From assembly GCF_001761325.1 (NCBI RefSeq), contig NZ_CP017478.1, forward strand, positions 2,315,501 to 2,379,500: DNA of 64,000 nucleotides, given 5' to 3'. The DNA comes from Urechidicola croceus. GTDB taxonomy: Bacteria > Bacteroidota > Bacteroidia > Flavobacteriales > Flavobacteriaceae. The notes beneath the pieces are model-generated. The model worked only from the letters and a program-made list of their open reading frames with translations. It had not been told where the DNA came from and did not search any database. Positions 1 to 64,000 of the stretch are shown piece after piece (positions within the stretch are counted from its first letter, which is position 1; each line of letters begins with the position of its first letter). Both the position numbers and the translations under genes were made by a program.

Positions 1-927
1 ATCACGCTTATTACTTGTTGGAGCATATGTAAATCCTTCAACAACAATCAAACGATTATTAGCCTTATCAACTACAGTATAATTTAAAAATGGGCCAGCC
101 ATAAAATCGCCTTTCATTTCCCATTTACCACGTGTTTCAAATGTTTTTTTTCCATCTAATTCTACTAAAAATGTATGAGGTGAATAAGCAGCTTCAGTAA
201 TCATATAAAATCCCTCTTTTCGACCAGGTATATATTTTTTTCCTATAGTATCACGAGAAGAAACTATATGCTGCCCTTGTTCATCTTCAATAGAATTTAA
301 TGGTAATTCATAAACCAATAAATTTGTGCTTTCTCCTGGTTTAGTATGTTGTCTCATCCACAAAAAATCTCCTGTATCATCAACTAATCTGTAATCTTTA
401 GGAATTTCTAAATCAATACCAATGTTTTGAAGTGTCTTTAAGGATTTTGCATTAAATTGAGACTTTTTTAAACGATGTTGTACTGCTAGAAGATCAGCTT
501 TCTTAAATATTTGAATAATTTCTTCTTTTTTATCTTGAATTAATTTAACCAAGCTTTCATTGTCTTTAGCAGTTATAGTTACAATTTTTTGAGGGCTTGA
601 ATATATATCTGTTTGAACTTTAAAATCTTCCGTTTTACCAATACCAACTATCAAAATACTTTTAAGTGATTTAAACATTGTTCCAAAAGCACTTACAGGT
701 ACTTGAGTTACTCCAAACTGAGGTTCATTTTGCGGTAGACCAAGCACTTTTGAACCTATAACACTTCTTAATTCATCACCTTCAACTCCTTGCCATAAAT
801 CATTATCCATTACAACTAACAATTGGTTCATTCTTCCGTTGGAATTTACCAATACAAGTTTAGACTTTTCCTGTTTACAAGACACTAACAATGTGAACAA
901 TACTATTAAAAGGGATAATTTTTTCAT
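1..927 (-). CDS. DUF4837 family lipoprotein (C-terminus cut by window edge)
   Basis: The reading frame is open from the ATG at 927 down to base 1, giving 309 codons without a stop; the C-terminus lies outside the window. The protein begins MKKLSLLIVLFTLLVSCKQE, a lipoprotein signal peptide with a lipobox cysteine at residue 17, so it should be lipid-anchored in the envelope. The rest resembles the Bacteroidota family DUF4837, whose function is unknown. Its start lies 4 bases after the stop of the upstream lytic transglycosylase gene, so the two are almost certainly co-transcribed, which suggests an envelope role by association only. Family assignment is from recognition of the sequence style and context, not from a search. 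Confidence 0.75.
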   Translation of the reverse strand, partial: MKKLSLLIVLFTLLVSCKQEKSKLVLVNSNGRMNQLLVVMDNDLWQGVEGDELRSVIGSKVLGLPQNEPQFGVTQVPVSAFGTMFKSLKSILIVGIGKTEDFKVQTDIYSSPQKIVTITAKDNESLVKLIQDKKEEIIQIFKKADLLAVQHRLKKSQFNAKSLKTLQNIGIDLEIPKDYRLVDDTGDFLWMRQHTKPGESTNLLVYELPLNSIEDEQGQHIVSSRDTIGKKYIPGRKEGFYMITEAAYSPHTFLVELDGKKTFETRGKWEMKGDFMAGPFLNYTVVDKANNRLIVVEGFTYAPTSNKRD

Positions 928-931
928 TGGT

Positions 932-2512
932 TTAGCTTTTGAATATTTTTAATTTCATTCCTGGTTTGAGTGATTTTACACTCCAAATATTGTTCCATTC
1001 TTTTAAATTTTGAACAGAAACGTTCGAATATTTTTGAGAAATAGTCCAAAGTGAATCTCCTTTTTGTACTACATATGTAGAATAATCTCCCTTAACTGTT
1101 GGTGAATTCGTTTGTTTTTGTGGTGTAGCATTCGCTATTTTTCTAGGATAAATAGTTAATCTTTGACCTATTTTTAAATGATTGCTTCGTAATCCATTCC
1201 AACGCTTAATTGAAGAAACACTTACTCCATACTTATTGGCAATTTTTCCAAGGTAATCACCACTTACAACACGGTATCGTATTTGATCTTTCATTTCTAC
1301 AAACTGAGGTAGTGACTTTTCCCTTTTTGCCTCTTCAGCATCTACAAATGCATACATTTCCTTTTCATTAGTAACATATTGCCCAATATTATACAACGGC
1401 AACCTTACATAATAATCTTTCCCTTTTACATAAGGTATTATATCTAATTTATACTGAGGATTTAAAAATTGAATCATTTCAAGGTCTACATCTAAAAATT
1501 TATTTATCTGTTCAAATGTTATTTGTTGCTTAACATGAATTGTATCTGTCTCAAATTGATTTATATATGCTTTATCAGAAATGATTCCATGAGTATCAGC
1601 ATATTTAAAAATATATAACGTTGCATAAAAAGCAGGTACATATCCTGCGGTTTCTCTAGGTAAATATTGGCGAATATTCCAATAATTTCTTTGACCTCCA
1701 GATCTTCGAATAGCTTTATTTACATTTCCTGGTTCAGAATTATATGCTGCTAATGCCAAATCCCAATCTCCAAATATTTTATATAAAGCTGATAAATACT
1801 TACATGCTGCTTCAGTTGCTTTTAATGGGTCTTGACGCTCATCAACATATGAACTCACATTTAAATCAAATTGTTTTCCTGTTTGATACATAAATTGCCA
1901 CAATCCCGTTGCTCCTACACGTGATTTTGCTCGTGGTTTTAAAGCGGATTCAACAATTGCTAAATATTTTATTTCTAATGGAATATCATAATTATCTAAA
2001 TGTTGTTCAAAAAGTGGAAAGTAATATTGTGCTCGAGACATCAATGTAGAATACGACCGTTTTCTTGTTTTAAGATATGTTTTAATAAGTCTTTCTAAAC
2101 TTTGATTATATTCAACATTAAATGGTGTTTCGCTATCTAAAATTGCTAACCTTTCTTTTAATAGTTCCGTTGGTAATTCTTCTAATTGAACATCAGCCAA
2201 ATTAGAAATATCCATTACGTATTGAATCGAATCATAAAGTGGTGAATTATATAATTCTTTCAACCACAAACTATCAATTAAAGTGACTTCAGCATATTCT
2301 TTTAATCCACTATCATCAGCAATAATAGTATCATTATTGGTTACTATTATTTCAGCATTAAGTGTATTTACTTCATTCTGAATATTATCTTTTAATTCAA
2401 TAATTTTTACTTTTAATGAATCTTTTACCTGTACTTTCAAAGAATCTTGAGCATACAAAATTGTTGTAAAGAAAATTAAAAATAACGCAATATATATTTT
2501 ATTTTTTTTCAT
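932..2512 (-). CDS. mltD: Membrane-bound lytic murein transglycosylase D-like, SLT plus two LysM domains
   Basis: This 526-residue protein should cleave peptidoglycan glycan strands in the periplasm. A signal peptide (residues 1-22, ending LYAQ) is followed by a charged linker, then a lytic transglycosylase (SLT, GH23-type) domain at about 160-310. The segment AIVESALKP carries the expected catalytic glutamate (E188), followed by the family motifs GATGLWQFM and AAYNSEPGNV. Two LysM peptidoglycan-binding repeats lie at about 413-457 and 478-524; both have the YxVxxGDxLxxIxxKY form. The domain order matches MltD. It lacks a lipobox cysteine, so it may be periplasmic rather than lipid-anchored. 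It lies between xth (1-base gap) and the DUF4837 gene (4-base gap) in a tight minus-strand operon. Confidence 0.9.
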   Translation of the reverse strand: MKKNKIYIALFLIFFTTILYAQDSLKVQVKDSLKVKIIELKDNIQNEVNTLNAEIIVTNNDTIIADDSGLKEYAEVTLIDSLWLKELYNSPLYDSIQYVMDISNLADVQLEELPTELLKERLAILDSETPFNVEYNQSLERLIKTYLKTRKRSYSTLMSRAQYYFPLFEQHLDNYDIPLEIKYLAIVESALKPRAKSRVGATGLWQFMYQTGKQFDLNVSSYVDERQDPLKATEAACKYLSALYKIFGDWDLALAAYNSEPGNVNKAIRRSGGQRNYWNIRQYLPRETAGYVPAFYATLYIFKYADTHGIISDKAYINQFETDTIHVKQQITFEQINKFLDVDLEMIQFLNPQYKLDIIPYVKGKDYYVRLPLYNIGQYVTNEKEMYAFVDAEEAKREKSLPQFVEMKDQIRYRVVSGDYLGKIANKYGVSVSSIKRWNGLRSNHLKIGQRLTIYPRKIANATPQKQTNSPTVKGDYSTYVVQKGDSLWTISQKYSNVSVQNLKEWNNIWSVKSLKPGMKLKIFKS

Positions 2513-2513
2513 A

Positions 2514-3275
2514 TTAATGTTCTATTTCTACACCTATTGGACAGTGGTCAGAATGTTTTGCTTCAGGTAAAATAAAAGCTCTTTTCAACCTATCCTTTAG
2601 AGGTTGACTTGCCATGCAATAATCAATTCTCCAGCCTTTATTATTGTTTCTGGCGTTGGCTCTATAACTCCACCAGCTGTAATTGTCTGGTTCTTTATTG
2701 AAGTGTCGGAAACTATCTATAAATCCACTGTCAATAAAACTACCAATCCACTCTCGTTCAATAGGTAAAAAACCTGAAACACCTTTCATTTTTGGATTGT
2801 GTATATCTATTTCTTCATGACAAATATTATAATCACCGCAAATTACTAAATTTGGAATAGATTGCTTTAAATCATTTATATAATCTTGAAATTCAGACAT
2901 ATAATTGAGTTTAAAATCCAATCTTGCATCATTAGTTCCTGAAGGTAGATACAAACTCATTACAGAAAACCCATCAAAATCAACACGCAAATTTCGACCT
3001 TCAAAATCCATTGATTCAATACCTGTTCCGTATTCAACATGCTTGGGTTCTGTTTTACATAAAATTGCAACACTACTATAACCTTTCTTTTGGGCTGAAA
3101 ACCAATAGTGATATTTATAACCTACATTTTCAAACAATTCTAAATCCAATTGTTCTTTATGTGCTTTGGTTTCTTGTAAACATAATACATCTGGATTTGC
3201 TGCTTCTAGCCAATCAATGAATCCTTTTTTAAGCGCTGCTCTAATTCCGTTTACGTTATATGATATTATTTTCAT
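2514..3275 (-). CDS. xth: Exodeoxyribonuclease III
   Basis: The 253-residue protein is an AP endonuclease/3'-5' exonuclease of the exonuclease III (EEP) family, acting in base-excision repair. It begins MKIISYNVNGIRAALKKGF, contains the metal-binding glutamate in LCLQETK (E35), the CGDYNICH segment, and the C-terminal catalytic SDHCP motif (D243, H244). Length matches the family (about 250-270 residues). It sits 31 bases downstream of the acyl-CoA ligase gene and 1 base upstream of mltD, in the same minus-strand run; the neighbours do not suggest any functional link to repair. Confidence 0.95.
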   Translation of the reverse strand: MKIISYNVNGIRAALKKGFIDWLEAANPDVLCLQETKAHKEQLDLELFENVGYKYHYWFSAQKKGYSSVAILCKTEPKHVEYGTGIESMDFEGRNLRVDFDGFSVMSLYLPSGTNDARLDFKLNYMSEFQDYINDLKQSIPNLVICGDYNICHEEIDIHNPKMKGVSGFLPIEREWIGSFIDSGFIDSFRHFNKEPDNYSWWSYRANARNNNKGWRIDYCMASQPLKDRLKRAFILPEAKHSDHCPIGVEIEH

Positions 3276-3306
3276 AAGCCCTAAATTCCCAAAGGGAAGT
3301 TTCCTT

Positions 3307-5121
3307 TTATTTAATTATATAATTGTCTCTTAATTTTCTTCGCATCACTTTGTTTGATGCTGTTCTTGGCAAAATATCAATTTTTACTAAATCTGATACT
3401 TTGAAAAGTGGGTTTATTTCATTTCTCACAATTTTTTGAGAAGATTTTAATCTTTCATTTGTTGAAAATTCGTTTGGTTTTTCAACATAAAAAACTACCA
3501 ATAAACTTGGTCCTCCATCTTTTGGGGCAACTGCAATTGCAGCACATTCTTTAACAAAATCTAACGTGTTAATTACTGCTTCAATTTGAGTTGCACTGAC
3601 TTTAATTCCACCCAAATTCATTGCGTCATCAACTCGGCCTAATGTTCGGTAATAACCATTTTCTAATCGAATTAATTCGTCTCCATGACGTCTTAATTTT
3701 GATTTATATTTAGGTGTGTCTTTATAATATACTTCGTGATGATTTCTATTTAGTAGCTTGGTTGATAATCCCATAATTGGTGGGATTAAAAACAATTCTC
3801 CTTTATCTGAAACCTCATTTTCATCATTTAACAGCACAAATTCTCCTCCCAATGCTTGTGTTGAGAAAACACTTGGAATATTTGGTTGTACAACAGTACT
3901 TGTTACATAACCTCCTCCAATTTCTGTACCTCCACAATATTCAATAACTGGTTTATTTCCTGCTAAATTCATTAAGTATTCCATTTCGGAAGGGTTAGAA
4001 ACTTCACCTGTAGAACTAAAACATTTGATTGAATTCCAATCAAAAGATTCCATACAAGAAGTATTTTTCCAATGTTTCACAATACTTGGAATAACGCCTA
4101 ACATTGTCGTTTTAGAATCTTGTATAAATTTTCCAAAATCGGGAGTTAAGGGCGCATCATAATACAATGCTATTGATGCTTTATTAATCAATGCAGCAAA
4201 TACTAACCAAGGACCCATCATCCAACCAAGGTTTGTTGGCCAACACACCACATCATTTTGATGAATATCTTGATGGTAATAACCATCTGAGGCAGATTTT
4301 ATTGGTGTTGTATGATTCCAAGGGATTGCTTTAGGCTCACCTGTTGTTCCTGATGAAAAAAGTATTGTAATCGTTTCTTCTGGTGATTGTTTTACTGAAG
4401 TAAACTCTTTATTTTCTGATAAAAAATCAGTCCAAAAAAGGTCTTGTTTTCTCAAAGAAACGGGGTTTTCTTCTGTAGAAATTACTACTATTTTTGATGC
4501 TTTAGCATCTATTACTTTTTGATACAATGGCAAGTTTTTTCCTGCTCTTTGCATCACATCTTGTGTAAAAACTAACTTTGGATTTGTGATTTTTAATCGA
4601 ATAGCTATTTCATTTGGCGTAAAACTATCAGCAACTGTTGCAACTTTTATTCCTGATTTAATTGCTCCTAAATAAATTGCCACAGACTCTAAAGTCATTG
4701 GTAAATCAATTGCTATTGTATCTCCACTATTAACGTCAAAATCAGCAAAACTATTTGCTATTTGGTTTACTAAATTTTCTAATTCTCTTTGAGTTACTTT
4801 TTGGATGGATTTGTTCGGTTTTTGAAAATAAACCGCAACTGCATCATCCAAATTTTGGAAACAAGAATCAACAATATTCATTTTAGCATTAAAAAGCCAT
4901 TTTGCATTTTCAATTCCTTCAGAAGTATCCAAAATATCTGTATAATCTTTAGAAAATTTTATTCCTAAATTCTCAACAGTTTCTGACCAAAATTGTTTTT
5001 TATTTTTAACTGACCAACTCCAAAAATCAACATAAGAAGAAAAATGATGCTTGCGCATCATTTTAAATATATTACTTCTTTGAATAATTTCTTTATTTGG
5101 TATCCAAGTTGGTTTTTTCAT
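3307..5121 (-). CDS. AMP-dependent acyl-CoA synthetase/ligase
   Basis: This 604-residue enzyme belongs to the ANL superfamily, which activates a carboxylate with ATP and transfers it to CoA. The N-terminal part resembles the acetyl/acetoacetyl-CoA synthetase N-terminal domain (conserved W and F residues in the first 60 residues). The adenylation core has the P-loop-like motif ILFSSGTTGEPKAIPW. The C-terminal domain has the PRTASNKVMRRKLRD segment with the expected catalytic lysine. The substrate cannot be read from the sequence; length and N-terminus fit short-chain or acetoacetate-type ligases, and plant peroxisomal acyl-activating enzymes of the AAE17/18 group look similar. It follows the PBP gene by 2 bases, so it is part of the same operon. 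Confidence 0.85.
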   Translation of the reverse strand: MKKPTWIPNKEIIQRSNIFKMMRKHHFSSYVDFWSWSVKNKKQFWSETVENLGIKFSKDYTDILDTSEGIENAKWLFNAKMNIVDSCFQNLDDAVAVYFQKPNKSIQKVTQRELENLVNQIANSFADFDVNSGDTIAIDLPMTLESVAIYLGAIKSGIKVATVADSFTPNEIAIRLKITNPKLVFTQDVMQRAGKNLPLYQKVIDAKASKIVVISTEENPVSLRKQDLFWTDFLSENKEFTSVKQSPEETITILFSSGTTGEPKAIPWNHTTPIKSASDGYYHQDIHQNDVVCWPTNLGWMMGPWLVFAALINKASIALYYDAPLTPDFGKFIQDSKTTMLGVIPSIVKHWKNTSCMESFDWNSIKCFSSTGEVSNPSEMEYLMNLAGNKPVIEYCGGTEIGGGYVTSTVVQPNIPSVFSTQALGGEFVLLNDENEVSDKGELFLIPPIMGLSTKLLNRNHHEVYYKDTPKYKSKLRRHGDELIRLENGYYRTLGRVDDAMNLGGIKVSATQIEAVINTLDFVKECAAIAVAPKDGGPSLLVVFYVEKPNEFSTNERLKSSQKIVRNEINPLFKVSDLVKIDILPRTASNKVMRRKLRDNYIIK

Positions 5122-5123
5122 GC

Positions 5124-7424
5124 TTAAAATTGTGGCACTTCATCGTCATCATTTTCATCATTTAAAGGGTCTTCACTAGAATTATCAATATTTGTACAAT
5201 CTATTTTTATTGATAAATTCTCTGGTTCTTCAAATTCATCTTGACTAACATTTAATGATGAGTCTGCATAACATTTTTTATGAAATAGAGCCCAAATTGG
5301 TAATGCCATTGCAGCTCCTTGACCTTTACTAATTCCAGCAAAATGTGTTGCTCTATCTTCACCGCCTACCCATACTCCAGTTGCTAAATTTGGAATAACT
5401 CCCATAAACCAACCGTCTGACTGATTTTGAGTTGTTCCTGTTTTTCCTGCAATTGCATTTTTAAAATAGTAAGGGAATCCTGTAACAACTTTATCTGGAT
5501 TATTGGTCCAATTGTTTCTTAAACGTTGACCAGATCCTGAATGTGTAACACCTTCTAATAGATTTAAAACAACATACGCTGATTCTTCACTTAAAACTTC
5601 TTTTGTTTCTGGTGTAAATTGTTCTAAAATAGTTCCGTTTTTATCTTCAATTCTTAAAATCATCATTTGTTCTACTCGCAAACCTTTATTAGCAAAAGTA
5701 GAATAAGCTCCAACCATTTCAAACAAACTCAAATCTACTGAACCTAGAGCAATTGCTGGCACTGCTGGAATTTCACTTTCAATACCTGCAGATTGGGCTA
5801 GTCTTACTACTGTTTCAGGGCCAACCATATCAATTAATCGTGCCGTTATAACATTGGTTGATGTTGCTAAGGCTCTTTTTAAACTCATCATTCCTCCATA
5901 TTTTTCTCCAACATTTCTAGGTGTCCAGTCGGCTGGCATTCCATATTTTTCCTTAGAAATTGTATAAGGTGTATTTGGAAAACTATCACAAGGAGATAAT
6001 TTTAATTGGTTAATTGCTGATGCGTATACAAACGGTTTAAATGTAGATCCTACCTGGCGTTTTTGTTGTTTAACAGCATCAAATTGAAAGTGTTTATAAT
6101 CAATACCTCCAACCCATGCTTTTACATGTCCTGATTGTGGCTCAATTGACATTAAACCTGCTCTTAAAAAGTGCTTGTAATAGCGAATTGAATCGAGAGG
6201 TGTCATAATGGTATCTATATCTCCTTTCCAAGAAAAGACAGACATCTGAGTCTTTTTCTTAAACGATTCTTTAATTTCTTTTTCAGATTTACCAGCTAAT
6301 TTCATTCGTTTCCATCTATTGGAACGTTTCATTGCTTGTTCTAATGTTGAATTTATTTCTTTGGCATCTAAATCATAAAATGGTGCTGTTTTATTTCGTG
6401 CTTGCTCCTTAAAAAATACTCTTTGAAGATTTGACATGTGTTCTGCCATTGCTTCTTCAGCATAATGTTGCATGCGAGAATCAAGAGTTACGTAAATTTT
6501 TAATCCGTCTCTATGAAGATTGTATTTAGTTCCGTCAGGTTTTGGATGTTCATTAATCCATGTTTTCATGAAATCTCTCAAATATTCACGAAAATAAGTT
6601 GCATATCCATCACTATGTCCTTCTCTATGTAAATCTAATCCTAAATCTAAGTTTTGTAATGAATCTTTTTCTTGAGTCGTAATGAATTCATTTTTTTCCA
6701 TTTGTTTTAAGACTACATTTCGTCTTTTCTGCACCATCTCAGGTCTTCTTAATGGATTATATAATGAAGAATTTTTTAACATTCCAACCAACATTGCTGA
6801 TTCTTCTTGCTTTAATTCTTTTGGTTCTTTTCCAAAATAAATACGTGATGCTGATCGAATTCCAACAGCTAGATTTAAAAAATCATATTTATTCAAATAC
6901 ATAGCAATAATTTCTTGCTTTGTATATTGACGTTCAAGTCTCACTGAAATAACATACTCTTTAACTTTTTGAAAAAATCTTTGAAGCAAATTTTTAGAAC
7001 CTTCTCCATGAAATAATTGTTTTGCTAACTGTTGTGTTACCGTACTTCCTCCTCCATCTCTTCCAAGTGTTAAAATAGCTCTTGCTGTACTTTGAAAATC
7101 AACACCTGAATGGCTATAATAGCGCTCATCTTCAGTTGCTACTAATGCTTCAACCAAGTTCTGAGGGATCTCTTTATATAGAACTGGTGTTCTATTCTCA
7201 AAAGCATATTTACCTAATGTTTTTCCATCAATTGATATTACTTCTGTTGCAAGATTACTTTCTGGGTTTTCTAAATCTTCAAAAGTAGGCATTTCACCTA
7301 ATAGTCCCCAAGATGCTAATAAAAATGGAAGTATCATTAATACAACTCCTCCTATTACTAATCGCCAAAACCATTTAAGATATTTATTAAAACTTGTATT
7401 TTCTTTAATTTCTTTCTTTGCCAT
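5124..7424 (-). CDS. mrcA: Class A penicillin-binding protein (bifunctional transglycosylase/transpeptidase)
   Basis: The enzyme polymerises and cross-links peptidoglycan at the inner membrane. A single transmembrane anchor lies near residues 20-45 (hydrophobic run RLVIGGVVLMILPFLL). The GT51 transglycosylase follows, with EDERYYSHSGVD and GGGSTVTQQLAKQLF. The transpeptidase has all three active-site motifs: STFK in VGSTFKPF, SxN in TSTNV, and KTGT in AGKTGTTQ. An acidic, D/E-rich tail ends the protein. I chose the ATG at 7424 (MAKKEIKENT), 10 bases after the gldH stop; the longer frame would need a TTG at 7442 overlapping gldH. The gldH-PBP1 adjacency is conserved in Flavobacteriia. Confidence 0.95.
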   Translation of the reverse strand: MAKKEIKENTSFNKYLKWFWRLVIGGVVLMILPFLLASWGLLGEMPTFEDLENPESNLATEVISIDGKTLGKYAFENRTPVLYKEIPQNLVEALVATEDERYYSHSGVDFQSTARAILTLGRDGGGSTVTQQLAKQLFHGEGSKNLLQRFFQKVKEYVISVRLERQYTKQEIIAMYLNKYDFLNLAVGIRSASRIYFGKEPKELKQEESAMLVGMLKNSSLYNPLRRPEMVQKRRNVVLKQMEKNEFITTQEKDSLQNLDLGLDLHREGHSDGYATYFREYLRDFMKTWINEHPKPDGTKYNLHRDGLKIYVTLDSRMQHYAEEAMAEHMSNLQRVFFKEQARNKTAPFYDLDAKEINSTLEQAMKRSNRWKRMKLAGKSEKEIKESFKKKTQMSVFSWKGDIDTIMTPLDSIRYYKHFLRAGLMSIEPQSGHVKAWVGGIDYKHFQFDAVKQQKRQVGSTFKPFVYASAINQLKLSPCDSFPNTPYTISKEKYGMPADWTPRNVGEKYGGMMSLKRALATSTNVITARLIDMVGPETVVRLAQSAGIESEIPAVPAIALGSVDLSLFEMVGAYSTFANKGLRVEQMMILRIEDKNGTILEQFTPETKEVLSEESAYVVLNLLEGVTHSGSGQRLRNNWTNNPDKVVTGFPYYFKNAIAGKTGTTQNQSDGWFMGVIPNLATGVWVGGEDRATHFAGISKGQGAAMALPIWALFHKKCYADSSLNVSQDEFEEPENLSIKIDCTNIDNSSEDPLNDENDDDEVPQF

Positions 7425-7434
7425 TTTTGAGGTG

Positions 7435-7920
7435 TTATTCAATTATATTTTCAATTCTAAAACCAATATCTGTGATACCCTTTAACGAATCCAAGCCTTG
7501 AATATTGCCGTTTTTTCGCATCGCCTGTTCAACATTTAAAGTGTATTGACCTTTTTGGTTAAAGCGTACATTTTCTTTATAAAACAATTTATTTTCTTTG
7601 ATGTCAGTGAAACCAGTTCCTAGAAAATTTCCAGTCTTATCAGTCATTTCATATTCTAGAGTATCTACAATTGCTGAACCATTTGGAAAACTCATTTTTG
7701 CAATTAAAAATAAGTTACTAAACTCATATTCTTTATTATTTCTAATATTTATAAATAAATTTTTTTTAGAAATAGTGTCCTTTACTTCTACTTTAAACTC
7801 AGCAATATTTTCTTTTTCCCAAACATTATTCTCTACCGATTGATACTCATCGAATATTCGATTAGAATCGCATGAAACTAACCCAATAAAAAACAACACT
7901 AAAACGATTGTATTACGCAT
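7435..7920 (-). CDS. gldH: Gliding motility lipoprotein GldH
   Basis: A 161-residue lipoprotein: the signal MRNTIVLVLFFIGLVSCDSN ends at a lipobox cysteine (C17 from this start). The remainder matches GldH, including the NNVWEKENIAEF segment and the FPNGSAIVDTLEYEM region. GldH is one of the lipoproteins required for flavobacterial gliding in Flavobacterium johnsoniae; its exact biochemical role is not settled. I chose the ATG at 7920, which overlaps the end of ricT by 8 bases; the longer frame starts with GTG at 7932 and gives a less typical signal peptide. Overlap with ricT and the 10-base gap to the PBP gene indicate translational coupling. Confidence 0.9.
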   Translation of the reverse strand: MRNTIVLVLFFIGLVSCDSNRIFDEYQSVENNVWEKENIAEFKVEVKDTISKKNLFINIRNNKEYEFSNLFLIAKMSFPNGSAIVDTLEYEMTDKTGNFLGTGFTDIKENKLFYKENVRFNQKGQYTLNVEQAMRKNGNIQGLDSLKGITDIGFRIENIIE

Positions 7921-9304
7921 CTTTCTGCTCACTACTGTTAGGTTTATTCCGATTACGGTTTTTATTTTTATTTTGAGGTTTTTGAGGCTTTACCTGACCT
8001 TGGTTTTTAGGCTGTTGTTGTTTTTGTAGTGCTTGACCTTTTGGTTTTTGAGGCCTAGGCGGTCTTTTTCTTTTTTGTTGGTTTGTAGTTTTAGGTTGGC
8101 TCTGAGGTTTTGGCTGTCCTTGAGTCCTTTTTTTCTTAGGTCTACTTTTTTGCTGTATAGTTTTTACCTGATTTTGAGAATTAGAATTTCTGTTTCGTCT
8201 ACGATTCTTTGTCTTAGGTTTATCAAATCTTGTCAAACTATCCTGACCAACAACATTTTCAAAATCTACCTTAACTTCTGGTGCTATTTCTAATTCATAA
8301 TCCTCTAAAGAAGAAACGACTTCTCCACCTTTATTCATTTCAATAATTTCTTTAAGTTGTTCTAAATCCAACTTGTACCATTTAAATGAATCATTTTTGT
8401 AGGTATACCAAAACTCCTCTTTGAAAATATCCATTTTTACAAAAACAGCATCTCCTTTTTCTGTTTTAAGAATTGTATCTTGTTTTGGAAATTTTCGTAA
8501 AGCGTCTAAATAAGAATCTAATTCAAAGTTTAAACAACATTTTAATTTTCCACATTGCCCTGCCAATTTTTGAGGATTCAAAGATAATTGTTGGTAACGT
8601 GCAGCAGCCGTATTTACCTTTCTAAAATCTGTTAACCATGTTGAACAACACAACTCTCGTCCACAAGAGCCAACTCCACCCAGTCTTGCTGCTTCTTGTC
8701 GCAAACCAACTTGTTTCATTTCTACTCTTATGCTAAACGCGCTTGCTAAATCTCGAATTAACTGACGAAAATCTACTCTTTCATCGGCAGTATAATAGAA
8801 AGTCGCCTTGTTTCCGTCTCCTTGATATTCAACATCAGATAATTTCATTTTAAGACCTAAGCGTCCTAAAATTTCACGACCTCTTCTTTGAGTTTCTATC
8901 TCTTTCTCTCTCGCATTTTGCCAAATTTCAATATCACGCTGGGATGCTTTTCTATAAACTTTTTTTATCTCTTCACTATCAATAGAAAACCCCTTTTTTT
9001 TCAATTGAATACGCACAAGTTCTCCTGTTAAAGAAACAGTACCAACATCATGCCCAGGATTTCCTTCTACAGCAACTACCTCACCCATACACAATTGTAG
9101 GTTTTCATTTTTAAAAAAATGTTTTCGTCCGTTTTTAAAACGAACCTCTACAATGTTAAAAGGTGCTTGTCCGTTAGGTAAAGTCATATTTGAAAGCCAA
9201 TCGAAAACTGTTAGTTTGTCACAACTTCCAGTCGCACAATTTCCATTACTTTTACAACCTTTTGGAACACCACTTTTATCAGTAGAGCAAGAATTACAGC
9301 TCAT
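7913..9304 (-). CDS. ricT: RicT-like PSP1-domain regulatory protein with basic low-complexity tail
   Basis: This 463-residue protein is a PSP1/RicT (YaaT) homologue. In Bacillus the RicT-RicA-RicF complex carries Fe-S clusters and affects RNA maturation; what it does in Bacteroidota is not established. Visible features are a cysteine-rich N-terminus (MSCNSC, CKSNGNC, GSCDK), the PSP1 core with RLGGVGSCGRELCC and the LAGQCGKLKCCLNFEL cysteine cluster, and a tail of about 90 residues made almost entirely of K, R, Q, N and P that suggests nucleic-acid binding. The tail is absent from the Bacillus protein. The gene heads the ricT-gldH-PBP run and overlaps gldH by 8 bases. Confidence 0.9.
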   Translation of the reverse strand: MSCNSCSTDKSGVPKGCKSNGNCATGSCDKLTVFDWLSNMTLPNGQAPFNIVEVRFKNGRKHFFKNENLQLCMGEVVAVEGNPGHDVGTVSLTGELVRIQLKKKGFSIDSEEIKKVYRKASQRDIEIWQNAREKEIETQRRGREILGRLGLKMKLSDVEYQGDGNKATFYYTADERVDFRQLIRDLASAFSIRVEMKQVGLRQEAARLGGVGSCGRELCCSTWLTDFRKVNTAAARYQQLSLNPQKLAGQCGKLKCCLNFELDSYLDALRKFPKQDTILKTEKGDAVFVKMDIFKEEFWYTYKNDSFKWYKLDLEQLKEIIEMNKGGEVVSSLEDYELEIAPEVKVDFENVVGQDSLTRFDKPKTKNRRRNRNSNSQNQVKTIQQKSRPKKKRTQGQPKPQSQPKTTNQQKRKRPPRPQKPKGQALQKQQQPKNQGQVKPQKPQNKNKNRNRNKPNSSEQKDA

Positions 9305-9491
9305 AGTTTTATATTTTTGAACGCCTATTTTCTTAATACAAATGACGTTGTAAAGTTCATATACTTTTTTTCTCTAACGTGTAAAGATATGGAATCTTAA
9401 GAACTATTAAAAAAAGAATTTTTTCTAAAAAATTTGTTTGAAGTAATTTAATAACGACCTTATATTGTGAAATATTGTTTCTTTTAGGTAA

Positions 9492-9525
9492 TAAAAAAAG
9501 GAGTTTTCTATTTAAAACTCTTTTT
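9492..9525 (-). terminator. Rho-independent terminator of trhO
   Basis: Just beyond the trhO stop (minus strand), an imperfect stem (AAAACTC paired with GAGTTTT, one bulged base) is followed on the minus strand by a run of T. Position and form fit an intrinsic terminator. Confidence 0.65.
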
Positions 9526-9543
9526 ATAAAACTAAAATATACT

Positions 9544-10575
9544 TTACTTCTTAAATTTAAGAACTTCTGATCGTCCTTTTTTGAAAATCTTATTACTATT
9601 GTGTGTACCCTTTCTCAATGCTTTTTGTTTTTCAAATGGAAGCGCATTTATTTCTTTACATTCAATTGAACAACATGTGTCCATTTTTTCTTGACAAGAT
9701 TTACATTGTATAAAAAGTAAATGACATGCTTCATTTTCACAATTTACATGTTCATCACAAGGTTCTCCACATTGGTGACAATTAGAAACAACATCATCAG
9801 ATATCCTCTCGGCTCTTCGATGATCAAATACAAAGTTTTTTCCAACAAATTTATTTTCTAATCCTTCCGCGTTCACTTGACGCACATAATTTATGATTCC
9901 CCCTTCTAATTGAAAAACGTTTTTAAACCCTTTATGTTTATAGTAAGCACTCGCTTTTTCACAACGAATTCCGCCCGTACAATACATCAATAAATTCTTA
10001 TCTTCTTTGTTGTCTTTTAAATCTTCTTCAATAATATCTAAAGAATCTCTAAATGTATCAACATCAGGAGTTACTGCTCCATCAAAGTGTCCAATTTCAC
10101 TTTCATAATGATTACGCATATCGACACAAACCGTATTTGGATCGGCAAGCATTTCATTAAATTCTTTAGCTTTTAAATGCACTCCTATGTCAGTAACATC
10201 AAAAGTGTCGTCATTTAATCCATCAGCAACAATCTTATCTCTCACTTTTACCTTTAACTTTAAAAATGATTTATTGTCTTGTTCTACAGCAATATTTAAT
10301 CTTACATTTTCTAAAAAAGAAATAGAATCTAAATGTATTTTAAATTGATTAAATTTTTCTGCAGGAACTGATAACTGAGCATTAATTCCTTCATCTGAAA
10401 CATAAATTCGACCTAAAACGTCTAATTTGTCCCATTCTAAGAAAAGGTGGTCTCTAAAAACTTGTGGATTTTTTATGTGATGATACTTATAAAAAGATAT
10501 TGTCAATCTTTCCTTTCCCGCTTCATCTATTAATTTGGCGCGTTCTTCAGCGCTTAACTTATTGTACAGTTGCAT
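9544..10575 (-). CDS. trhO: tRNA uridine(34) hydroxylase TrhO (YceA/rhodanese family)
   Basis: TrhO makes 5-hydroxyuridine at the wobble position of tRNA with O2, on the way to cmo5U. The 343-residue protein has the family's N-terminal acylphosphatase-like domain (ISFYKYHHIKNPQVF), a rhodanese domain with the active cysteine in MYCTGGIRCEKA near residue 200, and a C-terminal cysteine-rich region (CHQCGEPC, CENEACH, CKSCQEKMDTCC) that probably binds zinc. Length and order fit TrhO. It is transcribed divergently from the glycerol operon, with a 101-base gap holding promoters for both sides; no functional link to glycerol use is apparent. Confidence 0.93.
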   Translation of the reverse strand: MQLYNKLSAEERAKLIDEAGKERLTISFYKYHHIKNPQVFRDHLFLEWDKLDVLGRIYVSDEGINAQLSVPAEKFNQFKIHLDSISFLENVRLNIAVEQDNKSFLKLKVKVRDKIVADGLNDDTFDVTDIGVHLKAKEFNEMLADPNTVCVDMRNHYESEIGHFDGAVTPDVDTFRDSLDIIEEDLKDNKEDKNLLMYCTGGIRCEKASAYYKHKGFKNVFQLEGGIINYVRQVNAEGLENKFVGKNFVFDHRRAERISDDVVSNCHQCGEPCDEHVNCENEACHLLFIQCKSCQEKMDTCCSIECKEINALPFEKQKALRKGTHNSNKIFKKGRSEVLKFKK

Positions 10576-10609
10576 GCTATACTAATTTAGGTTAAACAAT
10601 ATTTTGGCG

Positions 10610-10617
10610 CAAAAGTA
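10610..10617 (-). promoter_or_regulatory. -7 promoter element for trhO
   Basis: On the minus strand this reads TACTTTTG, an exact match to the Bacteroidota -7 consensus TAnnTTTG, 35 bases upstream of the trhO ATG. No convincing -33 TTG is visible at the usual spacing. Confidence 0.55.
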
Positions 10618-10662
10618 CACTTTTAAATTAAAAATTAAAATGTTACCTTGTTAAGGATTAAC

Positions 10663-10670
10663 TAAATTTG
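10663..10670 (+). promoter_or_regulatory. -7 promoter element for glpFKD
   Basis: Reads TAAATTTG, an exact TAnnTTTG match, ending only 6 bases before the glpF ATG at 10677. If used, transcription would begin at or next to the start codon, giving a leaderless or nearly leaderless mRNA. Confidence 0.45.
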
Positions 10671-10676
10671 TTGTGT

Positions 10677-11477
10677 ATGTCAATTTATGTTGCTGAATTT
10701 CTTGGAACATTTCTGCTTATTTTATTAGGAGGAGGTGTAGTTGCAAGTGTTTTACTTAAAAACTCAAAAGCAGAAAATTCTGGATGGAATACGATAGTTA
10801 TTACTTGGGGAATTGCAGTAACTTTTGCCATTTATGCTGTTGGAAAAATAAGTGGTGCACATATAAATCCTGCTGTAACATTAGGATTGGCTTTTGCTGG
10901 AGATTTCCCCTGGGAAAAAGTCTTAGGATTTATAATAGCACAAATTAGCGGGGCTTTTGCTGGTGCAACTTTAGTGTGGATATTTTATATTCCTCATTGG
11001 AGCGCAACAGAAGATAAATTAAAAAAGTTGTCTGTTTTTTCAACTGTCCCTGCAATGCGATCATACATACATAATTTTGTTAGTGAAATGATTGCAAGTT
11101 CGGTTTTAATTTTTGGAATATTTTTTATTGGTATAAACGAATTTACTGAAGGTTTAAATCCAATTGTTGTAGGTGGATTAGTTGTTTTAATAGGTTATGG
11201 TTTAGGAGCAACCACGGGTTACGCAATAAATCCTGCAAGAGATTTTGGACCTCGATTAGCACATTATATCATGCCAATAAATGGTAAAGGAGATTCAGAC
11301 TGGAGTTATGCTTTTATCCCAATATTAGCGCCTATTTTAGGTGGTTTTTTAGGAGCTTCTTTATATAAAATACTTTATGAACAAGAATATTTATTAAAAT
11401 ACTGGATTGTTATTATAGTTGCTGTATTAATTCTTACTACAGCTGTTTATAAGAGTTTCAATCTTGAAAAAAAATAA
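10677..11477 (+). CDS. glpF: Glycerol uptake facilitator (aquaglyceroporin)
   Basis: A 266-residue MIP-family channel with hydrophobic segments throughout and the two pore-forming NPA motifs, [12 protein letters not shown] and [12 protein letters not shown]. The aspartate after the second NPAR is typical of glycerol facilitators rather than water-only aquaporins. The ATG at 10677 ([10 protein letters not shown]) is preferred; the longer frame begins at TTG 10668. It is the first gene of glpF-glpK-glpD and is followed by glpK after 2 bases, so it should bring in glycerol for the kinase. Confidence 0.95.
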
Positions 11478-11479
11478 TT

Positions 11480-12967
11480 ATGTCAAAAAAATATATCATT
11501 GCTCTAGACCAAGGAACTACAAGTTCACGTTCAGTCTTATTTGACGAAAAAGGAAGCCAAATTGCTATTGAGCAACAAGAATTTGAGCAAATTTTTCCAA
11601 AATCAGGTTGGGTTGAACATGATCCAATGGAAATATTAAAAACACAGTTAACTACTTTTGAAAATTTGATTGAAAACAATAATATTGACATTCATTCAAT
11701 TGCAGGGATAGGTATTACTAATCAACGTGAAACTACTGTGGTTTGGAATAAAAAAACAGGAGTTCCTATTTATAACGCAATCGTGTGGCAAGATAAAAGA
11801 ACGGCATATATCTGTGAAGAATTAAAGAAAAAGAGTCTATCTCATTATGTAAAACAAAATACTGGGCTGGTTATTGATTCTTACTTTTCGGGAACAAAAA
11901 TTAAATGGATTTTAGATCATGTTGAAAGTGCTAGGGTACTAGCTGAAAATGAAGATTTATTATTTGGCACAATTGATACGTGGTTAGTTTGGAATTTAAC
12001 TGAAAAAAAGGTTCATGTAACTGATTATTCAAACGCTTCAAGAACATTAATCTTTAATATAAAAATCCTTAAGTGGGATGATAATTTACTTGATGAATTA
12101 GATATTCCTAAAAGTATGTTACCAGAAGTGAAACCATCTTCATTTCATTTTGGAGATTTTGAATATAATGGTCATAAAATTCCGATTGGAGGAATTGCAG
12201 GAGATCAACAAGCAGCGCTTTTTGGACAAGCTTGTTTCAAAAAAGGCGAAGCAAAAAACACCTATGGAACGGGCTGTTTTTTATTGATGAATACTGGTAA
12301 AAAAATGCAACTTTCTGAAAATGGATTGTTAACTACTATTGCTTGGGGAATAGAAGACAACGTTTATTATGCGTTAGAAGGAAGTGTCTTTATTGGTGGC
12401 GCAGCCATTCAATGGCTTCGTGATGGTTTACAAATTATTGATTCGGCCCATGAAACAGAAAAAATTGCTGCTGAATTAACCGATGAAAATCCCGTATATG
12501 TTGTTCCTGCTTTTGCTGGTTTAGGAGCACCTTATTGGGATATGTATGCAAAAGGAGCCATCTTTGGTTTAACAAGAGATACTGGTAAAAATCATATTGT
12601 TAGAGCCACCTTAGATTCTATTGCTTATCAATCAAAAGATTTAATTCTAGCCATGGAACAAGATAGTGGTGTTCCATTAAAATCATTAAAAGTTGACGGC
12701 GGAGCATGTAATAATAATGTGTTAATGCAATTTCAATCAGATATTCTGAACACCGAAATTGAAAGACCAAAAAATACTGAATCTACCGCTCTTGGTGTTG
12801 CTTATTTAACAGGAATTACCATTGGATTGTGGAAACAAGAAGACATAATTATTAATAAAAAAATTGAACGAAAATTTGTCCCAAAAATGGATAAAAATAA
12901 AAGAAATCAACTCTATAAGGGTTGGAAAAAAGCAATTAAAAGAACAATGAATTGGAGTGATGAATAA
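11480..12967 (+). CDS. glpK: Glycerol kinase
   Basis: The 495-residue enzyme phosphorylates glycerol to sn-glycerol 3-phosphate with ATP. It belongs to the FGGY family: it starts with the nucleotide-binding segment [17 protein letters not shown], has the substrate-region sequences [14 protein letters not shown] and [13 protein letters not shown], and the C-terminal [19 protein letters not shown] motif. Length equals that of typical GlpK. It lies 2 bases after glpF and its end overlaps the glpD ATG by 8 bases, so it is in one operon with tight coupling. Confidence 0.97.
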
Positions 12968-14594
12968 TAGACAGGAAAGTATTAAAAAATTAACCTCTGA
13001 AGAATTTGATTTGCTAATTATAGGTGGCGGAATTACTGGAGCAGGAATAGCGTTGGATGCTTCATCAAGAGGAATGAAAGTTGCCTTGGTTGAAAAAAAT
13101 GATTTTGCCTCAGGTACAAGTAGTAAATCAACCAAATTAATTCATGGTGGATTGCGTTATTTAAAGCAATTTGATTTTTGGTTGGTTAAAGAAGTTGGCT
13201 CTGAAAGAGCGATTGTTCATAAACTGGCCCCTCATCTTGTAATTCCAGAAAAAATGATTTTACCATTGATTAAAAATGGAACTTATGGTTCTTGGTTAAC
13301 TTCAATTGGTTTAAAAATATATGATATTCTGGCAAGTGTTGAAGGTGATGATAAGCGAAAAATGCTAGATAAAAAAGAAGCTTTGAAAATTGAACCACTA
13401 TTGCCAGAAAAAATATTAGAAGGAGCAGGATATTATGCAGAATATAGAACTGATGATGCTCGATTGACATTAGAAGTAATAAAAACGGCTTTGAATTATA
13501 ATGCTGTTGCCTTAAATTATTGTAAAGCAAATGAATTTATCTATGAAGAAGAAAAAGTTAGAGGTGTTGAAGTTGAAGATTTAATCGCTAATAAAAAATT
13601 TAAAATTAAGGCAAAATATGTTGTGAATGCAACAGGACCTTGGGTAGATACCGTTCGACAAATAAATCATTCTAAAATAGGTAAGCGATTACATTTAACA
13701 AAAGGTGTTCATCTTGTTATTGCTCATGAAAAACTTCCTATAAATCAGGCCGTTTATTTCGATGTTCCTGATGGTAGAATGATGTTTGCAATTCCTAGGG
13801 GAAAAATCACATATATAGGAACTACAGATACCAATTATCAAGAAGATAAAGATAATGTTGCTGTTTCTGCAGTAGATGCTGTTTATTTGATAAGTGCTGT
13901 AAATAATATGTTCCCAACAATTAATTTAACCTTAGACGATATACAATCTAGTTGGGCTGGGTTACGACCTTTGATTCATGAAGAGGGAAAATCGGCTTCT
14001 GAGTTATCTCGAAAAGATGAAATTTTTGTTTCTGAAACCGAACTCATTTCTATCGCAGGTGGTAAACTTACTGGCTATCGAAAAATGGCTGAACGCATAG
14101 TAGATATAGTCGCTAAAAAGTATAAAAAACGCTATGAAAAAAAATACAAGAGTATTAAAACTGAAAAAATTACTTTAACTGGTGGTGATTTTAAGAATTA
14201 TAAAAAGGTAATTAAGTATCAAGAATCTGTTTTTGAACAATTAAAATCTGATGGTTTTTCACAAAAAGATGTAAACTATTTAGTTCATAATTATGGAACT
14301 CAAACAGACGAGATACTGAAAAAATATCAAGAAATTAAAAGTGATAACGCTCAAATTTCATTAGCAAAAGCAGAATTATGGTTTTCTTTGAATTATGAAA
14401 TGGCTCAAACACCATCAGACTTTTTTATAAGAAGAACGGGGAGATTATACTTCGATATAGAAAGTATTAAAATATTGAAAACGGCTATATTAAATGAATT
14501 TAAATCGTTCTTTAATTGGGATGATAAAACTTTAAAAAAACACGAATTAAAACTAGACCAAGCAGTTCATGAAGCAACTAATTTCACTCATTAA
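12960..14594 (+). CDS. glpD: FAD-dependent glycerol-3-phosphate dehydrogenase
   Basis: GlpD oxidises glycerol 3-phosphate to dihydroxyacetone phosphate at the membrane and passes electrons to quinone. The 544-residue protein has the FAD-binding Rossmann motif [19 protein letters not shown] and the family segment [20 protein letters not shown], plus the downstream SWAGLRPL and [15 protein letters not shown] sequences. I chose the ATG at 12960, which overlaps the glpK end by 8 bases; the frame can be extended one codon to a GTG. It completes a glycerol import-phosphorylation-oxidation operon with no glpR-type repressor nearby. Its end overlaps the convergent kelch gene by 11 bases. Confidence 0.97.
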
Positions 14595-15945
14595 GACTAC
14601 GAATATTTGATAATTTTGTTACTTCAAATTCCTTTAGATCGATACTATACATATCCTTAGAAGGTATTATTGAGTATTCATTTTCAATATATCCACCAAC
14701 GATATACAACTTTTGATTGAAACAAAGCATCTCTGAAGCAACCATAGATAAGTCTATTGAATATTCTTTTAATTCTTTAGAATTGATATTATAGACAAAC
14801 ATCTTTTTGTTTTCAAATAAAAAGATATCACTTCCGAAATTTGTAATTGCAGGTTTCTTTAAATTAATATTCATATTTCCTATTAGTTCCCAGTCACCTG
14901 TTATTAAATCATACGTTTCAATTTGAGTTAACGTTTTGTCGTCAAAACCTCCAAAAACATATATTTTATCACCAATCAAAGTCCCTTTAATTTCTTTTCC
15001 TTTTGGCATATCTTGCAGTTCATACCAAAAACCAGAATTAGTATTGTAAAAATGTACTTTTTTTGAATAGTTTATTCTACCGTTTTTAAAGATCTTCGTT
15101 GAACCGCCCATAACAATAATATTATCTTCATAAATAAAAGACTCAAAATCTACTCCTGGATGAGGATTAGTATTGTCAATTGTTATAGTATTATCTTCTA
15201 AATCAAAAATCTCAATTTGATTATCTAAATATTCAAAAACTCCTTTTTTAGATCTGTTTTTTCCACCAATAACATATATTTTTTCTTCTTTTTTATCATA
15301 AATCACATTATGATATGCTCGTTTTTTAAAAACAGCTTCTGAAGTTGACCAAGTATCGGTATCAATATTATAAATATTTAACGAAGGTTTAAAAATTTGT
15401 TTATTATAAATAGATGTTGCCTTTTTATACAATTTAAGCATATTCTCTTCACCTGGGTTTTCATAGATTGTTTTTTTAACTCCATCTATCTGAAAAGATG
15501 CATCACCGCCGATAGTATATATTTTATTTCCAACTAGACATGATCCAAAAGAGTAAATTGCCTCGGGCATTTCGTTTAGTTTTTGATAATCTATTCGTAA
15601 TTTTAATTGGTTTTTTTTATAGATTGTAACTCCATCTAATGTATTAATTTCTTTAGTCATAAAAACTTTATACGTTTTTAAAGCACCTAAATAACTTACA
15701 GAATTGGTTTTATACCCTAAAAAAGAAAAATAAATTAAGTCGTTTTCATCAATTTTTGACCAAAGTTTTAAAGTAAATTCTCCTTTTTCATTTGTTAAAG
15801 TGACATTTTTTTCGTTCTTAGTGTAAACATGTACACCGTTTAATGGTCTATTGGTTTCGCTATCAAATACTATTCCTTTAATAGTCTGTGCTTGAGAAAT
15901 ACCGATAAATAAAAGTAGAAATAGAAGTAAAAATTTCGTTTTCAT
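14584..15945 (-). CDS. Secreted kelch-repeat protein with carboxypeptidase-regulatory-like N-terminal domain
   Basis: The preferred start at 15945 gives MKTKFLLLFLLLFIGISQAQ, a clear signal peptide, and a protein of about 453 residues. After it comes a carboxypeptidase D regulatory-like beta-sandwich (GIVFDSETNRPLNGVHVYTK ... LTNEKGEFTLKL), the domain often found at the N-terminus of SusC/TonB-dependent receptors. The rest holds five or more kelch repeats with forms such as NKIYTIGGDA, KIYVIGGKN, NIIVMGGS, DKIYVFGGFD and KLYIVGGY, expected to fold as a beta-propeller. No T9SS C-terminal signal and no transmembrane barrel is visible. Function and substrate are unknown. The longer frame would begin at 15975 but adds a poor signal region. 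Confidence 0.75.
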   Translation of the reverse strand: MKTKFLLLFLLLFIGISQAQTIKGIVFDSETNRPLNGVHVYTKNEKNVTLTNEKGEFTLKLWSKIDENDLIYFSFLGYKTNSVSYLGALKTYKVFMTKEINTLDGVTIYKKNQLKLRIDYQKLNEMPEAIYSFGSCLVGNKIYTIGGDASFQIDGVKKTIYENPGEENMLKLYKKATSIYNKQIFKPSLNIYNIDTDTWSTSEAVFKKRAYHNVIYDKKEEKIYVIGGKNRSKKGVFEYLDNQIEIFDLEDNTITIDNTNPHPGVDFESFIYEDNIIVMGGSTKIFKNGRINYSKKVHFYNTNSGFWYELQDMPKGKEIKGTLIGDKIYVFGGFDDKTLTQIETYDLITGDWELIGNMNINLKKPAITNFGSDIFLFENKKMFVYNINSKELKEYSIDLSMVASEMLCFNQKLYIVGGYIENEYSIIPSKDMYSIDLKEFEVTKLSNIRSLNE

Positions 15946-16166
15946 AATGAGTAGGTTTGATTTTTTATACATCAAAAATTATACCGATACTAAATGTAGT
16001 AAATTATCTATAAATTATTTATTGAGAAAATCGGATTTACTTTTTATTGCTATTAACACTAAACTTCTTTGTTAATTATTTAACAATTTGAAAAAAAATG
16101 ATAAAAATCTGTCAAAAAAAATATAGTTCGTTCTTTTTTACAATATTTGCATTTCAAAATTTTAAG

Positions 16167-16186
16167 ATTCCTGTCTGTGCAGGAAT
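16167..16186 (+). repeat. Short inverted repeat upstream of asd
   Basis: ATTCCTG and CAGGAAT form a 7-bp perfect stem around a 6-base loop, 24 bases before the asd ATG. The sequence looks like a flavobacterial intergenic repeat (consensus style ATTCCTG...CAGGAAT) rather than a terminator, as there is no T run. A related CCTGTGC stretch lies at about 17294 after the gene. Confidence 0.45.
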
Positions 16187-16210
16187 AACAATTATCTAAA
16201 AATAATAATT

Positions 16211-17200
16211 ATGAGAGTCGCTGTAGTTGGTGTAACTGGAATGGTAGGAAGTGTAATGTTGAAAGTTTTAAAAGAACGTAATTTCAAGATAACAGAATTG
16301 ATTCCTGTGGCCTCTGAACGTTCAGTAGGAAAACAAGTAGAATATGACGGAAAAGAGTATTCGGTAGTTGGTTTACAAACCGCTGTTGAAATGGCTCCTG
16401 ATATCGCTATTTTTTCTGCTGGTGGAGATACGTCTTTAGAATGGGCACCAAAATTTGCTGAAGTTGGAACAACTGTAATTGATAATTCATCTGCTTGGAG
16501 AATGGATCCAACTAAAAAATTAATCGTTCCTGAAATTAATGCATCAGAATTAACTAAAGAAGATAAAATTATTGCAAATCCTAATTGCTCTACAATTCAA
16601 TTGGTAATGGCATTGAATCCTCTTCATAAAAAATACCAAATGAAACGTGTGGTAATTTCAACATACCAATCTGTTTCTGGAACTGGTGTAAAAGCTGTTC
16701 AACAAATGGAAAATGAAATGCAAGGTATATCAGGAGATATGGCATATCATTATCCAATTCATAGAAATGCAATTCCACATTGTGATGTGTTTCTTGAAAA
16801 TGGATATACTAAAGAAGAAATGAAATTGGTTCGTGAACCACAAAAAATATTAAATGATAAAACTGTTGCATATACTGCCACTGCTGTAAGAATTCCAACT
16901 GCAGGAGGGCATAGTGAAGCGGTAAATGTAGAGTTTGAAAAAGAATTTGACGTTTCTGATATCCGAAGAATATTAAGTGAAACCGACGGTGTTACAGTTC
17001 AAGATAATTTAGATACAAATACCTATCCGATGCCAATGTATGCACACGATAAAGATGATGTTTTTGTTGGAAGAATCCGAAGAGATTTATCGCAACCTAA
17101 CTCTTTAAACATGTGGATAGTTGCAGATAATTTACGTAAAGGTGCGGCAACAAATGCTGTACAAATTGCTGAATATTTAGTAGCAAATAAATTAGTATAA
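16211..17200 (+). CDS. asd: Aspartate-semialdehyde dehydrogenase
   Basis: The 329-residue enzyme reduces aspartyl phosphate to aspartate semialdehyde with NADPH, a shared step to lysine, methionine and threonine and to cell-wall diaminopimelate. It shows the nucleotide-binding start AVVGVTGMVGSVML, the active-site cysteine in ANPNCSTIQL (C126), and the later RIPTAGGHSEAVNVEF segment with a conserved histidine. Length fits the family. It is a single gene with its own terminator; the 235-base upstream gap contains a short inverted repeat but no recognisable riboswitch. Confidence 0.96.
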   Translation: MRVAVVGVTGMVGSVMLKVLKERNFKITELIPVASERSVGKQVEYDGKEYSVVGLQTAVEMAPDIAIFSAGGDTSLEWAPKFAEVGTTVIDNSSAWRMDPTKKLIVPEINASELTKEDKIIANPNCSTIQLVMALNPLHKKYQMKRVVISTYQSVSGTGVKAVQQMENEMQGISGDMAYHYPIHRNAIPHCDVFLENGYTKEEMKLVREPQKILNDKTVAYTATAVRIPTAGGHSEAVNVEFEKEFDVSDIRRILSETDGVTVQDNLDTNTYPMPMYAHDKDDVFVGRIRRDLSQPNSLNMWIVADNLRKGAATNAVQIAEYLVANKLV

Positions 17201-17225
17201 CCACTCAACACAACTAACTATACTT

Positions 17226-17259
17226 AAAAAAAGTCGTTAAATTATTAGCGGCTTTTTTT
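17226..17259 (+). terminator. Rho-independent terminator of asd
   Basis: AAGTCGTTAA pairs with TTAGCGGCTT (including G-T wobble pairs) across an ATTA loop and is followed by a T run, 26 bases after the asd stop. Confidence 0.8.
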
Positions 17260-17278
17260 ATTTTGTTTTTAAAAACTT

Positions 17279-17332
17279 GTCATTCTTAACTTGCCTGTGC
17301 TGAACTAGTTTCAGTATTTCAGAATCTCATCA
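17279..17332 (-). repeat. Degenerate, nested copy of the palindromic repeat family
   Basis: On the minus strand this begins TGATGAGATTCTGAAA and ends AAGTTAAGAATGAC, the two ends of the repeat found at 24972 and 61385. Between them lies a second small hairpin, CTGAA-ACTAG-TTCAG, plus extra bases, as if one element had inserted in or recombined with another. It lies in the asd-ygiQ gap, next to the copy at 17351. Confidence 0.6.
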
Positions 17333-17350
17333 TAATGTGCATCGTGTAAT

Positions 17351-17378
17351 GCGACCCCGAAATAAATTCAGGGTGACG
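17351..17378 (+). repeat. Palindromic repeat copy, GC-shifted stem
   Basis: ACCCCGAA-ATAAA-TTCAGGGT followed by GACGTT. Loop, flank and spacing equal the copy at 52461, but the outer stem bases are changed on both arms (CC against GG), so pairing is kept apart from one wobble. This indicates the same repeat family with selection or a mechanism preserving the hairpin. Confidence 0.65.
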
Positions 17379-17391
17379 TTGTAGGTAAAAA

Positions 17392-19332
17392 TTATTTCCT
17401 GCGTCGTTTATACTTATTCTTACGTCTTGGTGATTTCTTTTCTTCAGTGATCGTTTCGTTAAATGTGTTTTTTGTTTTACCTGGTTTATTCTTTCTCCAA
17501 CTCTTATTTTCAGGGAGTAAAACTTCTAATAAATCAGTTCTTTTGACTTTTGTCAAAGTATTTCGAATCCAATCTTTATTTTCTTTCTTGTACCAAAAGA
17601 AAAATCGATGTTGATCGTCTTTTTCCTTTTTAGATTTTGGCGTTCTAGTTGGTTTCAACGTATATGGATGATATCCACTATAATAAATTACCGTTGCAAC
17701 CGTCATAGGTGTAGGTGTAAATCCTTGAACTTGCTCTAACTGGAATCCCATATTCTTAGTTTCGGCGGCCAGATTTGCCATATCTTCAACCTCACAAGCA
17801 GGATGATTTGAAATAAAATATGGTATCAATTGTAACTTTAAATTCTTCTTGATATTTATTTTGTCAAAACGTTCTTTGAACTTATGGAAATAAGTAAACG
17901 AAGGTTTACGCATTAACTTTAATACAGGATCAGATGTGTGTTCTGGAGCCACTTTTAATCGTCCAGAAACGTGCTTTGTCATTACCTCTTCAGTATAAGC
18001 ATCCAATTCTTTTGGATCGGCATTTTTATTGAATTCTGGAACCAACATATCGTGTCTTATTCCACTTCCAATAAAAGATTTCTTCACTTTTGGATGACTA
18101 TCAACGGCTTGATATAACTTCGTTAACGGTTTATGTGAAGTATCTAGATTACTACAAATCACAGGTGAAATACACGAAGGCGCAACACACTTATCACATA
18201 TGGATTGTATCTTACCTTTCATCTTATACATATTGGCCGAAGGACCTCCAATGTCTGATAAATATCCTTTAAAATCTGGCATATTTGCAACAGTGTCTAC
18301 TTCCTTTAAAATAGACTCTTCACTTCTACTCGCAATAAATTTTCCTTGATGTGCAGAAATAGTACAAAAACTACAACCACCAAAACATCCTCGATGAATA
18401 TTGATGGAAAACTTAATCATTTCAAAAGCCGGAATAGGTCCTCGCTTGTTGTATTTCGGATGTGGTAATCGTGTATATGGTAAATCGAAAGATGCGTCTA
18501 TTTCATCTTCGGTCATGGTAGGAAATGGTGGGTTAATCACCGCCATATGATCTCCTACTCCTTGAAAAATACGTCTTGCAACGAGTTTATTAGACTCTTG
18601 CTCAATGACTTTAAAATTTGAAGCAAATTTCTTTTTGTTCTTTAAACATACCTCATGAGAATGTATGCTTACATCTTCCCAATTTTTATTTTTTGGTGGC
18701 TCTTCATCTCTTCCAATGAAAAAAGAAGTTTGTTTTACGGATTTGATACTAGAAAAAGGAACGCCTTTTTGCATTAATTCCACAATTTCACGCAATGGCT
18801 GTTCGCCCATTCCGTATACCAACATGTCTGCTTTTGAAGTTTCTAGAATTGTAGGTAATAGTTTGTCCGACCAATAATCATAATGTGTAACTCTACGAAG
18901 TGATGCTTCAATTCCTCCTAATAAAACAGGAACATCAGGAAATTTTTCTTTTAATATTTTTGAATACACAGATGATGCATAATCAGGACGTAACCCTTTA
19001 TCTCCATTTGGAGTATATGCATCTTTATCTCTACGTTTTTTATTGGCAGTATAGTTGCTCACCATCGGGTCCATACAACCTCCTGTAACACCAAAAAACA
19101 TGGTTGGCTTCCCTAATTTGGTAAAGTCTTGTAAATTATCAGTAACACTAGGTTGCGGTACAATAGCCACTCGCAATCCATAACTTTCTAAAATACGACC
19201 AATTACCGCAGGTCCAAACGATGGATGATCTACATAAGCATCTCCACTGAATAGAATTACATCTAGTTCCTCCCAACCACGAAGTTTAACTTCTTTATTT
19301 GTAGTAGGTAACCAATCCGAAAGTTTGTTCAT
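17392..19332 (-). CDS. YgiQ family radical SAM protein
   Basis: The 646-residue protein has the YgiQ architecture: an N-terminal UPF0313 region (DVILFSGDAYVDHPSFG, VLLGGIEASLRRVTHYDYW), a radical SAM core with the three-cysteine iron-sulfur motif in RGCFGGCSFCTISAHQG, and a basic lysine/arginine-rich C-terminus. The reaction of YgiQ proteins is not known. I prefer the ATG at 19332 (MNKLSDWLPTT); a second ATG two codons upstream is also possible. It stands alone between asd and an AraC regulator. Confidence 0.9.
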   Translation of the reverse strand: MNKLSDWLPTTNKEVKLRGWEELDVILFSGDAYVDHPSFGPAVIGRILESYGLRVAIVPQPSVTDNLQDFTKLGKPTMFFGVTGGCMDPMVSNYTANKKRRDKDAYTPNGDKGLRPDYASSVYSKILKEKFPDVPVLLGGIEASLRRVTHYDYWSDKLLPTILETSKADMLVYGMGEQPLREIVELMQKGVPFSSIKSVKQTSFFIGRDEEPPKNKNWEDVSIHSHEVCLKNKKKFASNFKVIEQESNKLVARRIFQGVGDHMAVINPPFPTMTEDEIDASFDLPYTRLPHPKYNKRGPIPAFEMIKFSINIHRGCFGGCSFCTISAHQGKFIASRSEESILKEVDTVANMPDFKGYLSDIGGPSANMYKMKGKIQSICDKCVAPSCISPVICSNLDTSHKPLTKLYQAVDSHPKVKKSFIGSGIRHDMLVPEFNKNADPKELDAYTEEVMTKHVSGRLKVAPEHTSDPVLKLMRKPSFTYFHKFKERFDKINIKKNLKLQLIPYFISNHPACEVEDMANLAAETKNMGFQLEQVQGFTPTPMTVATVIYYSGYHPYTLKPTRTPKSKKEKDDQHRFFFWYKKENKDWIRNTLTKVKRTDLLEVLLPENKSWRKNKPGKTKNTFNETITEEKKSPRRKNKYKRRRK

Positions 19333-19342
19333 TCTCATTTTG

Positions 19343-19350
19343 CAAAGATA
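19343..19350 (-). promoter_or_regulatory. -7 promoter element for the ygiQ-family gene
   Basis: Minus strand reads TATCTTTG, matching TAnnTTTG, ending 5 bases upstream of the first possible ATG (19338) and 11 from the chosen ATG (19332). Transcription would start almost at the coding sequence. Confidence 0.45.
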
Positions 19351-19491
19351 CGTTAAATCTATTTAGGTATACATAGGTTAAAAAAAGTAGCATATAATTT
19401 ATTTTGGTTCTTCGCTTTTAAAAAATTAACTTCGCTTATCGACCATTAAAATTAATAAACTACAAACCTTATCATAACGTTGGGTACAACT

Positions 19492-20304
19492 ATGGAGGAA
19501 ATATATTTTCGAAAAGGCTCTTCTACAAAGATATCTGGAATAATAAAAAGCTTTTGGCAAATTGACAATAAAGAAAGTATATCAATTGTCAGAGAAAAGA
19601 TAATTCCTGATGGTTATCCAGAACTAATTTTTCACTATGGTGATTATTACAAAACTAATATTAATGGGGTGTGGCAGACTCAAGGGCTATACCTAATCGC
19701 CGGCCAAATAAAAAATCACTTTTTTCTCGAGAATACTGGAGAAAGTAAAATTTTTGGAATAAAATTTCAACCTTGGGGGTTAAGTGAATTATTTAAGATT
19801 GAAATGTCTGGATTGACCGACAAAGTAATTGAAATTCCTGATAAGGTTCTAGATACACTTAAACCAGTCAAAGAGATAAGTGTGGGTTCATTGTCATTCG
19901 ATGAAAAAGTAACTAAAATTGAAAATTGGTTTATTGAATTTTTTTCTGACTTGGACTTAAAGAGTTTCAAAGGACAGAAGGCGGTTGAATTGATTATCGA
20001 AAATAAAGGAAAAGCTGAACTAAAAAACATCCAAAGTGAAGTTGGAATTAGTGAAAGAAGTTTAGAGCGTTATTTCAAATCAAAAATTGGATTATCCCCA
20101 AAATACTATAGCAGAATTATTCGATTTTCTCATATTTTTAAGTTGGTGCAATCAAATGAAACCGATTGGTCAGATATTATTTTTATTACCGGTTATTATG
20201 ACCAATCACACTTTATAAAAAATTTTAAGGAATTTACCGGAGAAGACCCTTCCATATATAGTTTTTTTGAAAAAAATTTAGCAAATTTTTTCTTAAAAAA
20301 ATAA
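19492..20304 (+). CDS. AraC family transcriptional regulator
   Basis: A 270-residue regulator. The N-terminal about 150 residues resemble the ligand-sensing domain seen in AraC proteins of the DUF6597 type (IKSFWQIDN, IPDGYPELIFHYGD, GQIKNHFFLEN, FGIKFQPWGL). The C-terminal helix-turn-helix pair contains IQSEVGISERSLERYFKS and the family end motif TGYYDQSHFIKNFKEFTGEDP. The ATG at 19492 is chosen; the longer frame begins with TTG. It precedes, on the same strand with a 74-base gap, a small lipoprotein gene that it may control; this is inference from position only. Confidence 0.88.
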   Translation: MEEIYFRKGSSTKISGIIKSFWQIDNKESISIVREKIIPDGYPELIFHYGDYYKTNINGVWQTQGLYLIAGQIKNHFFLENTGESKIFGIKFQPWGLSELFKIEMSGLTDKVIEIPDKVLDTLKPVKEISVGSLSFDEKVTKIENWFIEFFSDLDLKSFKGQKAVELIIENKGKAELKNIQSEVGISERSLERYFKSKIGLSPKYYSRIIRFSHIFKLVQSNETDWSDIIFITGYYDQSHFIKNFKEFTGEDPSIYSFFEKNLANFFLKK

Positions 20305-20378
20305 CTTGTCGGGTTCTTACAATCATAACCTACTATTTGAATTTACATTTACATCGCTAATTTTTTAAAATAAATGTG

Positions 20379-20834
20379 ATGAAAACAATCAAATTAATTG
20401 TCGTTTTAATAGTGTTAACCTTATTTAATGCTTGCAGAAAGAGTACTAATTTACAACAGGTTGAGTTTTTAATTGGAAAATGGAAAATGGAAAATAAAGA
20501 AAGTTATGAATCCTGGGAGAAAAAAGAAGATAAGTATTCAGGACAGTCATACAAGTTTAAAAATGGGGAAAAAGTCATATCAGAAAACATTGAACTAAAA
20601 ATTGTAGAGAATCAAATAATTTATACCCCTACCGTATTTGATCAAAACAATGGTAAAGGAATACCGTTTAAATTAAACTCATCTGATCAAGATCTATTTT
20701 CCTTTGAAAATTTAGAGCATGATTTCCCAAAAAAAATTCAATACCGTATATTAAGTGATGATGAATTATATGTTTCTGTATTGGGAGAAAATGATAAAGG
20801 GTTTTCATTTAAATTAATCAGGCAGGTTGATTAA
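20379..20834 (+). CDS. Small lipoprotein, DUF6265-like
   Basis: About 151 residues, with a lipoprotein signal MKTIKLIVVLIVLTLFNACR ending at a lipobox cysteine. The mature part has LIGKWKMENKESYESW, the F-rich strand pattern FENLEHDFPKKIQYR, and a C-terminal beta strand; this matches the calycin-like DUF6265 style, but I am only moderately sure. Start is the ATG at 20379, with an in-frame GTG one codon upstream. It may pair with the preceding AraC gene. No enzymatic motif is visible. Confidence 0.65.
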   Translation: MKTIKLIVVLIVLTLFNACRKSTNLQQVEFLIGKWKMENKESYESWEKKEDKYSGQSYKFKNGEKVISENIELKIVENQIIYTPTVFDQNNGKGIPFKLNSSDQDLFSFENLEHDFPKKIQYRILSDDELYVSVLGENDKGFSFKLIRQVD

Positions 20835-20858
20835 TCCATAGCAGTTAAAAACATTTAT

Positions 20859-20908
20859 AAGTAATAGCGACTTGAGTTTTAATTCAATTTGTTATTACTT
20901 TTTATTTT
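20859..20908 (+). terminator. Possible terminator of the DUF6265-like gene
   Basis: AAGTAATA and TATTACTT form an 8-bp outer stem around an inner near-palindrome (TTGAGTTTTAATTCAA), followed by TTTATTTTGT. It lies 24 bases after the stop. The stem is AT-rich, so this is tentative. Confidence 0.4.
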
Positions 20909-21045
20909 GTAAATTACTTTCTGAAAGATTTTATCTTAAAACTCGCTACTGCTCCTACATAAAACCGGTAAGCACAACTCAAAAAACAACCTAAAAATTC
21001 AAGAATTTTCTGTATTTATTAAAACAGTTTATTTTTTTTAATAAA

Positions 21046-21084
21046 ATTAAAAAACCGCTATTCAATAACTATGAATAACGGTTT
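21046..21084 (-). terminator. Rho-independent terminator of the thioredoxin gene
   Basis: On the minus strand AAACCGTTATTCA pairs with TGAATAGCGGTTT (one mismatch in 13) and is followed by a T-rich tract. It lies 29 bases after the thioredoxin stop. Confidence 0.75.
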
Positions 21085-21113
21085 ACTTGTAAACAAGTGG
21101 GGATAATATATTG

Positions 21114-21476
21114 TTATTTTACAGCAACTTTTAATACGTCGCCAATAATTCTTTCTAGTTCTTGCTTAGGTAATGCTCCCTGAGCCATTTGAGGTTGTTC
21201 ATCCATAGGGCAAAACAACATTGAAGGTATACTTCTTATTGCAAATGCTGCAGATAACTCTTGTTCTACTTCAGTATCAATTTTATAAATATTTATACTG
21301 TCTTTATATTCTTCACTCAATTCTTCCAAAATTGGAGCAATCATTTTACATGGCCCACACCAATCGGCATAAAAGTCAATAATACATGGTTTATCTCCTT
21401 CAAATTTCCACTCTTTATTTTTTTCAAAATTGAACACTTTTTCTAAAAAAGTTTCTTTTGTTAATAGTTCTGTCAT
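21114..21476 (-). CDS. trxA: Thioredoxin
   Basis: A 120-residue thioredoxin-fold protein with the active-site motif WCGPCK (C40 and C43) preceded by IIDFYAD and followed by the cis-proline segment RSIPSMLF. It has no signal peptide, so it should act in the cytoplasm as a dithiol reductant. It is slightly longer than E. coli thioredoxin because of an N-terminal helix with an acidic/aromatic character (FNFEKNKEWKFEGDK). It is a single gene with its own promoter and terminator; whether it is the main thioredoxin of the cell cannot be told from here. Confidence 0.92.
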   Translation of the reverse strand: MTELLTKETFLEKVFNFEKNKEWKFEGDKPCIIDFYADWCGPCKMIAPILEELSEEYKDSINIYKIDTEVEQELSAAFAIRSIPSMLFCPMDEQPQMAQGALPKQELERIIGDVLKVAVK

Positions 21477-21501
21477 ATTTTATTTTTTAAATACTCTTGT
21501 A

Positions 21502-21517
21502 TTTGACGTCAAATGTA
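21502..21517 (-). promoter_or_regulatory. trxA -7 element overlapped by a 12-bp palindrome
   Basis: Minus strand 21517-21510 reads TACATTTG, a TAnnTTTG match. The bases 21502-21513 form the perfect palindrome TTTGACGTCAAA, which overlaps the end of the -7 element and the likely start site. Its position would suit a repressor or other operator. Confidence 0.5.
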
Positions 21518-21578
21518 CAACTAACTTACATTATAAGTCTGTAACACTTGTTACTTATTGGTTTTATAAAAAATATTA

Positions 21579-23297
21579 TTATTCTATCTTCTTCCCTGGC
21601 ATTTCAAGACCTCCTTGAAATAAGGTTAAACTTTCCACTTTTCCAGCATCATCTTTGTAAAAAATTACACTTGCTGGAACAACTTTTAAATAGAATTCAG
21701 TATTTGATTTAGGAAATAATTCTGCTTGAGCTTGACCAGTTGGAAGTCCAAATAATTGTTGGCCTTTGCTTGTTATGGTAATAAAAAAGTCTGGACCTAA
21801 TTGATATTTCCCTTCATATGTTTTTAAAATTTCTGCTGATACGCTTACTTCTTTAACTAGACTTTCTGTTTCAATACCAAGTCCTCCAAGGACTTTTATT
21901 CCATTTTCATTTCCTGGATTTAACTCTACAGATTTTTTGTAGTTAGCAATTGCATTAATAGTATCTCCTTTTATTAAAAATGCTTCACCTAAAGAATCAT
22001 AAGGGTTTGATGCTTTTGGAAACATTTCAACATTTAATTTAAAAACCTCTAATGCTTTTTCTATATCTTTTTTTCTTAATAATTCATAACCTAATTCATT
22101 CAATTCTTGTTCGCCAAACTTATACTTTTCTGGTTCTTCTGCTTTAGTTTTTTTATAAAATGCAATAGCGCCCTGTATTCCATTTTCTTTAATTTCTTTT
22201 CTAAATTCTCTTGTAATTGATTTTTTTGGCATTATAAGTTCTGCAGAATCATCTATTAACTTAATCCCAATTTCTTCAACACCTTCTGTAGAATTGGTTA
22301 AAACAACAAATCCTTTTTGAGTATCTTTTAGAAACCCTGCAAAAGCTCTATAACCTCCAGTAGCTCCATTATGTTGAATAACAACTCCGTCATTGAAATA
22401 ATGCCAAGTAAACCCTATTTTGAATTTTTGACTTTCGTTTTCATAGGCATTTTTATGAGTCCATTGCATTGCATCATACAATGGTGATTTAATAACACCC
22501 ATATTCGCTTGAATATATTTTACCATATCTACTGCTGAAGAGCGAATTCCTCCTGCACCTGCAAATGCTGGTAAATCCCAACTCTCAACTTCTTCTCCTT
22601 GATTATGTCCTTTGGCAAGATTTTTTAGCATTTCAGGCGTGTATTCTACTCTCGTATTATCCATTCCTAAAGTGCTTGTAATTTTATCAACCAAAACAGC
22701 ATCATAGTTTTTTTTATATTGTAGTTCTAAAATGTGTCCTAACATACCCAAACCTAAATTTGAATATTCATATTTATCTCCAATATCTCTAGTTAGTTCT
22801 ACTCGAGAAACAAATTCATAAGCCATTTCTATTGTATAATCTGAATATGGATTATTTGGATTAGAAGGGTTAAAATTATCTGGCATTCTTGGTAAACTTG
22901 ATGAATGCGTTGCAACATCTTTTATTGTAATTTCTTTACCATTTCTTGTAGGTGTTTTTACTGTTTCAGGCAAATATTTAGAAATTGGATCAGAAGTTTT
23001 CATTTTTCCTTTTAAAATCTCATCAGCAATCATAATTCCAGTAAATGTTTTTGATATAGAACCTATTTCAAAAATTGAATTTTCATCCACTTTTCTTCCA
23101 GTTATTAAATCTGCCGTTCCATAACTGTAATAATCTACATTTTCTCCATTAATTAAGGCAACCACAATTCCAGTATTGATTCCCTCATCAACTCTTTCTT
23201 TTATATGGTTTTTAACTTCGTTTGAAATCTTGTTTTCTTGTGCGTTTGTTATAAATACTATTGATATAAATAACAATAAGGTGAAAAGTTTTTTCAT
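21579..23297 (-). CDS. Secreted serine hydrolase (class C beta-lactamase family) with TPR tail
   Basis: This 572-residue protein has a signal peptide (ending FITNAQ), then a beta-lactamase/transpeptidase-like domain with all three family motifs: SxxK at S80-K83 (EIGSISKTF), YxN in KYEYSNLGLG, and HxG in VIQHNGATGG. Residues of about 370-470 contain tetratricopeptide-like repeats (NELGYELLRKKDIEKALEVF, SLGEAFLIKGDTINAIANYK), and a C-terminal beta domain of about 90 residues follows (YEGKYQLGPDFFITI). Such proteins are usually peptidases or esterases rather than true beta-lactamases. Expected location is periplasmic or extracellular. It is monocistronic on the minus strand. Confidence 0.85.
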   Translation of the reverse strand: MKKLFTLLLFISIVFITNAQENKISNEVKNHIKERVDEGINTGIVVALINGENVDYYSYGTADLITGRKVDENSIFEIGSISKTFTGIMIADEILKGKMKTSDPISKYLPETVKTPTRNGKEITIKDVATHSSSLPRMPDNFNPSNPNNPYSDYTIEMAYEFVSRVELTRDIGDKYEYSNLGLGMLGHILELQYKKNYDAVLVDKITSTLGMDNTRVEYTPEMLKNLAKGHNQGEEVESWDLPAFAGAGGIRSSAVDMVKYIQANMGVIKSPLYDAMQWTHKNAYENESQKFKIGFTWHYFNDGVVIQHNGATGGYRAFAGFLKDTQKGFVVLTNSTEGVEEIGIKLIDDSAELIMPKKSITREFRKEIKENGIQGAIAFYKKTKAEEPEKYKFGEQELNELGYELLRKKDIEKALEVFKLNVEMFPKASNPYDSLGEAFLIKGDTINAIANYKKSVELNPGNENGIKVLGGLGIETESLVKEVSVSAEILKTYEGKYQLGPDFFITITSKGQQLFGLPTGQAQAELFPKSNTEFYLKVVPASVIFYKDDAGKVESLTLFQGGLEMPGKKIE

Positions 23298-23403
23298 AAT
23301 AAAAAAGTGGTTAATTAGATGATTTTAATTTACTTAGGATGTACAAGTTAGTAATAATTTGACCACAGTAAATAAAAAAAGTTACAATTCAATATCTAAC
23401 TTA

Positions 23404-23853
23404 TCACAAAACATCATTAATAATGTATTCATTATTATTAAAAATAATCTTTTCTTTTTTTTCTTTCCCTATAAGTAATTTCCCAATAGGAGATTGTGGT
23501 GATATAGCATAATAGGTTGCATTTTCTATTTCTATTTTACCGGCACTTATAGCAATAAAATAATCGGCTATATTGGTTTTTACAACACTTCCCAGCCGTA
23601 TAATTTCTGATGCCTCCGTAATCTTTACTTTTTTTAATACAGCCATCATATGATTGACTTCTTGAAGTTGCTGTCCTGCTTTTTCCATTTCTAATTGCAG
23701 CATCGCACGTCCTGTTTCATGCTTATCTCCTGCCGAACTTTTGGTTTCTGAACCAAGCGCCTCTTGATTTGATTTTATCGTATTTTCAATTGTTTGTAAT
23801 TTGTTATTTACAAATGATTCGCAATAGTTATATAGTGTCTCTTTTATGTTCAT
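23404..23853 (-). CDS. Compact GreA/GreB-like protein
   Basis: A 149-residue soluble protein. The C-terminal segment YAISPQSPIGKLLIGKEKKE closely resembles the last strands of the GreA/GreB C-terminal domain. The preceding part is helical, with SAGDKHETGRAMLQLEMEKA, which resembles the acidic-tip coiled coil of Gre factors (GDLSENAEY in GreA). This suggests RNA polymerase secondary-channel binding, but the N-terminus is shorter than in GreA (about 158 residues) and the match is partial. In flavobacterial genomes similar proteins are often labelled 3-oxoacyl-ACP synthase, which the sequence does not support. It starts immediately after the oxidoreductase stop, so the two are co-transcribed. 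Confidence 0.6.
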   Translation of the reverse strand: MNIKETLYNYCESFVNNKLQTIENTIKSNQEALGSETKSSAGDKHETGRAMLQLEMEKAGQQLQEVNHMMAVLKKVKITEASEIIRLGSVVKTNIADYFIAISAGKIEIENATYYAISPQSPIGKLLIGKEKKEKIIFNNNEYIINDVL

Positions 23854-24957
23854 TTATATCAATTCTGCTAATTCTTTTCCTATAGTACTTCCTATCGCAA
23901 CTCCCATTCCACCTAGACGAACTCCACAATAAACATTGTCTGCAACTTGCTTTACAATTGCTTTTTTCTGATTTCCAACTCCCATTATTCCGCTCCATCT
24001 ATGTTCAATTTCGAATGGATGATCTGGTAATATCGTTGTTTTTAATATTTCTTCTAGTTTATTTTGAACGAGTTGAGTCAAGCCAAATTCTGCAGTTTCT
24101 TCGGTTTTAAAATCAAGGTTTCGACCTCCTCCAAACAAAATTCTATTATCTATATTTCTAAAATAATAATAACCTTTATCTAGGTGGAAGGTTCCTTTTA
24201 TATGAAGGTTTTCTATCGGTTTTGTAATCAATACTTGTGCACGTGCTGGTTTTAAATCTTCTTTTAAAAACTGATTGGCAAATCCATTTGTAGCAATCAA
24301 TATTTTCGTTGATTTGAATGAAAAATTAGTGTTGATTTCAATCATCCCATCTGAATCAACCTTTGTAACCTCCACATTATTTAAAATTTTAATTCCTTTT
24401 TTTTGTGCCAATTGTGTTAAAGAAACCATCATTTTCCCAGTATCAATTTGCCCTTCAAATTGATTGGAAAAATAGTTGTTGTGTATCTTCTCAAAATTGA
24501 ATTTATTATCACACTCTGAGAAAACATTCTCTTTAAAAATAGGGTTCAATAATTGATTAATTGTTGCTTTTTTTGCTAAACAGTTTTCAAATAAGTCATC
24601 ATTATTAGAAAACAATTCATAGCCTCCATTTTGTTGAAAGTCTATACTATCATCTCCTAGATTCTGTCGTAACAATTGGAGACCTTCCCAGCGTTTTTTT
24701 ACCAAATTAAAAACCTCATCTTCTGAGTGCGTTTCTAAATCATCAATAATTTCAGAAATACTTCCGAAACAGGCAAAACCAGCATTTTTAGTACTTGCAC
24801 CATTGGGCAACATTCCTTTTTCTAGGATTAAAATATTAGATTTTGGATGATTTTTCTTCAAGTGAATTGCTGTATTCAATCCTACAATTCCACTTCCGAT
24901 AATTGTAAAATCTACATCTGTAAACCAACTTTTTAATTCCCAATAACTAAAATTCAT
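23854..24957 (-). CDS. FAD-dependent amino-acid-oxidase-type oxidoreductase (DAO family)
   Basis: A 367-residue flavoprotein with the N-terminal FAD-binding motif FTIIGSGIVGLNTAIHLKKN followed by an acidic residue at the strand end (LILEKG), the ASTKNAGFACFG segment, and a C-terminal GVRLGGMGVAIGS stretch that closes the FAD site. These fit the DAO/glycine-oxidase-like family. The substrate is not evident. No signal peptide is present. It is directly followed by the Gre-like gene with no gap and preceded by dinB across a 59-base gap that carries a palindromic repeat. Confidence 0.8.
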   Translation of the reverse strand: MNFSYWELKSWFTDVDFTIIGSGIVGLNTAIHLKKNHPKSNILILEKGMLPNGASTKNAGFACFGSISEIIDDLETHSEDEVFNLVKKRWEGLQLLRQNLGDDSIDFQQNGGYELFSNNDDLFENCLAKKATINQLLNPIFKENVFSECDNKFNFEKIHNNYFSNQFEGQIDTGKMMVSLTQLAQKKGIKILNNVEVTKVDSDGMIEINTNFSFKSTKILIATNGFANQFLKEDLKPARAQVLITKPIENLHIKGTFHLDKGYYYFRNIDNRILFGGGRNLDFKTEETAEFGLTQLVQNKLEEILKTTILPDHPFEIEHRWSGIMGVGNQKKAIVKQVADNVYCGVRLGGMGVAIGSTIGKELAELI

Positions 24958-24971
24958 ATATTTATTTTCAC

Positions 24972-25003
24972 GTGATGAGATGCTGAAACAAGTTCAGCAT
25001 GAC
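24972..25003 (+). repeat. Palindromic repeat copy
   Basis: The 32 bases read GTGATGAG-ATGCTGAA-ACAAG-TTCAGCAT-GAC. The 8-bp arms pair perfectly. Compared with the copy in gltX (61385-61416, opposite strand) there are only two differences, one in each arm and at paired positions, so the hairpin is preserved by a compensatory change. It lies between the DAO gene and dinB. Confidence 0.8.
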
Positions 25004-25016
25004 GATTAATAATCAT

Positions 25017-26108
25017 TTAAAATTCCATTTTTAATTGTATATCTATCACCTTTTCTTTCTTCTTGGTATTTACATTTAAGTTTGTCACTGAAATCCCTAA
25101 TAAACGTACTGAATCTCTCATTTTATCTTGATATAATAACTCTTTTACTGTATCTAATAAAAGAGCTTTTTCTTTTACAAAAAATGGCAGGGTTTTACTT
25201 CTTGTTTGTTGTGTAAAATCGCTGTATTTAATTTTTAAAGTTACCGTTTTTCCTGCAAGTTTAGATTTTATCAACCTACGTTCTAATTCATCTGCAATTT
25301 TATCCAGTTTTTCTAGCATATAAATTTCAGAAGTTAAATTGGTTCTAAAAGTATGCTCTGCAGCAACAGATTTTGGAATATGATTTGGGTTTACTTTTCC
25401 GTTATGAATTCCGCGAACAATCTTGTAATAATGTGCTCCTGATTTACCAAACTTGTCAGTTAAAAACTCTACTGTTTTAGTCTTTAAATCTTTACCCGTA
25501 AATATTCCTAAATTATACATTTTGATACGAGTCACTTTTCCTACTCCATAAAACTTTTCGATAGGTAGTTCTTCCAAAAATTGGAGGGCTTCTTCTGGCG
25601 GAATCGTTTTTTGACCATTAGGCTTATTAATATCAGAAGCAACTTTAGCAATAAACTTATTATACGATATTCCAGCAGATGCTCTTAAGCCTAATAGATC
25701 GTAAATTTTTTGTCTTATTTCTTCGGCAATCATTGATGCCGAAGGATTTCCCATTTTATTAACAGTAACATCCAAATAGGCCTCATCTAAAGAAAGAGGC
25801 TCCACTAGATCTGTATATTCATGAAAAATTTTACGAATTCCATTTGAAATCTCTTTGTATCTACTAAATCGTGGTGGAACAAAAATTAATTGTGGACAGT
25901 TCTTTTTTGCAATAATTCCACTCATAGCTGAACGAACACCAAATTTTCGAGCTTCGTAACTTGCAGCAGAAATAACACCGCGCTCCTCTCCACCTCCTAC
26001 AGCAATAGGTTTTCCTCTCAACTCAGGATTATCCAATTGCTCTACAGAAGCATAAAAGGCATCCATATCTACATGAATGATTTTGCGGTATTCTTCCTTA
26101 ATATTCAC
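25017..26108 (-). CDS. dinB: DNA polymerase IV
   Basis: A 363-residue Y-family translesion polymerase. It has the metal-binding start IIHVDMDAFYASVEQ (D14 and D16), the second catalytic motif LSLDEAYLDVT, the helix-hairpin-helix region GVGKVTRIKMYNLGI and the little-finger domain. Length fits DinB. The frame begins with GTG at 26108; no in-frame ATG lies between it and the catalytic motif, so a GTG start is likely. No SOS box was looked for successfully. It follows the LysE-type gene by 9 bases, so the two may be co-transcribed. Confidence 0.95.
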   Translation of the reverse strand: MNIKEEYRKIIHVDMDAFYASVEQLDNPELRGKPIAVGGGEERGVISAASYEARKFGVRSAMSGIIAKKNCPQLIFVPPRFSRYKEISNGIRKIFHEYTDLVEPLSLDEAYLDVTVNKMGNPSASMIAEEIRQKIYDLLGLRASAGISYNKFIAKVASDINKPNGQKTIPPEEALQFLEELPIEKFYGVGKVTRIKMYNLGIFTGKDLKTKTVEFLTDKFGKSGAHYYKIVRGIHNGKVNPNHIPKSVAAEHTFRTNLTSEIYMLEKLDKIADELERRLIKSKLAGKTVTLKIKYSDFTQQTRSKTLPFFVKEKALLLDTVKELLYQDKMRDSVRLLGISVTNLNVNTKKKEKVIDIQLKMEF

Positions 26109-26117
26109 ATTATAAAA

Positions 26118-26732
26118 CTACAAATTAAGAAAGGAAATTACTGCAATTACTCCAGTTAAAATACTTAAAATTAAGTTTATATTTTTTATTAAACCTTTAA
26201 TTCTTACTTGAATTTTATTAGCAAAATTTGCATATGTAACTAGCAGTGAATATGTACCAATAGCCGAACCTATTGCAAATAATAAAATATTGAGTTGTGA
26301 AAAATCAAACCATCCATATAGGTCTAATATTGTTGTAACTCCTACATAAAATGGAATAGCAAACATATTAATAACTGAAAGTAATAATCCAACAGCATAG
26401 CTGTTTTTTGATTTATTATTTAATGATTGTGTTTTTCTCTTTTCTTTTTTTGATTGCAAAAAAAATGAAATTGAAAGTATAACAAACACTAGAATAGCAA
26501 CTTTTTTAATTGAATCGATATAAGTTGGATTTGCACTTAAATATCTACTAAATAAAGTAGCAATATAAGATTGAACTAATACAACAATAGCAACTCCAAT
26601 GGCAAATTTTTTCGCTTCATTAAAACCTCTTAAAATACTAATTTTAACAGCAGTCATATTTAGCATACTAGGTGCTAAAATTCCTAAAAAAGAGACTATG
26701 AAACCTAAAAAAAGGGGTGATACTAAAGACAT
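26118..26732 (-). CDS. LysE/RhtB-family membrane exporter
   Basis: A 204-residue integral membrane protein with about six hydrophobic segments. The N-terminal part (FLGFIVSFLGILAPSMLNMTAV) and the layout of three helices, a hydrophilic lysine-rich loop (QSKKEKRKTQSLNNKSK), then three helices are typical of LysE-type amino-acid exporters. Substrate is unknown. It lies just downstream of gdhA on the same strand and just upstream of dinB, but has its own promoter with a long inverted repeat beside it. Confidence 0.75.
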   Translation of the reverse strand: MSLVSPLFLGFIVSFLGILAPSMLNMTAVKISILRGFNEAKKFAIGVAIVVLVQSYIATLFSRYLSANPTYIDSIKKVAILVFVILSISFFLQSKKEKRKTQSLNNKSKNSYAVGLLLSVINMFAIPFYVGVTTILDLYGWFDFSQLNILLFAIGSAIGTYSLLVTYANFANKIQVRIKGLIKNINLILSILTGVIAVISFLNL

Positions 26733-26751
26733 TTATTATTTTTACTGACAC

Positions 26752-26759
26752 CAAAGATA
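26752..26759 (-). promoter_or_regulatory. -7 promoter element for the LysE-type gene
   Basis: Minus strand TATCTTTG, an exact TAnnTTTG match, 19 bases upstream of the ATG at 26732. A perfect 13-bp inverted repeat begins 5 bases further upstream (26765). Confidence 0.55.
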
Positions 26760-26764
26760 TAAAG

Positions 26765-26796
26765 AAAGGTTGCTGTTACAAAGAACAGCAACCTTT
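26765..26796. promoter_or_regulatory. 13-bp perfect inverted repeat at the LysE-type promoter
   Basis: AAAGGTTGCTGTT and AACAGCAACCTTT are separated by ACAAAG. The repeat is 5 bases upstream of the LysE-type -7 element, over the expected -33 region, so it could be an operator. It could also be a second terminator for gdhA, but the T run after it is poor. Confidence 0.5.
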
Positions 26797-26833
26797 TCAC
26801 ATAATACACAATAGTTAGTAAATGTATAATTTT

Positions 26834-26861
26834 ATATAGAATTTTTCAGAAAATTCTATAT
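26834..26861 (-). terminator. Hairpin after gdhA
   Basis: ATATAGAATTTT and AAAATTCTATAT form a 12-bp perfect stem with a TCAG loop, 18 bases after the gdhA stop. It is AT-rich with no strong T run, so it may stop transcription or protect the mRNA end. Confidence 0.5.
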
Positions 26862-26879
26862 GAATATTTCTACAAAAAA

Positions 26880-28226
<1,347 letters not shown>

Positions 28227-28388
28227 TTACAATATATTTTTTTGCTATATTTTCAAATAATGGAACAAATATAATTAAATTGATATTTCAAGACCTTTTT
28301 TTTGTTAAATTATTATTCTATTTTGATATAAATTTAACTTATTAAATTCTTACCACAATCTTTAGGAAACATTCTAAACAAAAAAATG

Positions 28389-28396
28389 TAAATTTG
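28389..28396 (+). promoter_or_regulatory. -7 promoter element for pheS
   Basis: TAAATTTG matches TAnnTTTG and ends 13 bases before the pheS ATG, leaving a very short leader. No T-box or attenuator is visible. Confidence 0.5.
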
Positions 28397-28409
28397 CGGT
28401 CTAATTTCA

Positions 28410-29438
28410 ATGAAAGAAATGTTAGATAAGGTTACGAAATTGATTCATGACGTTCAAGCGTTTAATGCCACTTCAAAAGATGAAATAGAGGCGTTCAGAA
28501 TTAAATATTTAGGAAGTAAAGGTTTATTAAAAGATTTATTTAATGAATTTAAAACGGTTGATAATTCTTTAAAAAAGGATTTAGGTCAAGCGTTAAATAA
28601 TTTAAGAAATTCTGCAACTGATAAAGTACAAGAATTAAACGATTCTATTGAAAATCAACAAGAAACTAAAAGTTTTTATGGTGATTTAACACGACCATCT
28701 GAACCTATTGAACTAGGGTCTCGTCATCCTATTTCATTGGTTAGAAACAGAATTGTTGAAGTTTTTTCAAAAATTGGATTTACAGTTTCTGAAGGACCAG
28801 AAATTGAAGATGATTGGCACAATTTCACAGCATTGAACTTGCCAGAATATCATCCTGCAAGAGATATGCAAGACACTTTCTTTGTTGAAAAAGATCCTGA
28901 TTTATTATTGAGAACGCATACTAGTTCTGTTCAAGTTCGTTATATGGAAAATAACGAGCCTCCTATTCGTACTATTTCTCCAGGTCGTGTATTTAGAAAT
29001 GAAGATATTTCTGCTCGTGCTCATTGTATTTTTCATCAAGTTGAAGGTTTATATATAGATACTGATGTTTCATTTGCCGATTTAAAACAAACACTTTTAT
29101 ACTTTACTAAAGAGATGTTTGGAAAATCAAAAATCAGATTACGTCCATCATATTTCCCATTTACTGAGCCAAGCGCTGAAGTTGATATATATTGGGGATT
29201 GGAAACAGAAGTTGATTACAAAATCACTAAAGGAACTGGCTGGTTAGAAATTATGGGTTGCGGAATGGTAGATCCAAACGTATTAAAAAATGCCAATATC
29301 GATCCTGAAAAATATACAGGATATGCTTTTGGAATGGGAATAGAGCGTATTGCAATGTTATTATATCAAATTCCAGATATCAGAATGTTTTATGAAAACG
29401 ATGTGCGTTTCTTAGAACAATTCAAATCTGTTTTATAA
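28410..29438 (+). CDS. pheS: Phenylalanyl-tRNA synthetase alpha subunit
   Basis: The 342-residue alpha subunit of the class II enzyme that charges tRNA-Phe. It has the N-terminal coiled-coil (residues 1-90), motif 2 around RVFRNEDISARAHCIFHQVEG, and motif 3 in YAFGMGIERIAMLLY. Length fits bacterial PheS. The beta subunit pheT is not in this window, so the two genes are unlinked, as is common in this group. A strong terminator follows. Confidence 0.97.
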   Translation: MKEMLDKVTKLIHDVQAFNATSKDEIEAFRIKYLGSKGLLKDLFNEFKTVDNSLKKDLGQALNNLRNSATDKVQELNDSIENQQETKSFYGDLTRPSEPIELGSRHPISLVRNRIVEVFSKIGFTVSEGPEIEDDWHNFTALNLPEYHPARDMQDTFFVEKDPDLLLRTHTSSVQVRYMENNEPPIRTISPGRVFRNEDISARAHCIFHQVEGLYIDTDVSFADLKQTLLYFTKEMFGKSKIRLRPSYFPFTEPSAEVDIYWGLETEVDYKITKGTGWLEIMGCGMVDPNVLKNANIDPEKYTGYAFGMGIERIAMLLYQIPDIRMFYENDVRFLEQFKSVL

Positions 29439-29456
29439 AAAAACAAACTATTATTT

Positions 29457-29494
29457 AAAAAAAGCCATTCTTCTTAAGAAGAATGGCTTTTTTC
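29457..29494 (+). terminator. Rho-independent terminator of pheS
   Basis: AAAGCCATTCTTC (29461-29473) and GAAGAATGGCTTT (29478-29490) form a perfect 13-bp stem around TTAA, flanked by A and T runs, 22 bases after the pheS stop. Confidence 0.92.
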
Positions 29495-29587
29495 TATTAC
29501 TTAAAATATATCGTTAATTAATAAGGAATATGATATTTTTTATACACCAAAATTTATAAATTTTCAATTAACAAATTCTTAACTTTT

Positions 29588-29615
29588 TATTAGTTCGGTT
29601 TAAACCGAACTAATA
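29588..29615. promoter_or_regulatory. 28-bp perfect palindrome, operator of the RND efflux operon
   Basis: Half-site TATTAGTTCGGTTT is followed directly by its reverse complement with no spacer. The next pair outwards (29587/29616) does not match. The palindrome ends 1 base before the -7 element at 29617, so a bound protein would block promoter use. The likely ligand is the GbsR/MarR-type regulator encoded immediately downstream, or the TetR encoded at the end of the operon. Confidence 0.8.
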
Positions 29616-29616
29616 G

Positions 29617-29624
29617 TACATTTG
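29617..29624 (+). promoter_or_regulatory. -7 promoter element of the efflux operon
   Basis: TACATTTG matches TAnnTTTG, 19 bases before the TTG start at 29644. Confidence 0.65.
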
Positions 29625-29643
29625 CTTTTTTAAAAAAAGAATT

Positions 29644-30156
29644 TTGATAGAAAATAGTACAATCATTTCAAAAAGAAGTGAATTAACCGAAAAACTAGGT
29701 GTTCATTTAGAATGTGTAGATAAGTTAGCACCTGTAGCAGCTCGCATCGTTGCTCATTTAATATTAGTTGGTCAACATGGGACTACATTTGATGAATTAG
29801 TTAAAAATCTTAGTGCAAGTAAAAGCACAATTTCAACACACCTTAACTCTTTACAAAGCATAAATAGAATTACCTATTTTACTAAAACTGGTGATAGAAA
29901 AAAATACTTCGTTGTTAGTCCTACCGGAATCATAAAATCTATGGATAATATGTTAGAAATGTGGGAGCAGAAAAAACAAATGCACATAGAGATTAAAGAG
30001 TATAAAGAAACATATAACAATTTGCTATGTAACAAAACTCAATCAGAACTTGAATTTGATTTAGAGTTTCACAAAGACTATTTACAATATATAAATGAAG
30101 CAAGTGCTTCTATATCGAAAATTAAAGAAAAACTTATTAAAAATATTAAAGACTAA
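29644..30156 (+). CDS. GbsR/MarR-type transcriptional regulator
   Basis: A 170-residue winged-helix regulator. The DNA-binding part has APVAARIVAHLILVGQHGTT and the recognition-helix region LSASKSTISTHLNSLQSINR, typical of the GbsR subfamily of MarR; a C-terminal helical region (residues 100-170) should dimerise. The only reasonable start is TTG at 29644, preceded by an A-rich stretch (AAAAAAAGA) as a weak ribosome-binding site; no in-frame ATG occurs before the helix-turn-helix. It is the first gene of the RND operon, 9 bases before the adaptor gene, and likely represses it from the adjacent 28-bp palindrome. Confidence 0.85.
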   Translation: MIENSTIISKRSELTEKLGVHLECVDKLAPVAARIVAHLILVGQHGTTFDELVKNLSASKSTISTHLNSLQSINRITYFTKTGDRKKYFVVSPTGIIKSMDNMLEMWEQKKQMHIEIKEYKETYNNLLCNKTQSELEFDLEFHKDYLQYINEASASISKIKEKLIKNIKD

Positions 30157-30165
30157 TTCAACCAT

Positions 30166-31299
30166 ATGAAAAATAAATCTATACTACTTTCAACCCTATC
30201 AATTATAGGTTTGATAATTATACAAAGTTGTTCTACTAAAGCAGAAAACAAAGTTGCACCTGCTCTTCCACCAGCAACTTATCCTGTATCAGAAATACAA
30301 AAGACCACTGTAACTGGCTATGAATCATACCCAACGAATATTGAAGGGATAATAAATAGTGATATCCGTGCTAAAGCGACTGGATATATTCAAAAAGTTT
30401 TAGTTGATGAAGGACAAAAAGTAAGAAAAGGGCAAACCTTATTTAAACTTGAAACTCAGTCATTAAATCAAGATGCTGGAGCTGCAAAAGCAAGAATCAA
30501 TGTTGCTCAAGTAGAAGTTGACAAACTAAAACCATTGGTTGAAAAAAATATTATTAGCCCAGTGCAATTAGAAACAGCAAAAGCAAATCTAGCACAAGCA
30601 AAAGCAAACTATAGTAGTATTGCAGCAAATATAGGTTATGCAACTGTTAAAAGTCCTGTAGATGGATATGTTGGAGCAATCGCTTTTAGAGAAGGCTCAC
30701 TTGTAAGTCCGAATGATACAACTCCATTAACTACCATTAGTGATATTGACGAAGTATATGCATTCTTTAGTATGAATGAATCAAAATATTTAGACTTTAT
30801 CCAAAATACCAAAGGTAAAAACTTGGAAGAAAAAATATCAAACTTTCCAAAAGTTGAACTTATTCTAGCTAATGGAAAAAGTTATTCTGAAAAAGGTACA
30901 ATTGAAACCAGTTCAGGTCAAATTAATCAAAATACAGGAACTGTAAGTTTCAGAGCCGTATTTAAAAATCCAAATCAATTATTGACTAATGGAAATAGTG
31001 GTAAAATTAAAATACCTATTCTATATGAAAATACGATCGTTATACCACAAACAGCAACCTATGAACAACAAGGTAAAGTCATGCTTTTTAAATTAGGAGA
31101 AGGTAACAAGGTAACCTCTTCAATTGTAGAAGTAAAAGCAATTGTAGACAACTTATATGTTCTAGATTCTGGCGTAAATACTGCTGATAAAATTGTAGTA
31201 GCTGGTGCTGGAAAATTAAGAAACGATATGGAAATAACACCGCAAATAGTTCCATTTGATGAGGCTACAAAGCCTGTCTCAAAATTATTTAAAAACTAG
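30166..31299 (+). CDS. RND efflux periplasmic adaptor (membrane fusion protein), lipoprotein
   Basis: A 377-residue HlyD/AcrA-type adaptor that links the inner-membrane pump to the outer-membrane channel. A signal peptide ends at a lipobox cysteine (IIIQSCST, C22), so it should be lipid-anchored. The barrel-sandwich/lipoyl half motifs are visible (IRAKATGYIQKVLVDEGQ and TVKSPVDGYVGAIAF), flanking a coiled-coil hairpin rich in A, K and Q. It belongs to the HAE1-type set with the next two genes, separated by 13 bases from the pump. Confidence 0.93.
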   Translation: MKNKSILLSTLSIIGLIIIQSCSTKAENKVAPALPPATYPVSEIQKTTVTGYESYPTNIEGIINSDIRAKATGYIQKVLVDEGQKVRKGQTLFKLETQSLNQDAGAAKARINVAQVEVDKLKPLVEKNIISPVQLETAKANLAQAKANYSSIAANIGYATVKSPVDGYVGAIAFREGSLVSPNDTTPLTTISDIDEVYAFFSMNESKYLDFIQNTKGKNLEEKISNFPKVELILANGKSYSEKGTIETSSGQINQNTGTVSFRAVFKNPNQLLTNGNSGKIKIPILYENTIVIPQTATYEQQGKVMLFKLGEGNKVTSSIVEVKAIVDNLYVLDSGVNTADKIVVAGAGKLRNDMEITPQIVPFDEATKPVSKLFKN

Positions 31300-31312
31300 A
31301 AATTCATAAATT

Positions 31313-34300
31313 ATGTTAAAAACATTTATTGAAAGACCAGTTCTTTCAACAGTTATTTCTATTATCATAGTGATGCTTGGAGTTATTAGTATTTCAAGTT
31401 TACCAATTGAAGAATACCCAGATATTGCACCACCTACAATTAAAGTATCAGCATCTTATCCTGGAGCCAATGCAGAAACTGTATTAGAAAGTGTAATCAT
31501 TCCTATTGAAGAGCAAATTAATGGTGTAGAAGGAATGACATACATTACCTCTACAGCATCAAATAATGGTACTGCAGATATCACTGTTTACTTTGACCAA
31601 AGTATGGATGCCGATATTGCTGCAGTTAATGTACAAAACCGTGTAGCAAGAGCAAATCCATTATTACCTCAAGAGGTTAAACAAACTGGTGTTACAACAT
31701 CAAAACAACAAACAAGTGCATTGATGTTTTTATCAATGTATACCGACAGTGAAGACTATGATGCAACATTTATTCAGAATTACTTAAAAATTAATGTAAT
31801 TCCTACTCTACAAAGAATCAAAGGAGTTGGTGATGTAAGTGTATTCTCACAACAAGATTACGCTATGCGTATTTGGTTAAAACCAGAAAAATTGGCCGCT
31901 TATAATTTAATTCCATCTGATATTTTGGCGGTATTACAAGAACAAAACTTAGAAGCAGCAGCAGGTTCTTTAGGTGAAAATAATGGTGAAGTTTTCTCAT
32001 ATGTATTGACCTATAGCGGACGTTTTAAACAAGAAAAACAATACGGAGATATTGTTATAAAAGCGTTAGGTAATGGAGAATTTTTGCGTTTAAATGATGT
32101 TGCTGATATAGAATTAGATGCACAATCATACTCTTCTAATGCAATGAGTTTAGGGCATCCTGCAGTATTTATGGGTGTTTTTCAAACCAAAGGATCAAAT
32201 GCACAAGAAATAATTGAAAACATAAAAATTTCTTTAGAAACTGTTAAAAAGGACTTGCCAGATGGATTAAACATCTTTATACCTTATGATACCAGTTTGT
32301 TCTTAAATGCTTCTATTGAAAAAGTAGTTCATACATTATTAGAGGCCTTTTTATTAGTGTTCCTAGTTGTGTTTATTTTCTTACAAGATTTACGTTCTAC
32401 TTTAATTCCGGCTATCGCAGTTCCGGTATCTATTATTGGAACGTTTTTCTTTCTAAATTTATTTGGATACTCCATCAATTTACTAACCCTTTTTGCAATT
32501 GTTTTAGCAATTGGTATTGTGGTTGATGATGCAATTGTGGTAGTTGAAGCAGTACATGCAAAGATAGATGACGGTGAAAAAAATGCTAAGAAAGCAACTT
32601 TAGATGCAATGCATGAAATATCAGGAGCTATTGTTTCTATTACTTTGGTGATGGCTGCTGTATTTATTCCTGTTACGTTTGTACAAGGGCCAACAGGTGT
32701 TTTTTATAAACAATTTGGAATTACGTTAATTATTGCCATTTTAATTTCGGCTGTTAACGCATTAACTTTAAGTCCTGCTTTATGTGCATTATTCTTAAAA
32801 TCACATGACGAAGATGAAGAATTAAAAAGCAAGAGTCCTTTAAAACGTTTTTATACACTTTTTAATCGTGGGTTTAATGCAACTGTTAATAAATATGGTA
32901 AATCACTTCAGTTCCTTTACAAGAAAAAATGGATTCCAACACTTTTATTAATTTTAGCAATCGTTGGTATATTTTGGGCTTCCAAAACTACTCCAACTGG
33001 GTTTGTACCTAGTGAAGATCGAGGAATTATTTTTGCCAATATAGAATTACCTGCAGGAGCCTCTTTAGATAGAACGAATGAGGTAATTAAAAGTTTATAT
33101 GGAAAAATAAACAGTTTAGATGGTGTTGTAGGAGTTTCTTTTATTAAAGGACGAAGTTTAATAAGTGGTGCTGGTAGTAACTACGGTTTCGGAATTGTAA
33201 AACTTGCTGATTGGAGTGAACGTGAAAATCCAGCACTTTCAAACCAAGCAATTACTGGTAAGTTATTTGGAATTGTAAGTGCAATTCCAGAAGCAAATAT
33301 TATTTTCTTTTCACCACCAAGTATTAGAGGTTTTGGTAACTCTGCTGGGTTTGAAGTTAATTTATTAGATAAGTTTGGAGGAGAATTTACAGATTTAGAT
33401 AAAGTGAATCAAGAGTTTGCGATGGCATTAATGAAACATCCTGAAATTAAGTATGCGCAATCTTCATTTAATACGAAGTATCCTCAATACGAAATGGAAG
33501 TGAATGTTCCTTTGGCTAAAGAAAAAGGTGTGCCAATTAACAGTATTTTCTCCACATTACAAGGATATATCGGAGGTGTATACGCATCTGATTTTTCTCG
33601 TTTTGGAAAACAATTTAGAGTATATATTCAATCATTACCAGAAGACAGAGCAAATGTGAATGCTTTAAACAGTATGTATGTGAGGACAGATAACGGAGAG
33701 ATGACACCTATTACACAGTTCGTTAATTTAAAACGTGTATATGGCCCACAATCTGTTACTCGTTTCAACTTATTTAATTCAACATCTATTACGGGAGCAA
33801 CCAATGAAGGTTTTAGTACTGGAGATGCAATTAGAGTGATTGAAGAAGAAGTTGCAAACTTACCTAGTAATTACACTGTTGCATATTCTGGTTTAACTCG
33901 TGAAGAAGTAAGTTCTGGAAATCAAACAACGTTTATTTTTATTCTTAGTATTCTATTTGTTTACTTTTTATTGTGTGCACAATACGAAAGTTATATCATT
34001 CCATTTGCTGTAGTTTTATCAATTCCTCTTGGAGTTTTTGGTGCATACATCAGTACAAATTTGTTAGGGTTAGAAAACAATATTTACTTTCAAATTGCCT
34101 TAATAATGTTGATTGGTTTATTGGCCAAAAACGCAATACTAATTGTAGAGTTTGCATTGGCAAGACGTAGAAACGGTGAGTCAATTGTCAATGCTGCTAT
34201 AAATGGAGCAAAAACACGTTTACGACCAATTTTAATGACCTCATTCGCCTTTATCTTAGGATTAATGCCTTTAGCCTTAGCAAAAGGTGTAGGTTCAGAA

Positions 34301-34468
34301 GGGAACAAATCTATTGGTACAGGAGCTGCTGGGGGAATGTTAATAGGAACTATTCTTGGAATATTTGTTATTCCAATATTGTTTATTCTATTCCAATGGA
34401 TACAAGAAAGAATTACTGGGTCACCTACTCCAAAAATAATTAATGAAGATAACTCATTAGAAAACTAG
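31313..34468 (+). CDS. RND multidrug efflux pump, AcrB/HAE1 type
   Basis: The 1051-residue inner-membrane transporter uses the proton gradient to export hydrophobic compounds. It has the typical start FIERPVLSTVISIIIVMLGV, a large periplasmic loop, the transmembrane segment ending with the proton-relay aspartates (IVVDDAIVVVEAV), a second periplasmic loop with GFVPSEDRG, and a C-terminal helix bundle with GLLAKNAILIVEFA and a conserved lysine. Length matches AcrB (about 1050). The substrate cannot be told. It sits between adaptor and outer-membrane factor in one operon. Confidence 0.96.
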   Translation: MLKTFIERPVLSTVISIIIVMLGVISISSLPIEEYPDIAPPTIKVSASYPGANAETVLESVIIPIEEQINGVEGMTYITSTASNNGTADITVYFDQSMDADIAAVNVQNRVARANPLLPQEVKQTGVTTSKQQTSALMFLSMYTDSEDYDATFIQNYLKINVIPTLQRIKGVGDVSVFSQQDYAMRIWLKPEKLAAYNLIPSDILAVLQEQNLEAAAGSLGENNGEVFSYVLTYSGRFKQEKQYGDIVIKALGNGEFLRLNDVADIELDAQSYSSNAMSLGHPAVFMGVFQTKGSNAQEIIENIKISLETVKKDLPDGLNIFIPYDTSLFLNASIEKVVHTLLEAFLLVFLVVFIFLQDLRSTLIPAIAVPVSIIGTFFFLNLFGYSINLLTLFAIVLAIGIVVDDAIVVVEAVHAKIDDGEKNAKKATLDAMHEISGAIVSITLVMAAVFIPVTFVQGPTGVFYKQFGITLIIAILISAVNALTLSPALCALFLKSHDEDEELKSKSPLKRFYTLFNRGFNATVNKYGKSLQFLYKKKWIPTLLLILAIVGIFWASKTTPTGFVPSEDRGIIFANIELPAGASLDRTNEVIKSLYGKINSLDGVVGVSFIKGRSLISGAGSNYGFGIVKLADWSERENPALSNQAITGKLFGIVSAIPEANIIFFSPPSIRGFGNSAGFEVNLLDKFGGEFTDLDKVNQEFAMALMKHPEIKYAQSSFNTKYPQYEMEVNVPLAKEKGVPINSIFSTLQGYIGGVYASDFSRFGKQFRVYIQSLPEDRANVNALNSMYVRTDNGEMTPITQFVNLKRVYGPQSVTRFNLFNSTSITGATNEGFSTGDAIRVIEEEVANLPSNYTVAYSGLTREEVSSGNQTTFIFILSILFVYFLLCAQYESYIIPFAVVLSIPLGVFGAYISTNLLGLENNIYFQIALIMLIGLLAKNAILIVEFALARRRNGESIVNAAINGAKTRLRPILMTSFAFILGLMPLALAKGVGSEGNKSIGTGAAGGMLIGTILGIFVIPILFILFQWIQERITGSPTPKIINEDNSLEN

Positions 34469-34472
34469 AAAA

Positions 34473-35870
34473 ATGAAAAAAAATAAAATATATAGTTTAA
34501 TACTAATTGCAAGTATTCCGATATTAATGACTTCTTGTTTTTCGGCAAAAGAATATGTAAGGCCTGAAATTATTCAGGATTCTCAATTTTTAACAAGTTC
34601 AATATCAGAGGATAGTTTATCTATGGCACAAGTATCTTGGAAAGAATTATTTACTGATGAAATTTTACAAAACCATATACAAGAAGCTTTAGATAATAAT
34701 ATTGATATCCGAATTGCTTTAGAGCAAATAAGTACTGCTGAAGCCTACTTAAAACAAGGAAAAGCGGCATATCTGCCAACTGTAAATGCAAATGGTCAAT
34801 ACACACACCAAGAAAATTCTAGCAATAGTCAATTTGGAGCTGCCTTTCCTTCAATAGATTCGTATGAATTAAGTGCTAATTTATCTTGGGAAGCAGATAT
34901 TTGGGGAAAAATAAGAAGTAATGAACGAGCGTATAACGCATCTTATTTACAATCGGTTGCAGCACATAAAGCGGTAAAAACAGCACTTATATCTCAAGTT
35001 TCAACTCTTTATTATCAGTTATTATCAGTTGATGATCAAATAAAAATTACTGAAGAAACTATACTAAATAGAACCAATAGTTTAGAAACTTCAAAATATT
35101 TGAAAGATGCAGGAAGCATAACAGAAGTAGCTGTTAAACAAACTGAAGCTCAATTATACACAGCTCAATCAATACTGATAGATTTAAAAATTCAAGAACG
35201 ATTATTAGAAAATACCCTTTCAATTTTATTAGGTAAGACTCCTGAAAAAATTAATCGTAGCACTCTAAATGAGCAATTAATCACAACTCCTTTAAATACT
35301 GGTGTGCCTTCACAACTTTTGAGCAATAGACCAGATTTAATGGCTGCCGAATATAATTTAATACAGGCCTTTGAATTGACTAATGTAGCAAGAAGTAACT
35401 TTTATCCATCATTAACTTTATCTGCTTCTGGCGGATTACAAAGTTTAGATTTTGATAATTTTTTTGATGCAAATTCACTATTCTCAACGTTGGTAGGAGG
35501 AATAACTCAACCAATTTTTAATGGAAGAAAAATAAAAACTCAATACGAAATTTCCCAAGCACTCCAAGAACAAGCGCGTTTAGAATTTAAACAAACGTAT
35601 CTTGTTGCAAGTAAAGAAGTCTCAGATGCACTATTTTCTTATCAAGCAATAACTGAAAAAATTGCTGTAAAAGAAAAAGAATTTGAGGCTTACAAACTTG
35701 CAAGTGACTATTCAGCAGAGTTATTGAATAATGGGTATGCTAATTATTTAGAAGTATTAAGAGCCGAAGAGAATGCACTAAATTCAAAACTAAGTTTGAT
35801 TTCAGTAAAATACAATCAACTAAAATCAATTGTTGATTTATATGAGGCTCTTGGTGGTGGATGGCAATAA
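34473..35870 (+). CDS. Outer-membrane efflux channel lipoprotein (TolC/NodT family)
   Basis: A 465-residue outer-membrane factor. The signal peptide ends at the lipobox cysteine in IPILMTSCFS (C22), and the N-terminal region ends with a WKELFTDEIL motif typical of the NodT/OprM group. Two halves of alternating helices and strands follow, with the characteristic LLSNRPDLMAAEYNLIQA, NFYPSLTLSASGG and NGYANYLEVLRAEENALNSK sequences. It starts 4 bases after the pump gene, giving a complete tripartite system. Confidence 0.94.
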   Translation: MKKNKIYSLILIASIPILMTSCFSAKEYVRPEIIQDSQFLTSSISEDSLSMAQVSWKELFTDEILQNHIQEALDNNIDIRIALEQISTAEAYLKQGKAAYLPTVNANGQYTHQENSSNSQFGAAFPSIDSYELSANLSWEADIWGKIRSNERAYNASYLQSVAAHKAVKTALISQVSTLYYQLLSVDDQIKITEETILNRTNSLETSKYLKDAGSITEVAVKQTEAQLYTAQSILIDLKIQERLLENTLSILLGKTPEKINRSTLNEQLITTPLNTGVPSQLLSNRPDLMAAEYNLIQAFELTNVARSNFYPSLTLSASGGLQSLDFDNFFDANSLFSTLVGGITQPIFNGRKIKTQYEISQALQEQARLEFKQTYLVASKEVSDALFSYQAITEKIAVKEKEFEAYKLASDYSAELLNNGYANYLEVLRAEENALNSKLSLISVKYNQLKSIVDLYEALGGGWQ

Positions 35871-35886
35871 AATAATTTAACTAAAA

Positions 35887-36483
35887 ATGATTGATAAAAA
35901 AGAACTTTTAGAGTGTTCAATTACTAAATTTCTAAAATTTGGTAGTAAAGCGTTTACGCTAGATGAACTCTCTAAAGATCTTGGAATATCAAAAAAATCA
36001 ATATATAAGTACTTTAATACAAAAGAAGATCTTGTAACAGAAGGAATCATTTATCTAATTGAGAAATATTCTGATGAAGTTGAAGAACGTATTTTGGATA
36101 TTGAAGATCCTATCAAAAAAATCATTGTAACATATAAAATTGGGTTTGAATATTTAAAACTATTCAAACCCTCTTTTTTGTTTGGTTTAAAAAAATACTA
36201 CCATAATGCTGATAATTTCTTTGAAAACTTTAGAATTGAAGTTGTAAAAAAATCTATTTTACCACTGCTTGAAGAAGCACAAATTAAACAGTATCTTCGC
36301 AAAGATTTAAATTTAAATTTAATGTGTGATTTATACTTCTATAAAATTTCAGATTATCTTTTTAATCCCATAAATTTATTTGACAAGTATGAATCTCATG
36401 AAATTCTAGATCATTTAATAATCAATAATTTAAGAGGTTTTCTTACTGATAAGTATTTTGAAAATCATCATTTACCCGTTTAA
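35887..36483 (+). CDS. TetR family transcriptional regulator
   Basis: A 198-residue regulator with an N-terminal TetR helix-turn-helix (FTLDELSKDLGISKKSIYKY followed by FNTKEDLV) and a helical ligand-binding domain. It lies 16 bases after the outer-membrane factor gene, at the end of the efflux operon, so the operon encodes two regulators of different families. It may recognise the 28-bp palindrome or a site elsewhere. Confidence 0.88.
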   Translation: MIDKKELLECSITKFLKFGSKAFTLDELSKDLGISKKSIYKYFNTKEDLVTEGIIYLIEKYSDEVEERILDIEDPIKKIIVTYKIGFEYLKLFKPSFLFGLKKYYHNADNFFENFRIEVVKKSILPLLEEAQIKQYLRKDLNLNLMCDLYFYKISDYLFNPINLFDKYESHEILDHLIINNLRGFLTDKYFENHHLPV

Positions 36484-36489
36484 CTGTTT

Positions 36490-36885
36490 ATGAAAAAAGA
36501 CATTAAAATACCTAAAGTTACCAATGTAGAATTAGCAATTGTTAAGGAATTCAACTCAACATATCAAACTGATGATTGGAATGTGTACATCATCAATAAT
36601 AAACCTACAGATTTAGAAATGGTTTTAATTGTTTCTCATGGTTATGATGATAAAGATCAAACTTCTTTAATGCGTCATAAAATTGAGAAATTACCTGCAA
36701 ACTCTTATGCAAAAATTGAATTGATTCAGCCAGAAATATTTAAGTTAAATAATGAGTTTAAGGTATCTTTTTTTGAAGACAACCAGTTAAAAGATAAAAC
36801 TTATACAATTCCAAAAAATACAATAAAAGATGGTTCTTTAAGAGTGATTAAAGAATTAGATAAAAAGGGAATTGTTATTAAATAG
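36490..36885 (+). CDS. Conserved small cytoplasmic protein of unknown function
   Basis: 131 residues, no signal peptide or membrane segment. Visible features are the DWNVYIINNKPTDLEMVLIV strand-rich segment and a basic, charged C-terminus. Proteins like this are common in Flavobacteriia and are sometimes mislabelled phenylalanyl-tRNA synthetase subunit alpha; nothing in the sequence resembles a synthetase. The start is 6 bases after the tetR stop, so it may be the last gene of the efflux operon. Function unknown. It ends 6 bases from the convergent hydrolase gene. Confidence 0.7.
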   Translation: MKKDIKIPKVTNVELAIVKEFNSTYQTDDWNVYIINNKPTDLEMVLIVSHGYDDKDQTSLMRHKIEKLPANSYAKIELIQPEIFKLNNEFKVSFFEDNQLKDKTYTIPKNTIKDGSLRVIKELDKKGIVIK

Positions 36886-36891
36886 TTATTA

Positions 36892-37944
36892 CTATTTTTT
36901 ATTTATTTCAGGCACAATATATTCGCTCACAACTTTAAATTGCATATCTACAATTGCCTTATTGTGCCCATGAGCAGCATTTGGAACTAAGAAATATTCT
37001 TTCTTGGGCGCTTCTATTTTATCAAAATATTCTTTTGAGGCCTCTTTTGGAGTCATAATATCTTCTTCTCCTTGAATATAATAAACTGGTAAATCAAGTT
37101 TAAATCCATCCGATAGAAAATCAATGTCTTTTTCCATCGATTTAATACCCATTTTTTTGTGACCTACAAAATGAATAAACGAATAATCATCACCATCATA
37201 CCGGTTTTTTCTATCAGTTTCATTATCATATTCTGGTCTTATATTCCACCATGTTTCAGGTGCTGGAGTTGAATGAAGCCTTTCATATTTTTTAAGTATT
37301 CTAAAAAACTGACCAATAGTTCTTGTATTGTCATATGGTGGTTTTCCTATTGAATTCAATTTAGAAATAGAAGAACTGTCTTTTGCTTCTTCAGACATTT
37401 TATATATTTTATCATATGCTTTTTTGTAGTTTCCGGAGAAACTGACAACTTGTGAATGTCCAACATAAGCATGAAATAAATCTGGTCGTTTTAAAATCAT
37501 TTTTGTTCCAAGAATTGACCCCCAAGATGTTCCTATCAATACAATTTTTTGTTGCTTTAAATGATTAATTAAGTATTCTGAAACTTTAATACCATCATCA
37601 ACCATTTGCTCTAAAGTAAGCGGATTGTTAAGTATATATTCTTCATCTAATTCGATTGGTGCAGTTTTGCCGTAAGTTCTTCCTGCTCCTCTTTGATCCC
37701 AATTAACCAAAACAAAATCTTTTTTCCAACTTCCATAAACAGTATCGTCAAATAGACTCATCGTACTTCCAGGACCTCCATGTAGAAAAAGAATTATAGG
37801 TTTATTTTTATCTTTTCCATCAATCGTAATCCATTGTTCAATATTATTAATTGTAATAAATTTATTTTCAGTAATACCTAAATTTTGAGCATTTGTAGAA
37901 AATAAAAACAAACTTCCAATTAGTAATAAATAGTTTAGTTTCAT
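36892..37944 (-). CDS. Secreted alpha/beta hydrolase, proline iminopeptidase-like
   Basis: A 350-residue protein with a signal peptide (ending LFSTNAQ) and an alpha/beta-hydrolase fold of peptidase family S33 type. It shows the oxyanion-hole motif FLHGGPGSTMS, the WDQRGAGRTYG segment, the nucleophile elbow IGTSWGS, and a late acid and histidine region (IQGEEDIMTPKEAS, NAAHGHN). It probably releases N-terminal residues from peptides in the periplasm, but esterase activity is possible. It is monocistronic. Confidence 0.8.
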   Translation of the reverse strand: MKLNYLLLIGSLFLFSTNAQNLGITENKFITINNIEQWITIDGKDKNKPIILFLHGGPGSTMSLFDDTVYGSWKKDFVLVNWDQRGAGRTYGKTAPIELDEEYILNNPLTLEQMVDDGIKVSEYLINHLKQQKIVLIGTSWGSILGTKMILKRPDLFHAYVGHSQVVSFSGNYKKAYDKIYKMSEEAKDSSSISKLNSIGKPPYDNTRTIGQFFRILKKYERLHSTPAPETWWNIRPEYDNETDRKNRYDGDDYSFIHFVGHKKMGIKSMEKDIDFLSDGFKLDLPVYYIQGEEDIMTPKEASKEYFDKIEAPKKEYFLVPNAAHGHNKAIVDMQFKVVSEYIVPEINKK

Positions 37945-38011
37945 AGTTAATGTATGAGTTATTTAACTTAATAACGATCAGACAATTAAAGTGTTACATT
38001 AAAAAGTCTAT

Positions 38012-38323
38012 TTATTTGCTATTCTTCTTAAACTTTTTAGAATTTGATTTAATAAGTAAATAAGGAAGTCCAATTCCTATGGCAACGATAATACTTATGT
38101 TTTCAATTTTAGGTATTTCAAGTTGTTTTGAAATCAAAAAACCAACAATTAAAACAAGTGCCATTCCAATCATCACTCTAAAGAATAAAGTTGCAATTCC
38201 TTCAATATCATACTTTTTTTGATCTTCGGTTGACATTGTGTTATAACCTGCAATCAAAAAATACATTTTTCCGTATTTAATTAAAACTCCTATAATTATA
38301 AAAATAAGTGCAACGGCTAACAT
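38012..38323 (-). CDS. DUF3784-type small membrane protein
   Basis: 103 residues with three hydrophobic segments (residues about 1-10, 45-65, 73-90) and the AGYNTMSTEDQKKYD segment that is characteristic of DUF3784 proteins. Function is unknown. It lies 30 bases downstream of gpsA on the same strand, so it may be co-transcribed. Confidence 0.75.
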   Translation of the reverse strand: MLAVALIFIIIGVLIKYGKMYFLIAGYNTMSTEDQKKYDIEGIATLFFRVMIGMALVLIVGFLISKQLEIPKIENISIIVAIGIGLPYLLIKSNSKKFKKNSK

Positions 38324-38353
38324 GTTCGTAATTTTTTGACTATAGTTTTAAAA

Positions 38354-39355
38354 CTAATCTAATAAATCTGTTAATTTTTTAAACTGATTTTTAGGATTTT
38401 TATTTTCATATAAAACCCTGTACACTGTATCGATTATTGGAGTATTTGCTCCATTTTTTTGATTGATTTCATAAGCGCTTTTTGTTGCATAATAACCCTC
38501 AGCAACCATTACCATTTCCATCATTGCCGATTTTACAGTATATCCTTTTCCAATCATATTTCCGAACATTCGATTACGACTAAAAGTAGAATATCCTGTA
38601 ACCAATAAATCGCCTAAATAAGCAGAATTATTGATGTTACGCTTCATTTTATGCACTTTCTTAATGAATTTTTTCATTTCACGAATAGAATTTGACATCA
38701 ATACAGATTGAAAATTATCTCCATACCCTAATCCGTGTGCTATTCCTGCAGCAATTGCATAAATGTTCTTTAACATTGCTGCATATTCAGTGCCAATAAT
38801 ATCATCAGATACTTTGGTTTTTATATAATCACTTTCTAAAAATGAACTCAATACTTTTGCTTTTGATTCATCTTGACAAGCTATAGTTAAATATGATAAA
38901 CGCTCTAAAGCAACTTCTTCAGCATGACAAGGACCAGTAATTACTCCAATATTTTCAAATGGAATGCTCATTTTTTCGTGAAAATGCTCACCTACTATCA
39001 ATCCAGATTTTGGAATAATTCCTTTTATGGCCGAAAATAATATCTTGTCTTTCAGTGAAACATTAATCTTATCTAATTCATCTTGCACAAAGGCTGAAGG
39101 AATTGCAAAAATTAAGTAATCTGCATATTCAACCATTTCGTTTATATCTTTAGATAAAAACAACTGATTTATATCAAACTCGACTGAACTTAAATAATTC
39201 GGATTGTGTTCATTTCTCTTAATATATTCCAAAGAATACTCACTTCGCATATACCAACCAACAGTTTCTAGATTCTCGCACAGCATTTTAACAATGGCTG
39301 TTGCCCAACTTCCACTTCCAAAAACGGCAATTTTAGGTTTGTTATTCATATTCAT
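38354..39355 (-). CDS. gpsA: NAD(P)-dependent glycerol-3-phosphate dehydrogenase
   Basis: The 333-residue enzyme reduces dihydroxyacetone phosphate to sn-glycerol 3-phosphate for phospholipid synthesis, the reverse direction of GlpD. It begins with the dinucleotide-binding motif IAVFGSGSWATAIVKML, has IKGIIPKSG and ITGPCHAEEVALERLSYLTI, and the catalytic lysine region AAMLKNIYAIAAGIAHGLGYGDN. An ATG two codons downstream (39349) is an alternative start. It is divergent from the flippase gene with clear promoters for both. Confidence 0.94.
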   Translation of the reverse strand: MNMNNKPKIAVFGSGSWATAIVKMLCENLETVGWYMRSEYSLEYIKRNEHNPNYLSSVEFDINQLFLSKDINEMVEYADYLIFAIPSAFVQDELDKINVSLKDKILFSAIKGIIPKSGLIVGEHFHEKMSIPFENIGVITGPCHAEEVALERLSYLTIACQDESKAKVLSSFLESDYIKTKVSDDIIGTEYAAMLKNIYAIAAGIAHGLGYGDNFQSVLMSNSIREMKKFIKKVHKMKRNINNSAYLGDLLVTGYSTFSRNRMFGNMIGKGYTVKSAMMEMVMVAEGYYATKSAYEINQKNGANTPIIDTVYRVLYENKNPKNQFKKLTDLLD

Positions 39356-39371
39356 TATTCAATTAACAATT

Positions 39372-39379
39372 CAAAAGTA
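39372..39379 (-). promoter_or_regulatory. -7 promoter element for gpsA
   Basis: Minus strand TACTTTTG, a TAnnTTTG match, 17 bases upstream of the gpsA ATG. Confidence 0.55.
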
Positions 39380-39410
39380 CTATTTTTAAACATATCTTAA
39401 GCCGAATTCT

Positions 39411-39418
39411 TATATTTG
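39411..39418 (+). promoter_or_regulatory. -7 promoter element for the flippase operon
   Basis: TATATTTG, a TAnnTTTG match, 20 bases upstream of the TTG start at 39439. Confidence 0.55.
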
Positions 39419-39438
39419 TCAATACTGAATTATTTCTA

Positions 39439-40893
39439 TTGAGCACATTAAAACGATTTTTTAAAGACACAATTATTTATGGTATTGCTGCGGTTTTACC
39501 AAGAGTAATCAACTTTTTGTTGGTAAGAGTTCATACTGATGCTTTGCCTGCCAATAATTATTCTGAAAACACGTATTTCTATATTTGGGCTGCTTTGTTT
39601 TCGGTCTTATTGACATTTGGAATGGAAACCACTTTTTTTAGATTTTATAATAAGGAAGAAAAAAAAGATACATTAATTTCAACTGCATTTATTACAATGC
39701 TTTTTACGGTTTTAGTTTTCTTGATTCTATTAACGGTATTTTTTGATTCATTTTTAAATTTATTTGATTTTGAAAACAATCCTTTAAGATTAAAATTGTT
39801 TATCGGCATAATGGCTTTGGATACCATTGCAATGATTCCTTTTGCTTATTTAAGAGCGTCTAACAGACCTATTAAATATGCTATTATAAAACTTGTCAAT
39901 GTTGGTGTTATAGTAGCAATAAACCTATTGTTTCTAAAATATATTCCTGCTTTTATCAAAAACGGAACAACTTTCCCAGATATTTTAAACGCTATTTATC
40001 AAAAAACAGAAAAAGTCAATTTTATATTTATTGCTAATGTTTTAGGTAGTGCTATTTCTTTTATTCTATTGATTCCGTATTTACTGAAGTTCAAAATTCA
40101 ATTTGATAGTGGTTTATTGAAAAAAATGTTGAAATATAGTTGGCCCATTGCTGTTGCTGGAATTGCATATGTTATCAATGAAAACTTAGATAAATACCTC
40201 ATCAAAAATATGATTGGTGATTCTGAAATGGGAATTTATAGCGCATGTTATAAATTGGCAATTTTCATGAATTTATACATCATGGCTTTCAAATTAGGTG
40301 CTGAACCATTCTTTTTTAACCATGCTGATAAAAAAAATGCTAAAGAAACCTATGCTAAAATTATGAACTATTTTGTAATTGTTGGCGCTTTGGTTTTGGT
40401 AGGAATTGTAGCGTATATCGATTTATTCAAACACTTTATAAATGAAAATTATTGGAGTGCTTTAGCAATAGTTCCAATTGTTTTATTGGCTAATTTATTT
40501 TTAGGTATTTATCACAACTTAGCGATTTGGTATAAATTAACTGATAAAACAAGATATGGTATGTATTTCTCTATTTTTGGAGCAATTATTACAATTATTT
40601 TAAATCTTTTGATGATTCCTAAATTTGGAATTATGGCATCTGCAATTGCAACTTTAGCGGCTTATGCAAGTATGACACTTACCTCCTATTTTATTGGAAA
40701 AAAATACTATCCTGTAAATTATAACCTCCAAAAAATGGTGGTTTATCTAATTGCTTCAGTAATTATTTGCGCTATCTCTTTCATCTATTTTAGAGAAAAT
40801 TATTGGGTTTCTACACTACTAGTTTTAATATTTGCTGGAATTATTTTTTGGAATGAGAAGAAAGAAATACTATCAATTGTTAAAAGAAATTAA
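39439..40893 (+). CDS. Polysaccharide/lipid-linked oligosaccharide flippase-like membrane protein
   Basis: A 484-residue protein with about 12-14 hydrophobic segments and the N-terminal pattern FFKDTIIYGIAAVLPRVINF seen in Wzx/MurJ-type (MOP superfamily) flippases. It probably moves a lipid-linked sugar across the inner membrane; whether this is O-antigen-like, capsular or lipid II is unclear. The frame opens with TTG at 39439, which I accept because the conserved N-terminus begins there and no ATG precedes it. It heads a plus-strand run with the esterase, dut and a small unknown. Confidence 0.82.
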   Translation: MSTLKRFFKDTIIYGIAAVLPRVINFLLVRVHTDALPANNYSENTYFYIWAALFSVLLTFGMETTFFRFYNKEEKKDTLISTAFITMLFTVLVFLILLTVFFDSFLNLFDFENNPLRLKLFIGIMALDTIAMIPFAYLRASNRPIKYAIIKLVNVGVIVAINLLFLKYIPAFIKNGTTFPDILNAIYQKTEKVNFIFIANVLGSAISFILLIPYLLKFKIQFDSGLLKKMLKYSWPIAVAGIAYVINENLDKYLIKNMIGDSEMGIYSACYKLAIFMNLYIMAFKLGAEPFFFNHADKKNAKETYAKIMNYFVIVGALVLVGIVAYIDLFKHFINENYWSALAIVPIVLLANLFLGIYHNLAIWYKLTDKTRYGMYFSIFGAIITIILNLLMIPKFGIMASAIATLAAYASMTLTSYFIGKKYYPVNYNLQKMVVYLIASVIICAISFIYFRENYWVSTLLVLIFAGIIFWNEKKEILSIVKRN

Positions 40894-40894
40894 T

Positions 40895-41728
40895 ATGAAA
40901 AGTAAACTTCTTTTAATAGTTGTTTTCGCGTTAGGATTTATTTCTTTTTCACAAGAAAAAAAATCAACTTCTTCAAAAAATGTATCAATAATTAAAAAGG
41001 AATTTCTAATACCAGAACTCAACAATATCAGCCATAAAATTTGGGTTTATCTTCCTCCTAATTATCATAAAACTTCAAAAAAATATCCTGTAATTTATAT
41101 GCATGATGCTCAAAATTTATTTGACAATGCAACTTCTTTTATTGGTGAATGGCAAGTAGATGAAACTTTAAATTCTATTTATGAAAAAAGTGATAAAGGG
41201 TTTATAATTGTTGGTATTGAAAATGGCGGAAGTGAACGAATCAATGAATATACTCCCTGGAAACACGAAAAGTATGGTGGTGGAAAAGGAGCCATTTATA
41301 TTGATTTTATAGTTAAAACACTAAAACCTTATATAGATTCAGAATACAGAACAAAACCACAACGTAAGCATACGGGTCTTATTGGAAGTTCTCTTGGTGG
41401 ACTAATTTCTTATTATGGCGGACTGAAATATCCAACTGTTTTTGGAAAAATTGGTGCACTATCATCATCTTTTTGGTTTTCAGATGAAGTTATTAATTTT
41501 ACCAAAGAATATGGAAATCAAAAAAAATTAAAACTTTATTTGTTAGTTGGTGGACAAGAAGGTGAAAACGTAGAAGAGGACACTAAAAAAATGGAAAAAT
41601 TATTATTAAACACGGGTTTTAAACCTAAAAATTTAAAAACTAAAGTAAATCCAAAAGGTCAACATAATGAGGCTTTTTGGAAAAGTGAATTTTCAGAGGT
41701 TATAAACTGGTTATATAAAATTAAATAA
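40895..41728 (+). CDS. Secreted esterase of alpha/beta-hydrolase fold (esterase D/enterochelin esterase-like)
   Basis: The ATG at 40895, one base after the flippase stop, gives 277 residues with a signal peptide (MKSKLLLIVVFALGFISFSQ). The fold motifs are IWVYLPPNYHKTSKKYPVIY, the MHDAQNLFD segment, and the nucleophile elbow IGSSLGGLISYYGG; a late HNEAFW supplies the histidine. These fit the putative esterase family (PF00756). Substrate unknown. The longer frame to 40832 would overlap the flippase gene by 62 bases and lacks the signal at its start. Confidence 0.85.
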   Translation: MKSKLLLIVVFALGFISFSQEKKSTSSKNVSIIKKEFLIPELNNISHKIWVYLPPNYHKTSKKYPVIYMHDAQNLFDNATSFIGEWQVDETLNSIYEKSDKGFIIVGIENGGSERINEYTPWKHEKYGGGKGAIYIDFIVKTLKPYIDSEYRTKPQRKHTGLIGSSLGGLISYYGGLKYPTVFGKIGALSSSFWFSDEVINFTKEYGNQKKLKLYLLVGGQEGENVEEDTKKMEKLLLNTGFKPKNLKTKVNPKGQHNEAFWKSEFSEVINWLYKIK

Positions 41729-42160
41729 ATGAAAATACAAATCATAAACAAATCGAAACACGCTATTCCAAGTTATGAAACGATTGCTTCTGCAGGAATG
41801 GATTTGAGAGCAAATATTGATGAATCAATAACATTAAAACCATTAGAAAGAATAATTGTAAAAACTGGACTGTTTATAGCATTACCTATTGGTACAGAAG
41901 CGCAAGTAAGACCAAGAAGTGGATTGGCTGCAAAAAAAGGAATTACTGTTTTAAATTCTCCTGGAACTGTTGATGCTGATTATCGTGGTGAAATTGGAGT
42001 GATTTTAGTGAATATTTCTAACGAAGATTTTGTGATTAATGATGGTGAGCGCATTGCTCAATTAGTCATTGCAAAACATGAACGCGCAGAATGGGAAGAA
42101 GTAACTGTTTTAGATGAAACTGAACGTGGTACTGGTGGATTTGGAAGTACGGGAGTTTAA
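41729..42160 (+). CDS. dut: dUTP diphosphatase
   Basis: The 143-residue trimeric dUTPase hydrolyses dUTP to dUMP and keeps uracil out of DNA. All five family motifs are visible: [48 protein letters not shown] and the C-terminal [10 protein letters not shown]. The ATG directly follows the esterase stop with no gap, so the genes are coupled. Confidence 0.97.
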
Positions 42161-42165
42161 TTGTT

Positions 42166-42534
42166 ATGGAATACGAATTACAACCTTTAAGAATTATTGC
42201 AGGATGGAAAGTAGATTGGAATACTTTTTATGAAGTAGATCCAACAAGTGAAACGATGCACTATTTTGAAGGAAGTTCTTTATTACAACTAAGTAATTAT
42301 AATTTATATAGATCTATTGATTTAGAATGGAGACCTGAAAAAGATGTTAACGGTGAGTTTATTTTAAGAGTAATTAATATTTCAACTAGTATCAATCCTA
42401 AAACAAAAAAAGAAGTATATGATTTTGATTGGGAGGATTTATATTTAGAATTTAGTTCTAAAAGTAGAAAAGAAATTATTGAAAAAATAGAATTACTAAT
42501 GCTTCAATTACCTCCATTTATCCAAAAAAAATAA
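42166..42534 (+). CDS. Conserved small protein of unknown function
   Basis: 122 residues, soluble, rich in W, Y, E and D, with the N-terminal stretch IIAGWKVDWNTFYEVDPTSE and a helical C-terminus. I do not recognise a family. It starts 5 bases after dut in the same operon and ends 1 base from the convergent ABC ATPase gene. The sequence gives no catalytic motif. Confidence 0.6.
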   Translation: MEYELQPLRIIAGWKVDWNTFYEVDPTSETMHYFEGSSLLQLSNYNLYRSIDLEWRPEKDVNGEFILRVINISTSINPKTKKEVYDFDWEDLYLEFSSKSRKEIIEKIELLMLQLPPFIQKK

Positions 42535-42535
42535 T

Positions 42536-43480
42536 CTATTTTTCAATATTTAAATAAATCTCTAAACCTTTAACTATTGAATTATGATGTTCAAAATAGA
42601 TAATTGTATCTACTAATTTTGCTTCAATTAAATAACAATTTCCTTTAAAATAAGATTGAATAACTGTTGCTTTAATTTCTGATTTACCCACAATTTTTAA
42701 TTGATTTGGGTACAATAAAACAGTTTTTTTGGAAGGATTTTGAAACTTTAAGTCTTCTGAAGGAATCTCATTTATTTCATTAAAAAGTGAACCAACATAA
42801 ACATTCGAAGGGTTTTGATATAGTTTTTCAGGGGTGTTTTTTTCAATTATTTTTCCATCTTTCATTACCAAAATTTCATCTGCAAAAGAAAGAGCATCTG
42901 TTGCATCATGAGTTGCAACTAGCAATGTGATATTTTTTGATTTTAAATAGTTGAAAAGATTCCTTCTTAATTTGTTTTTTCTGAAATTATCAATGTTACT
43001 AAACGGTTCATCTAGTAACAAAACTTCTGGCTCTTTCGCAATCACTTTGGCAATAGCAACACGTTGTTTTTGTCCTTGACTTAAATTAACAACTTTCGTT
43101 TTTAAAAACTCCGACATATCTACAACATCCAATAGTTTTTTTATTTTATCTAGCCGGTTTTCATCTAAAAATGAAATGTTTTTACCAATATTTTCTTCAA
43201 CAGTAATGTATGGCATTAAGTCAAAGTCTTGCGGTAAATATTTCATAAAATCTTCTCCTGGAATCAAATAAAAATTAGGCCCTAATAGTTTTTCATCATT
43301 CCAAGAAACTGTGCCTTTTTCAACATGTAATAAGCCGTAAATAATTTCTAAAAGTGTACTTTTTCCACACCCACTTTCACCTACAATTGCTAAATATTTA
43401 CCTTTATCAGTAGAAAAACTAATGTTTTTAATAACCTCAATTTTATCATAAGTAAAAGAAATGTTTTGGACTTTAAGCAT
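42536..43480 (-). CDS. ABC transporter ATP-binding protein without a neighbouring permease
   Basis: A 314-residue ATPase with Walker A GESGCGKST (G34-T42), the signature LSQGQKQRVAIAK, Walker B VLLLDEPFSN and the switch histidine in VATHDATDAL. The last 70 residues look like a TOBE-type substrate/regulatory domain, as in PotA- or ModC-type importers. No permease or binding protein gene is in the window. It follows the protease-RimK fusion gene by 3 bases, so they are co-transcribed. Substrate unknown. Confidence 0.88.
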   Translation of the reverse strand: MLKVQNISFTYDKIEVIKNISFSTDKGKYLAIVGESGCGKSTLLEIIYGLLHVEKGTVSWNDEKLLGPNFYLIPGEDFMKYLPQDFDLMPYITVEENIGKNISFLDENRLDKIKKLLDVVDMSEFLKTKVVNLSQGQKQRVAIAKVIAKEPEVLLLDEPFSNIDNFRKNKLRRNLFNYLKSKNITLLVATHDATDALSFADEILVMKDGKIIEKNTPEKLYQNPSNVYVGSLFNEINEIPSEDLKFQNPSKKTVLLYPNQLKIVGKSEIKATVIQSYFKGNCYLIEAKLVDTIIYFEHHNSIVKGLEIYLNIEK

Positions 43481-43483
43481 TAA

Positions 43484-44851
43484 TTATTTTTTAGATAATA
43501 TTTTCTTTTCAATTGCTGCAATCATCATACTAGCAATATCTTTTCCTGTTGCTTGTTCTATTCCTTCAAGACCTGGAGAAGAATTTACTTCTAATAATAA
43601 TGGTCCTTTATTAGAACGTATTAAATCTACTCCTGCAACATCAAGATTTAATACTTTTGCTGCTTTAATCGCCAATTTCTTTTCTTCAGAAGTAATTTTT
43701 ACAATATTTGCCGTTCCTCCTTGATGTATATTTGCTCTAAATTCGCCTTTGGTCGCAACTCTTTCAATGGATGCAACGACTTTGCCATCAATAACAAAAC
43801 AACGTAAATCTCTACCCCCTGCTTCTTTAATAAATTCTTGAACTAATATATTGGTTTTTAAACTTTTAAAAGCGTTAATTACACTTTCTGCGGCTTTATT
43901 TGTTTCTGCCAAAACGACTCCTTTTCCTTGTGTACTTTCTAATAATTTAATAATTAATGGAGCACCATTTACCATTGAAATAACTTCTTTGGTATCTAAC
44001 GGAGAATTTGCAAATCCTGTTGTTGGAATTTGAATACCATTTTTAGAAAATATCTGTGATGAATGTAATTTATCTCTTGATTGTGTAATCGCTTCAGCGT
44101 TATTTAAAACATAGGCTCCGATAGAGTCAAATTGACGAATTAATGCGCATCCATAAAAGGTTACACTTGGTTTTATTCTTGGTATAATTGCATCTAAGCC
44201 ATTGATAATATTTCCTCCTCGATAATGAATTTCAGGTGTATCGGCATCCATTTTAATGTAACTATGTTGTACATTTAAAAAGTGCATTTGATGCCCTCGT
44301 TCTTCACCTGCTTCTATTAGTCTTTTATTACTATACAATTCAGGGTTACTTGCCAATAGACCAATTTTTAAACCACTTTCCTGTTTTTTATTAACCTTAT
44401 AAATAGTATTTATTTCTGATGGAGAATAGCTTTTAATAAGTGTTTGTTGTGAAGGATCAATAATCATTCTATCAATCATTGCTTCACGACCTAAAAGCAT
44501 TCTATAACCCATAGAATCTCTATTGGCAAGGGTAACTTCAATTTCCCAAGTATTTTCACCAATTGTCAATGGAGTTTTTATTACAAATCTTTTTTCACTG
44601 ATTCCTGTCGAACTTTTTACAGTTCTTGTATCACAAACTTTTGATTCACAATGAATATTTATCCTTCTATTATTTTGAATTGGCAAGATCTCGTATCTTA
44701 CCCATTTTTCTCCATTTTTTTTAAATGTACTAATGTTTATAGCGTGAATTGATGATGTTTTGGCACCAGAATCTACACGTACTTTTATTGCATGAATTTT
44801 TAATTCTGATAAAGCACACCATTCTTCACTCCCAATAGTTATTTTTTCCAT
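43484..44851 (-). CDS. rimK: Fusion of a retropepsin-like (RimB-type) domain and a RimK-like ATP-grasp ligase
   Basis: A 455-residue two-domain protein. Residues about 1-140 match the RimB/ATP-dependent zinc protease family: VRVDSGAKTSSIHA has the aspartic-protease signature (D27-S-G-A), and LLGREAMIDRMIIDP ends the domain. From about 155 a RimK-type glutamate ligase follows, beginning LKIGLLASNPELYSNKRLIEA, with SRDKLHSSQIFSKNGIQIP and the ATP-grasp segments LLESTQGKGVVLAE and LLEVNSSPGLEGIE. In E. coli RimK adds glutamates to ribosomal protein S6; separate RimB trims it in Pseudomonas. Both activities seem joined here. The ABC ATPase gene follows by 3 bases. Confidence 0.88.
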   Translation of the reverse strand: MEKITIGSEEWCALSELKIHAIKVRVDSGAKTSSIHAINISTFKKNGEKWVRYEILPIQNNRRINIHCESKVCDTRTVKSSTGISEKRFVIKTPLTIGENTWEIEVTLANRDSMGYRMLLGREAMIDRMIIDPSQQTLIKSYSPSEINTIYKVNKKQESGLKIGLLASNPELYSNKRLIEAGEERGHQMHFLNVQHSYIKMDADTPEIHYRGGNIINGLDAIIPRIKPSVTFYGCALIRQFDSIGAYVLNNAEAITQSRDKLHSSQIFSKNGIQIPTTGFANSPLDTKEVISMVNGAPLIIKLLESTQGKGVVLAETNKAAESVINAFKSLKTNILVQEFIKEAGGRDLRCFVIDGKVVASIERVATKGEFRANIHQGGTANIVKITSEEKKLAIKAAKVLNLDVAGVDLIRSNKGPLLLEVNSSPGLEGIEQATGKDIASMMIAAIEKKILSKK

Positions 44852-44870
44852 TAGATTTATTATTTTATAA

Positions 44871-44878
44871 CAAATGTA
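44871..44878 (-). promoter_or_regulatory. -7 promoter element for the protease-RimK/ABC operon
   Basis: Minus strand TACATTTG matches TAnnTTTG, 20 bases before the ATG at 44851; a TTG lies 22 bases further upstream (44901-44903), within the usual -33 spacing. Confidence 0.6.
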
Positions 44879-44904
44879 TCTTTTTTTATTAATGTTTTGA
44901 CAAT

Positions 44905-44942
44905 AAAAAAGGGGAACAAAATTAATTTTGTTCCCCTTTTTT
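44905..44942 (-). terminator. Rho-independent terminator of recA
   Basis: A 38-bp perfect palindrome: AAAAAAGGGGAACAAAATT is followed directly by its reverse complement. G-C core with A and T runs on both ends, so it could work in both directions; it lies 20 bases after the recA stop. Confidence 0.9.
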
Positions 44943-44962
44943 AATTATTCAATTAAATAAAT

Positions 44963-45967
44963 TTATTTATCTCCTATTGCATCTTTTATTTTACCTTCTA
45001 ATTCATCTGCTAAATCTGGATTGTCTTTTATTAAACCTTTAACAGCATCACGCCCTTGACCTAATTTTGTATCTCCATAACTAAACCATGATCCACTTTT
45101 CTTTACAATTCCGTACTCAACTCCTAAATCTAAAATTTCTCCTACTTTAGAAATTCCTTCTCCATACATAATATCAAATTCTGCTGTTTGAAATGGTGGT
45201 GCAACTTTATTCTTAACAACCTTTACTTTTGTACTGTTACCAAGAACTTTGTCTCCGTCTTTTATTTGAGTTCTACGACGAATATCTAAACGTACTGAAG
45301 CATAAAATTTCAATGCATTACCTCCTGTTGTTGTTTCAGGATTTCCGAACATTACACCAATTTTTTCACGTAATTGGTTAATAAAAATAACTGTACAATT
45401 GGTTTTACTTATAGTTCCAGTCATTTTACGAAGTGCTTGAGACATTAAACGAGCATGTAATCCCATTTTTGAATCTCCCATTTCTCCTTCAATTTCACTT
45501 TTTGGAGTCAATGCTGCAACTGAATCAACTACAACTAAATCAATTGCTCCTGAGCGAATTAAGTTTTCAGCAATTTCTAATGCTTGTTCACCATAATCAG
45601 GTTGAGAAATAATTAGATTATCAATATCAACACCTAAACTTTCAGCATAAAAACGATCAAATGCATGCTCAGCATCAATAAAAGCAGCAATACCACCGGC
45701 TTTTTGAGTCTCTGCAATTGCATGAAGAGTTAAGGTTGTTTTACCTGAAGATTCTGGCCCATAAATTTCGATAACTCTTCCTCTTGGGTAACCACCAACG
45801 CCTAATGCTAAATCCAATCCTAAAGAACCTGAAGAAATTGCATCAACATCTTGATGAGCAACATCTCCTAATTTCATTACTGAACCTTTTCCGTAAGTCT
45901 TATCTAGTTTATCTAAAGTAAGTTGTAACGCTTTTAATTTTGCCTCTTTTTCCTTGTCTGCTGCCAT
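44963..45967 (-). CDS. recA: Recombinase RecA
   Basis: The 334-residue ATPase for homologous recombination and SOS signalling. It has the P-loop [17 protein letters not shown], the L1/L2 region segments [14 protein letters not shown] and [22 protein letters not shown], and the conserved [12 protein letters not shown]. The acidic C-terminus typical of RecA ([14 protein letters not shown]) is present. Length is somewhat shorter than E. coli RecA (353) at the tail, as usual in Bacteroidota. It stands alone with a palindromic terminator; no SOS box was recognised upstream. Confidence 0.98.
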
Positions 45968-46170
45968 AATTCTATTAATAATTTTAATCTTGTTTTCAAT
46001 CGTTAAAAGTACTAAAAACTATTGAGTATAAGTTGTGATATATTCTATTAATTCTAAATTTAACGATTAAACAATTATACTATTAATAAAATCAATATGT
46101 TGTTTTTTTGTTTTTGATAAATTACATTAATTATCTTCAAATTAATACTTATAAAAAGACAAAATTTTCG

Positions 46171-46178
46171 TAATTTTG
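46171..46178 (+). promoter_or_regulatory. -7 promoter element for the tandem T9SS cargo genes
   Basis: TAATTTTG matches TAnnTTTG; the ATG is at 46221. The 42-base leader between them is unusually C-rich for this genome, with two C runs (TTCCCCG and ACCCCCT). Confidence 0.5.
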
Positions 46179-46220
46179 AGTTCCCCGTTTGATACCCCCT
46201 TAATTTTTAAAACTTACGTT

Positions 46221-46931
46221 ATGATAAAAAAACTACTTTATTTATTTATTGGGCTATTTGCTTTTTCTGGAGTATATGCTCAAGTGAACCTTGTTCATCA
46301 TGCAGATGAGTGCCGTAATGGTGAAAGTTATACTTTCGAATTTGAATTTATTCGTATGTTTGATGGTTATGAACAATACCAAGTATTAACCGCTCCAACA
46401 GAATGTGGTCAAGAAATTATTGATGATCTTGCAGTTAGTGATGGTACTCGTGTAAATAGAAATTACGGAATTACATGGGTGGCTGCAAGTTCTGAATGGG
46501 TTTTACATTCTAGTAATCCAGCAACTTTGGCTTCAGGAGTAACTCCAGCAAATATAGTGTATAGAAGTTCCGATACTAATGGCGTTTCACCACCGAATTC
46601 TGGTTGGGTATCAAGTGGATATTGTATTAATACCTCATCAACTCTTAGTTTTTATGAGACAACTATTGACAATTGCCCTGCATTGGGAATAGATCAAGAA
46701 TTAATTAAAGAATCAAAAATATCAATCTATCCTAATCCATCATCTGATTATATTGAAATAAGTAATTTAAGTGAAAATGTGAAATGTACTATTTCAAATA
46801 TTACAGGTCAAATTGTTAAAAATACTAAAGTAAGTAGTTCAAATAATAGAATCAATATTTCTGATCTCGCTAAAGGGTTTTACTTTGTAGATTTAGAAGG
46901 TAAAAAAACAATTAAATTGGTTAAAAAATAA
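46221..46931 (+). CDS. Secreted protein with type A T9SS C-terminal sorting domain (copy 1)
   Basis: From the ATG at 46221 the protein has 236 residues, a signal peptide ending VYAQ, a cysteine-containing beta-rich N-terminal domain (VHHADECRNG, PPNSGWVSSGYC), and a 70-residue C-terminal T9SS domain (SIYPNPSSDYIEISNLSE ... DLEGKKTIKLVKK) that would direct export across the outer membrane. It does not resemble a known enzyme. Its neighbour at 46967 is a paralogue. The longer frame back to 46176 is rejected because the signal peptide begins at 46221. Confidence 0.85.
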   Translation: MIKKLLYLFIGLFAFSGVYAQVNLVHHADECRNGESYTFEFEFIRMFDGYEQYQVLTAPTECGQEIIDDLAVSDGTRVNRNYGITWVAASSEWVLHSSNPATLASGVTPANIVYRSSDTNGVSPPNSGWVSSGYCINTSSTLSFYETTIDNCPALGIDQELIKESKISIYPNPSSDYIEISNLSENVKCTISNITGQIVKNTKVSSSNNRINISDLAKGFYFVDLEGKKTIKLVKK

Positions 46932-46966
46932 AATTTTGTATCTTAGATTATTAAAACTAATGATTT

Positions 46967-47650
46967 ATGGATAAAAAACTACTTATTTTATTTTTATTTA
47001 TTTTCTCAATACACTGTATAAATGCACAAGATAATGTCGTTCATCGTGCTAATTGGTGTGTTGCTCAAGAAAACGGAGGGCAAGAATTATATTCATATGA
47101 ATTTGGTTATGATGGTTTAGTAAATGGTAAATATTCATATAAACGAATTCCAGCAAATACAGCTTATGGGAATAGTTTAGAACCACCTGCTCAAAATAAC
47201 GGAACAGAAGATGATTCCCTTGGAATTGCTTTTGACGGAACTCAATGGGTTTTTTATCAAAACAGTTCTATAACGGATATTTTATACACACAAAATACAC
47301 ATACAACAGGAGTTTTTCCACCAGATTCAGGATGGGTTTCAGATGGTGTTCCTTGTACAAATCCTGATACAACTATGGTTTTGCTTGGAAATGAAGTAGT
47401 TTTAAGTACTGAAAAATATGCCTTAAATAATAAAGAGATTACAATATTTCCAAATCCATCATCTGACTATATTGAAATAAGTAATTTAAGTGAAAATGTG
47501 AAATGTACTATTTCAAATATTACTGGTCAAGTTGTTAAAAACACTACTGTAAGTGAAAGTTCAAATAGAATCAATATTTCTGATCTTGCGAAAGGGTTTT
47601 ACATTTTAGATTTAGAAGGTAAAAAAACAATTAAATTGGTTAAAAAATAA
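46967..47650 (+). CDS. Secreted protein with type A T9SS C-terminal sorting domain (copy 2)
   Basis: 227 residues, signal peptide MDKKLLILFLFIFSIHCINAQ, a domain related to copy 1 (VVHRANWC, PPDSGWVSDG), and a C-terminal T9SS domain almost identical to that of copy 1 at both protein and DNA level, while the N-terminal parts are much more diverged. It lies 35 bases after copy 1 and is followed by a strong terminator, so the two form one operon. Function unknown; likely surface-attached or secreted. Confidence 0.85.
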   Translation: MDKKLLILFLFIFSIHCINAQDNVVHRANWCVAQENGGQELYSYEFGYDGLVNGKYSYKRIPANTAYGNSLEPPAQNNGTEDDSLGIAFDGTQWVFYQNSSITDILYTQNTHTTGVFPPDSGWVSDGVPCTNPDTTMVLLGNEVVLSTEKYALNNKEITIFPNPSSDYIEISNLSENVKCTISNITGQVVKNTTVSESSNRINISDLAKGFYILDLEGKKTIKLVKK

Positions 47651-47673
47651 ATTAAACTAATTTTTTTAAATTA

Positions 47674-47705
47674 AAAAACCTCGTTTTATTAAACGAGGTT
47701 TTTTT
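47674..47705 (+). terminator. Rho-independent terminator after the T9SS pair
   Basis: AAAAAACCTCGTTT and AAACGAGGTTTTTT form a perfect 14-bp stem with a TATT loop, followed by T, 23 bases after the stop of copy 2. Confidence 0.92.
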
Positions 47706-47779
47706 GTACTAATAATTATTTGGAGAAGTTCTTTTAATAAATTAATTTTAAATTTTAATATACTATAAACCAACTTATT

Positions 47780-48907
47780 ATGAAAAGGCGTCCGTTTATT
47801 AAACAATTAGTTAAGTTCTCTGGAGGAGCCTTACTTACTTCTCAATTGCCTTTAATTTACGCGTGTGCAAAACCAACTCAAAATAAAAAACTAGGAATTG
47901 CATTGGTTGGTTTAGGAAGTTATGCAGGAGGACAATTGGCTCCTGCCTTATTAGAAACCGAACATTGCTATTTGGCAGGAATAGTAACTGGAACTAAAGA
48001 AAAAGAAAGTGTTTGGTCTAACAAGTATGATATTCCAAAAAGTAATATATACAACTATGAAAATTTTGATAGTATAGCAGATAACGATGCTATTGATATT
48101 GTGTATGTTGTATTACCAAACAGTATGCATGCTGAGTACACAATTAGAGCAGCAAAAGCAGGAAAACATGTTATTTGTGAAAAACCAATGGCAACTAGTA
48201 TTGAAGATTGTAAAAAAATGATTGCTGCGGCTAAAAATGCTGGAAAAAAACTTGCAATAGGTTATCGATTACATTACGACCCATTTAATGATCAAATGAT
48301 GAAATTGGGTCAAAATAGAGTTTATGGAAAAATGAATATTGAGTCTAGTTTTGCATTTAATATGGGAAATAGGAATCAATGGAGAGCAAAAAAAGCACTT
48401 GCAGGTGGTGGTCCTTTAATGGATTTAGGCATTTACTGTATCCAAGGTTGTATTTATACTTTTGGTGAATTACCTACTTCAGTTTCTGCTAGATATACAA
48501 CTATAAACGAAAAAAATTGGCCCGAAGTTGAAGGTTCTATTGATTGGGAGTTAACGTTTCCTTCAGGAAAAGCAACTTGTAGTACGAGTTATGAAAAACA
48601 ATATTACGGACATCTAACTGCAAATACTGAAAAAGGGAAATTGATGTTGTCTCCTGCCTTTGTCTACAACGGTTTAAGAGGTACTACACCTGATGGACCA
48701 ATGACTGTAAAACCGGTTAACCAACAGGCAAAGCAAATGGATGCTTTTGCTTTAAATATAATCAACAATTCAAAAATATTAGTTCCTGGTGAAATGGGAC
48801 TTCGAGATAATTATATTATTGAAAAAATATATGAATCTGCAAATAATGATGGAAAGGAAATTCTACTTAGTAACCTTCCTCAAATTTTAGATTTACGTAA
48901 GATTTAA
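47780..48907 (+). CDS. Gfo/Idh/MocA family oxidoreductase with Tat signal
   Basis: The 375-residue protein begins KRRPFIKQLVKFSGGALL, a twin-arginine signal (R-R-x-F-I-K), and C29 after LPLIYA may be a lipobox cysteine. The mature part has the NAD(P)-binding motif LGIALVGLGSYAGGQLAP, the family segment CEKPMATSIEDCKKMIAA (catalytic lysine), and the C-terminal oxidoreductase domain. It resembles periplasmic glucose-fructose oxidoreductase-like enzymes, which carry a tightly bound NADP. The substrate is probably a sugar but is not determined. It stands alone on the plus strand. Confidence 0.88.
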   Translation: MKRRPFIKQLVKFSGGALLTSQLPLIYACAKPTQNKKLGIALVGLGSYAGGQLAPALLETEHCYLAGIVTGTKEKESVWSNKYDIPKSNIYNYENFDSIADNDAIDIVYVVLPNSMHAEYTIRAAKAGKHVICEKPMATSIEDCKKMIAAAKNAGKKLAIGYRLHYDPFNDQMMKLGQNRVYGKMNIESSFAFNMGNRNQWRAKKALAGGGPLMDLGIYCIQGCIYTFGELPTSVSARYTTINEKNWPEVEGSIDWELTFPSGKATCSTSYEKQYYGHLTANTEKGKLMLSPAFVYNGLRGTTPDGPMTVKPVNQQAKQMDAFALNIINNSKILVPGEMGLRDNYIIEKIYESANNDGKEILLSNLPQILDLRKI

Positions 48908-48999
48908 AATTCACATTGTTGCTATTTTCGCCATTAAGTAATTTATTAACTCAAAGAATCTATATTTATTTACTATTTTTACTTGCTATGGTTTAATAA

Positions 49000-51993
49000 A
49001 TGAAAAAGAAATTACTTTTACTTACTATTCTATCTGTTGGTTTTATCTGTTTTTCACAAAACACATATGTTCCTGATGATAATTTTGAACAAGCACTAAT
49101 TGACTTAGGTTATGATTCTGCACCTTTAGATGATTATGTTCCTACTAATAATATCAATACAGTAACAGAATTATTCATTAATAATTTAAATATTTCTGAT
49201 TTAACTGGTATTGAAGATTTTAGCGCTTTAGAAAGTCTTTATTGTAGAAATAATTTATTTACATCAATAGATATGTCTAATAATTTAAATTTAATAGAAT
49301 TAGATTGTGCTTCAAATACATTAACATCAATCAATATAAGTCAAAATACTCTTTTAACTGATTTAATTTGTTTTCAAACACAATTATCTTATTTGGATGT
49401 TTCAAATAATCCTAATTTATTTTTTCTGAACTGTCAAGATAATTTACTAACAAGTCTAAATGTTTCAGAAAATTCAAATCTTGGAGTTCTATATTGTCAA
49501 GATAATTTAATTTCATCATTAGTTTTATGTCAAAATACTTCATTATTTGAACTTTCTGCATCGAATAATAATTTATCCTTTTTAGATATTAGAAATGGGA
49601 ATAACATTAACATGTTTTGGTTTAATACAGAAAATAATCCAGATTTAACATATATTTATGTAGATGACGCTGAATATAGTACAAATAACTGGACAGATAT
49701 AGATACAACTTCTTCCTATGTCGAATCTAACGAAGAGTGTTATAACACTTCTGAACCTTTAACCTATGTTCCTGATGATAATTTTGAACAAGCACTAATT
49801 GATTTAGGATATGATACTAGTCCTCTTGATGATTATGTACCTACTAATAATATTAATACAGTTACAGAATTAAATGTTGATTCAAAAAACATTCAAGATT
49901 TAACAGGTATTGAAGATTTTACAATGTTAGAACGTCTCTATTGTAGTTGGAATCAAATAACAAATATTGATATTACTTCTAACGCTAATTTAGAGATTTT
50001 AGGCTGTAATAATAACCAACTAACAAGTTTAATAAGTCAAAACTCAAATTTAATAGACATAGACTGTTCAAATAATTTACTTTCAAGTATTGATATTACT
50101 CAAAATCCTAATTTAAATTATTTAACGTGCTCGAATAACTTTTTTACTTCAATAGATGTTTCACAAAATATATTGTTAAGTGCTTTTAATTGTAGTAATA
50201 ATTTACTGACCAATATAAATGTTTCTCAAAATTCAAATTTAGATTTCTTTTGGTGCCAAAACAATCAATTAGCAAACTTAAGTTTGGTTAATAATCCAAA
50301 TTTATTTGATTTTAATTGTTCTAATAACCTATTAACTAAATTAGATATTAGAAGTAATTTAAATGAAAATATAGCCTACTATAACTCGACTAGTAACCCA
50401 AATTTAACATGTATTTATGTTGATGATGCTGATTATAGTTCTACTAATTGGACAGATGTTGATTCAACTTCTACTTTTGTTGAAACTGAAGAAGAATGTG
50501 AAGAATTGAATGAGCCTTTAACTTATGTTCCTGATGATAATTTTGAGCAACATTTGATTGATTTAGGATATGATTCTGGTCCACTTGATGATTATGTACC
50601 TACTAACAATATTAACACAATTACAAATCTAGATATTTCTTTATTATCCATTAATAACATCATAGGTATTGAAGATTTTGTTGCTCTTGAAAATTTAAAT
50701 TGTTTTAACAATAATATTTCGTTTTTTGATATTTCAAATAACAGTCTTTTAAAAGAAATAAGTTGTGGAGGCAACAATATTACTTCAATAGATGTTACAC
50801 AAAATTTAAATCTCGAAGTATTATTATGCTCTATAAATGAATTAAGTAGTATTGATGTTTCTCAAAATCTACTACTTCGAGAATTGAGATGTGGAAGAAA
50901 CCAACTATCAAATGTAGACGTAAGACAAAATTTAAATTTAGAAGTGTTGACTTGTTTTAATAACAATATAAATAGTTTAGATCTTTCTTTAAATTCACTT
51001 TTACAAACATTATGGTGTGATGTAAATTCGTTAACTTCTTTAGATTTATCTCAAAATTCTAATTTAATTGACTTTAAAGGGAATTCTAATCAATTATTAA
51101 CTATTGATATTAGAAATGGAAACAATTCAAATATGGGTACTTCATTCATCACAAGTAACAATCCTGATTTAACTTGTATATATGTTGATGATTCTGAATA
51201 TAGTTCGACTAATTGGCTAAATATTGATTCTACAACTACATTTGTAGAATCAGAAGAAGAATGTAGTCTTTTAAACTGTTTAATAACTCCCGTTGATGAA
51301 GTTAATTCAATAAGTGAGTGTTATGATTATACACTACCTTCAATTACAAACGGTAGTTATTATACTGAAACTCTTGGTGGTGGAACACTATTAAATCCTG
51401 GAGATATTATTACTACAACACAAACAATTTTTATTTATACTGAAGACCCATCACATTCAAATTGTTATTCTGAATCAAGTTTTAATGTTATAATCAATGA
51501 ATCAATTGATTTTGCACTATCACAAGATAATTTAGAAATCAATATCTTAGATTTAACTGTTAATATGGTAGATTCATCTATAAATTACTTGTATGCTGTT
51601 GATAATATCTTAAACTATCAAACTAGCAATGTGTTTAATAATTTAACAATTGGCGAACATGTTCTTTATGTAAAAGATGAAAATGATTGTGTTGAAAAAA
51701 CAATTGCATTTACAATTGATGATACCAAATTACAAATTGCCGGTTTTTTTACTCCAAATAACGATGGTGAAAATGATTATTGGACTATTAATGATACAAA
51801 TAATGAAATTCAGAATATTTATATCTTTAATAGATTTGGAAATATTGTAGCAACTATGCTTCCAAACTCACAAGGTTGGGATGGAACCTTTAATGGTAAG
51901 AACTTGCCTAGTGGTGATTATTGGTACTCTATTAACCTTGTTTCAGGTAAAACTATTAAAGGTAATTTTTCATTGATAAGACGTGCATATTAA
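49000..51993 (+). CDS. Large leucine-rich-repeat surface protein with three tandem modules and type B T9SS domain
   Basis: 997 residues with a signal peptide (MKKKLLLLTILSVGFICFSQ). Three homologous modules begin with TYVPDDNFEQALIDLGYD (residues about 22, 255, 508; the third has H for A). Each holds 8-10 short repeats of the LxxLxCxxNxLxxIDxSxN type and ends with a conserved cysteine-containing block (NPDLTCIYVDD, SEEEC). A linker domain (about 765-850) and a gliding-motility-associated C-terminal domain (CHU_C: NIYIFNRFGNIVATM ... GWDGTFNGKNLPSGDYWY) follow, giving T9SS type B export. Likely an adhesin-like surface protein. Confidence 0.9.
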   Translation: MKKKLLLLTILSVGFICFSQNTYVPDDNFEQALIDLGYDSAPLDDYVPTNNINTVTELFINNLNISDLTGIEDFSALESLYCRNNLFTSIDMSNNLNLIELDCASNTLTSINISQNTLLTDLICFQTQLSYLDVSNNPNLFFLNCQDNLLTSLNVSENSNLGVLYCQDNLISSLVLCQNTSLFELSASNNNLSFLDIRNGNNINMFWFNTENNPDLTYIYVDDAEYSTNNWTDIDTTSSYVESNEECYNTSEPLTYVPDDNFEQALIDLGYDTSPLDDYVPTNNINTVTELNVDSKNIQDLTGIEDFTMLERLYCSWNQITNIDITSNANLEILGCNNNQLTSLISQNSNLIDIDCSNNLLSSIDITQNPNLNYLTCSNNFFTSIDVSQNILLSAFNCSNNLLTNINVSQNSNLDFFWCQNNQLANLSLVNNPNLFDFNCSNNLLTKLDIRSNLNENIAYYNSTSNPNLTCIYVDDADYSSTNWTDVDSTSTFVETEEECEELNEPLTYVPDDNFEQHLIDLGYDSGPLDDYVPTNNINTITNLDISLLSINNIIGIEDFVALENLNCFNNNISFFDISNNSLLKEISCGGNNITSIDVTQNLNLEVLLCSINELSSIDVSQNLLLRELRCGRNQLSNVDVRQNLNLEVLTCFNNNINSLDLSLNSLLQTLWCDVNSLTSLDLSQNSNLIDFKGNSNQLLTIDIRNGNNSNMGTSFITSNNPDLTCIYVDDSEYSSTNWLNIDSTTTFVESEEECSLLNCLITPVDEVNSISECYDYTLPSITNGSYYTETLGGGTLLNPGDIITTTQTIFIYTEDPSHSNCYSESSFNVIINESIDFALSQDNLEINILDLTVNMVDSSINYLYAVDNILNYQTSNVFNNLTIGEHVLYVKDENDCVEKTIAFTIDDTKLQIAGFFTPNNDGENDYWTINDTNNEIQNIYIFNRFGNIVATMLPNSQGWDGTFNGKNLPSGDYWYSINLVSGKTIKGNFSLIRRAY

Positions 51994-51995
51994 AT

Positions 51996-52439
51996 TTATT
52001 CCTTAACCATTCTTATATGAGGAATTCCATCTTCTAAATACTCCTCTCCTACTTGAAAAAATTGATGCTTTTCGTAGAATTTCTTCAAATATTTCTGTGC
52101 ACTAATGGTAATTTTAGAAGTATTATAATTTGTTTGAATCGCATCAATACTTGCTTTCATTATTTCGTGACCTAATGAAAGTGCTCTATGATTTTCTTGA
52201 ACTACTACCCTACCTATACTCGAATTTTCAAAATAATCTCCTGCCTTAAATATTCGTGTATATGCAATAATTTCGTTTTTATTTGAAATAAATATATGTA
52301 AGGATTTCTGATCTTTATTGTCAATATCTTGATATACACAGTCTTGCTCTACAACAAATACTTCACTACGCAATCTTAAAATTGAATACAACTCATCAAT
52401 AGTAAGTTCTTTAAACTTTTTTATAAATACTTCTAGCAT
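51996..52439 (-). CDS. GNAT family acetyltransferase, ElaA-like
   Basis: A 147-residue N-acetyltransferase. The N-terminus LRSEVFVVEQDCVYQDIDNKD matches the ElaA group, and the acetyl-CoA-binding region IGRVVVQENHRALSLGHEIM is the GNAT motif A (R/Q-x-x-G-x-G/A form, here with H-R-A-L-S-L-G-H). The substrate is unknown. It ends 2 bases from the convergent LRR gene, and a palindromic repeat lies between its start and the CDF transporter gene. Confidence 0.85.
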   Translation of the reverse strand: MLEVFIKKFKELTIDELYSILRLRSEVFVVEQDCVYQDIDNKDQKSLHIFISNKNEIIAYTRIFKAGDYFENSSIGRVVVQENHRALSLGHEIMKASIDAIQTNYNTSKITISAQKYLKKFYEKHQFFQVGEEYLEDGIPHIRMVKE

Positions 52440-52460
52440 TCTAATTTTTATAAGATTGTT

Positions 52461-52487
52461 ATGATTCTGAAATAAATTCAGAATGAC
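52461..52487 (+). repeat. Palindromic repeat copy
   Basis: ATTCTGAA-ATAAA-TTCAGAAT followed by GACGTT; the 8-bp arms pair perfectly. It lies in the 56-base gap between the GNAT and CDF genes. The flank and loop are the same as in the copy at 17351; the stem equals that in gltX. Confidence 0.75.
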
Positions 52488-52495
52488 GTTATTAC

Positions 52496-53413
52496 TTAAT
52501 CTTGAACAATAATGTCTTTTTCATCATGTTTTTTATATTCTGGCTGAATATTAACATGGTTAATATTATACTCATGAAATAACAATTCTTCTATTTCATT
52601 TAATGTTTCATCAAATTCAGATAATTTAATATCGCTTTCAAAATCAATATGTGCTTCTAAATGAATTTCATTTTCATTCAATTGCCAAATATGAACATGA
52701 TGCATATTTTTAACTAATTCTAATTTATTTACCTTTTTTACTATTTCTTTTACAGATATATCTTCAGGAGTAAATAACATTAAAACTCGTGTAGAATCTT
52801 TTAACAAATCATAACCTACAAAGATTAAATAGATTGCAATTGCTAAAGTTAAAACACTATCAATCCAAAATAATTCATAATATTTCATTAATAATCCACC
52901 AATTAATACAGCAACACTTGCCAACATATCGGTTAATAAATGAAGATAAGCAGAACGCATATTCATATTTTTATCTGCATCTCTTTTTAATAATAAAACA
53001 CTTAAGCCATTCGCAATAATTCCTAATAAAGATAACCAAATAACTAAATTTGATTCAATATCATGTGGGTTTCTAAAACGTTTTATTGCTTCAATTATTA
53101 ATAAAATAGCAACAATTATTAGAGTAGAAGCATTTACAAATGCTGCTATAATTTCTGCTCTCTTATATCCAAAAGTTTTATTAGTTGATGCTTGTTTTTT
53201 AGATAATTTATTTGCTATATAACTAACAATTAATGATAAAACATCACTAAAATTATGAAGCGCATCCGAAAGTAAAGATAAACTTCCAGAAACTATACCA
53301 CCTATTACTTGTGCAACAGTAATTAAGATATTAAGTAATATAGAAATAAAAAGATTACGGCCTTTTAAATCATTATGGTTATGAGAATAGTTATGACCGT
53401 GTGTATGAACCAT
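52496..53413 (-). CDS. Cation diffusion facilitator metal exporter
   Basis: A 305-residue CDF transporter, probably exporting zinc or a similar ion. It has a histidine-rich N-terminus (HTHGHNYSHNHND), six hydrophobic segments, the metal-binding H-x-x-x-D pairs in LSDALHNFSDV and HLLTDML, and a cytoplasmic C-terminal domain with MHHVHIWQLNENEIHLEAHI. Length fits the family. It lies 1 base after rpiB on the same strand, so they are co-transcribed. Confidence 0.93.
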   Translation of the reverse strand: MVHTHGHNYSHNHNDLKGRNLFISILLNILITVAQVIGGIVSGSLSLLSDALHNFSDVLSLIVSYIANKLSKKQASTNKTFGYKRAEIIAAFVNASTLIIVAILLIIEAIKRFRNPHDIESNLVIWLSLLGIIANGLSVLLLKRDADKNMNMRSAYLHLLTDMLASVAVLIGGLLMKYYELFWIDSVLTLAIAIYLIFVGYDLLKDSTRVLMLFTPEDISVKEIVKKVNKLELVKNMHHVHIWQLNENEIHLEAHIDFESDIKLSEFDETLNEIEELLFHEYNINHVNIQPEYKKHDEKDIIVQD

Positions 53414-53414
53414 T

Positions 53415-53849
53415 CTAACAATTTAATGGGATTTTATCTATTCTAGTTTGATGTCTTCCACCTTCAAAATCGGTTTCTAAAAAAGTTTTCACCATTTCAA
53501 CTGCTTGCGGAATAGCTGTAAAACGAGCAGGAATACATAATATATTAGCATTATTGTGTGCTCGTATTAAATGTACTATTTCTTTATTCCAAGCCAATCC
53601 AGCACGAACTTTTTGATATTTATTTGCAGTAATTGCTACACCATTAGCACTTCCACAAATTAAAATTCCTAAATTGACTTTACTATCATTTACTGCACTT
53701 GCAACAGGATGTACAAAATCTGCATAATCAACACTTGAATTTGTATCAGTACCATAATTAATTACTTCAATATTTTGAGATTTTAAATATTCAATTATTG
53801 CAAATTTATAATCTGGGCCCGCATGATCATTACCTACAGCTATTTTCAT
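53415..53849 (-). CDS. rpiB: Ribose 5-phosphate isomerase B
   Basis: A 144-residue RpiB/LacAB-family isomerase converting ribose 5-phosphate and ribulose 5-phosphate. It has the start IAVGNDHAGPDYKFAIIEYL and the active-site cysteine in ICGSANGVAITANK. The typical proteobacterial motif is CGTGxG; the S-A-N variant is close to Bacteroidota forms, so I do not regard it as a defect. It is the first gene of an rpiB-CDF run; a long AT-rich region lies upstream. Confidence 0.92.
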   Translation of the reverse strand: MKIAVGNDHAGPDYKFAIIEYLKSQNIEVINYGTDTNSSVDYADFVHPVASAVNDSKVNLGILICGSANGVAITANKYQKVRAGLAWNKEIVHLIRAHNNANILCIPARFTAIPQAVEMVKTFLETDFEGGRHQTRIDKIPLNC

Positions 53850-53872
53850 CTTAATTAGATTTTAATTGTATA

Positions 53873-53880
53873 CAAAAATA
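53873..53880 (-). promoter_or_regulatory. -7 promoter element for rpiB
   Basis: Minus strand TATTTTTG matches TAnnTTTG, 24 bases upstream of the rpiB ATG. Confidence 0.5.
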
Positions 53881-54401
53881 CAAAATCATGCTTATTAACA
53901 GTAAAATAAACCATTGTTAATAGTAAAATTTAAAACCCTGTTTATCAATATTAATAAGTTAAACTACGTTTGTTAGTAAATAAAGAGTTAATTCTTATAA
54001 CTAAATTTTGATAATAATAAAAATTTATACATACATGGAGATTATTTAAATAACAAAATTTATTTGTTGTTTTTTAACGTGTACTTATTAACCAAAAAAA
54101 GTATGGTTGTTAACATTAAATTTACATTTACTTATCATTTAAAATTGTTATTTTGGTTATTAACATTCTGTTTATAACCCATACATTATTGATGATTTTC
54201 AATATTTTATACTCTAACAAATTGTTCATTGTTTTTTAAAAGTGATATATCAAAATTTTATTTAGATTACTTCTTGTACATATTAACACACTATAATAAC
54301 CATTATTTATTTTTTTAAAATTTTAAAAGAAAAACATATATATATAATATGTGTTAATAACCTTAATTAAATTTTAAAACTCAATGAAATAATAAAGTAA
54401 A
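53881..54401. other. Gene-free AT-rich region with clustered TTATTAACA-type 9-mers (candidate origin or regulatory region)
   Basis: This is the longest stretch in the window without a gene. It contains exact TTATTAACA at 53892-53900 (+), 54157-54165 (+) and 54352-54360 (-), and one-mismatch forms at 53915-53923 (-), 54085-54093 (+), 54107-54115 (+) and 54280-54288 (+). TTATTAACA differs from the DnaA-box consensus TTATnCACA at one position. The region is strongly AT-rich and includes long A/T tracts near 54302-54350. No perfect TTATCCACA was seen and dnaA is not in the window. Confidence 0.35.
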
Positions 54402-54566
54402 TTAAAATAAAATTTTAACGCTAGTTTTAGTTGAAAAAGAATTCATTTTAACAACCTCTGTTTCGGTGTCAGAAGAAAAAGTAGAATTTATATTTTTTAT
54501 AGCAAAAAAAATACCAACTAAAAAAATTAGTAAAAAAAAGATTGATATTTTATAAAGTCTTTTCAT
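54402..54566 (-). CDS. Small single-pass membrane protein (54 residues, hypothetical)
   Basis: The frame begins ATG at 54566, reads MKRLYKISIFFLLIFLVGIF, continues with a polar tail of 34 residues rich in S, T and K, and stops at 54402. It would be a small membrane protein with one transmembrane helix (residues 7-23). Base-composition pattern and the clean start suggest a real gene, but it is short and unsupported by homology, so confidence is limited. It lies between the lipid-kinase gene and the gene-free region. Confidence 0.4.
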   Translation of the reverse strand: MKRLYKISIFFLLIFLVGIFFAIKNINSTFSSDTETEVVKMNSFSTKTSVKILF

Positions 54567-54654
54567 TTCAAGTAGTTACTCTATTAAAAAGACGAAAGAA
54601 AACTAAAAATGTTACAATTTTTTTAAGATAATTTTAACAAAAATTAAATTAAGA

Positions 54655-55569
54655 TTATGGAACTATAAATTGAATGGCTTTTGGAATTAATTCAATTTCA
54701 AAATCACTAGTATTTAAAACTTCTCCATCAGCTTGAATATAAGGTTCAGATTCATCAATAAGGGTAATTTTTATACGATTGGTTTTATAATTTTCAACCA
54801 TTTCATGATTAATTATAGTTCCATTAAAAAGTTTAAAAAGGTTTTTAAATAAATTAAATATTGAAATATTTTTAACTATTGTGATTTCAAACAAACCATC
54901 AAAAGGATCAGGGTTTTTAGTTAGTTTCATTCCTCCACCTGAAAATTTACACAAACCAATAAGAGTCATAAATGAAATTTCTATAAACTCTTTATTATTA
55001 AATTCTATTTTTAATGGAATAGGTTTATATTTATAAAATCCTGATATAGAACCAATTAAATAAGATAAAGAACCGTATTTTTTGTATTTTTTGATACGAT
55101 TAACTACATAGCCATCAAACCCAATTCCAGCTATATTATTAAAGTAAATAGGTTTATTAATATTTTCAAAATTTATTTTTCCAATATCTTGATAAATAGA
55201 ATTTCCTTGAGTTATTATTTTAATATTTTTTTTAAATTTTCTTGGAATTTTATAAGATTTAACCCAATCATTACCTGTTCCAATAGGTATAACGGCAAGT
55301 TTTATATCCGACGTATTTACGATTGATTGAGACATGATACCATTTACAACATTATGTAAAGTTCCATCTCCACCAACACTTATAATATTTTTATAACCTT
55401 TAGAAATTGCATTTCGCGCAATATCAACAGCATGCTTTTGATACTGTGTTATTTTGAATTCAAACCAAATATTATTTAATTCTAATTCTAACAACAATTT
55501 AGGAATCAGTTTTTTAAATTTACCTCTTCCAGATGTGGGATTGATTATAACAAACCAATTATCGGTCAT
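54655..55569 (-). CDS. Diacylglycerol/lipid kinase (DgkB/YegS family)
   Basis: The 304-residue kinase has the family's nucleotide-binding start VIINPTSGRGKFKKLIPKLL, the GGDGT motif in SVGGDGTLHNVVNGIM, the PIGTGNDWVKSY segment and the C-terminal beta domain (PYIQADGE near the end). These proteins phosphorylate diacylglycerol or related lipids at the inner membrane face. It is divergent from rnr and has its own promoter. No close functional partner is nearby. Confidence 0.9.
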   Translation of the reverse strand: MTDNWFVIINPTSGRGKFKKLIPKLLLELELNNIWFEFKITQYQKHAVDIARNAISKGYKNIISVGGDGTLHNVVNGIMSQSIVNTSDIKLAVIPIGTGNDWVKSYKIPRKFKKNIKIITQGNSIYQDIGKINFENINKPIYFNNIAGIGFDGYVVNRIKKYKKYGSLSYLIGSISGFYKYKPIPLKIEFNNKEFIEISFMTLIGLCKFSGGGMKLTKNPDPFDGLFEITIVKNISIFNLFKNLFKLFNGTIINHEMVENYKTNRIKITLIDESEPYIQADGEVLNTSDFEIELIPKAIQFIVP

Positions 55570-55593
55570 TTGAGCTAGCTAATTTTTTTTAAA

Positions 55594-55601
55594 CAAAAAT
55601 A
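55594..55601 (-). promoter_or_regulatory. -7 promoter element for the lipid kinase gene
   Basis: Minus strand TATTTTTG matches TAnnTTTG, 25 bases upstream of the ATG at 55569. Confidence 0.45.
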
Positions 55602-55685
55602 CGAATACTATTCAATAACAGATTATTAACAACTAATATAATAATATGTTGTATTTTTAAACTTTAAAATTATTAAGACGAATTT

Positions 55686-57890
55686 ATGTCAAAAAGAAAA
55701 AAAAGATTATATAAAAAAAAGAATAATACGATCAAGCACTTAACAGAAAAAGTTATAAAAATATTTAATCAAAATTCATCACAATCATTTAATTATAAGC
55801 AAGTTGCATCAAAATTAAAAATTGAAGATGCTAATGGAAAACAACAAATAATTGAAAAAATAGAAGCATTAAAAGTCGCTGGTAAATTAGAAGAAATAGA
55901 TAGAGGAAAGTATAAAATAATACAAAGCGATAATTATTTTACAGGTAAAGTAGATATTACTTCAAGAGGAAATGCTTATGTAATTTGTGAAGAATTAGAA
56001 CATGATATTTATATTCCATCAAGAAATATAAATCATGCATTACATAATGACTTAGTTAAAGTATATGTTTATAATCGAAAGATTAATACAAAACAAGAAG
56101 GTGATATTGTTGAAATTATTGAAAGAGCAAAAACAGAGTTTGTAGGTGTTTTACAAATGAATAAAACTTTTGGTTTTGTAATACCTGATGACAATAAAAT
56201 GTACGCTGATGTTTTTGTATCTCAAAAAAAATTAAATGATGCAAAAGACGGTGATAAAGTATTAGTAAAAATTACTGATTGGCCAGATAATTCTAAAAAT
56301 CCGTTTGGAAAAATCAAGCAAGTACTTGGAAGGCCAGGAGATCATAATACTGAGATTCACTCTATTTTATTAGAATATGATTTACCATATGAATTTCCTC
56401 CTGAAGTAGAAAAAGATGCTTCAACTTTACCAATAGAAATTACTAATGAAGAAATTTCTAAACGTAGAGATATGCGTGAAACTACAACTTTTACAATTGA
56501 TCCTAAAGATGCTAAAGATTTTGATGATGCATTATCATTTAAAAAATTAGAAAATGGAAATTATGAAGTTGGAATTCATATTGCAGATGTTTCACATTAT
56601 GTTGAAGAAGATACTATTTTAGATGAAGAAGCATATGCTAGAGCAACTTCAGTATATTTAGTAGATAGAGTAGTACCAATGCTACCAGAAATTTTATCAA
56701 ATAATGTATGTTCATTACGCCCAAATGAGGAAAAATTAACTTTTTCTGCAGTTTTTGAAATAGATGAAAAAGCACAGATTAGAAATCAATGGTTTGGTAG
56801 AACTGTTATTTATTCTGATGCTCGATTTGCATATGAAGAAGCACAACATTTAATAGAAAACCCTGAATCTAATACAATTCCAGAAGATTTATCATTAACA
56901 GGAGAAGCATATGAAGTAATTCCTGAAGTTAAAGAAGCAACATTAGTACTTGATAAACTAGCAAAAAAATTAAGAAAACGTAGATTACAACAAGGAGCTA
57001 TTACTTTTGATAGAGTAGAAGTGCGTTTCAATATTGATGAAAATGCAGTTCCAACAGGTGTTTATTTTAAAGAATCAAAAGACGCAAATAAATTAATTGA
57101 AGAATTTATGTTATTAGCCAATAGAAAAGTAGCAGAATTTATAGGTTCTGATAAAGGAAGACCTTCTAACAAAACGTTTATATATCGTATTCATGATGAA
57201 CCAAATATGGATAAATTAGAGGCTTTACAAGGTATTATTAGTAAATTTGGTTATAGAATAAATACTGAAAGTAAAAAGAAAATATCTGAGACCTTAAATA
57301 AATTATTGACTGATGTTCATGGTAAAGGAGAATCAAATATGATTGAAACTTTAGCAATACGTTCTATGAGTAAAGCAATCTATACAACAGATAATATAGG
57401 ACATTATGGTTTAGCATTTGATTATTATAGCCATTTTACATCACCTATTAGAAGATATCCTGATGTAATGACACATAGATTACTTCAACATTATTTAGAT
57501 GGAGGAAAATCGCCAAAACAAGCTATTTATGAAGAAAAATGTGAACATTCATCTGATCGAGAACAATTAGCTGCAAAAGCAGAACGTGATTCTATAAAAT
57601 ATATGCAAGTTAAATATATGCAAGATCATCAAGATCAAGAATTTCGTGGAGTTGTTTCTGGAGTTACAGAATGGGGAATTTATGTAGAGATAATTGAAAA
57701 TAAATGTGAAGGAATGGTTCGTATTCGCGATATAAAAGATGACTATTATATTTTTGATGAGAAACAATATGCAATTGTTGGTCAATCAACAAAAAACATG
57801 ATACAACTTGGAGATGAAGTAACTGTAAAAGTTAAACATACTGATCTTGAACGTAAGCATCTTGATTTTACATTAATTTCTGATGAGTAA
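55686..57890 (+). CDS. rnr: Ribonuclease R
   Basis: A 734-residue 3'-5' exoribonuclease that degrades structured RNA. A basic N-terminus and a helix-turn-helix-like region come first, then cold-shock domains (GVLQMNKTFGFVIPDD), the RNB catalytic domain with TIDPKDAKDFDDALS (metal-binding aspartates), the HFTSPIRRYPDVMTHRLL segment, and a C-terminal S1 domain (FRGVVSGVTEWGIYVEII). Length and domain order fit RNase R. It is monocistronic on the plus strand, divergent from the lipid kinase. Confidence 0.96.
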   Translation: MSKRKKRLYKKKNNTIKHLTEKVIKIFNQNSSQSFNYKQVASKLKIEDANGKQQIIEKIEALKVAGKLEEIDRGKYKIIQSDNYFTGKVDITSRGNAYVICEELEHDIYIPSRNINHALHNDLVKVYVYNRKINTKQEGDIVEIIERAKTEFVGVLQMNKTFGFVIPDDNKMYADVFVSQKKLNDAKDGDKVLVKITDWPDNSKNPFGKIKQVLGRPGDHNTEIHSILLEYDLPYEFPPEVEKDASTLPIEITNEEISKRRDMRETTTFTIDPKDAKDFDDALSFKKLENGNYEVGIHIADVSHYVEEDTILDEEAYARATSVYLVDRVVPMLPEILSNNVCSLRPNEEKLTFSAVFEIDEKAQIRNQWFGRTVIYSDARFAYEEAQHLIENPESNTIPEDLSLTGEAYEVIPEVKEATLVLDKLAKKLRKRRLQQGAITFDRVEVRFNIDENAVPTGVYFKESKDANKLIEEFMLLANRKVAEFIGSDKGRPSNKTFIYRIHDEPNMDKLEALQGIISKFGYRINTESKKKISETLNKLLTDVHGKGESNMIETLAIRSMSKAIYTTDNIGHYGLAFDYYSHFTSPIRRYPDVMTHRLLQHYLDGGKSPKQAIYEEKCEHSSDREQLAAKAERDSIKYMQVKYMQDHQDQEFRGVVSGVTEWGIYVEIIENKCEGMVRIRDIKDDYYIFDEKQYAIVGQSTKNMIQLGDEVTVKVKHTDLERKHLDFTLISDE

Positions 57891-58078
57891 ATTATTTAGT
57901 TTTTTAATTTATACTGCAACTAAACTGTAACAAAAGTCAAAATTATAGGTTATTTATATACTAATGCTTAAGATAGCATTAGATAAAATGTAAAAATAGT
58001 TAACAAAATTTTAGTAAAACTGTTTTCTAATTTTAATGAATTAAGTAATAATATTGTTGTATCTAAAAAAATAACAAA

Positions 58079-58753
58079 ATGAGAAAAATAATGATATTGT
58101 TTTTACTTGTGTCTACAATAGGTTTTTCACAAGAAACAATTAAAAATGAAGTAGGAAGTTTTAACGAATTGAAAGTTTTTAATGGATTAAATGTAAGTAT
58201 AGAAAAAGGTTCTACTAGAAGTATTGAAATTTCTGGTAAAAAGGCAGATGAAGTAGTTGTTAAAAATATAAATGGAAGATTAAAATTATCTATGCGTTTT
58301 CCAGAAACATTTAATTCTGATGAAGTTGAAATCACATTGTTTTATTCAAATGATATAAATGTAATAGATGCGAATGAAGGGTCTTATATTGGATCTGATG
58401 GTACGTTAAGTCAGCAAAATGTTGAATTAAAAACCCAAGAAGGAGCAATAATTGATTTAGATTTGGATGTAAAGTATTTGACAGTAAAATCAGTTACTGG
58501 TGGTCAGGTTTATACTTCTGGAAATGCAGAAAATCAAGATATTGAAGTTACTACAGGAGGTGCTTATAAAGCTTATGATTTAAAATCTAATTATTCTACA
58601 GTTATGTGTGCTTCAGGTGGAATTGTAAATATTAATGTATCAGAATTATTGGATGCTAAAGTTAGATTAGGAGGTAAAATTTTATATAAAGGAAGTCCTA
58701 AAGAAGTAAAAACTAAAAAAATAATTGGAGGAACAATTAAATCCAAAGATTAA
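58079..58753 (+). CDS. Head GIN domain (DUF2807) secreted protein
   Basis: A 224-residue protein with a signal peptide (MRKIMILFLLVSTIGFSQ) and the repetitive beta-helix-like GIN domain, with patterns such as VEKGSTRSIEISGKK, DVKYLTVKSVTGGQVYTSG and GGAYKAYDLKSNYST. The family's role is unknown; many are periplasmic or outer-membrane associated. It has a C-terminal lysine-rich end without a T9SS signal. It precedes tatA by 34 bases. Confidence 0.85.
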   Translation: MRKIMILFLLVSTIGFSQETIKNEVGSFNELKVFNGLNVSIEKGSTRSIEISGKKADEVVVKNINGRLKLSMRFPETFNSDEVEITLFYSNDINVIDANEGSYIGSDGTLSQQNVELKTQEGAIIDLDLDVKYLTVKSVTGGQVYTSGNAENQDIEVTTGGAYKAYDLKSNYSTVMCASGGIVNINVSELLDAKVRLGGKILYKGSPKEVKTKKIIGGTIKSKD

Positions 58754-58761
58754 TTATTTCA

Positions 58762-58769
58762 TATATTTG
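58762..58769 (+). promoter_or_regulatory. -7 promoter element for tatA
   Basis: TATATTTG matches TAnnTTTG, 18 bases upstream of the tatA ATG. Confidence 0.5.
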
Positions 58770-58787
58770 TAATCTAAATCAAAAACA

Positions 58788-58970
58788 ATGAATGCACTTA
58801 GTATATTTTTAATGATTAGTGGACCTCAAATAGCAATTATTGTAGTTGTTGTTTTATTATTATTTGGAGGTAAGAAAATTCCTGAATTAATGCGTGGATT
58901 AGGTAGCGGTATTAAGGAATTTAAAGATGCTTCAAAAGAAGATAATGTAGAAGAAGAAGAAAAAAAGTAA
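58788..58970 (+). CDS. tatA: Sec-independent translocase subunit TatA
   Basis: 60 residues with a single N-terminal transmembrane helix ([15 protein letters not shown]), the hinge and conserved [21 protein letters not shown] segment of TatA/E, and a charged tail (acidic end [10 protein letters not shown]). TatA forms the pore of the twin-arginine translocase. tatC is not in the window. The window contains a likely Tat substrate, the oxidoreductase at 47780. Confidence 0.95.
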
Positions 58971-58994
58971 ATTAATTACTATTTATAAATTATT

Positions 58995-59025
58995 AAAAAA
59001 GCCGCTAAATTTTAGCGGCTTTTTT
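58995..59025. terminator. Bidirectional terminator between tatA and the SPFH gene
   Basis: AAAAAAGCCGCTA and TAGCGGCTTTTTT form a stem around AATTT, 24 bases after tatA and 17 bases before the convergent SPFH gene end. A and T runs on both sides allow use in both directions. Confidence 0.9.
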
Positions 59026-59041
59026 AATAACTTAAGATAAT

Positions 59042-59962
59042 TTATTCTTTTTTCTTACTCTGCTGTTTTTTCATTGCTTCACCTATTTGATTTGATGCAG
59101 TAAAAGAAGCAACCATATCATTTAACATTTGACTACCTGCTTGAGGAGAATTAGGTAATAAAATTAAATTACTATTTGTTTCTTGACCTATTGATTGTAA
59201 AGTATCATAATGCTGAGTTACAACAATTAATGCAGATGCTTCTTGTGAGTTAATACCTACTTTATTCAACACTTCTACAGACTCTTCAAGTCCGCGAGCA
59301 ATTTCACGTCTTTGATCTGCAATACCTTGACCTTGCAACCTTTTACTTTCCGCTTCAGCTTTTGCGCGTTCAACTATTAAAATTCGTTGGGCATCACCTT
59401 CAAATTGTGCTGCAACTTTTTCACGTTCAGAAGCATTTATTCGGTTCATTGCTTGTTTTACTTGTGCATCTGGATCAATATCAGTTACCAATGCTTTTAC
59501 AATATCATAACCATAATCAAGCATAGCTTCTTTTAATTCACGTTGAATAGCCAATGCAATATCATCTTTCTTTTCAAATACATCATCAAGAATCATTTTA
59601 GGTACTTCAGCACGAACAACATCAAAAATATATGCTGTAATTTGATCATGCGGATTTTGTAATTTGTAAAAAGCATCATATACTTTTTCACGTAATATTT
59701 GAAATTGAACAGAGATTTTTAATTGTACAAATACATCATCTTTTGTTTTTGTTTCAACAATTACATCTAATTGTTGTATACGTAAACTTACACGACCAGC
59801 AACTTTTTCAAGAACAGGTATTTTCATATTTAAACCAGGACCATTGGTACGAACAAATTTTCCAAAAAGTTCAACAATTGCAACAGTTTGCTGTTTTACA
59901 ACAAAAAATGAAGCTAAAACCAATAATACGATTGGTATTAAAAAAGGAAGATAATTTAACAT
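59042..59962 (-). CDS. SPFH/band 7 (stomatin-like) membrane protein
   Basis: A 306-residue protein with an N-terminal hydrophobic anchor (FLIPIVLLVLASFFVV), the SPFH/band 7 domain (VAIVELFGKFVRTNGPGLNM, VETKTKDDVFVQLKISVQF), and a long coiled-coil part rich in A, E, R and K (NRINASEREKVAAQFEGDAQ). These oligomerise on membranes and often associate with proteases. It resembles QmcA-like proteins. A partner NfeD-type gene is not adjacent. Confidence 0.92.
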   Translation of the reverse strand: MLNYLPFLIPIVLLVLASFFVVKQQTVAIVELFGKFVRTNGPGLNMKIPVLEKVAGRVSLRIQQLDVIVETKTKDDVFVQLKISVQFQILREKVYDAFYKLQNPHDQITAYIFDVVRAEVPKMILDDVFEKKDDIALAIQRELKEAMLDYGYDIVKALVTDIDPDAQVKQAMNRINASEREKVAAQFEGDAQRILIVERAKAEAESKRLQGQGIADQRREIARGLEESVEVLNKVGINSQEASALIVVTQHYDTLQSIGQETNSNLILLPNSPQAGSQMLNDMVASFTASNQIGEAMKKQQSKKKE

Positions 59963-60066
59963 AGTATTTTAATTTATTAAGTGATAATTTTTTTTAAAGA
60001 TACAAAAAACATAGAAGATTTTTAATGAATGAATTGTTATATATTTATACTCTTAAATTCATTCAA

Positions 60067-60414
60067 ATGAAAAAAATAGCATTAAGTGTAGTAGGAATCC
60101 TTTTATTAGTTTTAACACTTTATTTTGTGTCTATATACTACATTACTTACAGTGAGGGTTATAGAGCAGGAGAGTTGGTGAAATTTAGCCATAAAGGTAT
60201 TATTTTTAAAACTTGGGAAGGAGAAATAAGTCAAGGTGTATCTGAAGCGCAAAGATTTAGTTTTTCAGTAGAAGATAATGAAAAAGATGTAATAAAAGAT
60301 TTACAAGATTTACAAGGAAAAGATGTTAAACTAACTTATAAAGAGCGTTTTGGAACATTTCCTTGGTTAGGAGATACAAAATATTTTATTACTAAAGTTG
60401 AAAAAACAGAGTAA
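60067..60414 (+). CDS. Small single-TM conserved protein of unknown function
   Basis: 115 residues from the ATG at 60067 (MKKIALSVVGILLLVLTL), with one N-terminal transmembrane helix and a hydrophilic domain containing SEGYRAGELVKFSHKGIIFK and TWEGEISQG. The segment is conserved in flavobacterial proteins that are sometimes mislabelled 6-phosphogluconate dehydrogenase; no dehydrogenase motif is present. It precedes the thioesterase gene by 4 bases, so the two form an operon. The longer frame back to 60025 is rejected. Confidence 0.7.
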   Translation: MKKIALSVVGILLLVLTLYFVSIYYITYSEGYRAGELVKFSHKGIIFKTWEGEISQGVSEAQRFSFSVEDNEKDVIKDLQDLQGKDVKLTYKERFGTFPWLGDTKYFITKVEKTE

Positions 60415-60418
60415 TATT

Positions 60419-60964
60419 ATGGATAAAATTTTCAAATCAAACAAGGAATCTGAAATCATACTAACCGAATTAATGTTGCCTTCTCATTCCAATTTTAGTG
60501 GTAAAATTCATGGAGGGTTTATTTTATCTTTAATGGATAAAGCGGCTTTTGCATCTGCTTCTAAATTTTCAGGATTATATTGTGTAACAGCATCTGTAAA
60601 TCGTGTAGATTTTTTAAATCCGATAGAAGTAGGAGAGTTGGTTACCATGAGAGCCAGAGTTAATTATGTAGGTAATACCTCAATGGTTGTAGGAATTAGA
60701 GTTGAGTCTCAAAATATTCAAACAGGAAAGGTAAAACATTGTAACTCTTCGTATTTTTCTATGGTTGCTAAAGATGAAAATGGAAACTCAAAGCAAGTAC
60801 CAGGACTTATTATTGCCAATAAAAATGATATGCGAAGGTTTTTACGTTCAATAAAACGTTTAAAAATGCGACACGAAAGAGATCATGAATTTAGCGCCGA
60901 TAATTTTAATCCTGAAAATTATCGTGAAGATTTAGATAAGTATAATATTAAATTTGAAATATAA
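60419..60964 (+). CDS. Acyl-CoA thioesterase (hotdog fold)
   Basis: A 181-residue protein from the ATG at 60419 (the longer frame starts at TTG 60398 and overlaps the previous gene). It has the 4HBT/hotdog features of cytosolic acyl-CoA thioesterases: NFSGKIHGGFILSLMDKAAF, VTASVNRVDFLNPI, GNTSMVVGIRVE and a basic C-terminus. It should hydrolyse acyl-CoAs. It is followed by a bidirectional terminator facing gltX. Confidence 0.88.
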   Translation: MDKIFKSNKESEIILTELMLPSHSNFSGKIHGGFILSLMDKAAFASASKFSGLYCVTASVNRVDFLNPIEVGELVTMRARVNYVGNTSMVVGIRVESQNIQTGKVKHCNSSYFSMVAKDENGNSKQVPGLIIANKNDMRRFLRSIKRLKMRHERDHEFSADNFNPENYREDLDKYNIKFEI

Positions 60965-60991
60965 AAAAGGAGTCAAATAGACTCCTTTTTT
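60963..60991. terminator. Bidirectional terminator between thioesterase and gltX
   Basis: AAAAAAGGAGTC and GACTCCTTTTTT form a perfect 12-bp stem around AAATA between the convergent genes. It starts 1 base before the end of the thioesterase stop codon. Confidence 0.92.
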
Positions 60992-60997
60992 AGTTTA

Positions 60998-62536
60998 TTA
61001 AAGTGTTGAAATTGCTTTTTCAATACGTTGAATAGTTTCTTCTTTTCCTATTAGTTCTACAATATCAAATAAGTGAGGACCACTCATTGCTCCAACAAGC
61101 GCTAATCTAAAAGGAGGCATCACTTTTCCGAAACCAAGTTCGTTAGTTGTCAACCATTCTTTAACAATAGTTTCAATATTTGCAGATGAAAAATCTTCAA
61201 TTTCTGAAAGAACCGAAATTAAATTTGTCATTATTTCAGGAGTTCCTTCCTTCCATTGTTTTTTAGATGCTTTTGCATCGTATTCTTTTGGAGTTTCAAA
61301 AAAGAAACTACTTAAATCCCAAAAATCATTAACAAACGTTGCGCGTTCTTTAATTAATCCAACGACTTTCGTTACAAAATTTTTGTCATTCTGAACTTGT
61401 TTCAGAATCTCATCACTACATTTTTGTTTTAAAACAGGTATGAATATTTCTGCTAATTCCTCATCAGATTTAGATTGTAAATACTGTTGGTTATACCATT
61501 TTGTTTTATCTGGATCAAATCTTGCTCCTGATTTATTAACTCTTTTTAAATCAAATGATTGAACTAATTCTTCTAATGAAAAAATTTCTTGTTCTGTTCC
61601 TGGATTCCATCCTAAAAATGCTAAGAAATTAATCACAGTTTCTGGAAAATAACCATCTTCTTTATAACCTCTTGAAACTTCTCCAGTTGCTTCATTAGTA
61701 TATGCTAATGGAAACACAGGGAAACCTAATTTATCTCCATCACGCTTGCTTAATTTACCTTTTCCAGTAGGTTTCAAGATTAATGGTAAGTGTGCAAATT
61801 CTGGCGCATCCCAACCAAATGCTCTATATAATAAAACATGTAAAGCCATAGAAGGTAACCATTCTTCACCTCGGATAACATGACTAATTTCCATTAAATG
61901 ATCATCAACAATATTCGCTAAATGATATGTTGGCATTCCATCAGATTTAAATAAAATTTTATCATCAAGAACATTTGTATCAATTTTTACTTCACCACGG
62001 ATAATGTCATTCATCACCAATGTCTCATCTTGTGGAGATTTAAAACGAACAACATATTTATCACCATTTTCTATTCGTTTTTGAACTTCATCAGCAGTTA
62101 AAACTAATGAATTTACCAAACGACCTTTTTCTCTATTGTGCCAATTGTAAATAAATGTTTTCCCTTTTTCTTCATGATCTTTTCTATGCGCATCTAATTG
62201 CTCTGATGTATCAAAAGCGTAATAAGCATTACCAGAATCAAGTAATTCTTGAATATATTTTTTATAAATATGTTTACGTTCTGATTGACGATATGGTCCA
62301 AATTTTTCATTTTTTCCAACTCCTTCATCAAATGGAATTTCTAACCAATTTAATGCATCTGTAATATATTGTTCTGCATTGGCAACATAACGAGTTTGAT
62401 CAGTATCTTCAATGCGAAGTATGAATGTTCCGTTGTGTTTTTTGGCAAATAAATAGTTAAAAAGGGCAGTTCTTACACCACCAATATGTAATGGTCCTGT
62501 TGGACTTGGAGCAAATCTTACTCTTACTTGTGTCAT
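60998..62536 (-). CDS. gltX: Glutamyl-tRNA synthetase with an in-frame palindromic-repeat insertion
   Basis: The 512-residue class I synthetase charges tRNA-Glu. The HIGH-type signature is SPTGPLHIGGVRTALFNYLF (H17-I-G-G), the KMSKS-type motif is KLSKRDG, and the C-terminal anticodon-binding region follows. In that region, a copy of the genome's palindromic repeat (61385-61416) encodes SDEILKQVQNDK, which looks like an insert between the normal LKQK and NFVTKVVGLIKERATF parts. The reading frame is kept, so the enzyme should still work. The gene has its own promoter. Confidence 0.97.
   Translation of the reverse strand: MTQVRVRFAPSPTGPLHIGGVRTALFNYLFAKKHNGTFILRIEDTDQTRYVANAEQYITDALNWLEIPFDEGVGKNEKFGPYRQSERKHIYKKYIQELLDSGNAYYAFDTSEQLDAHRKDHEEKGKTFIYNWHNREKGRLVNSLVLTADEVQKRIENGDKYVVRFKSPQDETLVMNDIIRGEVKIDTNVLDDKILFKSDGMPTYHLANIVDDHLMEISHVIRGEEWLPSMALHVLLYRAFGWDAPEFAHLPLILKPTGKGKLSKRDGDKLGFPVFPLAYTNEATGEVSRGYKEDGYFPETVINFLAFLGWNPGTEQEIFSLEELVQSFDLKRVNKSGARFDPDKTKWYNQQYLQSKSDEELAEIFIPVLKQKCSDEILKQVQNDKNFVTKVVGLIKERATFVNDFWDLSSFFFETPKEYDAKASKKQWKEGTPEIMTNLISVLSEIEDFSSANIETIVKEWLTTNELGFGKVMPPFRLALVGAMSGPHLFDIVELIGKEETIQRIEKAISTL
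61385..61416 (-). repeat. Palindromic repeat copy inside the gltX coding region
   Basis: In gltX sense: GTGATGAG-ATTCTGAA-ACAAG-TTCAGAAT-GAC. The arms pair perfectly (8 bp, 5-base loop). It is in frame and encodes SDEILKQVQNDK. It differs from the intergenic copy at 24972 at only two paired positions. Presence within an essential gene shows the element can move or spread, as the Rickettsia palindromic elements do. Confidence 0.85.
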
Positions 62537-62558
62537 ATTATTTTGTTAAAATAAAGTG

Positions 62559-62566
62559 CAAAGATA
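62559..62566 (-). promoter_or_regulatory. -7 promoter element for gltX
   Basis: Minus strand TATCTTTG matches TAnnTTTG, 23 bases upstream of the gltX ATG. Confidence 0.55.
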
Positions 62567-62635
62567 CTATTACCTTGCAAAAATTGTATTTTTATGAGTT
62601 ATTAAATTACTATTAATTCTAAATCAAAAATTAAA

Positions 62636-63136
62636 ATGAAAAGAATCTTGTTATTATGTGTGTTGACAATTATTTCAATTTCAACGTATGCTCAGTCTTA
62701 TGAAGTGCCAAAAAATTATGTATTAGAGGCTGTTGAAGATTATGAACCCTATGAAGAAAAAATTATCGAAACAGTAGATTGGTTAATCAACACTTCAGTA
62801 AATACTCAAGAAAACAAAAGAGCAGACGCGAAAACTTTTTTAATGAAATGGGTTATGGGAGCACCAAAAGTTAAGATTGTATTAAATACAGAAAACTCAG
62901 ATTTTGGCAATCCAGAATATTTAATGATTTTTATTGGAGCTTGGGCAAAGGATAATATTTCTAAAAAAGAATATGACAATCCTGTAAATGGAAACCTTGC
63001 TGGAATTAATGGAGTGATAGAATTTTATAGTAAGAATAAGAGTACGCTTGGTAAAAATAAAAAAATTGAGAAATTAATAAAACTTAAGACGAAAGGTAAA
63101 TTGGTTGATTATATCAAGGATAAAATGTTAGTATAA
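62636..63136 (+). CDS. Secreted protein of unknown function
   Basis: 166 residues with a signal peptide (ILLLCVLTIISISTYAQ). The mature part is helical and polar, with EVPKNYVLEAVEDYEPYEEK, TVDWLINTSVNTQENKR and FIGAWAKDNISKKEYDNPVN. Similar proteins occur in Flavobacteriia without known function. No T9SS domain or lipobox. Its TAA overlaps the next ATG by one base, so the two genes are coupled. Confidence 0.65.
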   Translation: MKRILLLCVLTIISISTYAQSYEVPKNYVLEAVEDYEPYEEKIIETVDWLINTSVNTQENKRADAKTFLMKWVMGAPKVKIVLNTENSDFGNPEYLMIFIGAWAKDNISKKEYDNPVNGNLAGINGVIEFYSKNKSTLGKNKKIEKLIKLKTKGKLVDYIKDKMLV

Positions 63137-63501
63137 TGAAATTATTTACAAAATGTAAAAATTGTTCTAAGGAGATTTCATTTTATAGTTTTTGTGAAAC
63201 AAAAACAGAATTAATAATGGAAAAAGGAGATAAATTAGAACTATTTTGTAATAATAATTGTTTAGAGTCAAATTTTTATGATACAAATAATATATACGCA
63301 AAAAGATCTATAAGAACAGAAATTATAGGTTTAATATTCTTTTTGATTGGTACACCATTATTGGTATATACAGGTTATAAAGTTTTAGATTTTGATTTAG
63401 GAGCAGCGTATTTGGCATCTTTATTATTAGTTCCAGGAATTATTTACATTCTATTTAAAAGGCAAGATGAAAATAGAGTTAGAACATTTAATCGAGGTTG
63501 A
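63136..63501 (+). CDS. Small membrane protein with N-terminal zinc-ribbon-like cysteines
   Basis: 121 residues. The N-terminus CKNCSKEISFYSFCETKTEL followed by FCNNNCLES gives two C-x(2-3)-C pairs, probably a zinc site in the cytoplasm. Two transmembrane segments follow (EIIGLIFFLIGTPLLVYTGY and AAYLASLLLVPGIIYILF), with a basic end. I recognise no family with certainty. It is translationally coupled to the secreted protein upstream and precedes the DUF4175 gene. Confidence 0.6.
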   Translation: MKLFTKCKNCSKEISFYSFCETKTELIMEKGDKLELFCNNNCLESNFYDTNNIYAKRSIRTEIIGLIFFLIGTPLLVYTGYKVLDFDLGAAYLASLLLVPGIIYILFKRQDENRVRTFNRG

Positions 63502-63504
63502 TAA

Positions 63505-64000
63505 TTGAATAATTTTAAAAACATACAATCCAAATTACAAGAGTTTGTTAAAAAATATTACACCAACGAACTCATAAAAGGACTTATTTTATTTAGTTCC
63601 TTTGGATTATTGTACTTCATTTTCACGTTATTTGTTGAGCATTTTTTATGGTTAAAACCAACAGCAAGAACTATTTTATTTTGGTTATTCGTTCTTGTTG
63701 AAGTTGGACTTTTAGTCAAATACATTCTTATTCCAATTGCAAAATTGTTTGGTTTGCAAAAAGGAATATCACTTGAAGATGCATCAAAGATTATTGGTAG
63801 TCATTTTAACGAAGTTGATGACAAACTATTAAATATTTTACAACTAAATAAAGAATCTGATCAATCAGAATTATTATTGGCAAGTATTGAGCAAAAATCT
63901 CAAAGTTTACAACCAATTCCATTTAAAAAGGCAATCAATTTTTCAAATAATAGTAAGTATTTAAAGTATTTGGCAATTCCTGTAATTATTTGGTTGATTA
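63505..64000 (+). CDS. DUF4175 family membrane protein (C-terminus cut by window edge)
   Basis: The frame opens with TTG at 63505, 3 bases after the previous stop, and stays open to the window end (165 codons). It encodes [20 protein letters not shown], two transmembrane segments ([19 protein letters not shown] and [20 protein letters not shown]), then a soluble region beginning [20 protein letters not shown], then a third hydrophobic stretch at the edge. The pattern matches DUF4175, a large flavobacterial family that in full has a long coiled-coil periplasmic part. It continues the two-gene operon upstream. Function unknown. Confidence 0.75.

Follow-up and report, generated by a model that had tools for sequence, protein, structure and literature searches.

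Hairpin Repeats in the Window

What kind of element is the short hairpin that recurs at five places in a 64,000-nucleotide stretch of the Urechidicola croceus genome, and by what means has it spread? This stretch (hereafter the window) corresponds to positions 2315501–2379500 of a single 3,426,122-bp contig, and the genome is designated G000. A preliminary description, based on the letters alone, had suggested a spreading REP/MITE-like element, perhaps moved by a transposase encoded elsewhere, or a structure with an RNA role at gene ends. We found that all five reported places hold the repeat. A covariance model built from genome copies recovered four of them in the window scan (E values from 1.7e-13 to 4.3e-9), and the fifth proved to be a 56-nt form (G000:2332777–2332832), which was detected at E 4.7e-4 in the genome scan and at 12 bits and E 0.48 in the window scan. 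The features of the window are as follows.

16166–16189, reverse strand: diverged member of a second family of CGTC type (stem ATTCCTGC; two mismatches)
17277–17332, reverse strand: long 56-nt copy, a CGTC-type hairpin with a 23-nt module in its loop; covariance model
17294–17316, reverse strand: inner module of 23 nt, TACTGAA-ACTAG-TTCAGCACAGG, which splits the 5-base loop as A/module/CAAG
17347–17379, forward strand: partner copy, loop ATAAA; covariance model
24973–25005, forward strand: single copy, stem ATGCTGAA, loop ACAAG; covariance model
52457–52489, forward strand: single copy, stem ATTCTGAA, loop ATAAA; covariance model
60998–62536, reverse strand: gltX, glutamate--tRNA ligase, 512 amino acids, host of an in-frame copy
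61383–61415, reverse strand: copy within gltX, read in frame as DEILKQVQND; covariance model

The long copy, whose outer arms (17282–17289 and 17318–17325) form seven of eight pairs, makes up an inverted pair with the copy at 17347–17379, the tags of both facing outward. The copy at 24973–25005 occupies the gap separating a FAD-dependent oxidoreductase gene from an impB/mucB/samB-type polymerase gene, and that at 52457–52489 the gap separating a GNAT acetyltransferase gene from a cation-efflux gene. The last copy is not in a gap; it is located in frame within gltX.

Unit Design, Genomic Occurrence, and Covariation

The repeat unit is approximately 33 nt long. It carries a (C)GTC tag at one end and a TCNCAT-like tail, its stem consisting of 8 bp and its loop of 5 bases. 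Read from the tail it has the form TGATGAGA-stem-loop-stem-TGACG, and from the tag CGTCA...TCTCAT; two loop types, ACAAG and ATAAA, are common. The 8-bp arms and 5-base loop described previously were confirmed as the general design, but the stem has one unpaired position in the 17347 copy and one in the long copy. Likewise, the GATGA said to precede the left arm is complete in some copies, but others lack the full motif.

A consensus scan allowing up to three mismatches detected 61 places in the genome, and the reversed pattern detected none. The covariance model, built from 42 of these 61 places which we selected, gave at least 81 matches at E ≤ 0.1 and at least 75 at E ≤ 0.001 across the whole genome; these are lower bounds because 150 first-look candidates out of 5,871 or 5,766 (two scans) were scored. 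The matches, at least 81 in number, group into 55 genome places. Occurrence is patchy among relatives: the family is present in 20 of 60 genomes, with 0 to 62 hits per genome.

In the 42 aligned rows, the TGACG consensus adjoins the right arm, and A30 and C31 are invariant under a search pattern that itself required TGAC within three mismatches. Four of the eight stem pairs are invariant, three have changed on both sides, and one deviates by a single unpaired row only. The first pair is A-T in 41 rows; the second is T-A in 24 and C-G in 13. The search pattern placed no constraint on the two most variable pairs and required the others to match within three mismatches. Under this pattern, these rows (42 of 61 places) contained 37 double changes over three of the eight pairs, compared with 10.7 in shuffled alignments, and none of 500 shuffles reached this value. 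The covariation score was 0.284 versus 0.077 after shuffling (0 of 500 as high), and structures slid along the alignment scored 0.003–0.084. No excess was seen in further pair types in the stem (7 versus 7.5 in shuffles, 42 rows). The outer stem pairs change together with their partners, as had been proposed, and to an extent beyond that of 500 shuffled alignments. Arm-to-arm copying in replication could also produce such compensated changes, as could the replacement of a copy by another one.

Folded as single-stranded DNA, the copies at 24973, 52457, and 61383 were more stable than their shuffled versions (z = −3.8, −5.0, and −2.8, respectively), and the margin was weaker for the 17347 copy (z = −1.5). 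Neither the long copy (z = 0.18) nor the whole 17277–17379 pair (z = −0.68) folded better than shuffles.

Arrangement and Clustering of Copies

Among 26 adjacent pairs of units, 21 have their tags outward, three have them inward, and two are in tandem. As judged by eye, every one of the 21 outward pairs joins units which are unlike in stem or loop, that is, heterodimers. Since there are at least 81 matches, inverted pairs, covariation, and patchy copy numbers, the idea of a spreading hairpin element of the REP/MITE-like type is well supported.

The 55 places are not evenly distributed. Neighboring places are no more than 5 kb apart in 22 cases, compared with 4.2 expected and a maximum of 13 in 10,000 simulations, and the first 1.53 Mb of the genome holds only four places. 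Twenty places fall in the regions of the his (hisG, D, C, B, A, and F), arg (proC, an argD-like gene, argB, an ArgE/DapE-like gene, and argH), bio (bioA, bioD, and a bioF-like gene), and trp (trpG, D, C, FB, and A) operons, which make up 1.04% of the genome and were delimited after the clusters had been seen, their genes being named by NCBIfam. In the trp region (G000:3174379–3184645), repeat copies are found at all four gene junctions from trpG to trpA, and two other genomes (G012 and G009) have a repeat pair within trpF.

A second CGTC-type family (stem ATTCCTGC) occupies 26 genome places, including 16166–16189 of the window. Fourteen of these have a first-family match at a distance of 1 kb or less, the random expectation being 0.75. 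One second-family copy (G000:3178613) is located in trpF and is read in frame as FLRRQES.

In-Frame Copies within Protein-Coding Genes

Open reading frames of at least 90 amino acids overlap 24 of the 81 matches. Thirteen copies, in ten ORFs, were counted as in frame; the 11 others were dropped as N-terminal extensions (hisC, argH, bioD, and trpA among them) or as antisense or unsupported short ORFs, and an ORF-based count of this kind is blind to genes already broken by insertion. Single copies are present in mnmE, bshC, mvaD, a beta-ketoacyl-synthase-like gene, metG, trpF (of a trpF-trpB fusion), and gltX, and two copies each in a bioF-like gene (as a pair), leuS, and a DNA-glycosylase-like ORF (as a pair). 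Some of these hosts, including gltX, are essential genes. Four of the hosts (bioF, the trpF-trpB fusion, the beta-ketoacyl-synthase-like ORF, and the glycosylase-like ORF at 3182882) score under the curated NCBIfam cut-off; the glycosylase-like ORF is the weakest assignment and contains two of the 13 copies.

The common A-type unit is open in three of six frames. In-frame copies, which occur in either orientation, use the frames encoding DEILKQVQND or RHSELVSESH, and none of the 13 uses the third, hydrophobic frame VILNLFQNLI; the probability of such avoidance is (2/3)^13 = 0.005 if copies are independent, and 0.017 if counted by ORFs.

Alignment with the orthologs of relatives placed the in-gene sites in variable loops. 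Most orthologs lack the insert or have another insert in the same loop, and the relatives are too diverged for exact empty sites to be read at the base level. At the leuS site, ten of 13 relatives have a short loop and three a different insert, the copies of G000 being shared by none of these 13; the metG peptide was absent from all 12 aligned relatives. On the other hand, the bshC peptide is kept exactly or nearly so in two of nine relatives, and mnmE has an intact copy in one of 11 relatives and a decayed copy in one. At the mnmE site of the two species with intact copies, the stem is ATTCTGAA/TTCAGAAT in one and ATGCTGAA/TTCAGCAT in the other, a compensated change. For mvaD (G006), bioF (G002), and trpF (G012 and G009), relatives were also found to have family copies in the same loop, with an orientation that sometimes differs.

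In GltX, the peptide DEILKQVQND corresponds to residues 375–384. Structure prediction (mean pLDDT 84.7; 72 and 80 for the two blocks of the insert) suggested that it forms a short helix (375–382) between helices 358–372 and 385–398. The best public matches of this protein, from an uncultured Lutibacter and other Flavobacteriaceae, have at most 82% identity, and none of 30 aligned relatives, which we picked from 80, contains the peptide. Several of them have other inserts at the same linker, some of which may derive from other repeat families; peptides such as VIASEAKQS, at this linker in other genera (loci L093 and L098), may likewise represent other repeat families, to which they bear a resemblance. 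A literature search, mostly outside subscription papers, found no paper on in-gene flavobacterial copies.

An alternative is that the hairpin is retained as a structured RNA, influencing the stability, processing, or attenuation of mRNA at operon junctions or the ends of genes. In favor of this view are the conserved, covarying hairpin and the 20 places in the four operon regions chosen post hoc, many of which are at gene junctions. However, copies occur between genes of the trp and his operons as well as inside coding sequences, where either orientation is found, their numbers are patchy among species, and those in leuS and metG are not shared by the relatives aligned. In addition, an Rfam scan of the window detected no family at the gathering score. 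A T run (at least five T in the eight bases past the hairpin) follows one of 77 full copies on the tag side and two of 77 on the tail side, so the copies do not look like terminators, and intrinsic termination was rejected as a function. Although a role in mRNA stability or processing is possible, it appears rather unlikely that the family is maintained as a functional RNA.

A Nested Module in Hairpin Loops

The second hairpin inside the long copy had been described as if one element had landed in another. This proposal was supported, and the event is recurrent. Five copies of the 56-nt nested form were found in the genome model search, and the 23-nt module has eight known genome copies, six of which are in loops of CGTC-type hairpins. 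Five of the six split the loop ACAAG of the present family, three times as ACAA/G and twice as A/CAAG, with no loop base duplicated or lost, so that removal of the module restores ACAAG exactly. The sixth (G000:2297088) is in the loop of another CGTC-type hairpin. Of the other two, one (2393470) has a surround that appears decayed and was not confirmed by script, its best stem having six pairs, and one (3359117) has a best stem of seven of eight pairs lacking a CGTC tag. Random 23-nt windows give seven pairs in 5.7% and eight pairs in 0.4% of trials; because seven pairs arise this often, the six accepted copies rest on the tag together with the arms.

Nested insertion into these loops has occurred without target-site duplication. 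The mark of a DDE-type MITE is thus absent from the five nested copies, a result that concerns the nested module and not the REP units. The absence of any duplicated or lost loop base speaks for a route similar to single-strand transposition, and against a DDE transposase; IS200/IS605-type insertion is not known to leave a target duplication. Because the split takes two recurrent forms, insertion may have happened only two or three times, with the module then spreading within a compound element.

The module pattern has a match in 16 of 60 genomes, G000 included, and its reversed control gave one hit in 60 genomes; some of the 16 may be chance hits. Copies with two mismatches were sought in 11 loci. 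In other genera, the module is also present outside CGTC loops; one such copy is at the 5′ end of an RNase P RNA, and another lies approximately 70 bases upstream of a tmRNA.

Candidate Enzymes for Movement

One proposal was that a transposase elsewhere moves the repeat. The elements could be REPINs spread by a host RAYT (Y1 HUH transposase), and the REPIN design, hairpin units in inverted pairs, is similar to that observed here. G000 has a single Y1 transposase match (L001:1411–1986, 191 amino acids), and a Y1 match is present in six of nine genomes with at least five repeat hits. The protein carries YIHNNP, the Y motif given for Bacteroidetes subclass 2.6, whereas its SHVH differs from the other motif of that subclass, NH[LIV]H (PMC6006769). 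However, upstream of this gene are three copies of a CCCGCTAGTTTGTAACTAGTGGCG-type palindrome unrelated to the CGTC-tagged repeat, of which the 3.2-kb locus contains no copy. Repeat-bearing genomes with no Y1 match include G009 (98% complete, 17 hits), G018 (90%, 15 hits), and G005 (77%, 11 hits). Across 60 genomes, the presence of Y1 and that of the repeat were not associated (Fisher P = 1.0 and Spearman rho = 0.10, kinship and genome incompleteness uncorrected), nor were they within the genus (rho = 0.27, P = 0.35, kinship uncorrected). In 29 of the 67 Y1 loci of relatives, which were scanned for the repeat, only one confident copy approximately 1.2 kb away (L187) and one weak partial match (L186) were observed. 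RAYT is not supported as the mover in G000, and we consider this explanation improbable.

The DUF559 (Vsr-like) nuclease was considered as a mover because it is present inside leuS. It was rejected, since it showed no association with the repeat, with Fisher P = 0.41 over 60 genomes (kinship and genome incompleteness uncorrected) and Spearman rho = 0.35, P = 0.23 within the genus. DUF559 is present in six of nine genomes with at least five hits and absent in G009 (17 copies) and G018 (15 copies), which thus have neither Y1 nor DUF559. Thirty of 36 DUF559 loci were scanned; the leuS of G000 has two in-gene repeat copies, and two other loci gave weak matches.

DUF559 domains are themselves inserted in frame in conserved proteins, at G000:2119004–2119297 (L218) and at loci L203, L204, L206, L208, L213, L214, L216, L219–L221, L226, L227, and L229. 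The hosts read as LeuRS (the seven genus members inspected and two other genera), IleRS (one genome), RecG (the same site in two genera), and MetH (a shared site in two families that belong to one order). The LeuRS of G000 alone was named by family search, the rest being named by eye. No paper on in-frame DUF559 inserts was found in a literature search, mostly outside subscription papers.

Spread by homologous recombination, gene conversion, and horizontal operon transfer would need no dedicated transposition enzyme. It is compatible with the failure of both Y1 and DUF559 to track the repeat, with the shared neighborhoods of the two hairpin families, and with the in-gene sites that have family copies in more than one species (bshC, mnmE, mvaD, bioF, and trpF). 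Nevertheless, single copies within unrelated genes need an insertion step, as does loop insertion at different positions with no base lost, and recombination alone seems very unlikely to account for the family.

Relationship to Known Palindromic Repeats

The repeat belongs to an already known kind. CGTC repeats are listed for five phyla, including Bacteroidetes (Di Nocera et al. 2013, PMC3733652). They form a super-family of short palindromes, each with an unpaired tag (CGTC, or TGTC/CCTC) on one side, and are mostly organized as inverted (HH) dimers, other arrangements being rare. They seem to be without a dedicated transposase, and their mode of movement is given as an open question (PMC3733652). 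The nearest family is CGTC-2, which has an 8-bp stem, a 5-base loop, predominant heterodimers, a tail that is mostly CCA, and A and T paired almost invariably at stem positions 1 and 2 (PMC3733652). The present repeat shares with the CGTC-tagged REPs so described the CGTC tag, the 8-bp stem starting A-T, the 5-base loop, inverted dimers, heterodimers, intragenic copies, and the lack of a linked transposase; assuming that tags-outward means HH, the 21 of 26 outward pairs match the HH dimers (PMC3733652). In contrast to CGTC-2, the tail is TCNCAT-like and not CCA, and the second stem pair, T-A in 24 of 42 rows, is often C-G (13 of 42) (PMC3733652). We therefore filed the repeat under the CGTC super-family and not under CGTC-2, because it lacks the CCA tail. 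The nested loop module, which is unusual, and the crowding in operons are features not met in the available part of the CGTC account (PMC3733652).

Two Rickettsia palindromic elements are themselves CGTC repeats (RPE-4 = CGTC-4 and RPE-6 = CGTC-1; PMC3733652). Like these elements, the units studied here lie in frame within conserved protein genes, a likeness of habit, in a different host phylum. With REPIN/RAYT systems they share inverted hairpin pairs as non-autonomous units; unlike those systems, they have no GTAG tag, and no RAYT flanked by the repeat was found in the scanned loci.

Proposed Mode of Spread and Implications

Taken together, it is likely that the copies are CGTC-tagged REPs, that is, non-autonomous selfish hairpins which are recognized and moved in trans in a single-stranded form. 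The unit exists mostly as an inverted heterodimer with tags outward, and its single-stranded hairpin would be recognized by an enzyme acting in trans, the route of movement probably being through single-stranded DNA. In-gene copies would be retained only if the reading frame remains open and the peptide falls in a tolerant loop. A further and more tentative hypothesis, to which we give limited credence, is that the module is a satellite of mobile hairpins that inserts without target duplication into the single-stranded apical loops of more than one CGTC family, the CGTC REPs being moved by a non-Y1 enzyme acting on single-stranded hairpins. If true, extruded DNA hairpin loops would themselves be integration targets.

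Three aminoacyl-tRNA synthetases, GltX, MetG, and LeuS, carry repeat-encoded peptides and thus presumably tolerate them. The genus provides a workable set for investigating how CGTC REPs move, with many copies and related species that have or lack a given copy, and it also offers essential genes that contain copies in frame, as well as loop-nested modules with exact junctions.
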